DNA from: Candidatus Binataceae bacterium | Lineage (GTDB): Bacteria > Desulfobacterota > Binatia > Binatales > Binataceae | DNA length: 48,821 nt | Reading direction: 5' to 3' | Assembly (NCBI GenBank): GCA_036495685.1 | Contig: DASXMJ010000212.1 | Coordinates: forward strand, 1 to 48,821 | In this document: piece after piece, positions 1-48,821 of the stretch | Numbering within the stretch: the stretch's first letter is position 1 | How the letters are laid out: each line of letters starts with the position of its first letter | Notes under the pieces: model-generated | The model's input: the letters and a program-made list of their open reading frames with translations, nothing else | What the model was told of the DNA's origin: nothing | Databases searched by the model: none | Position numbers and translations under genes: made by a program

Positions 1-260
1 GCCCCCCATGCCGGAGGACTGTCCCGCCAGGCCCGGAGGGTTATCTCCACCGCCATCGAGCTGGCGACTTCCCCCCCTTCGTAGCCGCCTACGCCATCGG
101 CAACGGCGAACACTGCATTGTGGGCGCTTTCGATCAGATGACCGCAGGAATCCTCGTTGTGCGAGCGCTTGGTACCGACATCCGAGAGCGCTGCCAAATC
201 AAAGGCCAGCGCTTCGGGAGCGGAACTGGACGGGCTCAGAGGCGGTTGGTTAGCACTCAC
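1..260 (-). CDS. PP2C-family protein serine/threonine phosphatase, N-terminal part (runs off left edge)
   Basis: The reverse strand from a GTG at 258-260 stays open to the window edge, giving about 86 residues. After a Pro/Ser-rich start of about 20 residues come two PP2C signatures: SDVGTKRSHNEDS (motif 1, with the metal-binding Asp region and the NED) and VADGVGGYEGGEVAS (motif 2, ADGxGG followed by GExAS). These are the hallmarks of bacterial Stp1/PrpC-type phosphatases, which remove phosphate from Ser/Thr of proteins phosphorylated by Hanks-type kinases, using two Mn/Mg ions. The C-terminal two thirds lie outside the window. The start is uncertain: another in-frame GTG lies 15 bases upstream and neither has a clear Shine-Dalgarno sequence. 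The family call is firm; substrate and cognate kinase are unknown. Confidence 0.85.
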   Translation of the reverse strand, partial: MSANQPPLSPSSSAPEALAFDLAALSDVGTKRSHNEDSCGHLIESAHNAVFAVADGVGGYEGGEVASSMAVEITLRAWRDSPPAWG

Positions 261-355
261 CGGTGGTTGGGGCCGCACAGGATAGCAGAAAAGATCAGGG
301 GCGAACGACGCATCTCCCACGCCGCTCGCCCCTTGGGTTAGTCAATCAAGCGAGC

Positions 356-2014
356 TCAGGCCGGTCTGGCGGCCAGAATCGTCTCCTTGCCACGCTTGCG
401 GGAATTGCGGGAGAAGTAGATAGCCCCATAGATACCCCACACGATCGAGATTCCCACTGCCATTAACGGCTCCTTCACGCTGCCCAGGCCCATGAGCGGA
501 CCAATGATGTAAAAGGCCATGCAGGCAACATTGGCGACCGCGCCGAACACGGGAATGGCCATGTGTTTGAGCCCGTGGAACATGTCATGCTCTCGATATG
601 CCACTATACAGATGATGTTGGTGAGTCCGTAGACCGCAAAAGTCCCGAAGTTGGAGATCAGAGTCACCAGGGCCAGCCCGTTCGGCATCGCGGTGAGTGA
701 CGCGTTGGAACTCATGCCGAAAGCGTACCAGATGTTGTGCGGCAGAGTGGCGATGGTCTTATCGTCGGGAGCTGAGGCGCCGGCGAAGAAGTAGATGGCC
801 GCGTAGCCACCGAGGATCGCCGAGATAACTGCGAGGGTCCAAATCGCGCGATGCGGGGTCAGGTTATCGCCGTGCAGGAAGCCGAAGTGCTCAGGAACTT
901 CCGCGTCACGACCCATCGCATAGGTGACGCGCGCTCCGGTGTTAATGCAGCTCAGGGTCGTGCCAATCAGGGCGAGAAAGACGGTCAGCGCTGTGACCAG
1001 CATGAAGGCTTCGCCGTGTCCACCCAGCAGCACATTGCCGATGATGGTACACATGTCGCCGATCGGTGCCGCCGATCCCTTGGCGTCTGCAAGGCTGTAC
1101 GCGCTGCTCATGAAGTAATTGGCAGCAAAGTACTCGATCATGTAGCAGAACAGTCCTTGAATGGTCAGCGAAAGAAGCACGCCGCGCGGAATGTCGCGGG
1201 TCGGGTTTTTCGCTTCTTCACCCAGGGAGGTAACCGACTCGAAGCCGACCAAGAGGAAGATCGCGATAGTCGCCTGCAACATGACAAAGCTGAAGTTATG
1301 CGGCGCGATGACTGAGAAGGCGCTGGGGTGCGAAGGAGCGTCGCCGGCAAGGCCGTAGTGCAGCACCTTGGTGGTCCCGTCCAGTAGCATGCCCGTGGAC
1401 CCAGCCGGGTGGCCCAGCCGGTAGGCGATCGCGAGCGCCGAGAAGAACAGCAGGGCGATGATCTGGATTCCATTGATGGCAATGTTGACCATCGTGGATC
1501 CATTCACGCCGCGATAGGCGATAAAGGCGACCACGAACGAAAAAATCACCGCGATGAGGGCCATGAAGACCGGACCCGGAATCGCGGAGTTCATCGTGCC
1601 CGGCGCCACGGTGCCCACGATGTAGCCGATCATGATGCCCATGGTCGCGACCATCGCGCCCGGATAGACCCAGTAGTAAAGGTGCGACGCCCAGCCGATC
1701 ACGAACTTGGCAATGCGCGCGAACCGATATGCGTGAGTCTTGCTCAGAAAGGCCTGTTCGGCGAAAAAGTAGGAACTGCCCGCGCCTGGGTAGAGCTTGG
1801 CCAGCTCCGAGTACGATACGGCGGTAGCGTAAGCGAGCATCAGCGCCGCGAAAATTCCCGCCCACATCGTAGTCCCCGAGGGGAATGCGTAGCCCGCCTG
1901 GACGACGAAGGTGATCCACAAAAACGCACCCGGCGCAATCAGCGCCATGGCGTTAACCGTTACGCCGGTAAGTCCCAGCGTCGGTATCATCTTGGCTTCG
2001 GATTTCTCTGCCAT
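356..2014 (-). CDS. APC-superfamily amino acid/polyamine permease
   Basis: A protein of 552 residues with about 12 hydrophobic segments through the length, as expected for an inner-membrane amino acid-polyamine-organocation (APC) carrier. The first segment carries the APC-like glycine-rich stretch GLTGVTVNAMALIAPGAF (residues about 14-31), and TM6 to TM8 include VGFESVTSLGEEAKNPTRDIP, matching the family's conserved GFE...EEAKNPxRxIP motif. The start is supported by AAGGAGG just upstream of ATG. The gene is monocistronic as seen, 285 bases downstream of the PII gene on the same strand. PII proteins often control nitrogen-compound uptake, so an amino acid or amine substrate is plausible, but specificity cannot be read from sequence. 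Confidence 0.88.
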   Translation of the reverse strand: MAEKSEAKMIPTLGLTGVTVNAMALIAPGAFLWITFVVQAGYAFPSGTTMWAGIFAALMLAYATAVSYSELAKLYPGAGSSYFFAEQAFLSKTHAYRFARIAKFVIGWASHLYYWVYPGAMVATMGIMIGYIVGTVAPGTMNSAIPGPVFMALIAVIFSFVVAFIAYRGVNGSTMVNIAINGIQIIALLFFSALAIAYRLGHPAGSTGMLLDGTTKVLHYGLAGDAPSHPSAFSVIAPHNFSFVMLQATIAIFLLVGFESVTSLGEEAKNPTRDIPRGVLLSLTIQGLFCYMIEYFAANYFMSSAYSLADAKGSAAPIGDMCTIIGNVLLGGHGEAFMLVTALTVFLALIGTTLSCINTGARVTYAMGRDAEVPEHFGFLHGDNLTPHRAIWTLAVISAILGGYAAIYFFAGASAPDDKTIATLPHNIWYAFGMSSNASLTAMPNGLALVTLISNFGTFAVYGLTNIICIVAYREHDMFHGLKHMAIPVFGAVANVACMAFYIIGPLMGLGSVKEPLMAVGISIVWGIYGAIYFSRNSRKRGKETILAARPA

Positions 2015-2299
2015 CTTTCCTCCTTGCTCCAGCTAGTGTCTTGCTCTATCCATCGCAAGTTCTAGCCATGACCATACTGGTGGTCGTTCGGGCCTCCTCC
2101 GCAAGAAGGATGCCATTGCAAGGTCTTAAAAATGCAAAATGAAATGGTAATGGTGAGAGAGCGCCGCGCCCGCCGTTGCCTATGCGTCAGGCAGACGCCC
2201 GCCGGATGGTCATCGTTTTGAAAGCTAGTCGTCGGTCAGAGAGCAAGACGGCACGCCACAATCGTGTCTAGTTGAACACGTCCGCAGACGCGGTTGTGC

Positions 2300-3212
<913 letters not shown>

Positions 3213-4139
3213 ATGGCTAATCGTTTGTCGTCGGCGCAAGTGACCGCTCTGTACGAGAAACTCAGCAATTGGGGCAGATGGGGCAAGGAGGATCAGCGTG
3301 GCGCACTCAACTTTATCACCGACGCCAAGCGCGCCGCGGCAGCGAAACTAGTCAAGAGTGGCGAGGCGGTTTCCCTGGCCTTGCCGCTTGCGACCATCGC
3401 GGCGGCCGACAACCCCACCCCGGTGACTCACCTGATGGTGCAGGCGGGTTTCGATTCGCACGAGATGCCGCTCCCCTATGCGGGCGACTACTTCGCGATC
3501 GCTCCACACGGGATGGCCAACACTCACCTCGACGCACTTTGCCACGTTTTTTACAAAGGCAAGATGTACAACGGGTTCGACGCGGGGGAAGTCGGCTCGC
3601 ATGGCGCGAATCGATGCGCTATCGATGTGGCGCGCGCAGGCATTATCGGCCGCGGCGTGCTGCTCGATATTCCGAAGGTGCGCAAAGTCGATTGGATTGA
3701 GCCAGGCGACAGGATTTTCCCCGAAGAACTCGACGCGGCAGAGCGTGCCCACGGCGTCCGCGTCGAGGAAGGCGACGTGCTTCTCATCCGTACCGGCCGT
3801 TCCGCACGACGCAAGGCCAAAGGCGGGTGGGACCCGATGCGAGTGGGTCTGCCCGGACTCGATGCAACCTGCCTGCCGTGGCTCCACGAGCGCAAGATTG
3901 CGGTGCTGGGCTCCGACAGCGTCAGCGACGTGACCCCGAGCGGCGACCAGGAGCATCCCCTGCCGATTCACGTCGGCACCTTGGTCATCATGGGAATTCA
4001 TCTGATTGATAATGCCGACTTCGATGCGCTCTCGGCCGCCTGTGCCAAAGCGGGCCGCTACGAGTTCATGTTCTCACTGTGCCCGCTCATTCTCGAGCGG
4101 GGTACCGCCTCGCCCGTGAACCCGATCGCAATCTTGTAG
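3213..4139 (+). CDS. Cyclase family protein (kynurenine-formamidase-like metal hydrolase)
   Basis: A 308-residue protein of the cyclase family (PF04199). This family includes KynB-type arylformamidases, isatin hydrolases and polyketide-cyclase-like enzymes. The metal-binding signature is seen as HGMANTHLDALCH around residues 99-111, equivalent to HxGTHxDxPxH. A second conserved part, DVLLIRTG followed by GL, then SDSVSDVTPS, matches the C-terminal half. The protein is longer than KynB (about 210 residues) and resembles the larger cyclase proteins of aromatic or cyclic compound degradation. The start has AGGAG 12 bases upstream. The amidohydrolase gene follows after 53 bases on the same strand, so the two probably act in one pathway. 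The substrate is unknown. Confidence 0.85.
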   Translation: MANRLSSAQVTALYEKLSNWGRWGKEDQRGALNFITDAKRAAAAKLVKSGEAVSLALPLATIAAADNPTPVTHLMVQAGFDSHEMPLPYAGDYFAIAPHGMANTHLDALCHVFYKGKMYNGFDAGEVGSHGANRCAIDVARAGIIGRGVLLDIPKVRKVDWIEPGDRIFPEELDAAERAHGVRVEEGDVLLIRTGRSARRKAKGGWDPMRVGLPGLDATCLPWLHERKIAVLGSDSVSDVTPSGDQEHPLPIHVGTLVIMGIHLIDNADFDALSAACAKAGRYEFMFSLCPLILERGTASPVNPIAIL

Positions 4140-4192
4140 GCCGTGGGTTCACGGCGCGGTCGAGAACGCGCACTTTGACGTGGAGAATTCAC

Positions 4193-5392
4193 ATGAAAGC
4201 TGACTCTCTGGTTATCGACTGCGATGGTCACATCCTGGAGCCGCCGGATCTGTGGGAGAAATACATCGACCCCAAGTATCGCGAGCGCGCGATGCGCATA
4301 CGGGTCGGAGACGACCGGTTTGAGTATCTGGAAATAGACGGGAAGCGCGCCAAGATGACTGCGCCCGGCCTCCTAGGCTCGTTGGGCGGCATGGGTAAGC
4401 GAGTCGAGGAAGCGAAGCGTTTGCGCGAAACGGCGATGCGTGGCGGCGCCACACGTCCGGAGGACGTGCGCGCGGTACAGCCCAAGCCCGAAGATACCTA
4501 TCTGAAAGGTGCAGCCTTCGGCACCATGGTTATGAAGGAACGCCTCCAGCTCCTCGACGAGGAAGGCATGCAGAAAGCGCTGCTCTACCCCACCATCGGG
4601 CTTCTCTGGGAAGCGGAATTGTTCGATGCCGAACTCTCAAGCGCCTATTGCCGCGCATACAATCGATGGATCGCAGACTTCTGCCGCGACTCCGGCGGAC
4701 GGCTCGTTCCGATCGCCCATCTGTCGCTGGGCGATCCTGCGGAAGCAGCCGGTGAACTTAGGCGAGCGGTTGAGGACGGATGCAAAGGGGCTTTCGTATG
4801 TCCATTCACCATCACCCGGATACCGCATGGCGACCCGGCTCACGATGCGGTGTTCGCGGCCGCGCAAGACCTCGACGTGCCGCTTGCGATTCATCCGACC
4901 TTCGAACCGGTAGCGTTCGGAATTCATCATCGTTACGACAATTTCCAATGGGCCGCGTGGTATTTCGATCTGTTTGCCGGGCAGGGCGTCCAGCATGCGT
5001 TCGGGACCTTCTTTCAGTTTGGCGTGTTCGATCGCTTTCCGAAGCTGCGCGTCATAGTGCTCGAATCGCAGGCAGGATGGATTGGATATTTTCTCGATCG
5101 CGGCGACGCGATCTTCAACGGCACGACCTTAGGGGCGACGGTGCGGCTTAAGGAAAAGCCGTCGTACTACTTCAAGCGGCAATGCTGGATCTCGGCCGAC
5201 CCAGACGAACGAACCATCGCGTCGCTGATGCCGCTCGTCGGTGAGGACAAGTTCTTCTGGGCAAGCGACTACCCGCATCCTGATCATCCTGGCAACTACC
5301 TCGAAGAACTGCAGGGAATGATCGCTTCGATGGCGGACTCGGGCAAACGTGCGGTCCTCGGCGAAAACGTGGCTAAGGTTTACCGCGTCTAA
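4193..5392 (+). CDS. Amidohydrolase-2 family metal-dependent hydrolase (ACMSD/LigW-like)
   Basis: A 399-residue TIM-barrel hydrolase of the PF04909 type. The N terminus VIDCDGHILEPPDLWEKYI carries the D-x-H-type metal motif and the EPPDLW common in this group; residues near the C terminus, FWASDYPHPD, carry the conserved metal-binding Asp. Members include 2-amino-3-carboxymuconate-semialdehyde decarboxylase and 5-carboxyvanillate decarboxylase; many others in soil bacteria are uncharacterised. I chose the ATG at 4193 because it begins the conserved domain and has GGAG a few bases upstream; an open frame extending 114 bases further overlaps the cyclase gene. It is probably co-transcribed with the cyclase. 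Decarboxylase or hydrolase activity cannot be decided here. Confidence 0.88.
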   Translation: MKADSLVIDCDGHILEPPDLWEKYIDPKYRERAMRIRVGDDRFEYLEIDGKRAKMTAPGLLGSLGGMGKRVEEAKRLRETAMRGGATRPEDVRAVQPKPEDTYLKGAAFGTMVMKERLQLLDEEGMQKALLYPTIGLLWEAELFDAELSSAYCRAYNRWIADFCRDSGGRLVPIAHLSLGDPAEAAGELRRAVEDGCKGAFVCPFTITRIPHGDPAHDAVFAAAQDLDVPLAIHPTFEPVAFGIHHRYDNFQWAAWYFDLFAGQGVQHAFGTFFQFGVFDRFPKLRVIVLESQAGWIGYFLDRGDAIFNGTTLGATVRLKEKPSYYFKRQCWISADPDERTIASLMPLVGEDKFFWASDYPHPDHPGNYLEELQGMIASMADSGKRAVLGENVAKVYRV

Positions 5393-5624
5393 GCCGCAGA
5401 CCTCGATTCCTCTCCTTCGGCATTAGCTGCGGCGCCTCGCACGCGCTGGTTTCGAAGGCCGAGGCGCGCCGCTCGCTGAGGGGTCGGAAGAATCCTGCGT
5501 TTCACGGAAATTCACCGAAGCTCGGTTTTCTCGCATCGCCGGGCACGCCCTCTTCCGGGCGGAGAGAGTTTACGACCGGACCGCCTCGCTGCAACCCGGT
5601 CGACCACTAGCGGCGGGTGGCGCG

Positions 5625-6779
5625 CTAGTTCTTGAGCCCGGGCACCATCGCTTCAATCTTGATGGGAATCTCAAACGAGACTTCCTGCGGCAGCTTGCAT
5701 ATGCTGTCGTTGCACTCCTGAAACCTGAAAGTGCCTGCGATCTTGCTGGTGCCGGGTTTCACCCTTCCACTGACTACAATGCTGCCTCTGCCCTGAAACG
5801 AGCCTTCATAAACCGGCAGAGTTTCGCCCAGCGCTTTGAATTCGAGCGGCACTGCAGGTGGCAAAGCGATGGATTGCTGCGCAACCACGTCGCCCGCGAA
5901 GATCAAACTCGTCGCCACATAGTTTTCTGGTAAGGGTTGGCCGTAGATGTGCCATCCGGGTGCGATCGCGATGTCCACCGCGACCCCCAGTTCCTGGCCG
6001 GGTGCAGCCTGAGCGCTCGACAGCGAGATTTTCGCCTGTACGTCTTCAGCGCCTATACTCACCGACGCCTGGTCTCCGACCACGTTGAAGTCGGCGAGCA
6101 GAATTCCCGATGCGGTCGGACGTGTCTGATAGTTGGGCAGGAAGTACTTGTCTTTCACCGTTCCGTCCGCGGCGAGCACATAGTCACCCGGGAACGGGAT
6201 GCCATAGAACATGTTGCCCTCGGGAATGTTGGTATTGAGAATCCCGAACTTTCGGATCACCGCGCTGCCCGGATCGGAGAGCAGCGGATAGCTTATCTGA
6301 TGCGCATCGGCAAATCGCTTGAGGGTGGCCTTTGAATCATAACTGACCGCGGCTACTCCCAGACCTGCCTTCTGCAAGGCTGGAGGTGACTGTTGCAGCT
6401 CGACGAGCTGGGTGCGGCAGAACGGTCACCAATCGGCGCTGCGGGTGAAAACCAGCAGCATTCCTTTGGGTCCCATCAGGTCGTGCAGAGTCAGCCGCCG
6501 CCCGCTTTGATCCTCGAGCGCGAAGTCCGGGACCTTGCTGCCGACGGCAGGGCCGGTCTTAAGATCGGCGTTTTGCAAATCGACGAATTTTTTGAATTCG
6601 GCGGGATCGATCTTTTCTCCCGATCCCATTTTTTTGAGAATGCCATTGATCAATTCTGTGTTGTCCATAGGCGTGTCCTCCTGAGCGGCCGACCCACGCG
6701 CCGCGCCACCGGGCATCAGCAACCACAGGCCGACTACCGTGGCGAAGACTATCTTTGCACACCAGAAAGATCGACGCAT
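5625..6779 (-). CDS. Predicted selenoprotein: secreted redoxin (UPFC motif) fused to a DsbD N-terminal-like domain
   Basis: Reading through one in-frame TGA at 6426-6428 gives a 384-residue protein. Residues 1-33 look like a signal peptide (basic MRRSFWCAK, then a hydrophobic stretch). Residues about 75-220 form an AhpC/TSA or Prx-like redoxin domain (GSKVPDFALEDQSGRRLTL, then LVFTRSADW-U-PFCRTQLVELQQ). The TGA replaces the first Cys of the usual SADWCPxC motif, giving UxxC. Residues about 235-384 resemble the nDsbD domain, with GWHIYGQPLP and the redox pair in ECNDSICKLPQ. Both halves are in the same frame and both match one family across the TGA, so a selenocysteine codon is more likely than a stop. 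A perfect stem-loop follows the UGA. Predicted role: periplasmic thiol-disulfide exchange or peroxide reduction. The alternative is a nonsense mutation or sequencing error at exactly the catalytic Cys. Confidence 0.82.
6396..6428 (-). promoter_or_regulatory. Candidate bacterial SECIS element after in-frame UGA
   Basis: The UGA occupies 6426-6428. On the coding strand 21 bases separate it from the apical loop of a perfect 6-bp hairpin, CAGCTC-GTC-GAGCTG (6396-6410, loop 6402-6404). An outer CTG/CAG pairing could extend it across an internal loop. The loop begins with G. Bacterial SECIS elements sit directly downstream of UGA, with the loop about 16-37 bases away and a G at the start of the loop, so position and shape fit. 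SelB binding is inferred; no sel genes are in the window. Confidence 0.65.
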
Positions 6780-6886
6780 GGTTCATCCAAACGCAAGATC
6801 GGCATCCGGATCGCAACTGCGAGCCGGTCGGAAAATCACAAAGGGCGGCCGCCATGCTTAAAGCAGCCGGCTGGAGCCTGGCCTAA

Positions 6887-8080
6887 CTACGGCAGCATGC
6901 CGGCCTGAATGACGGTTGACTCGGTCTGCGGCGGAAGGCGCGGCGGCTGCTTGCGCTTCATCGCCTTTTCCAGGATTGGGGCGAGCCGCTCGGACTTCTC
7001 CCTGGCGAGCTTTTCCTCGCGACTCTTGAAGTCAGGCAGAACCTTTTCCGCAAAAAGGTTGAGCGACGAACAGATGTCCTCGTGTTTATTGTTGCCGGCC
7101 TGGGAAATAAACACCACCTGATCGACGCCAACTTCTTCATATTCGTGCAGGCGTTTGCGGATGAAATCCGGCGTACCGACGCAGGCGTGGTCGCCGCCCG
7201 CTCCCGGAATATTGATCGGGTGGCGCCGGTAGTTCTGCCAGATGTTGGTCTTGCCGGGCTCGTGCCGGCCGAACACGTAGTGATGGCCGAGCGCGTAGGA
7301 GAAAAACTTGAGCCCGTCTTCGCCCATCGCCCGCGCCCGCTCCTGGTCAGGATCACACATGAAGCCGGTCACGATGGCGATGTTTGCATTGATCGCGTGG
7401 CCGATCGGCTCGCATTCATTTTCGAGCGTGGTGTAGTAGTCGTTGACCCACTGGCGCGCCTCGTCCGGCGTTACGAACGCAAAGGTCAGCGCGCCGATCC
7501 CGAGCTTGGCGGCGAGGTGGATGGTTTCGCGGCGTGAACATGCGACCCACAGCGGAGGATGGGGCTTCTGCACCGGCTTGGGCACCACGTTGCGCACCGG
7601 CATCTTGAAGTACTTGCCCTCGTGTCCGAGGAACGGATCTTCGACGAACATCCGTGCAATCGCGCCCAGCGACTCCTGCCACATGTCGCGCTTGTCCGCG
7701 CGCGGAATCAGGAAGCCGCCAAGTTCCGCTTCGGCCGAAGATTCCCCGGTCCCGAACTCGACGCGCCCGTTGCTGACCAGGTCCAGCGTGGCGATCCGCT
7801 CCGCGACTCGCGCTGGATGGTTATAGCTGGGGGGCAGCAATACGATTCCGTGCCCGAGCCGGATGCGCTTGGTGCGCTGACTGCACGCGGCGAGAAAGAT
7901 TTCCGGGGCGGATGAATGTGCATATTCCTCAAGAAAGTGATGCTCGACTTCCCACATGTGGTCGATGCCGAGTCGGTCGGCGAGCTCGACCTGGTCGAGC
8001 GCGTCCTGAAACAGTTTCAGTTCCTGGCCCGGCGTCCAGGGACGCGGCAGTTGATGCTCATAGAAGGTGCCGAATTTCAT
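6887..8080 (-). CDS. LLM class flavin-dependent oxidoreductase (bacterial luciferase-like)
   Basis: A 397-residue luciferase-like TIM-barrel monooxygenase. It starts MKFGTFYEHQLPRPW, the common beta-1 strand of the group, and carries DHMWEVEHHFLEEYAHSSAPE, LGHGIVLLPPSYNHPARVAERIATLDLVSNGRVEFG-type sequence in the middle (the conserved LLM core) and PHPPLWVACSRRETI. The family uses FMNH2 or F420H2 to oxidise aldehydes, ketones, sulfonates or similar compounds. The C-terminal 50 residues are Lys/Arg/Pro-rich and longer than usual. The TetR gene lies 32 bases upstream on the same strand, so the regulator and oxidoreductase may form one transcript controlled by the operator at 8812-8825. The substrate is unknown. 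Confidence 0.9.
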   Translation of the reverse strand: MKFGTFYEHQLPRPWTPGQELKLFQDALDQVELADRLGIDHMWEVEHHFLEEYAHSSAPEIFLAACSQRTKRIRLGHGIVLLPPSYNHPARVAERIATLDLVSNGRVEFGTGESSAEAELGGFLIPRADKRDMWQESLGAIARMFVEDPFLGHEGKYFKMPVRNVVPKPVQKPHPPLWVACSRRETIHLAAKLGIGALTFAFVTPDEARQWVNDYYTTLENECEPIGHAINANIAIVTGFMCDPDQERARAMGEDGLKFFSYALGHHYVFGRHEPGKTNIWQNYRRHPINIPGAGGDHACVGTPDFIRKRLHEYEEVGVDQVVFISQAGNNKHEDICSSLNLFAEKVLPDFKSREEKLAREKSERLAPILEKAMKRKQPPRLPPQTESTVIQAGMLP

Positions 8081-8112
8081 GATGCGGGGACGTTGCTCCT
8101 TGGGATGTGCTG

Positions 8113-8784
8113 CTACGGTCGAGCTTTCGCGCCGTCGACAAACAGCGTCCGCTCGACCATATCGATGACTTCATGCTTGCGATGTTCGATGGATTTCGGA
8201 TCGAACAGGTTGACGTTCCACAGCCGCTTCACCACTGCTGCGGTCGTGAAGTAGCCGGTGATGATTGAATTCAGGGTCTGCAGAAAATTGAACGAATCCA
8301 GCTCCGACCGGAAGGCACCTTCGCGCTGCCCGCGAAAGATAAAGTTCACCCCGAGCGCGTTGAGCGGCGGCAAGCGGCGCTTCATCACGGTCCGCCCCAC
8401 GCCGCTTTCGTCGGCGAATTCCTTCCACAGCAGTTTCATCGCATCGGGCTTGCGCGCAATGAAGTCGATCGAATCGGCGATTGCCTTGCGCATCTGCTCC
8501 TGTGGCCCTCCCGGGCTCGCCATGACCAGGCGCGCCGAATCCTCCATCGCGTTGAAAATCTGGTCCAGCACCGACAGATAAAGCTGCTGCTTGGAGGGAA
8601 AATGATGCAGCAGGGAGGGCGCCTTGATGCCGATGCGCTTGGCGATATCGCGCAGGCTGGTACCCCGATAGCCGCGATCCGAGAACAACGAGAGGGCGAC
8701 CTGCAACACCCGATCGCGGGTGTCCAGACCGCGGCTGAGGGGAACGACCCGGGTGGCAAGACGATGGCTCCGGGAACTCTTCAT
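8113..8784 (-). CDS. TetR family transcriptional regulator
   Basis: A 223-residue protein with the TetR N-terminal helix-turn-helix: RDRVLQVALSLFSDRGY, then SLRDIAKRIGIKAPSLLHHF (residues about 23-62), including the typical YxGTSLRDIA and LLHHFPSKQQLY. The C-terminal ligand domain is all-helical in appearance and belongs to no subfamily I can name. It stands upstream of the LLM gene on the same strand and divergent from an amidase gene. A perfect CTAACG-CT-CGTTAG palindrome lies 28 bases before its start, consistent with autoregulation and control of the divergent amidase. The ligand is probably the amidase or LLM substrate or product. Confidence 0.92.
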   Translation of the reverse strand: MKSSRSHRLATRVVPLSRGLDTRDRVLQVALSLFSDRGYRGTSLRDIAKRIGIKAPSLLHHFPSKQQLYLSVLDQIFNAMEDSARLVMASPGGPQEQMRKAIADSIDFIARKPDAMKLLWKEFADESGVGRTVMKRRLPPLNALGVNFIFRGQREGAFRSELDSFNFLQTLNSIITGYFTTAAVVKRLWNVNLFDPKSIEHRKHEVIDMVERTLFVDGAKARP

Positions 8785-8811
8785 AGGGGCTCTGGCCGGT
8801 CCCCATCGTAT

Positions 8812-8825
8812 CTAACGCTCGTTAG
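8812..8825. promoter_or_regulatory. Predicted TetR-type operator
   Basis: CTAACGCTCGTTAG is a perfect 6-2-6 inverted repeat in the 137-base gap between the divergent TetR and amidase genes. CTAACG half-sites of this form, related to TAACG/CGTTA, are usual for TetR-family repressors that bind next to their own gene. Its position allows one repressor to control both directions. Confidence 0.7.
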
Positions 8826-8921
8826 GTAGTCAAACCTGTGTGGCCACTGGGCACATTCTCCTCTTTCACTTTCAACCGTAGTAGAAGTCGTGGTGAGAAA
8901 CACCATCCGGAGGGTCCTGCG

Positions 8922-10331
8922 ATGCCCGATCTGCATTGGAAGCCGGCCTACGAGCTGGCCGCCATGATTCGCCGCCGCGAGCTCAAGGCGGCCGAACTGA
9001 TGGCCGTGACTATCGCACGGCTGGAAAAGGTCAATCCCAAGCTCAACGCCTTCGTGGCGCTGCGCGCCGAGCAGGCGATGGATGAAGCGCGCGCGCTGGA
9101 CGAGAAAATCGCGCGTCGCGAAGAGGTCGGTCCCCTAGCCGGACTGCCGCTGGGCGTGAAAGACCTCGAGGACGCGGCCGGACTGCCCACCACCTTCGGC
9201 TCCAAGCCGTTTAGGAACAATCGGCCGGCGGCCGATTCGGTTCAGGTCGCGCGGCTCAAGGCTGCCGGCGCGATCGTGCTGGGCAAGACCAACGCTCCCG
9301 AGTTTGGCTACACCGGCTTCACCAAGAACCTGCTGTTCGGCGTGACGCGAAATCCGTGGAATCTGGAGCGCACCCCGGGGGGCTCTTCGGGCGGCAGTTC
9401 TGCCGCCATTGCCGGCGGTATCGTTCCGCTGGCAACCGGGTCTGATGGCGGAGGCTCGGTGCGGATTCCCGCCTGCTACACCGGATGCTTCGGGATCAAG
9501 TGCAGCAACGGCCGAATACCCAGCGACCCGACGCTCGGGATGATCCCGTGGAACGACACCTCGGTCCTCGGGCCGCTGACGCGAACGGTCCGCGATGCGG
9601 CTCTATACCTCGATGCGACCGTCGGGTACCATCCGGCCGATCCGGACTCGTTGCCGCATCCGGGGGTTTCCTATGCGGCGATGCTCGATCGACTTCCCCG
9701 CAAACTGCGAATCGCGTTTCATCCTGACTTTGGCGAACTGGTGCAGCGCGACGTTGCGCGCGAAGTTGCCCGAGCGGTCGATGTGTTCAAGGCACTGGGT
9801 CACGAAGTCTCGGTCATCGACGATCGCCTCCCCGAGGTCGGCCGGGACTGGCAACGTCTCGGTGCGACTCAAGGCTACGCGATGCTGCACGAGATGATCG
9901 AGGAAAATCGCCGTGACTTCGGGCGGGCCTATCTGTCAGGACTGGAAGCCGCCAACCATATCAGCTGGCGCCACTACGGCGCCGCGTATCGCCATCGCAA
10001 TGAGCTGAACGAATGGTGCAAGCGCATCTTCGCGCGTTTCGATTTGCTGATGACCCCTACGTTGCCCACTGAGGCGTTTGCCGCCAAGGGTCCACCCCCC
10101 AGCGAAATCGATGGAAAGCCGGTCCGCGATGTTATGGCAGTTGTGGCGTTCACGTTCCCATTCAACATGAGCGGGCATCCCGCCTCGTCGGTGCGGGCAG
10201 GACTGACGGACGCCGGTCTGCCCGCCGGCCTGCAAATCGTCGCGGAGCGCCATCACGAGGACCTGGTGCTGCAGGCCTCTTTCGCGTACGAACAAGCGCG
10301 GCCGTGGCAGGATGAATGGCCTGAGATCTAG
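8922..10331 (+). CDS. Amidase (amidase signature family)
   Basis: A 469-residue amidase-signature enzyme, which hydrolyses a carboxylic amide to acid plus ammonia (or amine) through a Ser-cisSer-Lys triad. The catalytic Lys is in GVKDLEDAAGLPTTFGS (around residue 80), and the Gly/Ser-rich signature is TPGGSSGGSSAAIAGG (around residues 153-168), followed by GSDGGGSVRIPA, which holds the nucleophile Ser. The C-terminal FPFNMSGHPASSVRAG, with PAGLQIV, is typical. I chose the ATG at 8922 (MPDLHWKPAYELAAMI), which has GGAGG about 9 bases upstream; an earlier frame start at 8838 lacks both. It is likely repressed by the divergent TetR protein. Substrate range cannot be predicted. Confidence 0.93.
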   Translation: MPDLHWKPAYELAAMIRRRELKAAELMAVTIARLEKVNPKLNAFVALRAEQAMDEARALDEKIARREEVGPLAGLPLGVKDLEDAAGLPTTFGSKPFRNNRPAADSVQVARLKAAGAIVLGKTNAPEFGYTGFTKNLLFGVTRNPWNLERTPGGSSGGSSAAIAGGIVPLATGSDGGGSVRIPACYTGCFGIKCSNGRIPSDPTLGMIPWNDTSVLGPLTRTVRDAALYLDATVGYHPADPDSLPHPGVSYAAMLDRLPRKLRIAFHPDFGELVQRDVAREVARAVDVFKALGHEVSVIDDRLPEVGRDWQRLGATQGYAMLHEMIEENRRDFGRAYLSGLEAANHISWRHYGAAYRHRNELNEWCKRIFARFDLLMTPTLPTEAFAAKGPPPSEIDGKPVRDVMAVVAFTFPFNMSGHPASSVRAGLTDAGLPAGLQIVAERHHEDLVLQASFAYEQARPWQDEWPEI

Positions 10332-10380
10332 GACGCCGAATCCGCGGTGGGGGGACGACCAATCAGCGCAGCCTGTTTAG

Positions 10381-11619
10381 CTACGCAAATTGCCTATGCA
10401 CCGCTGCGAACGCGCGCTCGGTGACCTCGAGCGTTTGCTTGATGTCCTCCTCGTTGTGCGCTGCGGAAATGAACCAGTTGTGGCGCGGCGCCAGATAGAC
10501 GCCGTTAAGTGAACACTCGCCGGCAAACACTTTCATACGGTCGTGACGGCCGCCATCGTCTTTGAAGGTCATGTATGGAATCGCGGGCGGTCCCGAGTAG
10601 GTCACTTCCAACGCCGCGCTGCGCGCCTGCGCGAGCATGCCGTCGCGCAGCTTTTCCCCGAGCATCCGCATCCGCTCGATTCCGTTGGCCGCCTTAAGCT
10701 CCTTAAGGCACGCCAGGGCAGCAGCCATCGGCACCGCGCTGGTGAAATAGGAACCGGTAAAGAACACCTCCTGGGCGGCCTGCTTGAGACTCTCGCGGCC
10801 AAGGCAAGCGGAGAGCGGATAGCCGTTAGCGATCGCCTTGCAATAGGTCGTCAAGTCCGGACGGATACCGAAGAATTCGCCCGACCCTCCGAGATGCAGC
10901 CGAAACCCCGCGCGGACATCATCCAGGATCAAAACAATTCCGTTCCGATCGCAGAGCTCCCGCACGCCGGCAAGAAATCCTTCGACCGGAAGCTCGCTGT
11001 CGTGACCAGCATCGTGGCGGAACGGCGACAGGACGACTCCGGCGATTTCGCCCTGGTTTTCAGCCACCGTGTGGCGAAGGCTTTCCAGCTGGTTGAAATC
11101 AAAGTACACGATGTTCGCCCGGTCTTCCGGCGTCACTCCGCCCGGCGCCGGCGTGCACCATGCGTGGGTCCCGTGATAGGCGCCCGAGCACATGGCAATC
11201 TTCTTTCGTCCCGTCGCATGACGAGCGACCTCGGTCGTCCAGGTGCACACGTCCGACCCGTTCTTGGCGAACACCGTCCAATCCGCGCACGGCGTGATCG
11301 AAACCAGGTATTCGGCCAGGTCGACCCACAGCGGGCTCGGGGCGTTGAAACAGTTGCCGAGCTCTGCCTGGTGGCGCGCCGCTTCCTCAACCCGGGGATG
11401 GCGATGGCCGAGCACGATCGGCCCGTACGAGCACATGTAGTCGATGTACTCGTTACCATCGACATCCCAGATGTGGGAGCCCTCGCCGCGCGCGAAGAAC
11501 GAGGGGAAGGTCCCCCTGGTCAGCATGATCGGATTCTGATGACCGTAGATTCCGCCGGGCACCACTTTGCGCGCACGCTCCATGAGGGCGTTGCTCTTTT
11601 CGAATGTGTAGGTCTTCAC
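10381..11619 (-). CDS. Class III pyridoxal-phosphate aminotransferase (glutamate-1-semialdehyde aminomutase-like)
   Basis: A PLP-dependent fold-type I enzyme of 412 residues. It begins MKTYTFEKSNALMERARKVVPGG (GTG start), close to HemL-like proteins, with WDVDGNEYIDYMCSYGPIVLGH, then the active-site region FAKNGSDVCTWTTEVARHATGRKKI and GIVLILDDVRAGFR (the PLP-binding Asp), and the Schiff-base lysine in TYCKAIANGYPLSA. The GTG at 11617-11619 is preferred over a longer frame because GGAGG sits about 6 bases upstream. HemL itself catalyses glutamate-1-semialdehyde to 5-aminolevulinate. The sequence departs from HemL around the active site (CTWTTEVARHATG), and no other tetrapyrrole gene is near, so a transaminase or aminomutase acting on a different amino-aldehyde or amino-ketone is more likely. 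It is convergent with the amidase gene. Confidence 0.85.
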   Translation of the reverse strand: MKTYTFEKSNALMERARKVVPGGIYGHQNPIMLTRGTFPSFFARGEGSHIWDVDGNEYIDYMCSYGPIVLGHRHPRVEEAARHQAELGNCFNAPSPLWVDLAEYLVSITPCADWTVFAKNGSDVCTWTTEVARHATGRKKIAMCSGAYHGTHAWCTPAPGGVTPEDRANIVYFDFNQLESLRHTVAENQGEIAGVVLSPFRHDAGHDSELPVEGFLAGVRELCDRNGIVLILDDVRAGFRLHLGGSGEFFGIRPDLTTYCKAIANGYPLSACLGRESLKQAAQEVFFTGSYFTSAVPMAAALACLKELKAANGIERMRMLGEKLRDGMLAQARSAALEVTYSGPPAIPYMTFKDDGGRHDRMKVFAGECSLNGVYLAPRHNWFISAAHNEEDIKQTLEVTERAFAAVHRQFA

Positions 11620-11732
11620 CGCAAATCCTCCGCTGCGTTTCAACGCCGACTATGGTCCGAGCGTTCTACCTCGCTGCGCGCAAGGCAAGCACAGACCCGG
11701 TTCTAGGGGAAAGTCAGACCAGGCTCTCAGAA

Positions 11733-12230
11733 TCAGTGACGGTAAGTGGTCTGGGTAACCGTACCGAGCGTCGGAATTGCGCCTACGCGGGTTAGTTCTT
11801 CGCGCAGCTTGGCGCGTGAGAGGGGTTTGGAGAGAACCGCAGATGCCCCCAGTTCGTAGCTCTGGGCGATATCGCGATCGTACATCGAACTGGTGACCAC
11901 AAACAGCGGGATGCTCGCGCAGACTTCACTTCCCCGTATGGCTGTGAGCACCGAGAAGCCGCCATTCTCGGGTAGCCTGAGATCGACGAAAAATAAATCG
12001 GGACGGTCGGACTCGGTGAAGCGCGGGATCATCTCGAGTGCTTCTTCCGCGCTCTGCGCGTGGAGCATCTCGATCGCGTCGCCCAGCACCTGGCGCATAA
12101 CCGTAAGCGCAATGAACACGTGGTCGGGATTGTCCTCGACCAGAAAAATCCGTACACCTGAAGCCGCTGGGTCGTTATCGTCGTTGTCCATAGTCCCTGC
12201 TTGTGAAGATGCCTGATGGAAGCACTCCAC
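11733..12230 (-). CDS. Single-domain response regulator (Rcp1-like receiver)
   Basis: A receiver domain of about 125 residues with short tails and no output domain. Visible landmarks are VRIFLVEDNPDHVF (acidic pocket), LFFVDLRLPENGGF (phosphoacceptor Asp), VVTSS (conserved Thr/Ser) and AVLSKPLS (conserved Lys). The NPDHVFIALTVMRQV stretch after the acidic pocket is typical of Rcp1-type regulators, which pass phosphate within phytochrome or hybrid-kinase relays. The start is ambiguous: GTG at 12228-12230 has AGGGAGA just before it, while ATG at 12189-12191 would give a 152-residue form. No partner kinase is adjacent. Confidence 0.9.
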   Translation of the reverse strand: MECFHQASSQAGTMDNDDNDPAASGVRIFLVEDNPDHVFIALTVMRQVLGDAIEMLHAQSAEEALEMIPRFTESDRPDLFFVDLRLPENGGFSVLTAIRGSEVCASIPLFVVTSSMYDRDIAQSYELGASAVLSKPLSRAKLREELTRVGAIPTLGTVTQTTYRH

Positions 12231-12570
12231 TCTCCCTGAAAACGCCGGACTTGAAAAGAGGAATTTGGATCGCAGCCGGCCTGCCTTAAGTGGTCGGACC
12301 GCGACTAGTATGCGGTAGTAGTATTTAGCTGCGCAAATTTAGCTCTTGTCTAACGGCTGGAAGGCTAAAAATTTTTCCCCAGAGTCCCATTTGGCCACAC
12401 CCGAGCAGCGATCCAGCGGGGCTGACCCCACCGCACCGGCACGGTCGCGCGCGGTCGCCGGGATGACTAGAATTCGCCATGGTTGCCTCCCTCTCTGGAG
12501 ACAGAAATTCCTCTCGCGCCGCCCACCACCGTAGCTAGGCGGCGTTGGGAGAGAAAGGTCCACGATCGCA
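12231..12570. other. Intergenic region, no supported gene
   Basis: A 340-base divergent gap between the response regulator and the ClC channel. It includes an AT-richer stretch near 12310-12380 that could hold promoters in both directions, but I see no clear -35/-10 pair, palindrome or RNA structure. A reverse-strand open frame here has no recognisable domain. Confidence 0.5.
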
Positions 12571-14337
12571 TTGCTCGAACGTATCTTTGGCTCGAAACTG
12601 TTCAACCATCCGCTGCTCCAGAGATATACCCGGCTGGTCCACGAGGATCTGGCGGCAACCTATTCGCGCGACATCCAGAAGTGGCTCCTGGTGGCACCCC
12701 TAATCGGGGTCGCAACCGGCCTAGTCATTACAGTCATCAACCTGCTCATCCTGGAACTGATCTGGGCGCGGGCATTGCCCGCGTATCTGCAACATCACTG
12801 GATGATCGTACCCGGGTTGCTGGTAGGGTTTCTGGTGACCGGGCTCATCATGCAGTTTTGCACCCCCGATCCGGACCAACATTCCACCGAGGAGATCATC
12901 CGCTCGTACCATGACCACCAGGGCGATATCGATATTCGCCCTTTCTGGTGGAAACTGCTGGCCGCGGTGACGACGGTCAGCTCGGGCGGAAGCGCCGCGA
13001 TGGAAGGTCCGAGCATTTACGGAGGAGGGGCGATCGGATCTTGGCTGTGGACCAAGCTGCGGCGGTTTGGACTCGAATCGCGCGACCGGCGGATCATGTT
13101 GATCAGCGGCGCCGGAGCGGGAATGGCGGCGGTGTTCCGTGCCCCGCTCACCGGCCTGGTCTTCGCGATGGAAATGCCTTACAAGGACGACCTCGCACAC
13201 GAGGCATTGCTGCCCTCGCTGATCGCATCCGTGGTCTCCTATGCCACCTTGGTCACTCTGGTAGGAAGCGAGCCGCTGTTCGGTTTCTCGGGCACGACCA
13301 CCTTCGAGGCGATCGACCTGCTATGGTCCGCTCTCCTCGGCATTGGGATTGGGCTTATCGCGCTCGTCTTCGACATTACCTTTCGCCGGGTTCGCGAGTT
13401 CTTCGTCGCCAGCCGCATGCCGCACACCGTGAAACTGCTGCTCGGCGGCTTGGGAACCGGGTTGTGCGGTCTCGCGTTCGTGTCCGTGTTCAACAACGGT
13501 CTCATCCCCATCGGGCCCAACTACGAGGCGGTACGCGCCGTGCTGAATTCATCGTACCCGTCTCATGTGTTGATCTATTTCGCGATCCTGAAAATGGCTG
13601 CGTCGATCTTCTCCATCGGGTCGGGCGGCGTCAGCGCCATCTTCGTGCCGCTGCTGTTGGTCGGAGGATGCATCGGGAGCGCGTTTGCGCAAACCGTCGT
13701 GCACACCGGTACGGTGGACCTGTACGCTGCGGTCGGGATGGCGGCATTTATAGCCGCAGGCTACAAGACTCCGCTCACGGCGGTGGTCTTCGTGGCAGAG
13801 ACCACTGGCGGTCATTCGTTCATCATCCCGAGTCTAATCGGCGCGGCGATCGCCTACGCGGTGTCGGGAGAAGCCTCGGTCTCCGGCGATCAGCATTTTC
13901 AGGAACTCGCAAAACTCGAGGGACTCAGCAACGTTCCGGTGCGGAAAGTCATGCAGAACCGCGTGGTAACCGTGCAAGCGGGTGCGACGGTGCGAGAGTT
14001 CGTGCAAAGTATCGCCATTCACCACGAGCATACGGTCTATCCGGTACAGGATGGCTCGCGGGTAGTGGGACTGGTGTCGCTCGCGGTCTTGGGATCGACC
14101 CCGTCGGAAAAATGGGATTCCACCACCGTCCGGGCGATCGCCGATTTGACGCCGACGTTCGTCTATGAAGACTGCGACCTGATGGAGGCATTGCGGCTGC
14201 TCGCGCGGGAGAAGCCGGATCCGATGCTACTGGTAACCGCCACCGACGGGGCGCTGACCGGGATCGTGACCAAGACCGACATTCTGCGCGCGGTCGAGAG
14301 CAGTCACGGGAGCCAAACCGCCGATTCGGATCACTGA
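12571..14337 (+). CDS. ClC-family chloride channel/antiporter with C-terminal CBS pair
   Basis: A 588-residue inner-membrane protein. Residues about 45-455 form the ClC membrane domain, with a GSAAMEGPSIYGGGAIGS segment that carries the gating Glu (equivalent to GREGP), then GAGAGMAAVFRAPLTGLVFAMEM and GYKTPLTAVVFVAETTG, all family hallmarks. Residues about 465-575 hold two CBS motifs (VRKVMQNRVVTVQAGATV and GIVTKTDILRAV), which usually bind adenosine nucleotides and regulate transport. The usual selectivity motif GSGIP/GHGVP is not evident; PDQHSTEEII occupies that place. The TTG start at 12571 is the best available, because an in-frame stop lies close upstream, but it has no good Shine-Dalgarno sequence. 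Transport of chloride or another anion is inferred from the family. Confidence 0.88.
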   Translation: MLERIFGSKLFNHPLLQRYTRLVHEDLAATYSRDIQKWLLVAPLIGVATGLVITVINLLILELIWARALPAYLQHHWMIVPGLLVGFLVTGLIMQFCTPDPDQHSTEEIIRSYHDHQGDIDIRPFWWKLLAAVTTVSSGGSAAMEGPSIYGGGAIGSWLWTKLRRFGLESRDRRIMLISGAGAGMAAVFRAPLTGLVFAMEMPYKDDLAHEALLPSLIASVVSYATLVTLVGSEPLFGFSGTTTFEAIDLLWSALLGIGIGLIALVFDITFRRVREFFVASRMPHTVKLLLGGLGTGLCGLAFVSVFNNGLIPIGPNYEAVRAVLNSSYPSHVLIYFAILKMAASIFSIGSGGVSAIFVPLLLVGGCIGSAFAQTVVHTGTVDLYAAVGMAAFIAAGYKTPLTAVVFVAETTGGHSFIIPSLIGAAIAYAVSGEASVSGDQHFQELAKLEGLSNVPVRKVMQNRVVTVQAGATVREFVQSIAIHHEHTVYPVQDGSRVVGLVSLAVLGSTPSEKWDSTTVRAIADLTPTFVYEDCDLMEALRLLAREKPDPMLLVTATDGALTGIVTKTDILRAVESSHGSQTADSDH

Positions 14338-14380
14338 GCGGGAGCGGCTGGCGCGTGACGAAGCCGAACGCGGGACACCG

Positions 14381-15157
14381 TCAGATCTCTCCGCTGTAGT
14401 CGTCGATATTCTGAAACGCGTACGGCAGAAAGCTTTTCGCATCCACCGTGCCGATGCGCTTGGCCTGCGCATACACGTCACCCTCCGAATAGACCGCACC
14501 GCGAAATTCCAGGATCTCCAGATCGGTCAGGGGATCGTGATGCGACGGTTTGAAGGTGGCTTTGCCCGGTCCGCGTTTTACGACTCGCAATTGGGTCTCG
14601 AAGTGCGCTTGCACAATGATCGGATCGAACTCCAGGCCGCGGCCGTCGGCTGAATGCATGAATTTGAAATGAAACCGATCGCTGGTCGCGGGACCGTCGA
14701 TCGAGAGGTTTTCGGTGAGGCGCGCCTCGACCGAGAGGTACGGAATTCCGTAACGTTCCACCACCCCGCGAGTAACGTCGCCGTCACTTTCGAGCCGCAC
14801 TCTCCCCTGCTTCTTCGGCTCACCAAACAACTCCCGCCCGAAGATGATCGCGACGTCTGTGGACATCGGCATGGCCAGGCAATAGTCCGCCTCGATTCCC
14901 TGGTAGCGTGCACGAATGTCGACCCACCCGCCCGCAAATGCGCCGACGCAGTTGGATCGTCCGAACGCGCCCACCCCAACTGAAACCAGTGGATCTCCCG
15001 CCGGCTCAAGGGGCGGAGGCAGAACTGCGCGAATTAGTTCGGGGCGGGTAAGGTAGGTTACTGTGAGGGTCCTGCCGTCCAGGAAAGCCGGGTGAGCAAG
15101 CCGCTCTTCTATGGTTTCAATCTCCTCGGGCGTTTTGACCCACTTGGTGTTAGTCAT
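14381..15157 (-). CDS. Acetoacetate decarboxylase-family protein
   Basis: A 258-residue protein of the acetoacetate decarboxylase family (PF06314). The central block FGRELFGEPKKQGRVRLESDGD includes the EPKK lysines that in acetoacetate decarboxylase form the Schiff base, so a decarboxylase or Schiff-base hydratase/aldolase mechanism is possible. HFKFMHSADGRGLEFDPI matches the later part of the family. ATG at 15155-15157 has GGAGGTG upstream, so a longer frame was rejected. It is the last gene of a five-gene reverse-strand operon beginning with two acyl-CoA dehydrogenases. Many members of this family act on beta-keto or alpha-keto acids in secondary or catabolic pathways; the real substrate is unknown. 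Confidence 0.85.
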   Translation of the reverse strand: MTNTKWVKTPEEIETIEERLAHPAFLDGRTLTVTYLTRPELIRAVLPPPLEPAGDPLVSVGVGAFGRSNCVGAFAGGWVDIRARYQGIEADYCLAMPMSTDVAIIFGRELFGEPKKQGRVRLESDGDVTRGVVERYGIPYLSVEARLTENLSIDGPATSDRFHFKFMHSADGRGLEFDPIIVQAHFETQLRVVKRGPGKATFKPSHHDPLTDLEILEFRGAVYSEGDVYAQAKRIGTVDAKSFLPYAFQNIDDYSGEI

Positions 15158-15272
15158 GGGCACCTCCGCGGCGAACTCCAACGCTACTAGCATCGCGCGG
15201 GATCGAGCGCCAATGGTGCAAGGCGGGATGCCCGAGAGGTCTCGCTCGTTGCGGGCGGGCCGTAGGCCGGGC

Positions 15273-15659
15273 TCAGGGGATTGTCATTTCTATGAAGGCG
15301 CGATGTTTCGCGCGCCCGAACAGCGTCGAGAAGAATTTCAACACCGTCACCTGCCAGCCGTACTTGCTTTCCAGCGCCTGCTGCACTCGCTGGATGAGCG
15401 CACCATCATCGATGCGTCTCCCGTGTCCCTCCGCCCATTCACCGCGCACCTCGCCGCGCGCGTCACAGGCGGCCAGCCGGATTCGATCGTTTGCCTTAAG
15501 CCGTTTCATCTTGACTGAGGTGCCATTGGTGACGGCGTAGAGCTTGCCGTCGTACGCGGCCACCCAGATGGGCGTGGGCACTCCGTTTCCGTTGCGACGA
15601 AAGGTAACCAGGCTGACGTAACGCTCGGTGGCGAGTTCCTGGAGTGATGGACCAGTCAT
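15273..15659 (-). CDS. PPOX-class / F420-dependent split-barrel oxidoreductase
   Basis: A 128-residue split beta-barrel protein of the pyridoxamine-5'-phosphate oxidase-like group. The start LATERYVSLVTFRRNGNGVPTPIWVAAYDGKLY, with TNGTSVKMKRLKANDRIRLAACDARGEVRGEW, is characteristic of the PPOX-class F420-dependent enzymes seen in actinobacteria. These bind FMN or F420 and reduce small organic substrates. It begins one base after the stop of the LLM gene and is followed by the acetoacetate-decarboxylase-like gene, so it is part of the operon. With an LLM enzyme beside it, a shared flavin or F420 role is reasonable but not shown. Confidence 0.85.
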   Translation of the reverse strand: MTGPSLQELATERYVSLVTFRRNGNGVPTPIWVAAYDGKLYAVTNGTSVKMKRLKANDRIRLAACDARGEVRGEWAEGHGRRIDDGALIQRVQQALESKYGWQVTVLKFFSTLFGRAKHRAFIEMTIP

Positions 15660-15660
15660 C

Positions 15661-16707
15661 CTACTGAAACTTCGGCATCACGCGTTCGGCGAACAGACGC
15701 ATTGCGGCAAGCACGTTTGCGTGACCGGCTATGCCCCCGGTCTCAAACCAGCACACCAGTCGGGTAAAGCCGAAACGCTCTTTCAGCGCGGCGATCTTGT
15801 CGGCGATATACTCTGGTTCGCCCATCGCTCCCATGATTTCATCGACCTGCTCGTATTCAATCGTGCGCAGCCGTTCGCGTACCTTGGCGAAATCCGCCTG
15901 CACTCCGGGAACCTGCGCCTCTGGCTCTATGATCTCGCCGGCGGATTTGAAGTAGTTGCGCAGACTTGGTTCGAATTGAGCGCGCACCGACGCGCGATCC
16001 CGCCCGGGAAAGGTGAGAAGCAGACCGGCGAACCAGTCGTCAGGACGGGCGCGGCCCGACTCGGCGAGTGCGCGCTCGTAGATCGCGAGCCGCTCGCCAA
16101 GCACCGGAAACGGGTTGACCGGGCCACCGGCGAAAATCCGATAAGCGTTGGTGCCGGCATACGCGAAGGTGTCGGGGCTGTTCGCGGCAAGTCGAATCGG
16201 AGGATGGGGACGCTGAATCGGTCTGGGCACCACCTCTATGCCTTCCACCTGGTAGTGACGGCCGCGAAAGCTGAGCCGCTCCTGCGTCCATGCGGCGCGC
16301 ACCAACTCCAGGCCTTCCTCGAACAACCCGCGGCTGTCGGGCATGGGTACGCCATAGCCGCGATAGTTCATCGCAAACGCGCCCCGGCCTGCACCGAACT
16401 CGACACGGCCCCCGGAGATCACGTCGAGCATCGCGGTCTCTTCCGCCAGGCGCAGCGGATGGTGCAGCGGCATCAGGTTCACTGCCACGCCGAGGCGAAT
16501 CCGCGCGGTGCGCTGGGCAATGGCCGCGTGCAGCAGCATCGGCGCGGGCATCATCGAAAAATGCCGAGCGAAATGAACCTCGGCCAGCCAGATCGTGTCG
16601 AACCCTAGCTGGTCGGCCGCGACCACCTCTTCGATCAATTCGGTGTAGCGCGCGGGGGTGCGCTGGGTATCGGCCTGAGGCAGCTGATAGAAGAGGTCGA
16701 ACTTCAC
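15661..16707 (-). CDS. LLM class flavin-dependent oxidoreductase
   Basis: A 348-residue luciferase-like monooxygenase. It starts MKFDLFYQLPQADTQR, then carries GFDTIWLAEVHFARHFSM, IRLGVAVNLMPLHHPLRLAEETAMLDVISGGRVEFGAGRG-type core sequence and VVPRPIQRPHPPIRLAANSPDTF. The histidine-rich LAEVHF-ARHF and the GRVEFGAGRG turn are the usual flavin and phosphate contacts of this group. The gene sits 8 bases after the second acyl-CoA dehydrogenase and abuts the PPOX gene. The operon context suggests oxygenation of an acyl-CoA or an organic acid during degradation. It is not closely similar to the other two LLM proteins of this window, so they probably have different substrates. Confidence 0.9.
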   Translation of the reverse strand: MKFDLFYQLPQADTQRTPARYTELIEEVVAADQLGFDTIWLAEVHFARHFSMMPAPMLLHAAIAQRTARIRLGVAVNLMPLHHPLRLAEETAMLDVISGGRVEFGAGRGAFAMNYRGYGVPMPDSRGLFEEGLELVRAAWTQERLSFRGRHYQVEGIEVVPRPIQRPHPPIRLAANSPDTFAYAGTNAYRIFAGGPVNPFPVLGERLAIYERALAESGRARPDDWFAGLLLTFPGRDRASVRAQFEPSLRNYFKSAGEIIEPEAQVPGVQADFAKVRERLRTIEYEQVDEIMGAMGEPEYIADKIAALKERFGFTRLVCWFETGGIAGHANVLAAMRLFAERVMPKFQ

Positions 16708-16715
16708 TCGTGTGC

Positions 16716-17792
16716 TCAGTACGCGCTCAGCTGGGCGACGCGTTCGCGGTAGTAGGCCGGGGAACCAAGATAGGACTCATTGAAGCGCGCGCGCTTGAAC
16801 CACAAATGAATATCATGCTCCCAGGTAAACCCTATGCCACCGTGCATCAGCACCGCGCGGTCCGTCCCGCGGCTGTATACCTCGCACAGCCGCGCCTTTG
16901 CCATCGCCGCAGCGCGGGGTGCTTCCTTAGGCATCGCATCCAGCGCGTGGGCCGCGTACCAGACCAGAGAGCGCGCGGGCTCGAGGTCTGCGACTATCTC
17001 GGCGGCGGCATGCTTGAGGGCCTGAAACGATCCGATCGGCTTGCCGAATTGCTCACGGACCTTGGAGTAGTCGACCGCCATGTCCAGCGCACGCTGCGTG
17101 CCCCCGAGCGAGTCCGCGGCGATTGCCACCGCACCGACGTCGAGGATCCGACGGTGCAGCGATTCGCCTCCCGAGAGCTGCTCGGCGGCGGCGGCGCCGA
17201 AGTCCACCAACCCGAACCGGCGGGTGAGATCCAGATGCCTAAGCCGGTTTAGGATGACGCCGCTTGAGTGTGTGTCGACCAGCGCGAGCGACCGGCCCGC
17301 TTCGCCCCGCACCGACACCACTACGAAGTCAGCGAGGTTCGCGTAAGGCGCGAAGACTTTGCTGCCGCTAAGCCGGCCATCCTTCGCGAGGGTTGGGATG
17401 CGGTCGCTGGTTTCGGCAATTGCGACTGTGCCGATCGCTTTGCCCTCCGCGAGCACGCCCAGCCACTTTGCCTTCATTTCTTCCGAGCCTCCACGCACGA
17501 CCGCTTCGGTAGCGATCGCCGCGGAGAACAGAAACGGTCCGGGCATGGCGGCGTAGCCCTGTTCTTCGAGCAGCACTGCCATGTCGAGCATACCCAATCC
17601 GGCTCCGCCAAACTTCTCGGGCACGATCAGGCCGGTCCATCCGAGCTTCGCAATCTCCCGCCACAGTTCTGGCAAGGTACCGTCGTCACTCGCCATCGCC
17701 CTGCGCACCGCCGGGGTCGGGCATTCGGCCGCGAGCAGTTCGCGCGCGCTGGTTTTCAGCTGCTGCTGTTCTTCGCTGAGTCCGAAATCCAT
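16716..17792 (-). CDS. Acyl-CoA dehydrogenase (second subunit of a pair)
   Basis: A 358-residue acyl-CoA dehydrogenase-fold protein. It starts MDFGLSEEQQQLKTSARELL and includes LGWTGLIVPEKFGGAGLGMLDMAVLLEEQGYAAMPGPF and, near the end, MHGGIGFTWEHDIHLWFKRA, typical of ACAD subunits used in steroid or branched-substrate oxidation. It begins 4 bases after the stop of the neighbouring ACAD, and the arrangement recalls the alpha-beta heteromeric ACADs (FadE28/29-like) of mycobacteria, in which both subunits are needed. I chose the ATG at 17790-17792 because it starts the conserved domain; a longer frame overlaps the upstream gene. FAD-dependent dehydrogenation of an acyl-CoA is inferred. Confidence 0.88.
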   Translation of the reverse strand: MDFGLSEEQQQLKTSARELLAAECPTPAVRRAMASDDGTLPELWREIAKLGWTGLIVPEKFGGAGLGMLDMAVLLEEQGYAAMPGPFLFSAAIATEAVVRGGSEEMKAKWLGVLAEGKAIGTVAIAETSDRIPTLAKDGRLSGSKVFAPYANLADFVVVSVRGEAGRSLALVDTHSSGVILNRLRHLDLTRRFGLVDFGAAAAEQLSGGESLHRRILDVGAVAIAADSLGGTQRALDMAVDYSKVREQFGKPIGSFQALKHAAAEIVADLEPARSLVWYAAHALDAMPKEAPRAAAMAKARLCEVYSRGTDRAVLMHGGIGFTWEHDIHLWFKRARFNESYLGSPAYYRERVAQLSAY

Positions 17793-17796
17793 TTTG

Positions 17797-18984
17797 CTAC
17801 CGCGACTTGGGCATCTTGAGGCCGCGTTCGGCGATGATGTTCTTCTGAATGTGTGAGGTTCCACCGCCGATCACGAGACCCAAAGAAAACATCCACTCGT
17901 ACGGCCAGTAGCCTTTGTCGACCACGCTCGGTTCGTCTCGAGCGAGCATCGAATCGTCGCCCATCGCTTCCATGGCTGCGGTCGCCAGATCGTGGTTCAG
18001 TTCGGTGCCGACCAGCTTGTTGATCATGGCTTCGATTCCCGGCTGGCGACCACGAATCTGGTCGGTGAGCTGACGCATCGCATGCAACCGCATCGCCTCG
18101 ACCCGGATCTGGAGGTCGGCCAGACGCTGGCGAAAGACCGGATCTTCGCTGAGCGGGTGCCCGTTGCGCTGGATCGATTTAGCCAGCGCCCGCAGGCGAT
18201 TGAAGCGCTGCTCGCTGCCGCTGGCCGAACCGAGCATGTTGCGCTCGTGAAACAGCGTCGCGTTGGCGACGATCCAGCCCTCGTTAAGCTTGCCGACCAG
18301 GTTCTTGCGCGGCACGCGAACGTTGTCGAAGAAGACCTCGTTAAAGCCGCGATCACCCGTCATCTGTACGAGCGGGCGCACCGTCAGACCAGGCGAGTGC
18401 ATGTCTATAAGAATGTAGGAGATGCCCCGGTGTTTGGGGGCTTCGGGGTCGGTGCGCACCAAGCAGAACATCATGTCGGAGTATTGCGCACCGGAGGTCC
18501 AGACTTTCTGACCGTTGACGACGAATTCGTCGCCGACAATCTCGGCCCGGGTTCGCAGCGATGCGAGATCCGAACCGGACCCCGGCTCGGAATAGCCCTG
18601 GCACCAGATCTCTTCGGCGGTCAGGATCTTCGGCAGGTAGCGTTTTTTCTGCTCCTCAGTTCCCCATGAGATCAGCGTGGGTCCCAGCATGCCGAGGCCG
18701 GAACCGCCTATCAAGTAGGGCGCCTTCGCGCGCACCACCTCGTCGTTAACGATCGACTGGCGGACCGGTTCCAGCGCCTGCCCGCCAAATTCCTTCGGCC
18801 AGGCCATCGCGACGTATCCGGCCTCGTAGAGTTTGCGTTGCCACTCCTTGGCGCGGGCCAACCAGGCCTTGTCCTCGCGCCCCTCGCGACCGTCGCCGAG
18901 TCCGCTCTTGGGTATGTTTTCCTCGAGGAAGCGCCTGACCTTGATCCGGAATTCATCTTCTTCAGGCGTGAAATTCAAATCCAT
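17797..18984 (-). CDS. Acyl-CoA dehydrogenase (first subunit of a pair)
   Basis: A 395-residue acyl-CoA dehydrogenase. It starts MDLNFTPEEDEFRIKVRRFL, with YEAGYVAMAWPKEFGGQ, QGYSEPGSGSDLASLRTRAE (the conserved acyl-CoA/FAD stretch), NGQKVWTSGAQYSDMMF and at the C terminus GGGTSHIQKNIIAERGL. This is the FadE-like class that removes two hydrogens from the alpha-beta position of an acyl-CoA. It is the first gene of the five-gene operon, with AGGAG before the ATG. A divergent ferredoxin-type gene starts about 165 bases away and could help carry electrons, although ETF is the usual partner. Confidence 0.92.
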   Translation of the reverse strand: MDLNFTPEEDEFRIKVRRFLEENIPKSGLGDGREGREDKAWLARAKEWQRKLYEAGYVAMAWPKEFGGQALEPVRQSIVNDEVVRAKAPYLIGGSGLGMLGPTLISWGTEEQKKRYLPKILTAEEIWCQGYSEPGSGSDLASLRTRAEIVGDEFVVNGQKVWTSGAQYSDMMFCLVRTDPEAPKHRGISYILIDMHSPGLTVRPLVQMTGDRGFNEVFFDNVRVPRKNLVGKLNEGWIVANATLFHERNMLGSASGSEQRFNRLRALAKSIQRNGHPLSEDPVFRQRLADLQIRVEAMRLHAMRQLTDQIRGRQPGIEAMINKLVGTELNHDLATAAMEAMGDDSMLARDEPSVVDKGYWPYEWMFSLGLVIGGGTSHIQKNIIAERGLKMPKSR

Positions 18985-19149
18985 GTGAAACTCCTACGGC
19001 ACGAGTTCCGTGGCATCCGCGTCAGCATAGTCGAAAAGCGCTCGCGTCGGAAAACCCGCCGCCGAGAACCCTTTGATGGCCTGGATCGGGCTGCTAGAGT
19101 TGGAAAACTGGGTGACTCATTTCTTGGCTTACCGAGGCCGCGATTTCTA

Positions 19150-19977
19150 ATGTCGACAACCATCACGAGCGAGTGCATCAACTGCGGTGCGTGCGAGCCC
19201 GAGTGCCCGAACACCGCGATTTATGCGGGCGGGGTTGAATGGGAACTCAATGGTCAGAAAAGCCCTGCCATCGCTCAGGACATCTACTACATCGTTCCTT
19301 CCAAGTGCACCGAATGCGTTGGCTTTCACGACCACGAAGCGTGCGCGGCGGTGTGCCCGGTCGACTGTTGTGTTCCAGACCCGGCCAACCCCGAGACCCA
19401 AGGAGTACTCCTGGCGCGCGCACGCACCCTGCACCCCGAATTGAGCATTCCCGACGACGCGCCTTCGCGATTTCTCAAAGAGGGCGGCGCTGCGCCAGCG
19501 GCTGCTCCCACTGCGGAAGCCAACGGCGCTGCGGTCGCGCCCGCACCATCACTGGCTCCCGCCCCGGCAGTCAAAGCCGCACCGCCCGCGCCCACGGCCG
19601 CCGCCGCGGATGGGGAATACGATCCGATCGCGTGGGAAGTTCCGGTGGTGTGTAAAGACTGCAACGAGCCATTTACGATTCCATACCGCCATTTCCAGGC
19701 GGGAGTGGTTTTCTATTGTCCATCATGCTCCGGTTCCTACGTGCCAAAGAGCACGATGGTGCGGGTGGTTCGCGAGACGTTCGAGAACTTCTACGGACGG
19801 CGACGCGCGGAGCGCGAGTCGCTGGAAAAGCGTCAACGGCGCGACCAGAATGCGCTCGAGACCAAGCAAGCCGCGGAGATGGAAGCATTCAAGAAACGTC
19901 TTCAGGAGCTGGGTAACGAGCTAAAGCCCGCGGGCAAGATGGTTCGCCCCAAGGGCATCGCCTCCATGTTCAGCTAA
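19150..19977 (+). CDS. Alvin-type 2[4Fe-4S] ferredoxin fused to a zinc-ribbon and coiled coil
   Basis: A 275-residue protein. Residues 9-19 carry C-x2-C-x2-C-x3-CP (SECINCGACEPECP), and residues 53-69 carry C-x2-C-x8-C-x3-CP; this spacing is the Allochromatium FdI or YfhL-like pattern of a low-potential ferredoxin with two [4Fe-4S] clusters. A linker rich in Ala and Pro follows at about residues 105-155. Then comes a four-Cys zinc-ribbon-like part (VVCKDCNEP, then FYCPSC), and finally a charged, probably coiled-coil tail (RRRAERESLEKRQRRDQN). Ferredoxins of this type are usually about 80-110 residues, so the extension is unusual. It is transcribed away from the ACAD operon. Electron transfer is firm; the role of the C-terminal part is unknown. 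Confidence 0.88.
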   Translation: MSTTITSECINCGACEPECPNTAIYAGGVEWELNGQKSPAIAQDIYYIVPSKCTECVGFHDHEACAAVCPVDCCVPDPANPETQGVLLARARTLHPELSIPDDAPSRFLKEGGAAPAAAPTAEANGAAVAPAPSLAPAPAVKAAPPAPTAAAADGEYDPIAWEVPVVCKDCNEPFTIPYRHFQAGVVFYCPSCSGSYVPKSTMVRVVRETFENFYGRRRAERESLEKRQRRDQNALETKQAAEMEAFKKRLQELGNELKPAGKMVRPKGIASMFS

Positions 19978-20065
19978 GAGCGGACGCGGGCCCGACACTT
20001 TCGTTTTGGTGTGGTCGACGCACCGCACCCTCCGCCGAAACAACCGGACAAAGGTGGGGTGGTGC

Positions 20066-21277
20066 TCAGTTCTCTTCGGTGATTTCGTAGCCGCTGCGGC
20101 GAAGATGCGCGTGGATCTCCGCGATGTGGCCGGGACCGCGCGTTTCCAGCTCCAGCACCACGTGCGCCTTGCCGATCGGGACGTCGCGACGAGTGCGATT
20201 GTGATCGATCGAGCGCACGTTCGCCCCGGTATTGCCGATCGCGTCCGCAAGCCTGCCCAGCTCTCCTGGCCGGTCGCGCAGATTGATTGCGATCCGATAG
20301 AGGCGCCCAACTTTCGTCAGACCGTGCCCGATGACCCGGTCGAGCAAAGTGATATCGATATTGCCTCCGCTTATGACCACTACGATTCGTTGGCCGCGAA
20401 GCTCCTCAGCGATCTTGATCGCGCCCGCCAGCGCCGCCGCGCCCGCGCCCTCCGCCAGCAGCTTCATCCGTTCTAGCATCAGGAGCAGCGCCTCACCGAT
20501 TTCGAAATCATCGACGGTTACCACCCGTTTCACGCGCCCGCGAATCAATTGAAAAGGAATGGCACCAATTTTCCCGGTGGCGAGCCCGTCGGCAATCGTA
20601 TCGACTGGCTGGCCGACTGATGCGGGCGCATCGGTGGAGAGGCTGGCGCTCAGTTGTGCCGATCCCGCGGCCTCGACCCCGATTACGCGCGTTTCAGGCA
20701 TCTCCGCCGTGGCCGCAACCGCGATACCTGCCAGCAGCCCGCCGCCTCCGGTCGGCACAAACACCACATCGGGTTTCAGCCTCTCGGCAATTTCGAGCCC
20801 GATCGTTCCCTGCCCCGCGATGACGTGCGGGTCGTCGAATGCATCGACAAAGATTGCTCCTGATTCAGTACAGATTCTTTGCGCCACGCGGCGCGCTTCC
20901 TGATAGTCGCTGCCTTCCAGCACCAGCGTCGGGCCGTAGCTGCGGGTCGCGAGGATTTTCGCGATCGCGGCCGTGGTCGGCATCACGACGGTGGCTTTGA
21001 CGCCCGCACGCGAGGCCGCGTAAGCGAGTGCCTGCCCGTGATTGCCGGCTGATGCGGCGATCACACCGCGGCGCTTATCCTCCGGCGAAAGCGCCGCGAT
21101 GCGATTGTAAGCACCACGAATCTTGAACGAGCCGGTCTTCTGCAAGTTCTCCGGCTTGATGAATACCTCCCCGCCGATCAAGTGGCTGAGAGTTTCGCTT
21201 CGGATTAGCGGTGTTGGTTCGGCGATTCCGGAGAGACGCCGGCGCGCAAGTTCCAGGTCATCGAGGGTGACGGTCAT
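20066..21277 (-). CDS. ilvA: Threonine ammonia-lyase (threonine deaminase)
   Basis: A 403-residue PLP enzyme that converts L-threonine to 2-oxobutanoate and ammonia, the first step to isoleucine. The catalytic Lys is in KTGSFKIRGAYNRI (residues about 48-61), SAGNHGQALAYAA is the substrate-contact loop, and the glycine-rich phosphate loop is PTGGGGLLAGIAVAA. The C-terminal 75 residues, LYRIAINLRDRPGELGRLADAIG, form one ACT-like domain. The length and single ACT region match the shorter IlvA form (about 400 residues) rather than the two-domain E. coli biosynthetic enzyme; catabolic TdcB is shorter still. It is the third gene of a three-gene operon with two small genes. Isoleucine feedback is likely from the ACT domain. 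Confidence 0.93.
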   Translation of the reverse strand: MTVTLDDLELARRRLSGIAEPTPLIRSETLSHLIGGEVFIKPENLQKTGSFKIRGAYNRIAALSPEDKRRGVIAASAGNHGQALAYAASRAGVKATVVMPTTAAIAKILATRSYGPTLVLEGSDYQEARRVAQRICTESGAIFVDAFDDPHVIAGQGTIGLEIAERLKPDVVFVPTGGGGLLAGIAVAATAEMPETRVIGVEAAGSAQLSASLSTDAPASVGQPVDTIADGLATGKIGAIPFQLIRGRVKRVVTVDDFEIGEALLLMLERMKLLAEGAGAAALAGAIKIAEELRGQRIVVVISGGNIDITLLDRVIGHGLTKVGRLYRIAINLRDRPGELGRLADAIGNTGANVRSIDHNRTRRDVPIGKAHVVLELETRGPGHIAEIHAHLRRSGYEITEEN

Positions 21278-21286
21278 GGAGGGTGC

Positions 21287-21640
21287 TCAAGCTTTGCGCG
21301 CATGCGCACCGGGGCTCAGTCGAAAGTCACGCGCGATCCCGAGCGCATCGCCTTCGAACTCGACCGCGCGGCAGTCGCCGCTGGCGTAGTCGAGATCGAG
21401 AAGCAGGTTTCGCACCGCGCGGGGCTTGACGCTGCGAATCAGCTTCGCGATCTCGCCGCCGTCACTGGCCGCAATGGCCGCGATCTCGGCGACCTCGAGC
21501 TTGCTTTGACGGATGAACTCGCGGGCCCGGTTTTCGGTGGAAAAGGCCAGCACATTTGCCCACGGGGAGCCGGTTTCCTGAAAGACGATCAGCGCGCCGG
21601 TGGAATCAAGCAGGAAATGAAGTTCCTTGGGGTCGGTCAC
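21287..21640 (-). CDS. Conserved-looking small protein of unknown function
   Basis: A 117-residue soluble protein, MTDPKELHFLLDSTGALIVFQETG at the start and AREFIRQSKLEVAEIAAIAASD in the middle, with an acidic C-terminal half. I do not recognise a family; it may be a small regulatory or scaffold-like protein. It has no signal peptide and no membrane segment. It lies in a tight operon: 3 bases after the upstream gene and 9 before ilvA, which suggests a linked role or simply shared expression. Confidence 0.6.
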   Translation of the reverse strand: MTDPKELHFLLDSTGALIVFQETGSPWANVLAFSTENRAREFIRQSKLEVAEIAAIAASDGGEIAKLIRSVKPRAVRNLLLDLDYASGDCRAVEFEGDALGIARDFRLSPGAHARKA

Positions 21641-21643
21641 GAT

Positions 21644-21982
21644 TCAAGCGCTTTCCACTTTCAGCGCACCCGTGCGGATGGCAGCCGCGCGCTCGCGGAC
21701 CAGCGCCGGATACGTGTGGTAGTGCTCACCGCCAAGGCGCAGGAACGATTCGACGTCGACGTCTTCGAGCTCCAGTTGGGAAATCGCCTTGTCGGCGTCG
21801 TCGCGCGAGGCGGCGCCGCGGATGAGATCATAGATGACGCGCCCTTGCTCCGATTGAAAATCCTCGCGGGGCGGAACCAGTTCGGCAGGGAGCTTGCCGC
21901 CGTGATAGTGGTCGAGGATATAGCGCAGGGCCTTGAGTTCGTGGCGCAGAATGTCGATACGTTTGAGGGTTTCACGTGGCAT
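21644..21982 (-). CDS. Small protein, possible DnaB-N/DnaG-C-like helical domain
   Basis: A 112-residue protein beginning MPRETLKRIDILRHELKALR. The middle part, KLPAELVPPREDFQSEQGRVIYDLIRG, recalls the helical domain shared by the N terminus of DnaB and the C terminus of DnaG (LLP..F....HR.IY..I); the resemblance is from memory and weak. It may be a stand-alone version of this domain. I chose the ATG at 21980-21982; longer frames run into the divergent MFS gene, and the Shine-Dalgarno sequence is not obvious. It is the first gene of the three-gene operon ending in ilvA. Confidence 0.5.
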   Translation of the reverse strand: MPRETLKRIDILRHELKALRYILDHYHGGKLPAELVPPREDFQSEQGRVIYDLIRGAASRDDADKAISQLELEDVDVESFLRLGGEHYHTYPALVRERAAAIRTGALKVESA

Positions 21983-22094
21983 CGACAAGGAGCTTATCGC
22001 CGCCTCTCGCAGCGATCCAACCCTCGGGTGCCTCCGACTGCGGCACCGGATTGATTGCGCCAGGTTCTTGGTCCGCTTATGACATTTCCATTCG

Positions 22095-23330
22095 ATGAAC
22101 GCCGTTTCGGAATTTTGGTTACCACCCAGTGCCAGCGCCGACAGCAAGCGCCTGCTCCTCACGCGCGGGCTGCGCGGATTTGCGGACGGCGCGGTCAGCG
22201 TGCTGCTGCCCGGCTATCTGAGCGCGCTCGGGTTCAGCTCCTTCCAGATTGCCGCCATCATCTTCGCAACCTTGACTGGGTCCGCGGCACTGACGCTGTG
22301 GATCGGATTCGCGGCAAATCGCATCGGTCGGCGGCACGTGCTGCTGGCTGCGTGTGCGCTGATGTTCGCGACCGGGGCGGGATTTACTCTGGTAACCTCC
22401 TTCTGGCCGCTCTTTGTGGTCGCGTTCGTAGGCACCCTTAACCCGTCGGCAGGCGACGTGAGCCTGTTCCTGCCGGTAGAGCAGTCCGCACTGGCGGAGA
22501 CCGTGAAGACTCGCGATCTGACCGCGATTTTCTCCCGCTATAACGTGGCGGGAGCGTCTGCGGGGGCGCTGGGCGCCCTGGCGAGCGGCCTCCCGGCACT
22601 GCTCGCTGGGCGCTTCAATCTTGATCGCGCGGCCACCTTACGCCTGGGCTTCGTCGCATATTCGTTAATCGCGATTGCCGCAGCACTGGTGTATCGCACG
22701 CTGACTATTGCGGTGGAAACTTCGCCGCCCGCTCAAGCCGCCGCTCCGCTCGCGAAAGCACGCAGGATAGTTCTCCACCTCTCCGCGCTGTTCAGTCTCG
22801 ATTCATTCGGTGGCGGCTTTGTCGTGCAGTCGCTCCTGGCGCTGTGGCTGTTCCGTCGATTCAACATGTCGATCGCTGCCGCGGGGTCTTTCTTCTTTGT
22901 TGCGGGGCTGCTCGGCGCCGCCTCGCAACTGGCTTCCTCGTGGCTTGCCGCGCGCATCGGAAGGATTAACACGATGGTCTTTACCCACATTCCCGCCAAC
23001 GTGTTCCTGGTTATCGCGGCGCTCATGCCAAATCTTCACCTCACGCTGCTGTTTCTTCTTTTGCGGTTCGCGCTCTCGTCGATGGACGTGCCCGCGCGGC
23101 AGTCGTTCGTGATGGCGGTGGTGCCGCCGGAGGAGCGTGCGGCGGCTGCGAGTGTCACCAACGTGCCCCGCAGTCTTGCTACTGCGCTTGCGCCGCTACC
23201 CTCGGGTGCGCTTCTCGACTATTCGACCTTCGGATGGCCGCTGGTGTGCGCCGGACTACTAAAGATCACCTACGACGTGCTGCTGCTCTCGCAATTTCGG
23301 GCGATACGACCCACGGATGAGATGGAATGA
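22095..23330 (+). CDS. Major facilitator superfamily transporter
   Basis: A 411-residue membrane protein with about 12 hydrophobic segments and an inner basic loop, which is usual for MFS. The segment ANRIGRRHVLLAACALM near residues 74-90 is the motif-A loop between TM2 and TM3 (GxxxDRxGRR). VPARQSFVMAVVPPEERAAAASVTN near TM10-11 is typical of drug-efflux-like and multidrug MFS branches. It is divergent from the three-gene ilvA operon and convergent with the MerR-TPR gene. The substrate cannot be predicted. Starts other than the ATG at 22095 are possible, since it lacks a clear Shine-Dalgarno sequence. Confidence 0.88.
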   Translation: MNAVSEFWLPPSASADSKRLLLTRGLRGFADGAVSVLLPGYLSALGFSSFQIAAIIFATLTGSAALTLWIGFAANRIGRRHVLLAACALMFATGAGFTLVTSFWPLFVVAFVGTLNPSAGDVSLFLPVEQSALAETVKTRDLTAIFSRYNVAGASAGALGALASGLPALLAGRFNLDRAATLRLGFVAYSLIAIAAALVYRTLTIAVETSPPAQAAAPLAKARRIVLHLSALFSLDSFGGGFVVQSLLALWLFRRFNMSIAAAGSFFFVAGLLGAASQLASSWLAARIGRINTMVFTHIPANVFLVIAALMPNLHLTLLFLLLRFALSSMDVPARQSFVMAVVPPEERAAAASVTNVPRSLATALAPLPSGALLDYSTFGWPLVCAGLLKITYDVLLLSQFRAIRPTDEME

Positions 23331-23405
23331 GTTTTTATGTGGCGCTCTCGTCCGCATGGGATCCTCGGCTCTGTAAAAACCGCGGGATCGAGCACGCGGC
23401 TTGGG

Positions 23406-24239
23406 CTACTCGCCTTTGATCAACCGATGGATCGCGTTGAGATGCTTTTGCGCCTCGCGCTTGCGGCCCAACGCTTCATAGAGCTCGGCGGCATTGCGAT
23501 GCGCCTCAACGGAGGTGGGGTCGCAATCGAGCGCGCGCAGAAAACTACGAAGCGACGGCTGGTGCTCCTCGCGCTTGCGGTACAGCAGTCCGAGCCGCAG
23601 GTGGACCTCGGCGCTGGCGGGAACGATCGCAGCTGCACCGAGCAGATGGCGTAGCGAGCCCTGCAGATCGCCCTCGCGCTCGAGCAAAGTGGAGAGGCGC
23701 ATGTGCGCCTCGAAATTACCCGGCTCGCGCCCGACCAAATCGCTGTAGATCGTGAGCGCCTTCAGCGGGTCCCGTTCGGCAATGCGCCGCGCCTCTTCGA
23801 ACCGTTCGCGGACGCGGGCGGGGCCAAAGCTCTCTTCGACCTTTCCGCTTGGGCGCTCGGAGCGAAAATCGAACAGGAGCTGGCCGGTTTCGGCTTCGAT
23901 CAGTACGCCGTTGTCGCTGACTACTATGCGGCCTTCGTCGTTGACCAATTTGAGCGAGGTAACCGAGCGGCCGGGGTCGACCAGGTCAATCATCCGCCTA
24001 AGGCAGCGCTGCAGTGGTTCCAGATGTCGGCGCTCGCGCAGCAGATCCTTCGCCAGCCGCATGACGAGCAGATCGTTGAATGCAAAGCGATACTTGCGCC
24101 CGGGCGAAGCAGCGGGATTTATCAGCCGCCGCTTGACCCAATAGCGAATTCTGTCGGGGGAAACCGCGAGAATTCTCGCGGCCGCGCGCGTCGAGAATGT
24201 ACTACCCCCTTCTACCACCTCGCCCATCTTCCCGGCCAC
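23406..24239 (-). CDS. MerR-like DNA-binding protein with C-terminal TPR repeats
   Basis: A 277-residue protein. Residues about 15-75 have the MerR-like winged helix: STRAAARILAVSPDRIRYWVKRRLINPA, then YRFAFNDLLVMRLAKDLL. The part after residue 145 is helical, with repeats of TPR type such as NFEAHMRLSTLLEREGDLQGS and AEVHLRLGLLYRKREEHQPS and AEAHRNAAELYEALGRKREA-like sequence, giving about three or four TPRs. A DNA-binding domain coupled to TPRs suggests a regulator whose activity depends on protein partners. No effector domain is seen. GTG at 24237-24239 and ATG at 24225-24227 are both possible starts. The gene is convergent with the MFS gene. Confidence 0.8.
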   Translation of the reverse strand: MAGKMGEVVEGGSTFSTRAAARILAVSPDRIRYWVKRRLINPAASPGRKYRFAFNDLLVMRLAKDLLRERRHLEPLQRCLRRMIDLVDPGRSVTSLKLVNDEGRIVVSDNGVLIEAETGQLLFDFRSERPSGKVEESFGPARVRERFEEARRIAERDPLKALTIYSDLVGREPGNFEAHMRLSTLLEREGDLQGSLRHLLGAAAIVPASAEVHLRLGLLYRKREEHQPSLRSFLRALDCDPTSVEAHRNAAELYEALGRKREAQKHLNAIHRLIKGE

Positions 24240-24458
24240 CGCACCGAGTATAGAAACTAGGAGGAGTCACCTCAACGCCATTCGGGTACTTTCTTAACAA
24301 CGCCCGGTTGGATTCGACAGCCGCTTGAGTTCTGCATCGCGATCGTCGACCTCGCTCCACCGCCACCCTTCGGTTCATCCGGTCGACACTCTCCCCTAGT
24401 AGGTCCCCGACGTCAATCGGTGCACCTCGCGCCCACCCTCCCCCGCGATTTCATCACC

Positions 24459-27400
24459 TCATTGATAAGGGGGCTGGAACCAGGAGGCGCGGTTGCTGGC
24501 CGGCGCTACCTCGACCGATACGGGAGTTGGCGGCTCTTTGGTGTTAGGAGCAAACGCTCCTCCCCACAGGTTTACCTGAACCGCGCCATTCGTAACGTTC
24601 TGCCAAAACATCCCCGCGGGCGGCGGTCCCGCGGTGTTGGTGCAGGTTCCGGGCAGAGAGGCCGTGAAGGTATCAATCACGGGGACGCGAATACCGTTCT
24701 CCGGTTGCCCGGTGCAGGATGCCGCGCTAAGGCCAAGGTTGAGGCCGAAGCTGCCGTTAAAGCCGCTGGTCTTCAACTCCTCCGGCTAACCCAGGTTGAC
24801 CCCCGAAAAATAGTATTCGTTGCCCTTGTTCTGCAGGGTCCAGGTGTTAACTGCGCCAGTAGTTAAGGTGTACAGCTCGACTCGATCCGCGTTGCACGGT
24901 TTTCCGTTGGGATCGCCCTTGATCGGATCGCACAGGTTCTTGGTGTCGAAGAAATACAAGACCTGCATGTTGTAGGTGTTGCCCGCAGATTGACTGGGAG
25001 TGCAACTCTGAAAGCCCGGCGTCAAGCAATCGTTGGCGTAGAGTTCGAAGCGGTCCACCGACTGAAGCCCTTGCGTGGGATCGCAGACCGTCGGTCCGTT
25101 CGGATCCAGTTTTGTGCAAGAGCTCGCGGGTGCGCCGACCAAGGAACCGCTGAACTAGCCTACCCAGGAGAGTATTCCATCCGGCGGAGCTGGAAACTGC
25201 TCATTCTTTTTGCCGCTCCGTGGCGGAATCACCGCCAGCGTGGTGGAAATGAGATCGGGTCCGGTGGGGAACGGGTAGGTGCCGCTAGCGGGAACTAGGC
25301 CGGCGCCCGGGGTTTGACTGAGCGAGCAGGGAGCCGCCGGAGTACAAGTGGCATCGTTACGGAAATAGAGGCGATTGGACGGCGCTAAGAGGCCTCCCGG
25401 CTTGAAGGTCGAGGAAGTGCTTCCGCCGACAAAGCTGTCCAGGGTGAATGGTGCAAGGGTGAACGGGCCACCGCCCGACCCGCCTATAAAGCTGACGCTG
25501 ATGGGCGAAGCGGTTGGATTGTAGGCCACGAAGGATTTGGTTCCGCCGGACTTGAAAGCCGCTGCATCTGGAGACGTAACTGAAACGCTGGCGTCGAGCT
25601 GACCGAGAACCGAGTAGGTGTAGGCAATGTATTTGGCCTCGGTATTCATGGCCGCAAAGGAAGAACGGATGGGGATTGTTGATCCGTGCGAGTGCTGCGG
25701 CGAGCCCGGTTCCAGTCATGTCGCTGCCCGATGCGGGTAACGTTCCCTGCACGCTCGCAGCCACGTCCTGGTAGACGTTGAGGCCGCTGGGCTTGAGCGC
25801 GCTCTGGCTCTGATACAATGCATCATCCGTGATGAACTGATTCCAGGTTGCCTGCAGCCAGGACAAGTTGCGTTCGAGATAAGCCAGCGACGGGGCCGCT
25901 GGTATCCACTGAATGGTATAGGCCGCGATGGGACTGTCGTCGAAGAAGGTGGTCCGATCGATGTCCTGATTTTGCAGCCGCGAGACGAAAGTATGATGCT
26001 GTATGTGCTTGTCGACGCCGCTGCGGTAGGTGACGAAGTCGCGCGGCCAGTTACGTTGTAACAAATTGGTGGTGTAGATTTTATTTCCGTATATGGCGCT
26101 TTGGCGGGGCAGGCCGCAGCGGGGTCGGTCTCGGTATCGCTCAGGTCAGCATCCTGGTTGAACCAGTACTGTTCGGTCGCGAGGATTTCCTGTTCGTACA
26201 GGTATAGTCCGAGGTCGCGCCATTGCGGGTTCCCGAGTTCCTCTCCAAGCTCGATCATTCCGACTTCGAAGTTGATCGCTTCGCTGCTCGATTCCTGGTT
26301 GGTCCCTCCGTATGCGGCACCGGCGGCCCAACTGTGGCCATAGTAGGGATTGAAATTGCGCAGCTGCGGGTACCCGCTCGCGCCGTTGTCGAAAGCGGCG
26401 ACATCGAGCAGCATCTCTTGAATGATCGGTCCGTAGGTCGCCAGCCACAGCGGGTCGTACCTTCCTATGGTTGCGGCCGCCCTCAGGAAATAGCCGTACT
26501 GCAGGTTGTGGTCATTGAGATTTTGGATCGCACCAAACCCGCTCGGATAGCCCACGATCGCGTTGAACTGCGTGTTGAATTCGAGAAGATTCGCGGTGTA
26601 GACGTCGAACCACTGTCCGACCTGTTCTTCCAGGCTGTGCAGGATGAAATCGCGCATCTCGGCTGCCGCCTGATCCTTGGTTTCCCCCAATTGCGGATCG
26701 AGCACGCCTTTGATTTTCGGGTTGCTGGTCTGAGCCAGCTGATCGGCCACCACCAGCAGTTCGCGCGGGGTGTTGGAAGCGTTGAGGTAGGTATTGGCGC
26801 CGACGCCCATATAGCTTCCGGGCTGGCGCGTGAATGATCCTATCTGCTGGTCGTTGGTAGTCGGCTCCTGGATGAAATACCAGGTCTTCAAAGTATCGTA
26901 GATGTCTTCGGCGGCGGTCTGGTTGGGGTTATTAGGATTGGTGACTTGGGGATCGTCAATCGCCACGCTGGGCAGCATCGACATGATCCCCCGCGTCTGA
27001 TTCTGCAGAAACATCGTGTCGCCGACATAGCCCATCACCGGACCCATCACGCTGTTCCAGAGCGGCATCGGTTGCTTGGTGAATATCTGGCTCTGCTGCG
27101 CCTTGATTAGCTCCTGGCGATGGTGTGGGAACACCAACTGGAAAGGCTCGGTTTGCGGACACTTACCCGCAAAACCCTGCACTACCTGCGTCGAGATTTG
27201 AAGTTCCCCTGTGACGGTGGCGTTATTGGGATCGTATCCGAGCGTTACCGACTGATTATCTACCGTGACACTCGCGGCCGGCGTGGGAAGCAGCAGCTTG
27301 GTGTCCACCGTCTTCAGGCACGCGTAGGGCTCCAGAGTCTTCCACGCCATCATCGGCCCGATCTGGCCTTGGGTCGGTGTGGCTTTGGTATTGTGGGGCA

Positions 27401-28565
27401 GAGCCGTCACAATGAAGGAAGAAGCAGAACTGTTCATGAACACGGCGCTCTGCCCATTGAACCCCGCCACCTTGTTCCATTTGCCCTTGTCTGCCTCGAT
27501 TGCATAGTAGGATTGCGCGGCAATCGGAGTGCTTCCGGGAGGGTTGTATTGGCCCGCAAAGTAGCTTTCGACTTTGACGATCAGCACGGGACCGGAGTAG
27601 TCGATCGAGGTGAAGTCGCCCTGCCCTTGTCCCAATTGGGCCGTCCCACCGACCCAAACCTCAAATGGTGAAGTTTCAGGAGTGCCCTTAGTTCTCTCAA
27701 ACCATACAAAAGGACTTCCGTTGGCAGCCGTGATGGTCAGTTGATTGGTGTTGGATTTGTCGTGCACCGAAGCGATTACGCCCCAGTCGGAATAGCTCTC
27801 CACAAGAATATTGGTCCATGGCGGCGACGTCGGACCGGCGGTCGGGAATTCGTCGGCACGCAGGGGGTGCACACCCTCGAGTCCGACCGTTATCCGAGCC
27901 TCATTGGGCGGGCTTGGGTATCCCCAGCTCACCGAATCCAGGTTCGAATTGTAGCCAAGCAATTGCGGCGGTTTCTTTGTGAAATCGAACAGCTGAGTAT
28001 TCGCGGCGACCTGGAAATTGTTCATGTTCCAGAGTTGGAGACCCGCGGGTGGCGGGAAGTCCTTCGGGAAGAGCTGGACGAAATCCACAAACTGCAATTG
28101 AAACGGTTCGGTATAGAGGGTTGCCGTGAACGCGACGGCGTCCGTTGGCGGAATGCACTGATTTGGAGGTAGACGCATGCCGCCGCGTGCACTCACCCAG
28201 ATATCCAACTGGAAACCGAGCGAGGTCCACCAATCGCTGCTCTGGACTGGCTGCTTGCTGGGATTGGCATAACTGACCACGAAAGGGTCGCCCTCAAAAT
28301 AAAGAGGATTCGGCCCGAAGCATTGATAAATGGCGCGGCCGTCCGCTTGACCGGGAACGATATAGGGCTGGAAGTTGAATTTGGTAACGTCGAACCCGCC
28401 GTCCGGAAGGATAGCCACCGAACCTTGCGCCTTGTTGGCCGGGGGATTGGCCACCACCATCGAGGTCTGGGCTGCGCCAGGATTCGGCCAGCCGGCCATC
28501 GGGACCACTGCGGCCATAAGGGCCGCGGTTAGTCGAACCCATGCCCGACCCGCGGAGGCAATCAA
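24459..28565 (-). pseudogene. Interrupted GH81 endo-1,3-beta-glucanase with C-terminal extension
   Basis: The frame from 28565 encodes a signal-peptide-like N terminus, then a GH81 catalytic region. It includes NPYYGHSWAAGAAYGG and NQESSSEAINFEVGMIELG around residues 745-780; the NQESSSEA glutamate is the proposed catalytic residue of the family. Downstream the frame breaks. Coding sequence (FFDDSPIAAYTIQWIP and so on, GH81-like C terminus) continues in the next frame from about 26110 to 25680, then returns to the first frame. Two in-frame TAG codons follow (25155-25157 and 24786-24788), with protein-like sequence on both sides, until the TGA at 24459-24461. Total potential is about 1,365 codons. 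Codon choice is less GC-rich than neighbours, hinting at transfer. Either a decaying gene or assembly errors at C4 tracts plus two amber mutations. Expected activity: cleavage of beta-1,3-glucan. Confidence 0.75.
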
Positions 28566-29014
28566 CCCCGCCAGTCAGATTTTTGTTTTCCCATTATTTG
28601 TCAGTCCACCCTTTTGTGACCAATGCCAAAGCGTCGCCGGCACAAAAAATCGCGCAAGACCGCTCGGGCACTTCAGACACCGACAACATTTTGAAGCTTC
28701 GAGACTTCAGCTTCTCCGCCTCCGGGAATTCCTATCGTGAGGTTGGCTTTGACGGAGGCGCCCAGAACGAAAATCTAACCTTGGTTACTCGTTCGTTGGT
28801 GGCAAATTTTGTAGCAGCTTGCCGTTAACTCCGGATTACTTCAAGACACAATGCGCGGCAGTTGCATCGAACGATTGGTTTCACTGTCGCGGCTCACTTG
28901 CCCACTTAGCCGCTCCCGGAGGGGTCGGAACAATGACCTTTACGCGCGCGCTAAGAATAAGCGCCCGCGAGCCAGGTGCGGGCGAGTCTTGCGCGCTCCG
29001 ATCGAAAATGTAGG
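28566..29014. other. Intergenic region with no supported gene
   Basis: A 449-base stretch between the start of the GH81 gene and the end of the his/rib operon. Open frames here have unconvincing translations. It holds the upstream part of the GH81 promoter region (AT-richer near 28580-28700), for which I can name no clear boxes, and a hairpin at 28962-28984. Confidence 0.5.
28962..28984 (-). terminator. Possible terminator of the hisH-hisF-ribH operon
   Basis: On the reverse strand a 7-bp stem CGCCCGC/GCGGGCG with a 9-base loop lies about 30 bases after the ribH stop, followed by CTTATTCTTA. The stem is strong but the T tract is poor, so it may be only moderately efficient. Confidence 0.45.
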
Positions 29015-29428
29015 CTACTGGTCGATTTCTTTCAGCACGGCGAGCATCTTCACCACCGCGTCGACTGCATTCTTTGCGTTGTCGAGTCGCTCCATCGCCT
29101 GCGCGTGGGTCATGCCCGGACCGGTAATCCCCAACCCGACCGGCTTTTCATATTTGACCGCCAAGCGCGCCGCGGTCTGCGCGGTCGCATGCGTGATGAG
29201 CTCGTCGTGCAGCGTCTCGCCCCTGATCGCCGCGCCGAGAATAACCACCCCATCGACATCCTTGCGCCGGAGCAGTCCCTTGATGGCCGGACCCATGTCG
29301 AATACGCCCGGGACGTGGATTTCTGCGACGAGTTCGGCCTGGTGGCGCTCGAGCTGATGTTTGGCCCGCTCCAGCATCAGCGCGGTGACGTCGAAATTAA
29401 ACTCGGAAACCACGATCGCGATTCTCAT
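29015..29428 (-). CDS. ribH: 6,7-dimethyl-8-ribityllumazine synthase, archaeal-type RibH
   Basis: A 137-residue protein that fits lumazine synthase, which joins 5-amino-6-ribitylaminouracil to 3,4-dihydroxy-2-butanone-4-phosphate to make 6,7-dimethyl-8-ribityllumazine, the riboflavin precursor. The block [15 protein letters not shown] followed by [19 protein letters not shown] and then [17 protein letters not shown] matches the archaeal (Methanocaldococcus-like) form, which has EGETEHDE where most bacteria have RGxTxHxDxV. Its ATG overlaps the hisF stop by 4 bases (ATGA), so translation is coupled. The bacterial ribA/B/D/E genes are not nearby. The family is confident; the branch assignment is from recalled sequences. 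Confidence 0.88.
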
Positions 29429-30225
29429 CGCTGCTCCCCCTCCAGCGTGATTGCGTCGCGCACCTCAACTCCCGCGCCGCGCAGGTATCGCTTCAGTTCG
29501 GGAATGGGATGCTCGCCGTAGTGGACGATCGAGGCCACGATAGCTGCATCGGCGGCGCCGCGCGTGAACGCGTCGCGCAGGTGCTCCGGGCGGCCCGCGC
29601 CGCCCGAGGCAACCACCGGAATCGACACTGATTCGCTGATGCGGCGGGTTATCTCGAGATCGTAGCCGCTTTTGGTGCCGTCGCGATCGATCGAGTTAAT
29701 CACCAGCTCACCTGCGCCAAGCCGTTCGCCCTGGTGCGCCCACTCGATGGCATCGCGGCCGGTGAACACGCGACCCCCGTCGATCACTACTTCATATCCG
29801 GAAGGCACCTGCGTGCGCGCGCCGGTCAGCTTCACCTGCATCGAGAGCACGATACATTGGCTCCCGAACGCGCGAGCTCCCGCCGAGATAATTGCGGGGT
29901 CACGTACCGCTCCGGAATCGATGGATACCTTTTCGGCGCCCGCAAGCAGGACCGCCCGCATATCCTCCAGCGTGCGCAAGCCGCCACCAACGCTGAACGG
30001 GATGAAAATCTCGCGGGCGACCGCGTCAACCACTTCGAGCATGATCCCGCGCCGCTCATTGGACGCGGTGATATCGTAGAACACCAGCTCGTCGGCACCC
30101 TGCTCGTAGTAGTAACGGGCCATCGCCACCGGATCGCCGACGTCAACGTTCTCGAGAAACTTGATACCCTTGGTGACTTTGCCCGCCCGCACGTCGAGGC
30201 AGGGAATGATGCGCTTGGCCAGCAT
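29425..30225 (-). CDS. hisF: Imidazole glycerol phosphate synthase subunit HisF
   Basis: A 266-residue TIM barrel. It starts [23 protein letters not shown], where Asp11 is the acid/base residue, and has [43 protein letters not shown] and [13 protein letters not shown], all phosphate-binding or core motifs. HisF takes ammonia from HisH and PRFAR to make imidazole glycerol phosphate and AICAR. The residue equivalent to the second catalytic Asp (Asp130 in Thermotoga, AIDAK) appears as Gln in [10 protein letters not shown]. This may be a feature of a divergent HisF branch or a change of function. It is 13 bases after hisH and overlaps ribH. Confidence 0.9.
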
Positions 30226-30238
30226 CGGCGCGCCGCCC

Positions 30239-30862
30239 TTAAAGCTTCAGCCGGCAGAAGTTGTCGAGCAGCTTGAGGCCGGCCGCGCCGCTCTTCTCGA
30301 GGTGGAACTGCGTGGCAATCACGTTGTTGTGCGCGACCGCCGCTGCGAAAGGCACGCCATACTCGCACTCCGCGATCGCGATCGATGGTTCTGATGGCAC
30401 CGGGTAATAGGAATTAACGAAGTAACAATGCGCTCCGTCCGGAACGCCCGCGAAGATCGGATGCCCGCGCACCTGGCGAACTCGATTCCAGCCGATTTGC
30501 GGGACTTTGAGCGGCCGTCCATCCATCGAATTCGGGTAGCGGCGAACTACACCGGATAGGATGCCAAGGCACGCGGTGGAGTCTTCCTCGCTGCGATCGA
30601 ACAGCACCTGGATTCCGATACAGATACCCAAAAACGGTTTGCCCGCGGCCGCGACGTCGCGCCGCAAAACCTCGGCCAGTCCCAAGGCGTGCAGGTTTTC
30701 CATCGTCGCGCCGGCCGCGCCGACCCCGGGAAGAATAACTCGCTCGGCAGCACGGATCTTATCCGGGTTGTCGGTAATCTCGCAGTCGCGATGCCCGAGA
30801 TGCTCCAGCGCGCGCTTCACGCTGGTAAGATTCCCGGCCCGGTAGTCGACAATCGCGATCAT
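30239..30862 (-). CDS. hisH: Imidazole glycerol phosphate synthase glutaminase subunit HisH
   Basis: A 207-residue class I glutamine amidotransferase. It begins [20 protein letters not shown], the HisH N terminus, and has LPGVGAAG, the nucleophile Cys in [17 protein letters not shown] (usually GICLGMQ) and the catalytic His/Glu in [10 protein letters not shown] (usually FHPEKSG, so Pro is replaced by Leu). It hydrolyses glutamine and passes ammonia to HisF. I start it at the ATG 30860-30862; a longer frame adds 56 residues with no conserved sequence. hisA and other his genes are not adjacent. Confidence 0.93.
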
Positions 30863-31140
30863 GGAACGACCGATTCTAGCGGCATTCCAAACCCCACCCA
30901 AGCTTTCCTTGGACCGGGCCGACACATCTTCCCCCCCGCTCCCGAAATTGGTTTCGGGTAGGCGTATTTCTTGAGCGCGGGCATCGGGGTTGAGCGTACA
31001 ACCGCCGAGCGAGGGGAGGTGGGCACACACGCACCGGTCATCGTGCTGATGAGTGAAGCTTAAGGCGGTATTGACGAGCGCGTGTCCTCCAGTTACCTCC
31101 CGCTGAAGGAAGCGAGCGAATTCAGGAGCCGGCGCGCAAA

Positions 31141-33189
31141 TCAGAGCTCGGCGCGAATGTCCTGAGTCTCCGAGAGAACCCGCACCTTCACGTGGTGGTC
31201 GTTGGAGGCGAGCGACCCCCAGTGCATCGCGAAGTTCTCCAGTTGGACATCGGAGTTGAATCGCTCCGACACCCCCATCACGACTTCCTCGGCGCCAAGT
31301 ACGTAGGCGATGCGAGCGATGGCGTAAACCTGATCATTCGACATCGCGACTAGCGGCGTAACCGCCCGGCCGTGGTCTTCGCATACCTTGACGACCTTGC
31401 TGAATAACCTCTGCTCAGAGTCGGTGAACACTTGCGCTCCTTCACTTGAGGCGAGACCCTTTTCGGTTCGCACGGTCAGTGCGATCAGTTCCGAGGAGTC
31501 CCGCTCCGAGAGATAGCGATGAAGGTGAGCGAGGTTGTGCGGATCACGGATCGCGATAATCCGCTTCGCATCATCGTTTAGGTTGAGCCGCGCCGGATGC
31601 AGTCCTTCTTCCTCCACCATTTCCAGGTTGAACTTTTCCGGCTCCTCGCCGTAAGCGTGCTCTGCCTGCCCGTTGATCTTCTGAGAAACCTCGAAGATGA
31701 GGAACAGAGCGATGGTAAACCCGATTCCCCAGATGGTTGCGACCTGCTTGGTGAAAAGATTGACCATTGCGGTACAGAACAGAATCACGAACGTGAGCGC
31801 CAATCCGAGCGGAAAGTCCTCTCCGCCCGGGCGGAACCATTTAAGGTTGAGCGGCATCCGCCACAAGCGCGCATAACTCTTCTTGTAGCGCAACACCAAC
31901 ACTGACAGGGTTTTGAAGACGAAGCTCCAGACCACGCCGAAGGCGTAAGCTTCCCCGAGCGCGTACATGTCGCCGCGCGAAAGCACGATGGTTGCAATCT
32001 GCAGAATCGCGACGAGGTTGACGATGCGATAGTTCGTGCCGTAGCGGCGATGCGGATTGCGGAACCAATCGAGCAAGACGCCGTCCTCCGCGACGCGGGT
32101 AAGAACTCCGGTCGAGCCGACGATCGCGGTATTGACCGCGCCGGCGAGAATCAGAAACCCCACAAACACGACGAAAGCGCGCAGCGCGGTTCTAAGCCAC
32201 AGGGGCCCCACCACGTACATCGCCAGACCGCCGATCAGATTGTCGCTGTACTGCGCCATCCGCACGTTGTCCGGAATGATCATCACGGCGAAGAACGAAA
32301 TCAGCGAGGTCAGCAGCAGCGAGTAAATGAAAATCACGAGTCCGGTGCGGAGCAAATTCTTCAGCTTGGGCGCTTCGATCTCGCGATTGACCTGCGCCAG
32401 CGATTCCTCGCCCGACATCGCGAGGATGGAGTGCCCGAACGCGATGAGGACTCCAAACGCACCGATGGCACGCGCCGAAGGCAGATGAACCAGCCAGCCC
32501 AGCGAGCTGTCGGGCAATTCAATGTGCAGCGGCGGCATGTGGAACCCACGCGCGTACAGCGTGATTGCGCACCACGCGATCATCAACACTCCCATCACGG
32601 TGGTGATCTGCATGATGCGCATCGCCTTGCCACTCGATTCCTCGATGCCCAGGATGTTCTGCCACCAGAAGTACCCGGTGACCAGAATCGCAAATGTCGC
32701 CGCTGCAAGGTCGGCCGGCAGCACCACGCCCAGATGCGCCATCTTGAACAGTTCGTTGATCAACCCGACCAGATACTGTCCAGCTGACACGCCGCTGATG
32801 GGTCCGGTCAGGATGTAGTCGAACATCAGTGCCGAAACCGAGAGCTTGGCCAGCGTCGAGCCCATCGCTTCCTTCACCACGCGGTACACACCGCCGCGCG
32901 TGAACATCGAGCAGGACTCCACGTACACGGCGCGCACCGCATACGAGAAGAGCATCACCGCCAGGATGAAATAGGGAGCCGATTTGCCTACCGCTGCCTC
33001 GACGATCCCGCCGATGTAGTAGACGGTCGATGCCATGTCGCACAGCACGATTGCCGATGCCCGCCAGAAAGAAATGAACGCCAGCATCCCGGTGGTAACG
33101 ACGATGGCGCGGGTGTGTTTTCGACCGATAAGAGCTTCGCCCGTTCCCGCGACCCGATCCGCGGTCGCGAGTTTTCCGATCGCAGCCAA
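31141..33189 (-). CDS. APC-family permease with C-terminal universal-stress-protein-like domain
   Basis: A 682-residue protein. Residues about 20-500 form a 12-segment APC carrier: VTTGMLAFISFWRASAIVL, then GGVYRVVKEAMGSTLAKLSVSALMFDYILTGPISG, GVLIAFGHSILAMSGEESLAQVNREI and VGFLILAGAVNTAIVGSTG. Residues about 540-680 are soluble and resemble a UspA-type domain (DDAKRIIAIRDPHNLAHLHRYL, SSELIALTVRTE, VYAIARIAYVLGAEEVVMGVSER). Cationic amino acid permeases with USP tails are known in several phyla; the tail probably senses nucleotides or stress. The gene is divergent from a histidine kinase and NtrC-type regulator gene pair, across a region with three TTGCAA-type palindromes, suggesting regulation by that pair or another shared factor. 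Substrate unknown. Confidence 0.85.
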   Translation of the reverse strand: MAAIGKLATADRVAGTGEALIGRKHTRAIVVTTGMLAFISFWRASAIVLCDMASTVYYIGGIVEAAVGKSAPYFILAVMLFSYAVRAVYVESCSMFTRGGVYRVVKEAMGSTLAKLSVSALMFDYILTGPISGVSAGQYLVGLINELFKMAHLGVVLPADLAAATFAILVTGYFWWQNILGIEESSGKAMRIMQITTVMGVLMIAWCAITLYARGFHMPPLHIELPDSSLGWLVHLPSARAIGAFGVLIAFGHSILAMSGEESLAQVNREIEAPKLKNLLRTGLVIFIYSLLLTSLISFFAVMIIPDNVRMAQYSDNLIGGLAMYVVGPLWLRTALRAFVVFVGFLILAGAVNTAIVGSTGVLTRVAEDGVLLDWFRNPHRRYGTNYRIVNLVAILQIATIVLSRGDMYALGEAYAFGVVWSFVFKTLSVLVLRYKKSYARLWRMPLNLKWFRPGGEDFPLGLALTFVILFCTAMVNLFTKQVATIWGIGFTIALFLIFEVSQKINGQAEHAYGEEPEKFNLEMVEEEGLHPARLNLNDDAKRIIAIRDPHNLAHLHRYLSERDSSELIALTVRTEKGLASSEGAQVFTDSEQRLFSKVVKVCEDHGRAVTPLVAMSNDQVYAIARIAYVLGAEEVVMGVSERFNSDVQLENFAMHWGSLASNDHHVKVRVLSETQDIRAEL

Positions 33190-33245
33190 GGTAAGTGAAC
33201 CTCCCCACGGCTTGGGCGCACTGCTGCCCTGCCTTCTTCATTGAA

Positions 33246-33351
33246 GTGCAAGTTGCACTCCCGAAAGATCGTCAAGCAAAACGGCTCCATCTGAGTGACG
33301 CAATTGCATTCAGCAAAGAGCGGCTAAATCATTTGTATTGCAATTTGCAAT
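33246..33351. promoter_or_regulatory. Divergent control region with three TTGCAA-type palindromes
   Basis: Between the permease and the kinase gene are GTGCAAGTTGCAC (33246-33258, perfect 6-1-6), GCAATTGC (about 33300-33307, perfect palindrome) and ATTGCAATTTGCAAT (33337-33351, perfect 7-1-7). Two share the TGCAA-N-TTGCA core. Their repeated form in a 180-base divergent gap suggests one regulator binding several sites. The protein is unknown. Confidence 0.55.
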
Positions 33352-33371
33352 GAACGCTCGGGCACGCCTTG

Positions 33372-34712
33372 ATGATTCGTTACCCGCAGGCAATAGAATG
33401 CTTCACTGATGGAATCTCGAGTCCGAAGGGATCGAACGGCCATCACCGTTTGGAAGTCGCACTACTAATTCTTGGCGCGCTCGTCCTTGGAGCCCTGGCG
33501 GGTTTTGGATTCCGCAGCCGCTCCCGTTTCCGGATCCTTGGCCACCGCAGAGACGAGGACCCCGCCGAGGGTCCCCCGAGGGCGGGCAATGGGGCGCCCT
33601 CGGGTGCCGCCGAGCGGCTTGAGCAGCACTACGCGGCCCGGCTGGTGGAGCTCGACCACGAGCGGTCGAAGATCGATGCGATCGTGGAAAGCGTCGAAGA
33701 CGGGCTCATCGTGCTCGACCAGTCGCGCGCCATCGTGCACATCAACGAGGTGGCTTGCGCGATTCTCGCCCTCGAAGCGCGGCCCGCCACCGAAACCGTG
33801 CTTGAATCGTTGGCGAAGCAGAATCCGCACGTCGCGCGCCTGATAGCCGCGCGCCGGGCCAGCAATGAAAGCGCCCCCGCCGAGTTCAAGATCTTTCTGC
33901 GCGGACGCGACCACACTTACGTCAGCCGCGAGTTGCCGTGGACGGGGCCCGGCGGCCAGCCGCTCGGAACGATTCTGTTGCTCCAGGATGTAACCTTCAT
34001 TCGTGACCAGGAGCGCCAGCGGACCAATCTCATCGCGACGCTTTCGCACGAGCTCAAAACTCCACTCACCTCGCTGGCGATGGGTGCGGAACTGATGGAA
34101 GAGTCGATGCGAGGTGCGATGACAGATAAACAGTGCGAGCTTCTCGAAACGATTCATGACGATATCGGGCGCATGACCGCCATCGCCGGCAACCTGCTCG
34201 ATGCTTCCCGGACCACGGTGGCACGAATAGGAGTAGAGCGGCGCGCCATCCAACTCGATCGCATCGTGCGTGATGCGTGCCGTCCGCTGGCGCTCCAGGC
34301 AGCGGAAAAGAAAATCCATCTCGAGGTGATCGCCGACGGCGGGCGACCGCTGGCAATCTGGGGCGATCCAATCAAATTGCCGTGGGTGATCAGCAACCTG
34401 GTCGGCAATTCGCTGCGCTACACGCCGTCAGGCGGGCGAATTACCATTGAGCTTCGCCGCGAAGGAAAAATCGCGCGTACCGTCGTACAGGACAGCGGCA
34501 CCGGCATCGCCCCGGAGATGATGCCACGCATCTTCGAGCCATACGCGCAAGCTCCCGACAGCTCGGCTGAAATGGGCTCCGCCGGACTCGGCCTGTATAT
34601 CGCCAAGGAGATTGTCGAGGCCCACAACGGGCGTATCTTTGCAGAGAGCTCGCCTGGCGAGGGCACTACATTTACTATCGACATTCCCATTCGGGAGGAA
34701 TTGCTTGGCTAA
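33372..34712 (+). CDS. PAS-containing sensor histidine kinase
   Basis: A 446-residue kinase with one predicted N-terminal membrane segment (LLILGALVLGALAGFGF, about residues 32-48), a PAS-like part (EDGLIVLDQSRAIVHINEVACAIL, about residues 110-133), a HisKA domain with the phosphoacceptor His in ATLSHELKTPLTSL, and a HATPase domain with N (NLVGNSLRYTPSGG), G1 (DSGTGIAP) and G2 (GSAGLGLYIAKEI) boxes. It is an orthodox EnvZ/PhoR-like sensor. The gene overlaps the response-regulator gene by 8 bases, so the two are one two-component system. The ATG at 33372 follows a TTG at 33369 with no clear Shine-Dalgarno sequence, so the exact start is uncertain. Confidence 0.9.
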   Translation: MIRYPQAIECFTDGISSPKGSNGHHRLEVALLILGALVLGALAGFGFRSRSRFRILGHRRDEDPAEGPPRAGNGAPSGAAERLEQHYAARLVELDHERSKIDAIVESVEDGLIVLDQSRAIVHINEVACAILALEARPATETVLESLAKQNPHVARLIAARRASNESAPAEFKIFLRGRDHTYVSRELPWTGPGGQPLGTILLLQDVTFIRDQERQRTNLIATLSHELKTPLTSLAMGAELMEESMRGAMTDKQCELLETIHDDIGRMTAIAGNLLDASRTTVARIGVERRAIQLDRIVRDACRPLALQAAEKKIHLEVIADGGRPLAIWGDPIKLPWVISNLVGNSLRYTPSGGRITIELRREGKIARTVVQDSGTGIAPEMMPRIFEPYAQAPDSSAEMGSAGLGLYIAKEIVEAHNGRIFAESSPGEGTTFTIDIPIREELLG

Positions 34713-36033
34713 GATTTTGGTCGTTGACGACGACCGCAACATACGCCGGATGCTCGCAGCCACCCTGGAGGGGGCGGGACACCGCGTTACCGAAGCCGAC
34801 AGCGCCGAACGCGCCCTGGAACTAGTCGCGCCGGGCGACACCGATGTCGTACTTAGCGATATCCGGATGGCGGGAATGGACGGCTTTGGACTGCTGAAGG
34901 CGCTGAAGCACAAAGGCCCCGCGGTGCAGGTCATCATGATGACCGCGTACGGTTCTATCCCGGACGCGGTCGAGGCGATGCGGTTTGGTGCCTACGATTA
35001 TTTGCCCAAGCCGTTCAGCGCGGAACACATTCGACGGGTGGTGGCCCGTGCGCTCGAGGTCAAGGAACTGCGCGCCGAGAATCGTCGGCTGAAGGCCGAA
35101 GTCGAGCTCCTCTCCGAACGGGAGGTTTTTCTTACCGCCAGCGGCGCCAGCCGCAAGCTGGCCGAGACGGCCGCGCAGGTGGCGGTGAGCGACGCCACGA
35201 TCTTGCTGACCGGAGAGAGCGGCACCGGCAAGAGCATGCTGTCCTCCTACATTCACAGCAAAAGCCCGCGCAAGGACGGACCCTTCGTCCAGGTTACGTG
35301 CACAACGTTGAGCGAGCATCTGCTCGAGAGTGAGTTGTTCGGACATGTGCGTGGCGCGTTCACGGGCGCTATCAAGGACAAGCCCGGCCGCCTCGAAGCA
35401 GCCGCGGGCGGCACGGTGCTGCTCGATGAAATCGGCGACCTCTCGCCCGTGGTTCAATCGAAACTGTTGTACTTCCTGCAGGAGAAAACCTTCGAGCGAG
35501 TCGGCGGCACCGCGACCATCAAGGTGGATGTTCGCATCGTCGCCGCGACCAATCAGAATCTGGAACAGCTGGTCCAGCAGAAGCGCTTTCGCGAAGATCT
35601 TTACTACCGCCTTAACGTCATCGAGATACAAGTGCCGGCGCTGCGCGAACGACCCGCGGAAATTCCGCGGCTGGCCGTCCATTTCATCGAGCGGGCGGCG
35701 CTGCGCCACAAGAAGAACCCGCTCCCGCTCTCGCCCGAGGCGCAAAAGGCGCTGACTGCATATTCCTGGCCTGGCAACGTCCGCGAACTGAAGAACGTGG
35801 TTGAGCGGGCGGTGGTCCTAAGCCGCGGCGACAGCATAGCGTTGAGCGATCTTCCCGATCGCCTGCTGGCAGGTACACGAAGTCTGGATCAGAGTCAGAC
35901 CCTGGAGGAAATCGAGCGGCGCCATATCGAACTGGTGCTGGAGCAGGCGGTGACGCTCGAGGAAGCCGCCGATATGCTGGGCATCAACGTCGCGACGCTA
36001 TGGCGCAAGCGGCGCAAATACGGGCTGGAATAA
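34705..36033 (+). CDS. Sigma-54-dependent response regulator, NtrC family
   Basis: A 442-residue three-domain activator. The receiver (residues 1-120) has ILVVDDDRNIRR, VVLSDIRMAGMDG (phosphoacceptor Asp) and YLPKPFS. The AAA+ domain has Walker A GESGTGKS, the sigma-54 contact motif GAFTGA (in GHVRGAFTGAIKDK) and Walker B VLLDEIGDLS, then AATNQNLEQ, REDLYYRLNV and WPGNVREL. The C-terminal Fis-type HTH is seen in LEEAADMLGINVATLWRKRRKYGL. The TTG start at 34705 has GGGAGG six bases upstream. It activates sigma-54 promoters after phosphorylation by the preceding kinase. Targets are unknown; the PII gene promoter at 2657-2672 is a candidate by type only. Confidence 0.93.
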   Translation: MAKILVVDDDRNIRRMLAATLEGAGHRVTEADSAERALELVAPGDTDVVLSDIRMAGMDGFGLLKALKHKGPAVQVIMMTAYGSIPDAVEAMRFGAYDYLPKPFSAEHIRRVVARALEVKELRAENRRLKAEVELLSEREVFLTASGASRKLAETAAQVAVSDATILLTGESGTGKSMLSSYIHSKSPRKDGPFVQVTCTTLSEHLLESELFGHVRGAFTGAIKDKPGRLEAAAGGTVLLDEIGDLSPVVQSKLLYFLQEKTFERVGGTATIKVDVRIVAATNQNLEQLVQQKRFREDLYYRLNVIEIQVPALRERPAEIPRLAVHFIERAALRHKKNPLPLSPEAQKALTAYSWPGNVRELKNVVERAVVLSRGDSIALSDLPDRLLAGTRSLDQSQTLEEIERRHIELVLEQAVTLEEAADMLGINVATLWRKRRKYGLE

Positions 36034-36073
36034 AGTCCTGGCACACGCCTGCACCGGTCTAAACCGCGGGCGC

Positions 36074-36490
36074 TTACTTCTTGTTGAGCCCAGCTTCCAA
36101 CTTAGCGTGGCTCGCCACGCAGACGCCCAGACTGGTAAAGGGCGTCGGCCAGTCGTTCTTCACGCAATAGGGCAGAGCGCTGAGTTGCGATGTGTAGCCG
36201 CGCCCGCTGAGTTCCTTCTGGATGCAATCGGAATGCTCCTTCGAGCCTCCGCCGACCCCGGCGGCATCGCCTGCGCCCTCAACGATCAAGGCGTTGCGAA
36301 GCGCGGCTTGCACGCCCGGGTCTTTGCTCTTGCCCAGAGCCCCCGCCATCGAGCTGGAAGGGCCACAATCCGCAACTCCATCGATAAATGCTTCCTCGAG
36401 GCCGGCACTCGTCAGGTCTTTGGCCGAGGCGAGCCGGGCCAGGCTGATAAGCAGTATCCCCGAAAGAATCCCCAATGCCAGGCGCTTCAT
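36074..36490 (-). CDS. Small secreted protein with four cysteines, function unknown
   Basis: A 138-residue protein beginning MKRLALGILSGILLISLARLASA, a good signal peptide. The mature part has four Cys (in VADCGPSSS, HSDCIQKEL, ALPYCVKND and GVCVASH), consistent with two disulfides. No family is recognised. I chose the ATG at 36488-36490 because it starts the signal peptide and has a G-rich sequence upstream; a longer open frame extends 133 codons before it with no conserved signs. It is convergent with the response-regulator gene and probably acts in the periplasm or outside the cell. Confidence 0.65.
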   Translation of the reverse strand: MKRLALGILSGILLISLARLASAKDLTSAGLEEAFIDGVADCGPSSSMAGALGKSKDPGVQAALRNALIVEGAGDAAGVGGGSKEHSDCIQKELSGRGYTSQLSALPYCVKNDWPTPFTSLGVCVASHAKLEAGLNKK

Positions 36491-36679
36491 CGTGTTCTGC
36501 CCCCCTTTTTCGGCCTTTCTACCAACCGGGAGCAGCAGCCCCCCGGCGCAGAAGGAGAAGCAATATCTGATTGGGCCCTCCTTGGTCCACCGCCGGTTCC
36601 CAACACGCCTGCCCGACGCCTTGACGGGCGGCCGCGGTGATGGAACTGTGCCATCTCTTAAGCGAAAGGATCCATCGCC

Positions 36680-37621
36680 ATGGCTAAAGTCGCGCTCGCC
36701 TTCTCTACCCTTCCCGATTCTCCCCCGGCAACGCTGGTCGATTGGGCAAAAACCGCTGAGGATGCCGGGTTTGCCGGGGTATTCATGACCGAGGCAGGCA
36801 ATGATTCGTTGGCCTGCGCTCTGGCGCTCGGCCTGCAAACCAAGCGCGTCACTCTGGGCACCGCGATCACCAACATCTACTTCCGCCATCCGCTGCTACT
36901 CGCTAACGAAGCGGCAGCGGTGCAGGAGTTCACCGGCGGCCGCTTCATCCTTGGACTGGGCACGGGCCATCGTGAAATGAACACGACCCTGAAGATCGAC
37001 ATGGGTGATCCCATGGCCAAAATGCGCGAGGTCGTGGCCGCGATCCGAAAGCCATTGGAGGGTGGAAGCACCGGGCCACGGGTCACGAAAAAGCTGCCAA
37101 TCTACCTGGCCGGGGTTTCCAAACCAATGGTGAAACTGGCTGGCGAAATCGGCGACGGCGTGATTTTCAACTTCTATCCGCCGCGGCGTGTGAAAGAAGC
37201 CATCGGCGAATTGGCGGAGGGTGCGCGCGCGGCCGGCCGCGACCCGCAACAGGTCGAGCCGACGCTCTTTGCGACCGCATTCATTTCGGATGATTTGGAG
37301 GCCGCGCGCCGTCCCGCGCGCAAGTTGCTTTCGCGCTACGGTGCGCTGCGCTTCTACGGCAATATGATTGCGCGCGCGGGCTTTGAAAGTGAAATCGCCG
37401 GGATTCGCGCCGCCGGACGTGATGCCGAGGCGGCGATGCGGGCCGTCAGCGAGAACATGATCGATTCCACCCTGCTGGTAGGACCCGAGTCGCGCGTCCG
37501 CGAGCGGCTTAAGGAGCTGGTCGCGCCCGGAGTTGGCACCGTGATCGTGTTCACCAATCCGGTAAATGAAGACCGCAACAGGGCGGTCCGACGAACCATC
37601 ACGGCACTGACGAATTTCTAG
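36680..37621 (+). CDS. LLM class F420-dependent oxidoreductase (Mer-like)
   Basis: A 313-residue luciferase-like TIM barrel. It starts MAKVALAFSTLPDSPPATLVDWAKTAEDAGFAGVFMTE, with RVTLGTAITNIYFRHPLLLANEAAAVQEFTGGRFILGLGTGHRE in the core, which is closest to the F420-dependent methylenetetrahydromethanopterin reductase-like group, and IYLAGVSKPMVKLAGEIGDGVI further on. This group uses reduced F420 rather than FMN in many members. AAGGA lies about 12 bases upstream. It stands alone on the plus strand. The substrate is unknown, and the F420 call is from family similarity only. Confidence 0.85.
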   Translation: MAKVALAFSTLPDSPPATLVDWAKTAEDAGFAGVFMTEAGNDSLACALALGLQTKRVTLGTAITNIYFRHPLLLANEAAAVQEFTGGRFILGLGTGHREMNTTLKIDMGDPMAKMREVVAAIRKPLEGGSTGPRVTKKLPIYLAGVSKPMVKLAGEIGDGVIFNFYPPRRVKEAIGELAEGARAAGRDPQQVEPTLFATAFISDDLEAARRPARKLLSRYGALRFYGNMIARAGFESEIAGIRAAGRDAEAAMRAVSENMIDSTLLVGPESRVRERLKELVAPGVGTVIVFTNPVNEDRNRAVRRTITALTNF

Positions 37622-37749
37622 TCTTTCCGCTTGAGCGCCCATTCTCCGCAGGCGTGCGGGTGGCGCGAGGAGATGGGCGGCGTCCTGCACGCGGTCGGCG
37701 GGCTTTGCGGCTGCCGAATCTCGTACGCGGCGCTTGTTACTTTTTGGCC

Positions 37750-37765
37750 CTCTCTAGATAGAGAG
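37750..37765. promoter_or_regulatory. Perfect 7-2-7 palindrome, candidate operator
   Basis: CTCTCTAGATAGAGAG is a perfect inverted repeat, flanked by GGCC on both sides. It lies about 92 bases before the XRE-type gene, in the 236-base gap after the LLM gene. It may be the operator of that regulator. Confidence 0.5.
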
Positions 37766-37857
37766 ACGGCCCTAAAACAGATTTCTGTGCGAGCAAACCT
37801 TGGGGTAGAGAATCGCCGAGGAGGCGGACAGGAGAACCGAGTTACTTCTCGCTCAAC

Positions 37858-38515
37858 GTGCGCATCGCCCGGCGGCTTGCGCTGCTGCGCGCCCAGCGCG
37901 GATGGTCGCTGGACGCGTTGGCCGCGCGGACCGGAATCAGTCGCGCCAGCTTGTCGCGACTGGAACCTGGCGAACTGAGCCCTACCGCTTCGATGCTGGG
38001 CGCTCTGTGCACCCAGTATGGATGGACACTCGCGCGATTGATGGCCGACGCCGAGAGCGGTCCACCGTCCGTGGTCCGGAGGCCAGGACAGGTCACCTGG
38101 AAGGACCCTGCAAGCGGCTATCTGCGGACGGCCGTCGTAGCTGAGTCTCGCCAGGCGCTTGCGCGAGACTCCGCCAAAAGCTCGCGCGGTCGGATACTGC
38201 TGCAGGATTGCGGTCGCGAGTTCGGTGTTAAGGTCCTTGAGCGGCATCATCTCGCCGCCTCACCCAAATCTCAGGGGAGAGCTGGTGGAAGTATCGCTGC
38301 CGGCCGGCGCGTCGGTCTCTTACGATGCTTCACCGGTGCCCGGCCTGGAGCATCACCTTTGGATGCTCGAAGGGAGTGTCGCTATCGAAATAGAGGGAAC
38401 CTCCTTTCGGGTCGAGAAAGGCGACTGCGTACGTTATGTGCTCTGCGGCTCTTCCCGCTTCGAATGCCGGAGCAAGCGGTCGGCCCGGTACCTGGTAGCC
38501 CTGGTGCATCCGTGA
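37858..38515 (+). pseudogene. XRE-type HTH-cupin regulator with a frameshift
   Basis: From GTG 37858 the frame gives an XRE helix-turn-helix (RIARRLALLRAQRGWSLDALAARTGISRASLSRLEPGELSP, about residues 2-45) and a linker to about residue 130. The cupin half then continues in the next forward frame: GELVEVSLPAGASVSYDASPVPG, LWMLEGSVAIEIEG and FRVEKGDCVRYVL, ending at 38515. The switch falls near 38245-38275, where the two frames read HHLAASPKSQ and PPHPNLRGELVEV. One base lost or gained would join them into a normal XRE-cupin protein of about 220 residues. Such proteins repress transport or catabolic genes, with the cupin as a ligand domain. Either a pseudogene or a sequencing error. Confidence 0.75.
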
Positions 38516-38538
38516 CGGCAACCCGATGAACAGGATCG

Positions 38539-39078
38539 ATGAGATTCGCGAGCGCTGGCGTCCGAACTCGTCGAACCCTGGCTAAGGACATCAAGATGCT
38601 TGCCGAGGTTCTGCACGAGTGCGTTCACGCCGGTGCCAGCGTCAGCTTTGTGCTTCCTTTCTCAATTGATGATGCGAGTGCATTCTGGCAGAACCAGGTT
38701 CTCTCCGCGGTGCGCACCGGACTCTGCTGCGTCCTGGTCGCTCGCAGCGCGCAGCGCATAGTGGGCACCGTACAACTCGATCTCGACACACCGCACAATC
38801 AGAGCCATCGGGCCGAAGTCCGCAAGCTGCTCGTGCATCCGCAAGTGCGCCGCCGCGGGATAGCGAGAAGGCTCATGAACGAGCTCGAGGGTTACGCACG
38901 CGCGGCAGGGCGCAGCCTGATGACGCTCGATACGACCACCGGCGGTTTTGCTGAGCCGCTGTACCTGTCAATCGGTTATGTGCGGGCTGGTGTAATTCCG
39001 CGCTATTCGCGCCGCGCGAATTCGCCGGAACTGGACGGCACCACGCTGATGTATAAGGAGCTTGGCACCGTGAGGTAA
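38539..39078 (+). CDS. GNAT-family N-acetyltransferase
   Basis: A 179-residue acetyltransferase. It has the GNAT fold landmarks: VGTVQLDLD (beta strand), RAEVRKLLVHPQVRRRGIARRLMNELEGYARA, where VRRRGIARRL is the acetyl-CoA pyrophosphate motif (Q/RxxGxG/A), and LDTTTGGFAEPLYLSIGYVRAGVIPRYS. It transfers an acetyl group from acetyl-CoA to an amine substrate that cannot be identified. The start is uncertain: the first 20 residues look less conserved. It lies 23 bases after the XRE-cupin gene, and a translation-linked role is likely. It ends exactly where the convergent DUF1499 gene ends. Confidence 0.85.
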   Translation: MRFASAGVRTRRTLAKDIKMLAEVLHECVHAGASVSFVLPFSIDDASAFWQNQVLSAVRTGLCCVLVARSAQRIVGTVQLDLDTPHNQSHRAEVRKLLVHPQVRRRGIARRLMNELEGYARAAGRSLMTLDTTTGGFAEPLYLSIGYVRAGVIPRYSRRANSPELDGTTLMYKELGTVR

Positions 39079-39813
39079 TCAGCCCACGGACTGCAGCTTG
39101 CCGAGAAACATCACTATGCGATTGTAATTCACTCCGAGGTCGCCGACTCCGTCGCGCGATTTGGATCGCATCTCTACCAGACTCCCGCCGTTCGGCCCGG
39201 GCCGCACCTGGATTACGAAGTCGTCCTGGAAATGGAACAGCTGGCTGGTAGAGACCCCCTCCAGCGTTTTGGTCTTCGGGTCTACATAGGTGATCTGCCA
39301 ATCCGGCATGCTCGCGACCAGGGTTTTCACGCGATCGAACACAGCCGCGGGGTCGCCCGTGACACTGCCCGGGGCAAGCGGAGGATATCCCTTCTGTTGG
39401 GCGGCCATGTATTTGTCGCGGTTATATTTCATGTCGCGACCCTGATTGGCCGCGAGTTCCGCCGCGTGGACGTATTCCGGCGGATTGGCGAAGTCGGTCG
39501 TAATGTCATTGATGGCCGGATACTTGGAGTGAGCAGTAAGCACCGCGAAGACCGGGAGCGCCACCGCCAGGCTAAGCAAAGTGCCGATTAGCGCTCGTGG
39601 CCGCGCTACGCGGCGCGGCCCGGTCCTGGTCATCAGCAGCCCGATGATGCCCAGAACAAAACCGAGCAGGCTCAGCAGAAAGCCGAAGATGAACAGCTGA
39701 AAGCCAAAAAACGCCGGGGTCAGATAAAAGTGCGCTGCGATTACTCCCACCGCCACCAGTGTGACGGCGAGCATGCCGTCAAAGAAAGCCAGCCATGCCG
39801 CGATCATTTCCAA
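39079..39813 (-). CDS. DUF1499 family membrane protein
   Basis: A 244-residue protein with three hydrophobic segments in the first 100 residues and a soluble C-terminal DUF1499 region. The conserved KYPAINDITTDFANPPEYV opens the domain, and SLVEMRSKSRDGVGDLGVNYNRIVMFLGKL closes it, as in other members of the family (PF07386). Its function is not established. It is 15 bases downstream of a methyltransferase gene on the same strand, so they are probably co-transcribed. Confidence 0.8.
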   Translation of the reverse strand: MEMIAAWLAFFDGMLAVTLVAVGVIAAHFYLTPAFFGFQLFIFGFLLSLLGFVLGIIGLLMTRTGPRRVARPRALIGTLLSLAVALPVFAVLTAHSKYPAINDITTDFANPPEYVHAAELAANQGRDMKYNRDKYMAAQQKGYPPLAPGSVTGDPAAVFDRVKTLVASMPDWQITYVDPKTKTLEGVSTSQLFHFQDDFVIQVRPGPNGGSLVEMRSKSRDGVGDLGVNYNRIVMFLGKLQSVG

Positions 39814-39828
39814 CCCCCTCTCAGGGAC

Positions 39829-40626
39829 TCATTTCTTCATTCCGCGCACGACAAACTGCGGTAGTACGAACAGAAAGGTTCTGGCGCCAATCGCGGCCTC
39901 GACCATCTTAAGCCAGCGCGCCGTCTCGTCGGCGCCAACCAGTCCCGAATCGCGTGCATAGCGCGCCAGGCTCGCCGTTAGCATGGGCAGCGATCGCCCC
40001 ACCACGTCGGCGCCCGCCAGGACCTCGGTCTTCACCTCGGCCAGACCCACCGCGCCGAAGATTCCGCGCAAGCGTCGTCCGATCCTGGGCTCCTTGATCG
40101 CTATCGATTTGGCGGCGGTCAGCACCCGATCGCTCAGTTCGCGCCCTTCCTCGCCGATGTCGAGCGCCATCATGTCCCAATCGCTGTCGGTCGCAACTAC
40201 CGTTGCGCCGGACGCGGCGACGCGGGCCATTTCCGCGACAGTATCGACCGCGGAATCCACATACTCAAGCACGTTTTTGCAGAAGACCCGGTCAAAGGAT
40301 GCGTCGGGAAATGGCAACGGGGGAAAGCCCGCGTGAACAAATTCGATGGTCACGGCGTGCTCGCGCGCGCGTGCCTTCGATCGCGCGATGAATTCCGCGT
40401 TGATGTCAACTCCAGTTACTTTTCCGCCGGGGCTGACCCGGCGGGCGAGCTCGAAAGTGGTGTGGCCCGGTCCGGAACCGACGTCCAGCACTCGCTGGCC
40501 GGGCCGCAATTCGAGGGGGCGGATCAACGGGTCCATCGCGGGATGGAAGGCGAGAATCTGGTCGTAGGCCGCGTGTCGCTCGGGTTCGATCTCTATCCAG
40601 TGCTGCTTGTAGTAGGCCTCGGTCAT
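39829..40626 (-). CDS. Class I SAM-dependent methyltransferase
   Basis: A 265-residue methyltransferase with motif I LRPGQRVLDVGSGPGHTT (SAM-binding, about residues 41-58), motif II KVTGVDINAEF (acidic residue), motif III FPDASFDRVFCKNVLEYV and motif IV-like TVVATDSDWDMM. The closest type is the UbiE/COQ5-like methyltransferase group with Gly-rich loop GSGPG. The substrate cannot be named. It is divergent from metH, with a 145-base gap containing a predicted metH promoter. Methionine synthesis feeds SAM, so the arrangement may be more than chance. Confidence 0.88.
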   Translation of the reverse strand: MTEAYYKQHWIEIEPERHAAYDQILAFHPAMDPLIRPLELRPGQRVLDVGSGPGHTTFELARRVSPGGKVTGVDINAEFIARSKARAREHAVTIEFVHAGFPPLPFPDASFDRVFCKNVLEYVDSAVDTVAEMARVAASGATVVATDSDWDMMALDIGEEGRELSDRVLTAAKSIAIKEPRIGRRLRGIFGAVGLAEVKTEVLAGADVVGRSLPMLTASLARYARDSGLVGADETARWLKMVEAAIGARTFLFVLPQFVVRGMKK

Positions 40627-40709
40627 GAAAATACCCCGCAGACGGTTAGCGCAGATGGACCGATATTAAAAGGACCGTGTCTCTGAGGGTGGCGTCGGCA
40701 ACAAGAAAA

Positions 40710-40749
40710 TTGAATGAAGATCATCGCTACTATAAGGTGAAAGTTCACC
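40710..40749 (+). promoter_or_regulatory. Possible metH promoter with overlapping dyad
   Basis: TTGAAT (40710-40715) and TATAAG (40731-40736) are separated by 15 bases, a weak sigma-70-like pair. The dyad GGTGAAAGTTCACC (40736-40749) follows it directly, with a perfect 6-2-6 inverted repeat. It may be an operator or a small hairpin. No cobalamin or SAH riboswitch was recognised in the gap. Confidence 0.35.
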
Positions 40750-40771
40750 CGGTCGCGATCCTGGCTCTCCA

Positions 40772-43700
40772 ATGCCTGCCGATGCAAACCGCATAAAACT
40801 GCTCAAGGAGTTGCTCGCCGAACGCATCCTGGTGCTCGACGGTGCGTTCGGCACCTTCATCTTGGGCCATTCTCTCTCGGCCGCCGACTACGGCGGCGCG
40901 AGCCTGGAGGGATGCAACGAGAACGTCGTTCGCACCCGCCCCGATTTGATCAGGGAAATGCACGCCGGGTTTCTGGAGGCGGGAGCCGATCTGATCGAGA
41001 CCGCCAGCTTCGGCTCGACGCGGGTCGTACTCGCCGAGTATGGCCTGGAGGCACACACGCTGGAGCTGAACCGGATGGCCGCGACCATCGCGCGCGAGGA
41101 AGCGGAGCGCTATAGCACGCGAGCCAAGCCCCGCTTTGTGGTGGGCTCGATGGGCCCCACCACCAAAAGCATCTCGGTCACCGGCGGGATAAGCTTCGAC
41201 GCGCTGGCCGAAGCCTACCGCGAGCAGGCACTGGGGCTCATCGAAGGTGGGGTGGACGTTCTGCTCATCGAGACCGTGCAGGACACGCTCAATTGCAAGG
41301 CTGCGCTCATCGGCATCGACCGCGCGATAGAGGAATCGGGCCGCGCGCCTGCGCTGGCCGTGTCTGGAACCATCGAGACGATGGGTACACTGCTGGCCGG
41401 TCAGGATGTTGAGGCGTTCTACACCTCGCTGGCGCATCGTGACCTGCTCTGGATGGGGCTCAACTGCGCAACCGGCCCCGACTTCATGACCGACCATCTG
41501 CGCACCTTGGCGGGACTTGCGCGGTTTAATGTCGCCTGCGTGCCGAACGCCGGCCTGCCCGACGAAGAAGGACGCTACAACGAAACCGCCGAGATGCTGG
41601 CGGAAAAGATTGGACGGTTCGCGCGCAACGGGTGGCTCAACCTGACCGGCGGATGCTGTGGGACCACCGCGGACCATATCCGGCTACTCGTCCGGGCGGT
41701 CGCGGGCGTCAAACCCCGCACCCCGTCCAGCGTGAAGCGCTCCGCGATCTCGGGCATCGAGACGGTGCTCATCAACGACGAAACCCGCCCGGTCATCGTG
41801 GGCGAGCGCACCAACGTGCTCGGCAGCCGCAAGTTCAAGCGCCTCATCGCCGAGGGCAAATTCGAGGAAGCGTCCGAGATCGGACGGGCCCAAGTGCGCC
41901 GCGGCGCGCAGGTGATCGACGTCAATCTGCAGGATCCCGACCGCGACGAGCTGGCGGACGTCACCCGCTTCCTGGAAATCGAAGTAAAGAAGATCAAGTC
42001 CCCACTGATGATCGATTCGACCGATCATCGGGTAGTCGAAGAGGCACTCAAACGCATCCAAGGTAAGTCGATCATCAACTCGATCAACCTGGAAGATGGC
42101 GAAGATTCGGAGCGCTTCCAGTCGGTGGTCAGCCAGGCCAAGCGCTACGGCGCCGCGCTCATCGTCATGTGCATCGATGAAGACAAGCAGCAAGCCCAGG
42201 CCATCACCCGCCAGCGCAAACTTGCCATCGCCGAGCGCTCCTATCAGCTGCTGACCGAGAAATACCGCATCGAGCCGGAGGACATCATCTTCGACCCGCT
42301 GGTCTTCCCGGTCGGAACCGGCGACCGGAACTACATCGGGGCCGGAGTCGAGACCATCGAAGGCATCCGGCTCATCAAGCGCAAGCTGCCCCGGGCCAAG
42401 GCAAGCCTGGGCATCTCCAACGTATCATTCGGATTGCCGGACTCCGGCCGCGAGGTGCTGAACTCGGTGATGCTCTATCACTGCGTGCAGGCCGGACTCG
42501 ACCTCGCGATCGTGAACGCGGAAAAGCTCGAGCGTTATCCGTCCATCCCTGAAGAAGAACGACGTCTGGCCGAGGATCTGATCTGGTGGCGCGGCGCCGA
42601 TCCGATCGCCGCTTTTGCGGCGCATTTCCGGGCCAAGAAAGGCCGGGTCGTAGAAGACACCCGCAAAGATCTTCCGCTCCTGGAGCGGCTGCCGCGCTAC
42701 ATACTCGAGGGATCCAAGGATGGTCTGATCGAGGACCTCGAGGAAGCGCTCCAATCCCTGGGAGCGCTCGAGATCATCAACGGCCCGCTCATGAAGGGCA
42801 TGGATGAGGTGGGCCGGCTCTTCAACGCCAACCAGATGATCGTGGCGGAGGTGCTGCAATCGGCCGAGGCGATGAAGGCCGCGGTCGCGCATCTCGAGCC
42901 GCACATGGAAAAGACCGACTCGGCCGACAAGGGGAAGATCATTCTGGCCACGGTCAAGGGCGACGTTCACGACATCGGCAAGAACCTGGTCGAGATCATC
43001 CTATCCAACAATGGCTACCGGGTTGTGAATCTCGGCATCAAGGTTCCGCCCGAGGAACTGATCAAGGCGTTTCGGCAGCATGAGCCCGATGTCATCGGTC
43101 TCTCGGGGCTGCTGGTCAAGTCGGCGCAGATGATGGTCGTAACCGCACAGGATCTGAAAACCGCCGGCGTCGATTGCCCGATCCTGGTCGGCGGCGCCGC
43201 ATTGTCCAATCGCTTCACGCGCATGAAGATCGCACCAGAGTACGGGGGCATGGTCGCTTACGCCAACGACGCGATGGCCGGTTTGGACCTCGCCAATCGC
43301 GTCATGGACCCGGAGCGGCGCGCAACCCTCCAACGCGCCCTCGGCGAGGAAACGCGCCGCCTCCTGGCGAATGTTCCAAAAGCGGCCGATATAGCTTCCG
43401 TCGCCACCCCGCCAGGTTCCGCGGTACGCCGGGACGTGGCGATTCCGACGCCGCCTGATCTGAAGACCCACGTGCTGAGGGGTTATGACCTCGGGGAGAT
43501 TTTCGGCTTCATCAATCCCGCGATGCTGTATTCCAAGCATCTCGGCCTGCGCAATGCCGATCAGGCGCTGCGCGCGGGCGAAGCCAAAGCCCTGGAACTG
43601 AAAACCGTGATCGAACAGGTCCAGGACATTGTCTTCGCTCGCGGCGACATCGCTGCCAACGCCGTGTTCCGCTTCTTTCGCGCCCAATCCGACGGGGATC

Positions 43701-44284
43701 GCACGCTGCAGGTTTACGGGCCGGAGGGCAAGAACGTCATCGCGAGTTTCCGCTTCGGCCGTCAAAGCGAACCACCGAACTTGTGCCTGGCCGACTACGT
43801 CGCTGCGCAGGACTCGGGCCGCGTCGATTACCTGTGCATGTTCGTCGTAACCATCACCGGGTCGGTTAGGACGCTGGCCGAGGAATGGAAGCGCAAGGGT
43901 GACTATCTGCGCTCGCATATTCTGCAGGCGCTGGCAGTCGAGGGTGCGGAAGGCTTCGCAGAGTTGTTGCACCAACGGGTGCGCGCGATGTGGGGAATCG
44001 GCGACCCCCCGGACCTGACCTTGAAAGACCTGATTCAGGCACGCTACCGCGGCAAGCGTTACTCGTTCGGGTATCCGGCCTGTCCGCGCCTGGAGGACCA
44101 GACCGCGCTGTTCTCCTTACTGGAGGTCGAGCGCCACGCTATCGGGGTCCAACTGACGGAAGGTTACATGATGGATCCCGAAAGCTCAGTCAGCGCATTT
44201 GTCCTGCACCATCCGGAATGCAAATACTTCAGCCTGTCACAGAGCGACGTCGAGCGCCTAGAAGCCCAATTCCCCCAGCCGTAA
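40772..44284 (+). CDS. metH: Cobalamin-dependent methionine synthase
   Basis: A 1170-residue protein with the full MetH domain order: homocysteine domain (LVLDGAFGTFIL at the start; zinc Cys in LNCATGP and GGCCGTTAD, about residues 230-310), pterin-binding domain (VGERTNVLGSRKFKRLI, about residues 345-360), cap, and B12-binding domain (KGDVHDIGKN, the His-on ligand, about residue 735). The C-terminal AdoMet-activation domain has GYPACPRLEDQ and SVSAFVLHHPECKYF. It moves methyl from 5-methyltetrahydrofolate to homocysteine. The length is slightly shorter than the E. coli enzyme (1227). Shine-Dalgarno sequence is not obvious. Complete and probably functional. Confidence 0.96.
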   Translation: MPADANRIKLLKELLAERILVLDGAFGTFILGHSLSAADYGGASLEGCNENVVRTRPDLIREMHAGFLEAGADLIETASFGSTRVVLAEYGLEAHTLELNRMAATIAREEAERYSTRAKPRFVVGSMGPTTKSISVTGGISFDALAEAYREQALGLIEGGVDVLLIETVQDTLNCKAALIGIDRAIEESGRAPALAVSGTIETMGTLLAGQDVEAFYTSLAHRDLLWMGLNCATGPDFMTDHLRTLAGLARFNVACVPNAGLPDEEGRYNETAEMLAEKIGRFARNGWLNLTGGCCGTTADHIRLLVRAVAGVKPRTPSSVKRSAISGIETVLINDETRPVIVGERTNVLGSRKFKRLIAEGKFEEASEIGRAQVRRGAQVIDVNLQDPDRDELADVTRFLEIEVKKIKSPLMIDSTDHRVVEEALKRIQGKSIINSINLEDGEDSERFQSVVSQAKRYGAALIVMCIDEDKQQAQAITRQRKLAIAERSYQLLTEKYRIEPEDIIFDPLVFPVGTGDRNYIGAGVETIEGIRLIKRKLPRAKASLGISNVSFGLPDSGREVLNSVMLYHCVQAGLDLAIVNAEKLERYPSIPEEERRLAEDLIWWRGADPIAAFAAHFRAKKGRVVEDTRKDLPLLERLPRYILEGSKDGLIEDLEEALQSLGALEIINGPLMKGMDEVGRLFNANQMIVAEVLQSAEAMKAAVAHLEPHMEKTDSADKGKIILATVKGDVHDIGKNLVEIILSNNGYRVVNLGIKVPPEELIKAFRQHEPDVIGLSGLLVKSAQMMVVTAQDLKTAGVDCPILVGGAALSNRFTRMKIAPEYGGMVAYANDAMAGLDLANRVMDPERRATLQRALGEETRRLLANVPKAADIASVATPPGSAVRRDVAIPTPPDLKTHVLRGYDLGEIFGFINPAMLYSKHLGLRNADQALRAGEAKALELKTVIEQVQDIVFARGDIAANAVFRFFRAQSDGDRTLQVYGPEGKNVIASFRFGRQSEPPNLCLADYVAAQDSGRVDYLCMFVVTITGSVRTLAEEWKRKGDYLRSHILQALAVEGAEGFAELLHQRVRAMWGIGDPPDLTLKDLIQARYRGKRYSFGYPACPRLEDQTALFSLLEVERHAIGVQLTEGYMMDPESSVSAFVLHHPECKYFSLSQSDVERLEAQFPQP

Positions 44285-44383
44285 CCAAAGTTTAACGCCG
44301 GTACGCGGGCGGACCTAAAAAATTATTGCAGTTGGCCGACGTGCCAGCCCACGTTGCGCCTCGGATCAAAGGGAGTCCCCGCG

Positions 44384-45400
44384 CTACTGGCCCTTGCTGC
44401 GCAGCTCGCTTTGCGCCAGTTCAAGGTCGGACTCGACCATCATCGTGACCAGCGCGTCGAAGTTCACCTGCGGACGCCACCCGAGCACCTTGCGCGCCTT
44501 GCTCGCATCGCCGATCAAACGCTCGACCTCGGCAGGACGGAAGAAGCGCTTGTCAATCTCGACGTATTTACTCCATTCCAGTTTCAGTTGGTCAAACGCT
44601 CGTTCGAGAAATTCCTGCACCGAATGCTCTTCGCCCGTGGCGATAACGTAGTCGTCCGGCTGATCCTGCTGCAGCATCATCCACATCGCCTCGACGTAGT
44701 CGCCGGCGTAGCCCCAGTCGCGGCGCGCATCAAGATTACCGAGCGCCAGTTTGTCCTGGAGGCCGAGCTTGATGCGGGTGACACTTCGCGTGATCTTACG
44801 GGTAACGAAATTCTCGCCCCGCCGCGGTGACTCGTGGTTAAAAAGAATGCCGTTGCAGGCGAACAACCCGTAGGCCTCGCGATGGTTTCGGGTCTGCATG
44901 TGCCCGTAAACCTTCGCGCATGCATAGGGGCTGCGGGGATGAAACGGGGTGCTTTCGCGCTGTGGTGTTTCCGTGACCTTGCCGAACATCTCGGAGGACC
45001 CCGCCTGGTAGAAGCGGGTGACGCGATTGCGGCGGGTATCGTGGTCGCGAAGCGCCTCCAGCAGGCGCAAGGTGCCGAGCCCGACTACATCCGCCGTGTA
45101 TTCCGGTTGGTCGAACGAGATGCGGACGTGCGACTGCGCGGCCAGGTTGTAAACCTCGTCCGGGCGAACCTGCTCGATGATCCGGCGGATGCCAGTACCA
45201 TCGCCGAGGTCGCCGTAGTGAAGTTGAAGCCCCTGCGCGCCGGTCCCATACCCGGAGCGCAGATGATCGATGCGACCGGTCGCGAAGCTGGAAGTGCGCC
45301 GGACCATGCCGTGCACTTCGTAGCCTTTCTTCAGCAATAACTCGGCGAGATACGATCCGTCCTGGCCGGTGACTCCGGTGATAAGTGCGATTTTTGCCAT
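44384..45400 (-). CDS. gmd: GDP-mannose 4,6-dehydratase
   Basis: A 338-residue SDR enzyme. It begins [29 protein letters not shown], the NAD(P)-binding TGxxGxxG, followed by [19 protein letters not shown] and [19 protein letters not shown] is the catalytic YxxxK, and [17 protein letters not shown] is the Gmd-specific loop. It makes GDP-4-keto-6-deoxymannose, the precursor of GDP-fucose, rhamnose or related sugars used in surface polysaccharide. It follows the cupin gene by about 40 bases on the same strand, at the end of the operon with an RfaH-like factor. Confidence 0.95.
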
Positions 45401-45439
45401 GCCGGTTAAGCGCGGAGCGCCGTGGATTCTGCTTCCGCT

Positions 45440-45802
45440 TTAATCTCCTTTGACCAGGCGATGAGAGTCAGTCTCGAAGTGCTGAGTGGAAAACTCGAGC
45501 AGCTCCGAGTCTTCCAGCGCTTCCATCTGATGCACCATTCCCACCGGCACATCCATGCAGTCCCCTGGACCCAGAATAAATTCCTCCAGGGTCTCCGCCG
45601 TGGCTGATTCCTTCACCCGCACTTTGAGCTTACCCGTGCGCAGATAGAAGGTTTCGGTCTTGAGCTTGTGGTAGTGCAGCGAGCAGCGTTTGCCCTGCCT
45701 GATTTCGAGAATCTTGCCGCAGTAGCGATCGTTATTCGCGATCCATACTTCGCGACCCCAGCCTTTAGGCTCAATGTGTACCGGTTTACGTATGCGGCTC
45801 AT
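45440..45802 (-). CDS. Cupin domain protein, mannose-6-phosphate isomerase-like
   Basis: A 120-residue cupin-2 protein. KPVHIEPKGWGREVWIANNDRYCGKILEI, then GKRCSLHYHKLKTETFYLRTGKLKVRVKE, matches the cupin motif 1 (H-x-H...E) and the mannose-6-phosphate isomerase / GDP-mannose pyrophosphorylase C-terminal part; LGPGDCMDVPVGMVHQM is motif 2. It may isomerise or epimerise a nucleotide sugar or act in its synthesis. It stands between the RfaH-like gene and gmd, supporting a sugar-nucleotide role. An ATG one codon earlier (45803-45805) is also possible. Confidence 0.8.
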   Translation of the reverse strand: MSRIRKPVHIEPKGWGREVWIANNDRYCGKILEIRQGKRCSLHYHKLKTETFYLRTGKLKVRVKESATAETLEEFILGPGDCMDVPVGMVHQMEALEDSELLEFSTQHFETDSHRLVKGD

Positions 45803-45875
45803 CACAGGTCCGGGAATCAGAAGATTACACCGATTGGGCGGGGCACGAAATCAGCGACGCGGCGCGAAGCGACTG

Positions 45876-46391
45876 TCAGGGATATTTCGCGACCGCCGAT
45901 GCGGGCAGAAGCACCCTGAGTCCGCCGGCCTCGATAGCGCTGAGCAGAATCGCCACCCGCTCCGCCCCCGAGAGATAGCGCTCGAAGATCGCTTCAAACC
46001 CGCGGAACGGTCCTTCCACCACTAACACCCGGTCCCCGTTGCCGAGCGGCTTTTCCGGGATTTCGACCACATCGTCGACGCCGCGCCGACGGATTTCAGT
46101 CACGATCGTGGTAGGCACCGCCAGAGGGTCGCTGCCTGCGGAGACGATACCCCGCACCCCGGGCATATACTTGACTTCGAAGTAACTGCGCTGAAGATCG
46201 AAGCGCGCAAACACGTAGCAAGGGAACAACGGCCCCACCGACATCGCCATCCGGCCCCAGCGCGGGGCCTTCCCCCGCAGCAGCGGCAGGAACACTTCCG
46301 GCACCGTAGTCTGGAGCTGGTCTTTTACCCATCGCTCCTTGCCGGTTTTGGTACGAATCAGATACCAGGCGGTGCCGTCATTTAATTCCAT
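45876..46391 (-). CDS. NusG/RfaH-like transcription antitermination factor
   Basis: A 171-residue protein. The NGN domain is seen in AWYLIRTKTGKERWVKDQL, the FLPLLRGKAPRW that follows, and LFPCYVFARFDL; the KOW region near residue 117 is GNGDRVLVVEGPFRGFEAIF. RfaH and UpxY-type paralogs bind RNA polymerase and prevent early termination of long polysaccharide operons; its position before the cupin and gmd genes fits that. I start at the ATG 46389-46391, since a longer frame extends into the terminator of the upstream gene. No ops/JUMPStart element was recognised. Confidence 0.9.
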   Translation of the reverse strand: MELNDGTAWYLIRTKTGKERWVKDQLQTTVPEVFLPLLRGKAPRWGRMAMSVGPLFPCYVFARFDLQRSYFEVKYMPGVRGIVSAGSDPLAVPTTIVTEIRRRGVDDVVEIPEKPLGNGDRVLVVEGPFRGFEAIFERYLSGAERVAILLSAIEAGGLRVLLPASAVAKYP

Positions 46392-46447
46392 AACCTGCTC
46401 TGAGACTGACTTGGCAGATACGCTTTGCTTCCGGGACCCGAAATAAA

Positions 46448-46479
46448 AAGGCGGCTGTAGCATACGCCACAGCCGCCTT
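46448..46479 (-). terminator. Rho-independent terminator of the porin-like gene
   Basis: A perfect 11-bp inverted repeat, AAGGCGGCTGT and ACAGCCGCCTT with a 10-base loop, begins about 17 bases after the stop of the porin gene. On the reverse strand it continues TTTTTATTT, a proper T tract. It separates the porin gene from the RfaH-like operon. Confidence 0.92.
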
Positions 46480-46495
46480 AGCAGTCCAGACGAGG

Positions 46496-48400
46496 TTAGA
46501 TTTCGTAGGTCATGGTGAACTCAAGCTCGTTGGTGCGCTGCTGCGCGCTGTACAGGAACGGATCGGTGTAACGCCCGCTCTTCCCGATCGCCATGAACGC
46601 GTTCACTCCGAACAGAACGCTGCGCGAATAGCGGTAGGTGTTGGTTGACGACAGGGCGCCCACCGCGTCGTCGATATCCCACGTCCACACGTTAGTGGTA
46701 ACCAACTGGCCGTTGAGTATCCAGTCGACTGCCGACACGAAGAAGAAGTTGCTGTCCTCGCGCACCTTGCCGATGGTGTTGGCGATACTGGGGACAGCAT
46801 CGGTGGGACGGTCAGGAAACCAGGTATTGACGTACTGCGCCGTGAAAAAGGTGTGCTGCTTGGACAGCCACGGAATGTAGGTCGGACGGTCGCCGGCAAG
46901 GATGAACCGCGCATTCTCCGCCCACTCGGCATGGGTCCCACCCGTTACCTGATTAGTTACCGAGTTCACGCCAAAGTTGGGCGTGTACAGGCTGTCATAC
47001 CGGTAAACGATATCGGTCCACTCCTTGTCGTAATAGGTACCGGTCAACCCGAAGAATGAATTACGGCGGTAGCGGGTAACGAGCGGCGCCCAGATTGTGC
47101 CAAATACAGGAACACCCGGAGCCGGGTTGACTCTGTGGAACGACCTCCCTCCTGGAATACCATAGAAGAATTGCCCGGGTAGTGTAGCTGCACCCCCTAC
47201 GAAGCCGAAGGGCCCACCAAACTGCGCGAAGTTCTGGGTGACAGGGCAATTCCGCCACTCATAGAGATAGATGAAGCTGGCCTGAAGTCCATTACCGATC
47301 GGCAGCAGGCTCGATGCGCGCGCGCCAAACTCACTATTCTCAAGCGAGTTGGAAGGGTCGTTATGGGGGCCCGTAACATTGAATACGCCGAAGCCCTGAC
47401 TGACGTTGATTAACGGTTTCGCAGCTGTCTGAAGGAAGCTGCGGATCTGGATCGGTTGGCCTTGAAAATTAATACCATTGTTGTTGAAGCGCGCCGGCAC
47501 GTCCCCAACTGCGCCTGATCCATTACCCGGCCCCCTCGCCGCCGGGACAGCCCACGGGTTGCGTGCGTCGTGGACCGTCCACCCAAGGTCGACGGTGTTG
47601 CCCTGGAAGTCGCCCGGTATCCAGAACGCCTCGAGTTCGTTGTTGGCCGTCTTTTCGAAGTCAGGCAGGATGTAGTTGAACTTCACCATCCGCACGTTCT
47701 TGCGCAAGTCTTCCGCGGCCTCGAACGGGATGAACCCGTGGAAGGTCGCGTCGACCGGGTTGGTCACTTCGGTACCGGAGAGCGCATCCGCTTCCGACCA
47801 GATGACCTGCTGCTTGCCGACGCGCATCGAGAAGTTGTCGGTGAAGTTCAGCTGCCCGTAGTACTCGTGCAGGTCGTTGCGCAAATACTGCTGCTGCAAC
47901 TGGGATTGCGTGTAGGTAAACCAATTGTTGTTGGTAATGGCTCGGCCGCGATCCTTCAAGGTTCCGACCGTGTCGTACCAGGGACGGTAGAACGCGAAGA
48001 AGTCGGCGTCTTTCAGGATCAGTGTGTCGAAACGTCCCATGAACTTGTAGTTCTTGACCACGTGGTAGTCGGGCCGGATGTCGCCCAAAAACCGCATCTC
48101 GTCGAGGTCCCAGTGATTGAAGTCCCAGGTCCCGCCTGTCTTAGAGGAGGCGAGTCCCACATTCGCGACCGTCGTGGTCGGGGTCGGATGGGTGAAGGTG
48201 GTAGGGGTTCCGTTGTTCGCGCTGCTGCCCTGACCCCAGCGTCCCTCCGTGCGGGATTCGAAGAACCCAAATACCGAGAAGTCACCCTGCGTGATGGTCG
48301 CTCGCGCCGCCGTCGACCACAGTGTGGCGACCGATGCCACCACGGCCACTAGCATGCTCCACCGCATGCTTCGACCACTTGCCGATTTCCCGTTCAGCAT
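46496..48400 (-). CDS. DUF1302-like outer-membrane beta-barrel protein
   Basis: A 634-residue secreted protein with a signal peptide (about 35 residues: SMRWSMLVAVVASVATLWST and then ARA) and a mature part rich in aromatic, Asn and Gly residues with alternating pattern, typical of an outer-membrane barrel. The central NFSMRVGKQQVIWSEADALSG-TEVTNPVD block resembles the DUF1302 conserved stretch LRVGRQ-xxxWGE...NPVD, and the C terminus ends FTMTYEI. Its function is not established; family members are thought to be porins, some located next to hydrophobic-compound degradation genes. ATG at 48398-48400 has GGGGGTG just upstream. It ends in a strong terminator. Confidence 0.82.
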   Translation of the reverse strand: MLNGKSASGRSMRWSMLVAVVASVATLWSTAARATITQGDFSVFGFFESRTEGRWGQGSSANNGTPTTFTHPTPTTTVANVGLASSKTGGTWDFNHWDLDEMRFLGDIRPDYHVVKNYKFMGRFDTLILKDADFFAFYRPWYDTVGTLKDRGRAITNNNWFTYTQSQLQQQYLRNDLHEYYGQLNFTDNFSMRVGKQQVIWSEADALSGTEVTNPVDATFHGFIPFEAAEDLRKNVRMVKFNYILPDFEKTANNELEAFWIPGDFQGNTVDLGWTVHDARNPWAVPAARGPGNGSGAVGDVPARFNNNGINFQGQPIQIRSFLQTAAKPLINVSQGFGVFNVTGPHNDPSNSLENSEFGARASSLLPIGNGLQASFIYLYEWRNCPVTQNFAQFGGPFGFVGGAATLPGQFFYGIPGGRSFHRVNPAPGVPVFGTIWAPLVTRYRRNSFFGLTGTYYDKEWTDIVYRYDSLYTPNFGVNSVTNQVTGGTHAEWAENARFILAGDRPTYIPWLSKQHTFFTAQYVNTWFPDRPTDAVPSIANTIGKVREDSNFFFVSAVDWILNGQLVTTNVWTWDIDDAVGALSSTNTYRYSRSVLFGVNAFMAIGKSGRYTDPFLYSAQQRTNELEFTMTYEI

Positions 48401-48821
48401 AGACACCCCCAAGCCAGTTGGAGCCCTCGTGGTTGGTCAAACCCTATCCCCACTAGCGAGGCCCGAACGACACTTTTCCGGTCCGCTCGCTAGCAAACTA
48501 CGAACGCGGGTTAACTAACACCCGCCGTTCACCAATGTCAAGCAGGGCGCCACGCTAAAGTAAGACTTCCCAAACATGACCGTAACTTCAGCGACCAAGT
48601 GTTCCGCGAAATTAACCAGGAGGCATTTTTTCCGCCAGGCCTCGATCCCGAGGCTGTCGGCGATCTCCGTCTGGCGCCGGGGTGGCCAGCCGTCCGCATT
48701 AATTTGCGGGTCGCCTCAACCTGGTGAGAACTGGTCTGCTCTCGACTAATCGCGGAGATAAGTAATTGCTATCTGCTAGGGTCCATCGGCAAATTACGCA
48801 GGCGTTACGGCCTGCTTGAAT
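48401..48821. other. Right-edge region, no supported gene
   Basis: A 421-base stretch upstream of the porin gene. It holds a perfect hairpin at 48798-48815 (GCAGGC-GTTACG-GCCTGC) at the very edge, followed by TTGAAT, possibly a terminator for a gene beyond the window. A stretch ending at 48724 translates into protein-like sequence on the plus strand but has no clear start or family. Confidence 0.4.

Follow-up and report, generated by a model that had tools for sequence, protein, structure and literature searches.

Within the window (the whole stretch of 48,821 nucleotides analysed here, which is contig C212 in a MAG of 4.69 Mb and 96% completeness) lies a gene that very probably encodes a selenoprotein, with selenocysteine (Sec) at the UxxC motif of a redoxin domain, and proposed to act as a selenol-disulfide oxidoreductase that relays to its own nDsbD domain. 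The components of this explanation differ in strength: insertion of Sec at the UGA appears almost certain from the sequence comparisons, while the function proposed for the protein is favoured by a small measure only.

The minus-strand frame from 6779 down to 5625 is open under table 11 apart from one TGA, at 6426–6428. Read as U, this codon gives a product of 384 residues from the ATG at 6779, including LLVFTRSADWUPFCRTQLVELQ, in which FTRSADW precedes the TGA and PFCRTQLVEL follows it. Pfam places an AhpC-TSA/Redoxin domain across the TGA (residues 79–210) and a DsbD_N domain after it (residues 257–369). A preliminary description had joined two apparent genes into one frame across this single TGA, with redoxin similarity before it and redoxin plus DsbD-N after, and had placed the TGA in the first-Cys column of SADWCPxC, giving UPFC. 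Re-reading of the frame agrees, as does the domain order, and rare homologues have Cys at exactly that position; the strand, left unstated there, is minus. The features of the locus are as follows.

5625..6668, minus strand: most likely coding sequence, a 347-residue selenoprotein (redoxin plus nDsbD-like), with ATG at 6666–6668 and stop TAG at 5625–5627; based on the AGGAGG Shine-Dalgarno, homologue starts and the ordered helices that the AF2 model shows at the N-terminus
5625..6779, minus strand: alternative longer coding sequence of 384 residues with a signal-peptide-like N-terminus, MRRSFWCAKIVFATVVGLWLLMPGGAARGSAAQ; its ribosome-binding site is weak
6677..6682, minus strand: Shine-Dalgarno AGGAGG, 8 nt upstream of the ATG at 6668, from the sequence
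6426..6428, minus strand: in-frame UGA, predicted Sec118 (Sec81 by the internal start), position 1 of the UPFC motif; from the frame and the homologue column
6417..6419, minus strand: Cys121, the Cys of the UxxC motif (second position), unchanged across 54 aligned homologues
6396..6410, minus strand: bSECIS apical hairpin CAGCUC-GUC-GAGCUG, its stem starting 15 nt and its loop 21 nt after the UGA; from folding, comparison and the constraints of PMC13188914
6150..6545, minus strand: AhpC-TSA / Redoxin domain (PF00578, PF08534), from Pfam, the fold backed by structure comparison
5673..6011, minus strand: DsbD_N domain (PF11412), from Pfam, found in 53 of 54 homologues
5697..5714, minus strand: invariant Cx4C pair of the nDsbD-like domain, QECNDSICKLP, Cys356 and Cys361, from alignment

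The two candidate start codons carry different implications for location. The ATG at 6779 opens a hydrophobic, signal-peptide-like N-terminus and has a poor Shine-Dalgarno; the ATG at 6668 lies 8 nt downstream of AGGAGG, corresponds to where most Binataceae homologues begin, themselves without a signal peptide, and yields none. In the AlphaFold (AF2) model (pLDDT 95.2, pTM 0.91) ordered helices begin at about residue 3 after the internal start, an arrangement that would fit either start if a signal peptide were cleaved nearby. Homologues from Acidobacteriota mostly begin with a signal-peptide-like stretch and those of the RSAVWUPPC group do not, suggesting that the family is probably spread over both compartments. 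The preliminary description had called the protein secreted. The upstream start does encode a signal-peptide-like N-terminus, but the favoured start lacks one, making secretion doubtful, and the evidence leans towards a cytosolic location for the window protein.

The TGA is conserved column by column across relatives. In a same-class sample of 148 genomes, 22 loci hold a homologue that is full-length and carries the active-site motif, and all 22 have TGA in the identical column at 34–59% identity, the window itself aside; their active sites read RSADWUP[YF]C, RSA[VI]WUPPC or RSANWUIYC. A scan of named genomes with the single window protein (Cys for Sec) returned no matches, its patterns being too specific. 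The same scan with an alignment query, the Sec column masked as X, found matches in Candidatus Binataceae, Bryobacterales and other Acidobacteriota, Acidimicrobiia, Chloroflexi, Alpha-, Gamma- and Deltaproteobacteria and Myxococcota, nearly all with TGA; a further 396 genomes from the phylum of one Acidobacteriota MAG (G531) added TGA copies and a few stop-free ones. Among all distinct sequences fetched, 85 have TGA and seven have Cys (TGC or TGT) in the column, a ratio that is not an unbiased census, the fetched loci being the best-ranked ones. Trp was never seen in the column among these loci; the rare alternative is Cys, and the Cys homologues are single uninterrupted proteins. On a tree built without that column, the Sec and Cys states require at least six changes. 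A Sec/Cys pair is the usual test for a selenoprotein in the field, and bacterial selenoproteins are marked by an in-frame UGA where homologues have Cys; both are found here, with Sec in the large majority.

Further observations belong beside these counts. In one Acidobacteriota genome (G652; L141 and contig C25) a TGA copy and a stop-free copy occur side by side in the gene complement. A second selenoprotein copy in another genome (G036:C48:56969-57679, L169) keeps the Sec UGA and the motif and has a frameshifted nDsbD half; it is a decaying paralogue, and a UxxU reading of its two TGAs was ruled out on that ground. Recoding of UAG in Acidobacteriota was likewise rejected, the apparent extra TAG and TAA stops being natural terminators in the loci read.

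Under table 11 the TGA does interrupt the frame, and a decayed second copy exists in G036; both speak for a nonsense mutation or a sequencing error followed by a dead downstream half. The same TGA is, however, shared by 85 distinct sequences, which come from independent assemblies and keep their downstream domains intact; it is followed by a covarying SECIS and occurs in genomes with selB. Conservation of the TGA column together with an intact downstream half refutes the pseudogene reading, to which only the slightest probability is given.

The machinery for decoding UGA as Sec is present in the host genome. The MAG has one tRNA-Sec, which scores 70 bits and exceeds the Rfam cut-off, with ARAGORN in agreement and the anticodon UCA, a selA scoring 584 bits, and selB and selD adjacent on contig C29; selA, selB, selC and selD thus occur together, as is required of a selenoprotein-making genome. 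In the host selD (contig C29, 8622–9548; L011, L170) too, a single in-frame TGA interrupts the gene, here at the catalytic position (AAGUAGKLGP), and a SECIS-like hairpin comes after it. This gene is a second selenoprotein of the host, beside selB, and an independent sign of working Sec decoding. A change of code or suppression, by which UGA would be read as Trp or another standard amino acid, would equally carry translation through the frame, a fact that is not specific to it. Against it stand the absence of Trp and the presence of Cys in the column among fetched loci, the tRNA-Sec, selA, selB and selD of the genome, the SECIS after the codon and the normal reading of the other window genes by table 11, which leave a standard amino acid at this codon exceedingly improbable.

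The gene also keeps company with Sec decoding genes across genomes. At a strict threshold tRNA-Sec was found in 107 of the 148 class genomes and in those of 19 of the 22 full-length loci; the other three (G051, G052 and G144) gave none at that threshold, and selB is present in all three. Among genomes tested directly, selB was found in 41 of 43 with the TGA gene, compared with three of nine with only a stop-free copy (p = 1e-4). Both TGA genomes in which no selB was found are from Acidobacteriota, where its absence plausibly reflects incomplete MAGs. One genome of the same genus (G034) has tRNA-Sec and selB and no detectable copy of the selenoprotein gene, suggesting that the gene is probably dispensable within the genus.

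Downstream of the UGA, the window RNA can form a hairpin with a 6-bp stem and a 3-nt GUC loop with G first, at a spacing of 21 nt and with an MFE of -16.4 kcal/mol. This satisfies all published constraints on the bSECIS: a loop of 3–9 nt, a stem of 4–16 bp, G in loop position 1 or 2, a spacing of 16–37 nt and an MFE of -7.5 kcal/mol or lower (PMC13188914). The window hairpin alone is not exceptional (dinucleotide-shuffle z of -1.2), so the case for a SECIS stands on comparative data. In 29 distinct sequences, 98.3% of the cells pair, against 8.6–46% when the partner is slid; 22 cells are double-changed, and covariation scores higher than in any of the 500 shuffles or any slid control. The stem shows compensatory changes that are synonymous, among them CAG...CTG to CAA...TTG and C-G to U-A, and its pairing exceeds that in 2000 shuffles exchanging only codons for the same amino acid. 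A longer stem around the UGA (GGUGAC/GUCACC), present in the MFE fold of the window, lacks conservation in relatives and was not used.

The hairpin follows the Sec state of the column. Every one of the 85 Sec genes has the loop G, and 83 of them preserve all five core pairs, as does only one of seven Cys genes (Fisher p = 2.7e-7, relatedness ignored); among six phylogenetically independent pairs, five point in the same direction and none in the opposite (p 0.06). In one genome without detectable selB (G829, L150), a Cys homologue retains an intact SECIS-like hairpin, which is probably the fossil of a recent conversion from Sec to Cys.

Two related genomes (G055 and G056; L043 and L046) have a stand-alone nDsbD-like protein with a signal peptide and no redoxin domain, apparently in the slot corresponding to window positions 5392–6887; a luciferase-like gene adjoins it in L046, and an amidohydrolase gene is found in both loci. 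This apparently records domain loss or gain at one locus. Such secreted proteins lend some plausibility to the idea that the window has two genes, a redoxin half ending at the UGA and an nDsbD protein with a start of its own. Neither half would then be a working enzyme, because the UGA falls at the active site, within the redoxin domain, and the conservation of the UGA and SECIS and the uninterrupted Cys versions also argue for a single product; two genes are accordingly judged very improbable.

The central claim of the preliminary description, that the gene encodes a selenoprotein which a pseudogene reading would lose although it is otherwise intact, is therefore borne out by the sel genes, the conserved TGA, the covarying SECIS and the Cys homologues. 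It had suggested looking for the sel genes, and tRNA-Sec, selA, selB and selD are all present; it had also suggested aligning homologues at the column, where Cys or Sec is found (85 TGA, seven Cys). Other stops and a decayed downstream half in close relatives, which it had named as evidence to the contrary, were not seen: the relatives keep the TGA, the intact downstream half and the covarying hairpin.

The protein combines two redox modules. Pfam matches AhpC-TSA in all 54 homologues and DsbD_N in 53, the window's own DsbD_N match scoring 31.7 bits against a cut-off of 25. Alignment of these homologues, down to 30% identity, reveals an invariant U/C81-x-x-C84 in the redoxin domain and an invariant C319-x4-C324 in nDsbD (internal-start numbering). 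Structure comparison of the redoxin domain places it closest to peroxiredoxins, namely BcpB (Z 22.4), AhpE (21.5) and Bcp/PrxQ, with Z of about 20–22, and also AhpC; this search mainly covered the redoxin part (residues 37–197), and the lack of nDsbD chains among its matches is uninformative. The active site differs from that of these neighbours. In sequence alignments Sec falls on the Thr/Ser of the peroxiredoxin motif PxxxT/SxxC (AhpE, Bcp) and on the first Cys of ResA WCPHC, and in one pairwise sequence alignment the peroxiredoxin catalytic Arg of 2cx3 stands opposite a near-invariant Pro. The protein has the peroxiredoxin fold but, by these alignments, neither the Thr/Ser three residues before a peroxidatic Cys in PxxxT(S)xxC nor the catalytic Arg. 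The CxxC with which the active-site helix of TlpA/ResA-type proteins begins is present as UxxC, invariant in the 54 homologues bar the exchange of Sec and Cys, and there is an nDsbD domain with a redox Cys pair as in DsbD.

A Sec-dependent peroxidase of the peroxiredoxin type must be weighed here, since the nearest folds are AhpE, PrxQ/Bcp and AhpC, the best profile matches include PrxQ, and peroxidases are common among selenoproteins. It is considered rather unlikely: Sec occupies the Thr position of PxxxTxxC and not that of the peroxidatic Cys, Pro fills the catalytic Arg column, and SelL-related and ResA models match about equally well. The replacement of the peroxiredoxin Thr and catalytic Arg suggests instead a disulfide oxidoreductase. 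On balance, though by no great distance, these sequence features favour a selenol-disulfide oxidoreductase of the thioredoxin/ResA type on a peroxiredoxin-like scaffold, with Sec as its attacking nucleophile and a relay to its own nDsbD.

In the selenol-disulfide oxidoreductase model, SelB, tRNA-Sec and the bSECIS 3' of the UGA would insert Sec at position 1 of UxxC, and translation would run on into the DsbD_N-like domain. Sec would attack a disulfide or other oxidised substrate, and Cys121 would resolve the product by forming a selenenyl-sulfide with Sec. Electrons could then be exchanged between the selenenyl-sulfide and the invariant Cx4C of the protein's own nDsbD domain, which would connect it to an electron source of the DsbD or thioredoxin type. 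In the DsbD pathway nDsbD exchanges electrons with partner proteins. The host genome encodes a complete DsbD on contig C11, which comprises an nDsbD (Cx4C) of its own along with the transmembrane and thioredoxin parts, so that a DsbD-type electron supply would be available if the protein were periplasmic. The gene neighbourhoods compared gave no conserved partner gene or hint of a substrate.

UxxC selenoproteins with AhpC-TSA or Redoxin domains have already been catalogued (PMC13188914, PMC9312934). Nearest in description is the 'Redoxin family protein' (PF08534, UxxC) of a 2026 catalogue (PMC13188914, refs 61/62), which shares the Redoxin domain and Sec in the first position of UxxC; its entry names no DsbD_N domain, and, compared by description, it may be identical to the window family. 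It is apparently the Prx-like 3 family of the GOS study (PMC2398784), which counted 68 Sec and 2,608 Cys members; the window family, by comparison, has Sec in 85 of the 92 distinct sequences fetched. As described there, a fusion of Prx-like 3 with Unknown_3 also pairs a UxxC Prx-like selenoprotein with a second domain bearing conserved Cys, and is set apart by three conserved Cys including a CxxC, where the window family has DsbD_N with Cx4C (PMC2398784). The Prx-like thiol:disulfide oxidoreductase (PF00578, UxxC/UxxU; for example in Geobacter) belongs to the same domain family and shares the redox motif, but the sources consulted mention no DsbD_N fusion for it.

Comparison with other redox families gives a similar picture of partial likeness. 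The SelL-related redox protein (NF040769) is also redoxin-like, and all 54 window-family members match its model weakly; at 52 bits against a cut-off of 120, the window protein is not a SelL-related member by NCBIfam's rule. In ResA/TlpA proteins WCxxC aligns with WUPFC, and Pro is found in the region of the thioredoxin cis-Pro, but the window protein has Sec for Cys and its nearest solved folds are peroxiredoxins. With nDsbD (PF11412) it shares the invariant Cys pair; unlike DsbD, it has neither transmembrane nor C-terminal thioredoxin domains among its Pfam matches, and its nDsbD is fused behind a Sec redoxin. No description of a redoxin–DsbD_N selenoprotein, or of the dominance of Sec, was found in the open-access literature, and no model in NCBIfam release 20.0 that matches the window protein reaches its cut-off. 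It is tentatively proposed, at slightly less than even confidence, that these proteins form a distinct, unnamed family of Redoxin(UxxC)–nDsbD(Cx4C) fusions in Binatota, Acidobacteriota, Chloroflexi, Proteobacteria and others, almost always with Sec, in which several reversions to Cys lost the SECIS and often selB, and in which nDsbD would recycle the selenenyl-sulfide in cis.

Gene calling by table 11 turns such genes into a truncated redoxin and a fragment, and, with no matching NCBIfam model reaching its cut-off, many genome annotations probably show this widespread redox enzyme of soil bacteria as a broken gene. The family has Sec in more than 90% of the distinct sequences fetched and, with several changes between Sec and Cys in which the SECIS and often selB were lost too, constitutes a natural experiment on the need for selenium, and the fusion of redoxin to nDsbD suggests an electron relay in cis.
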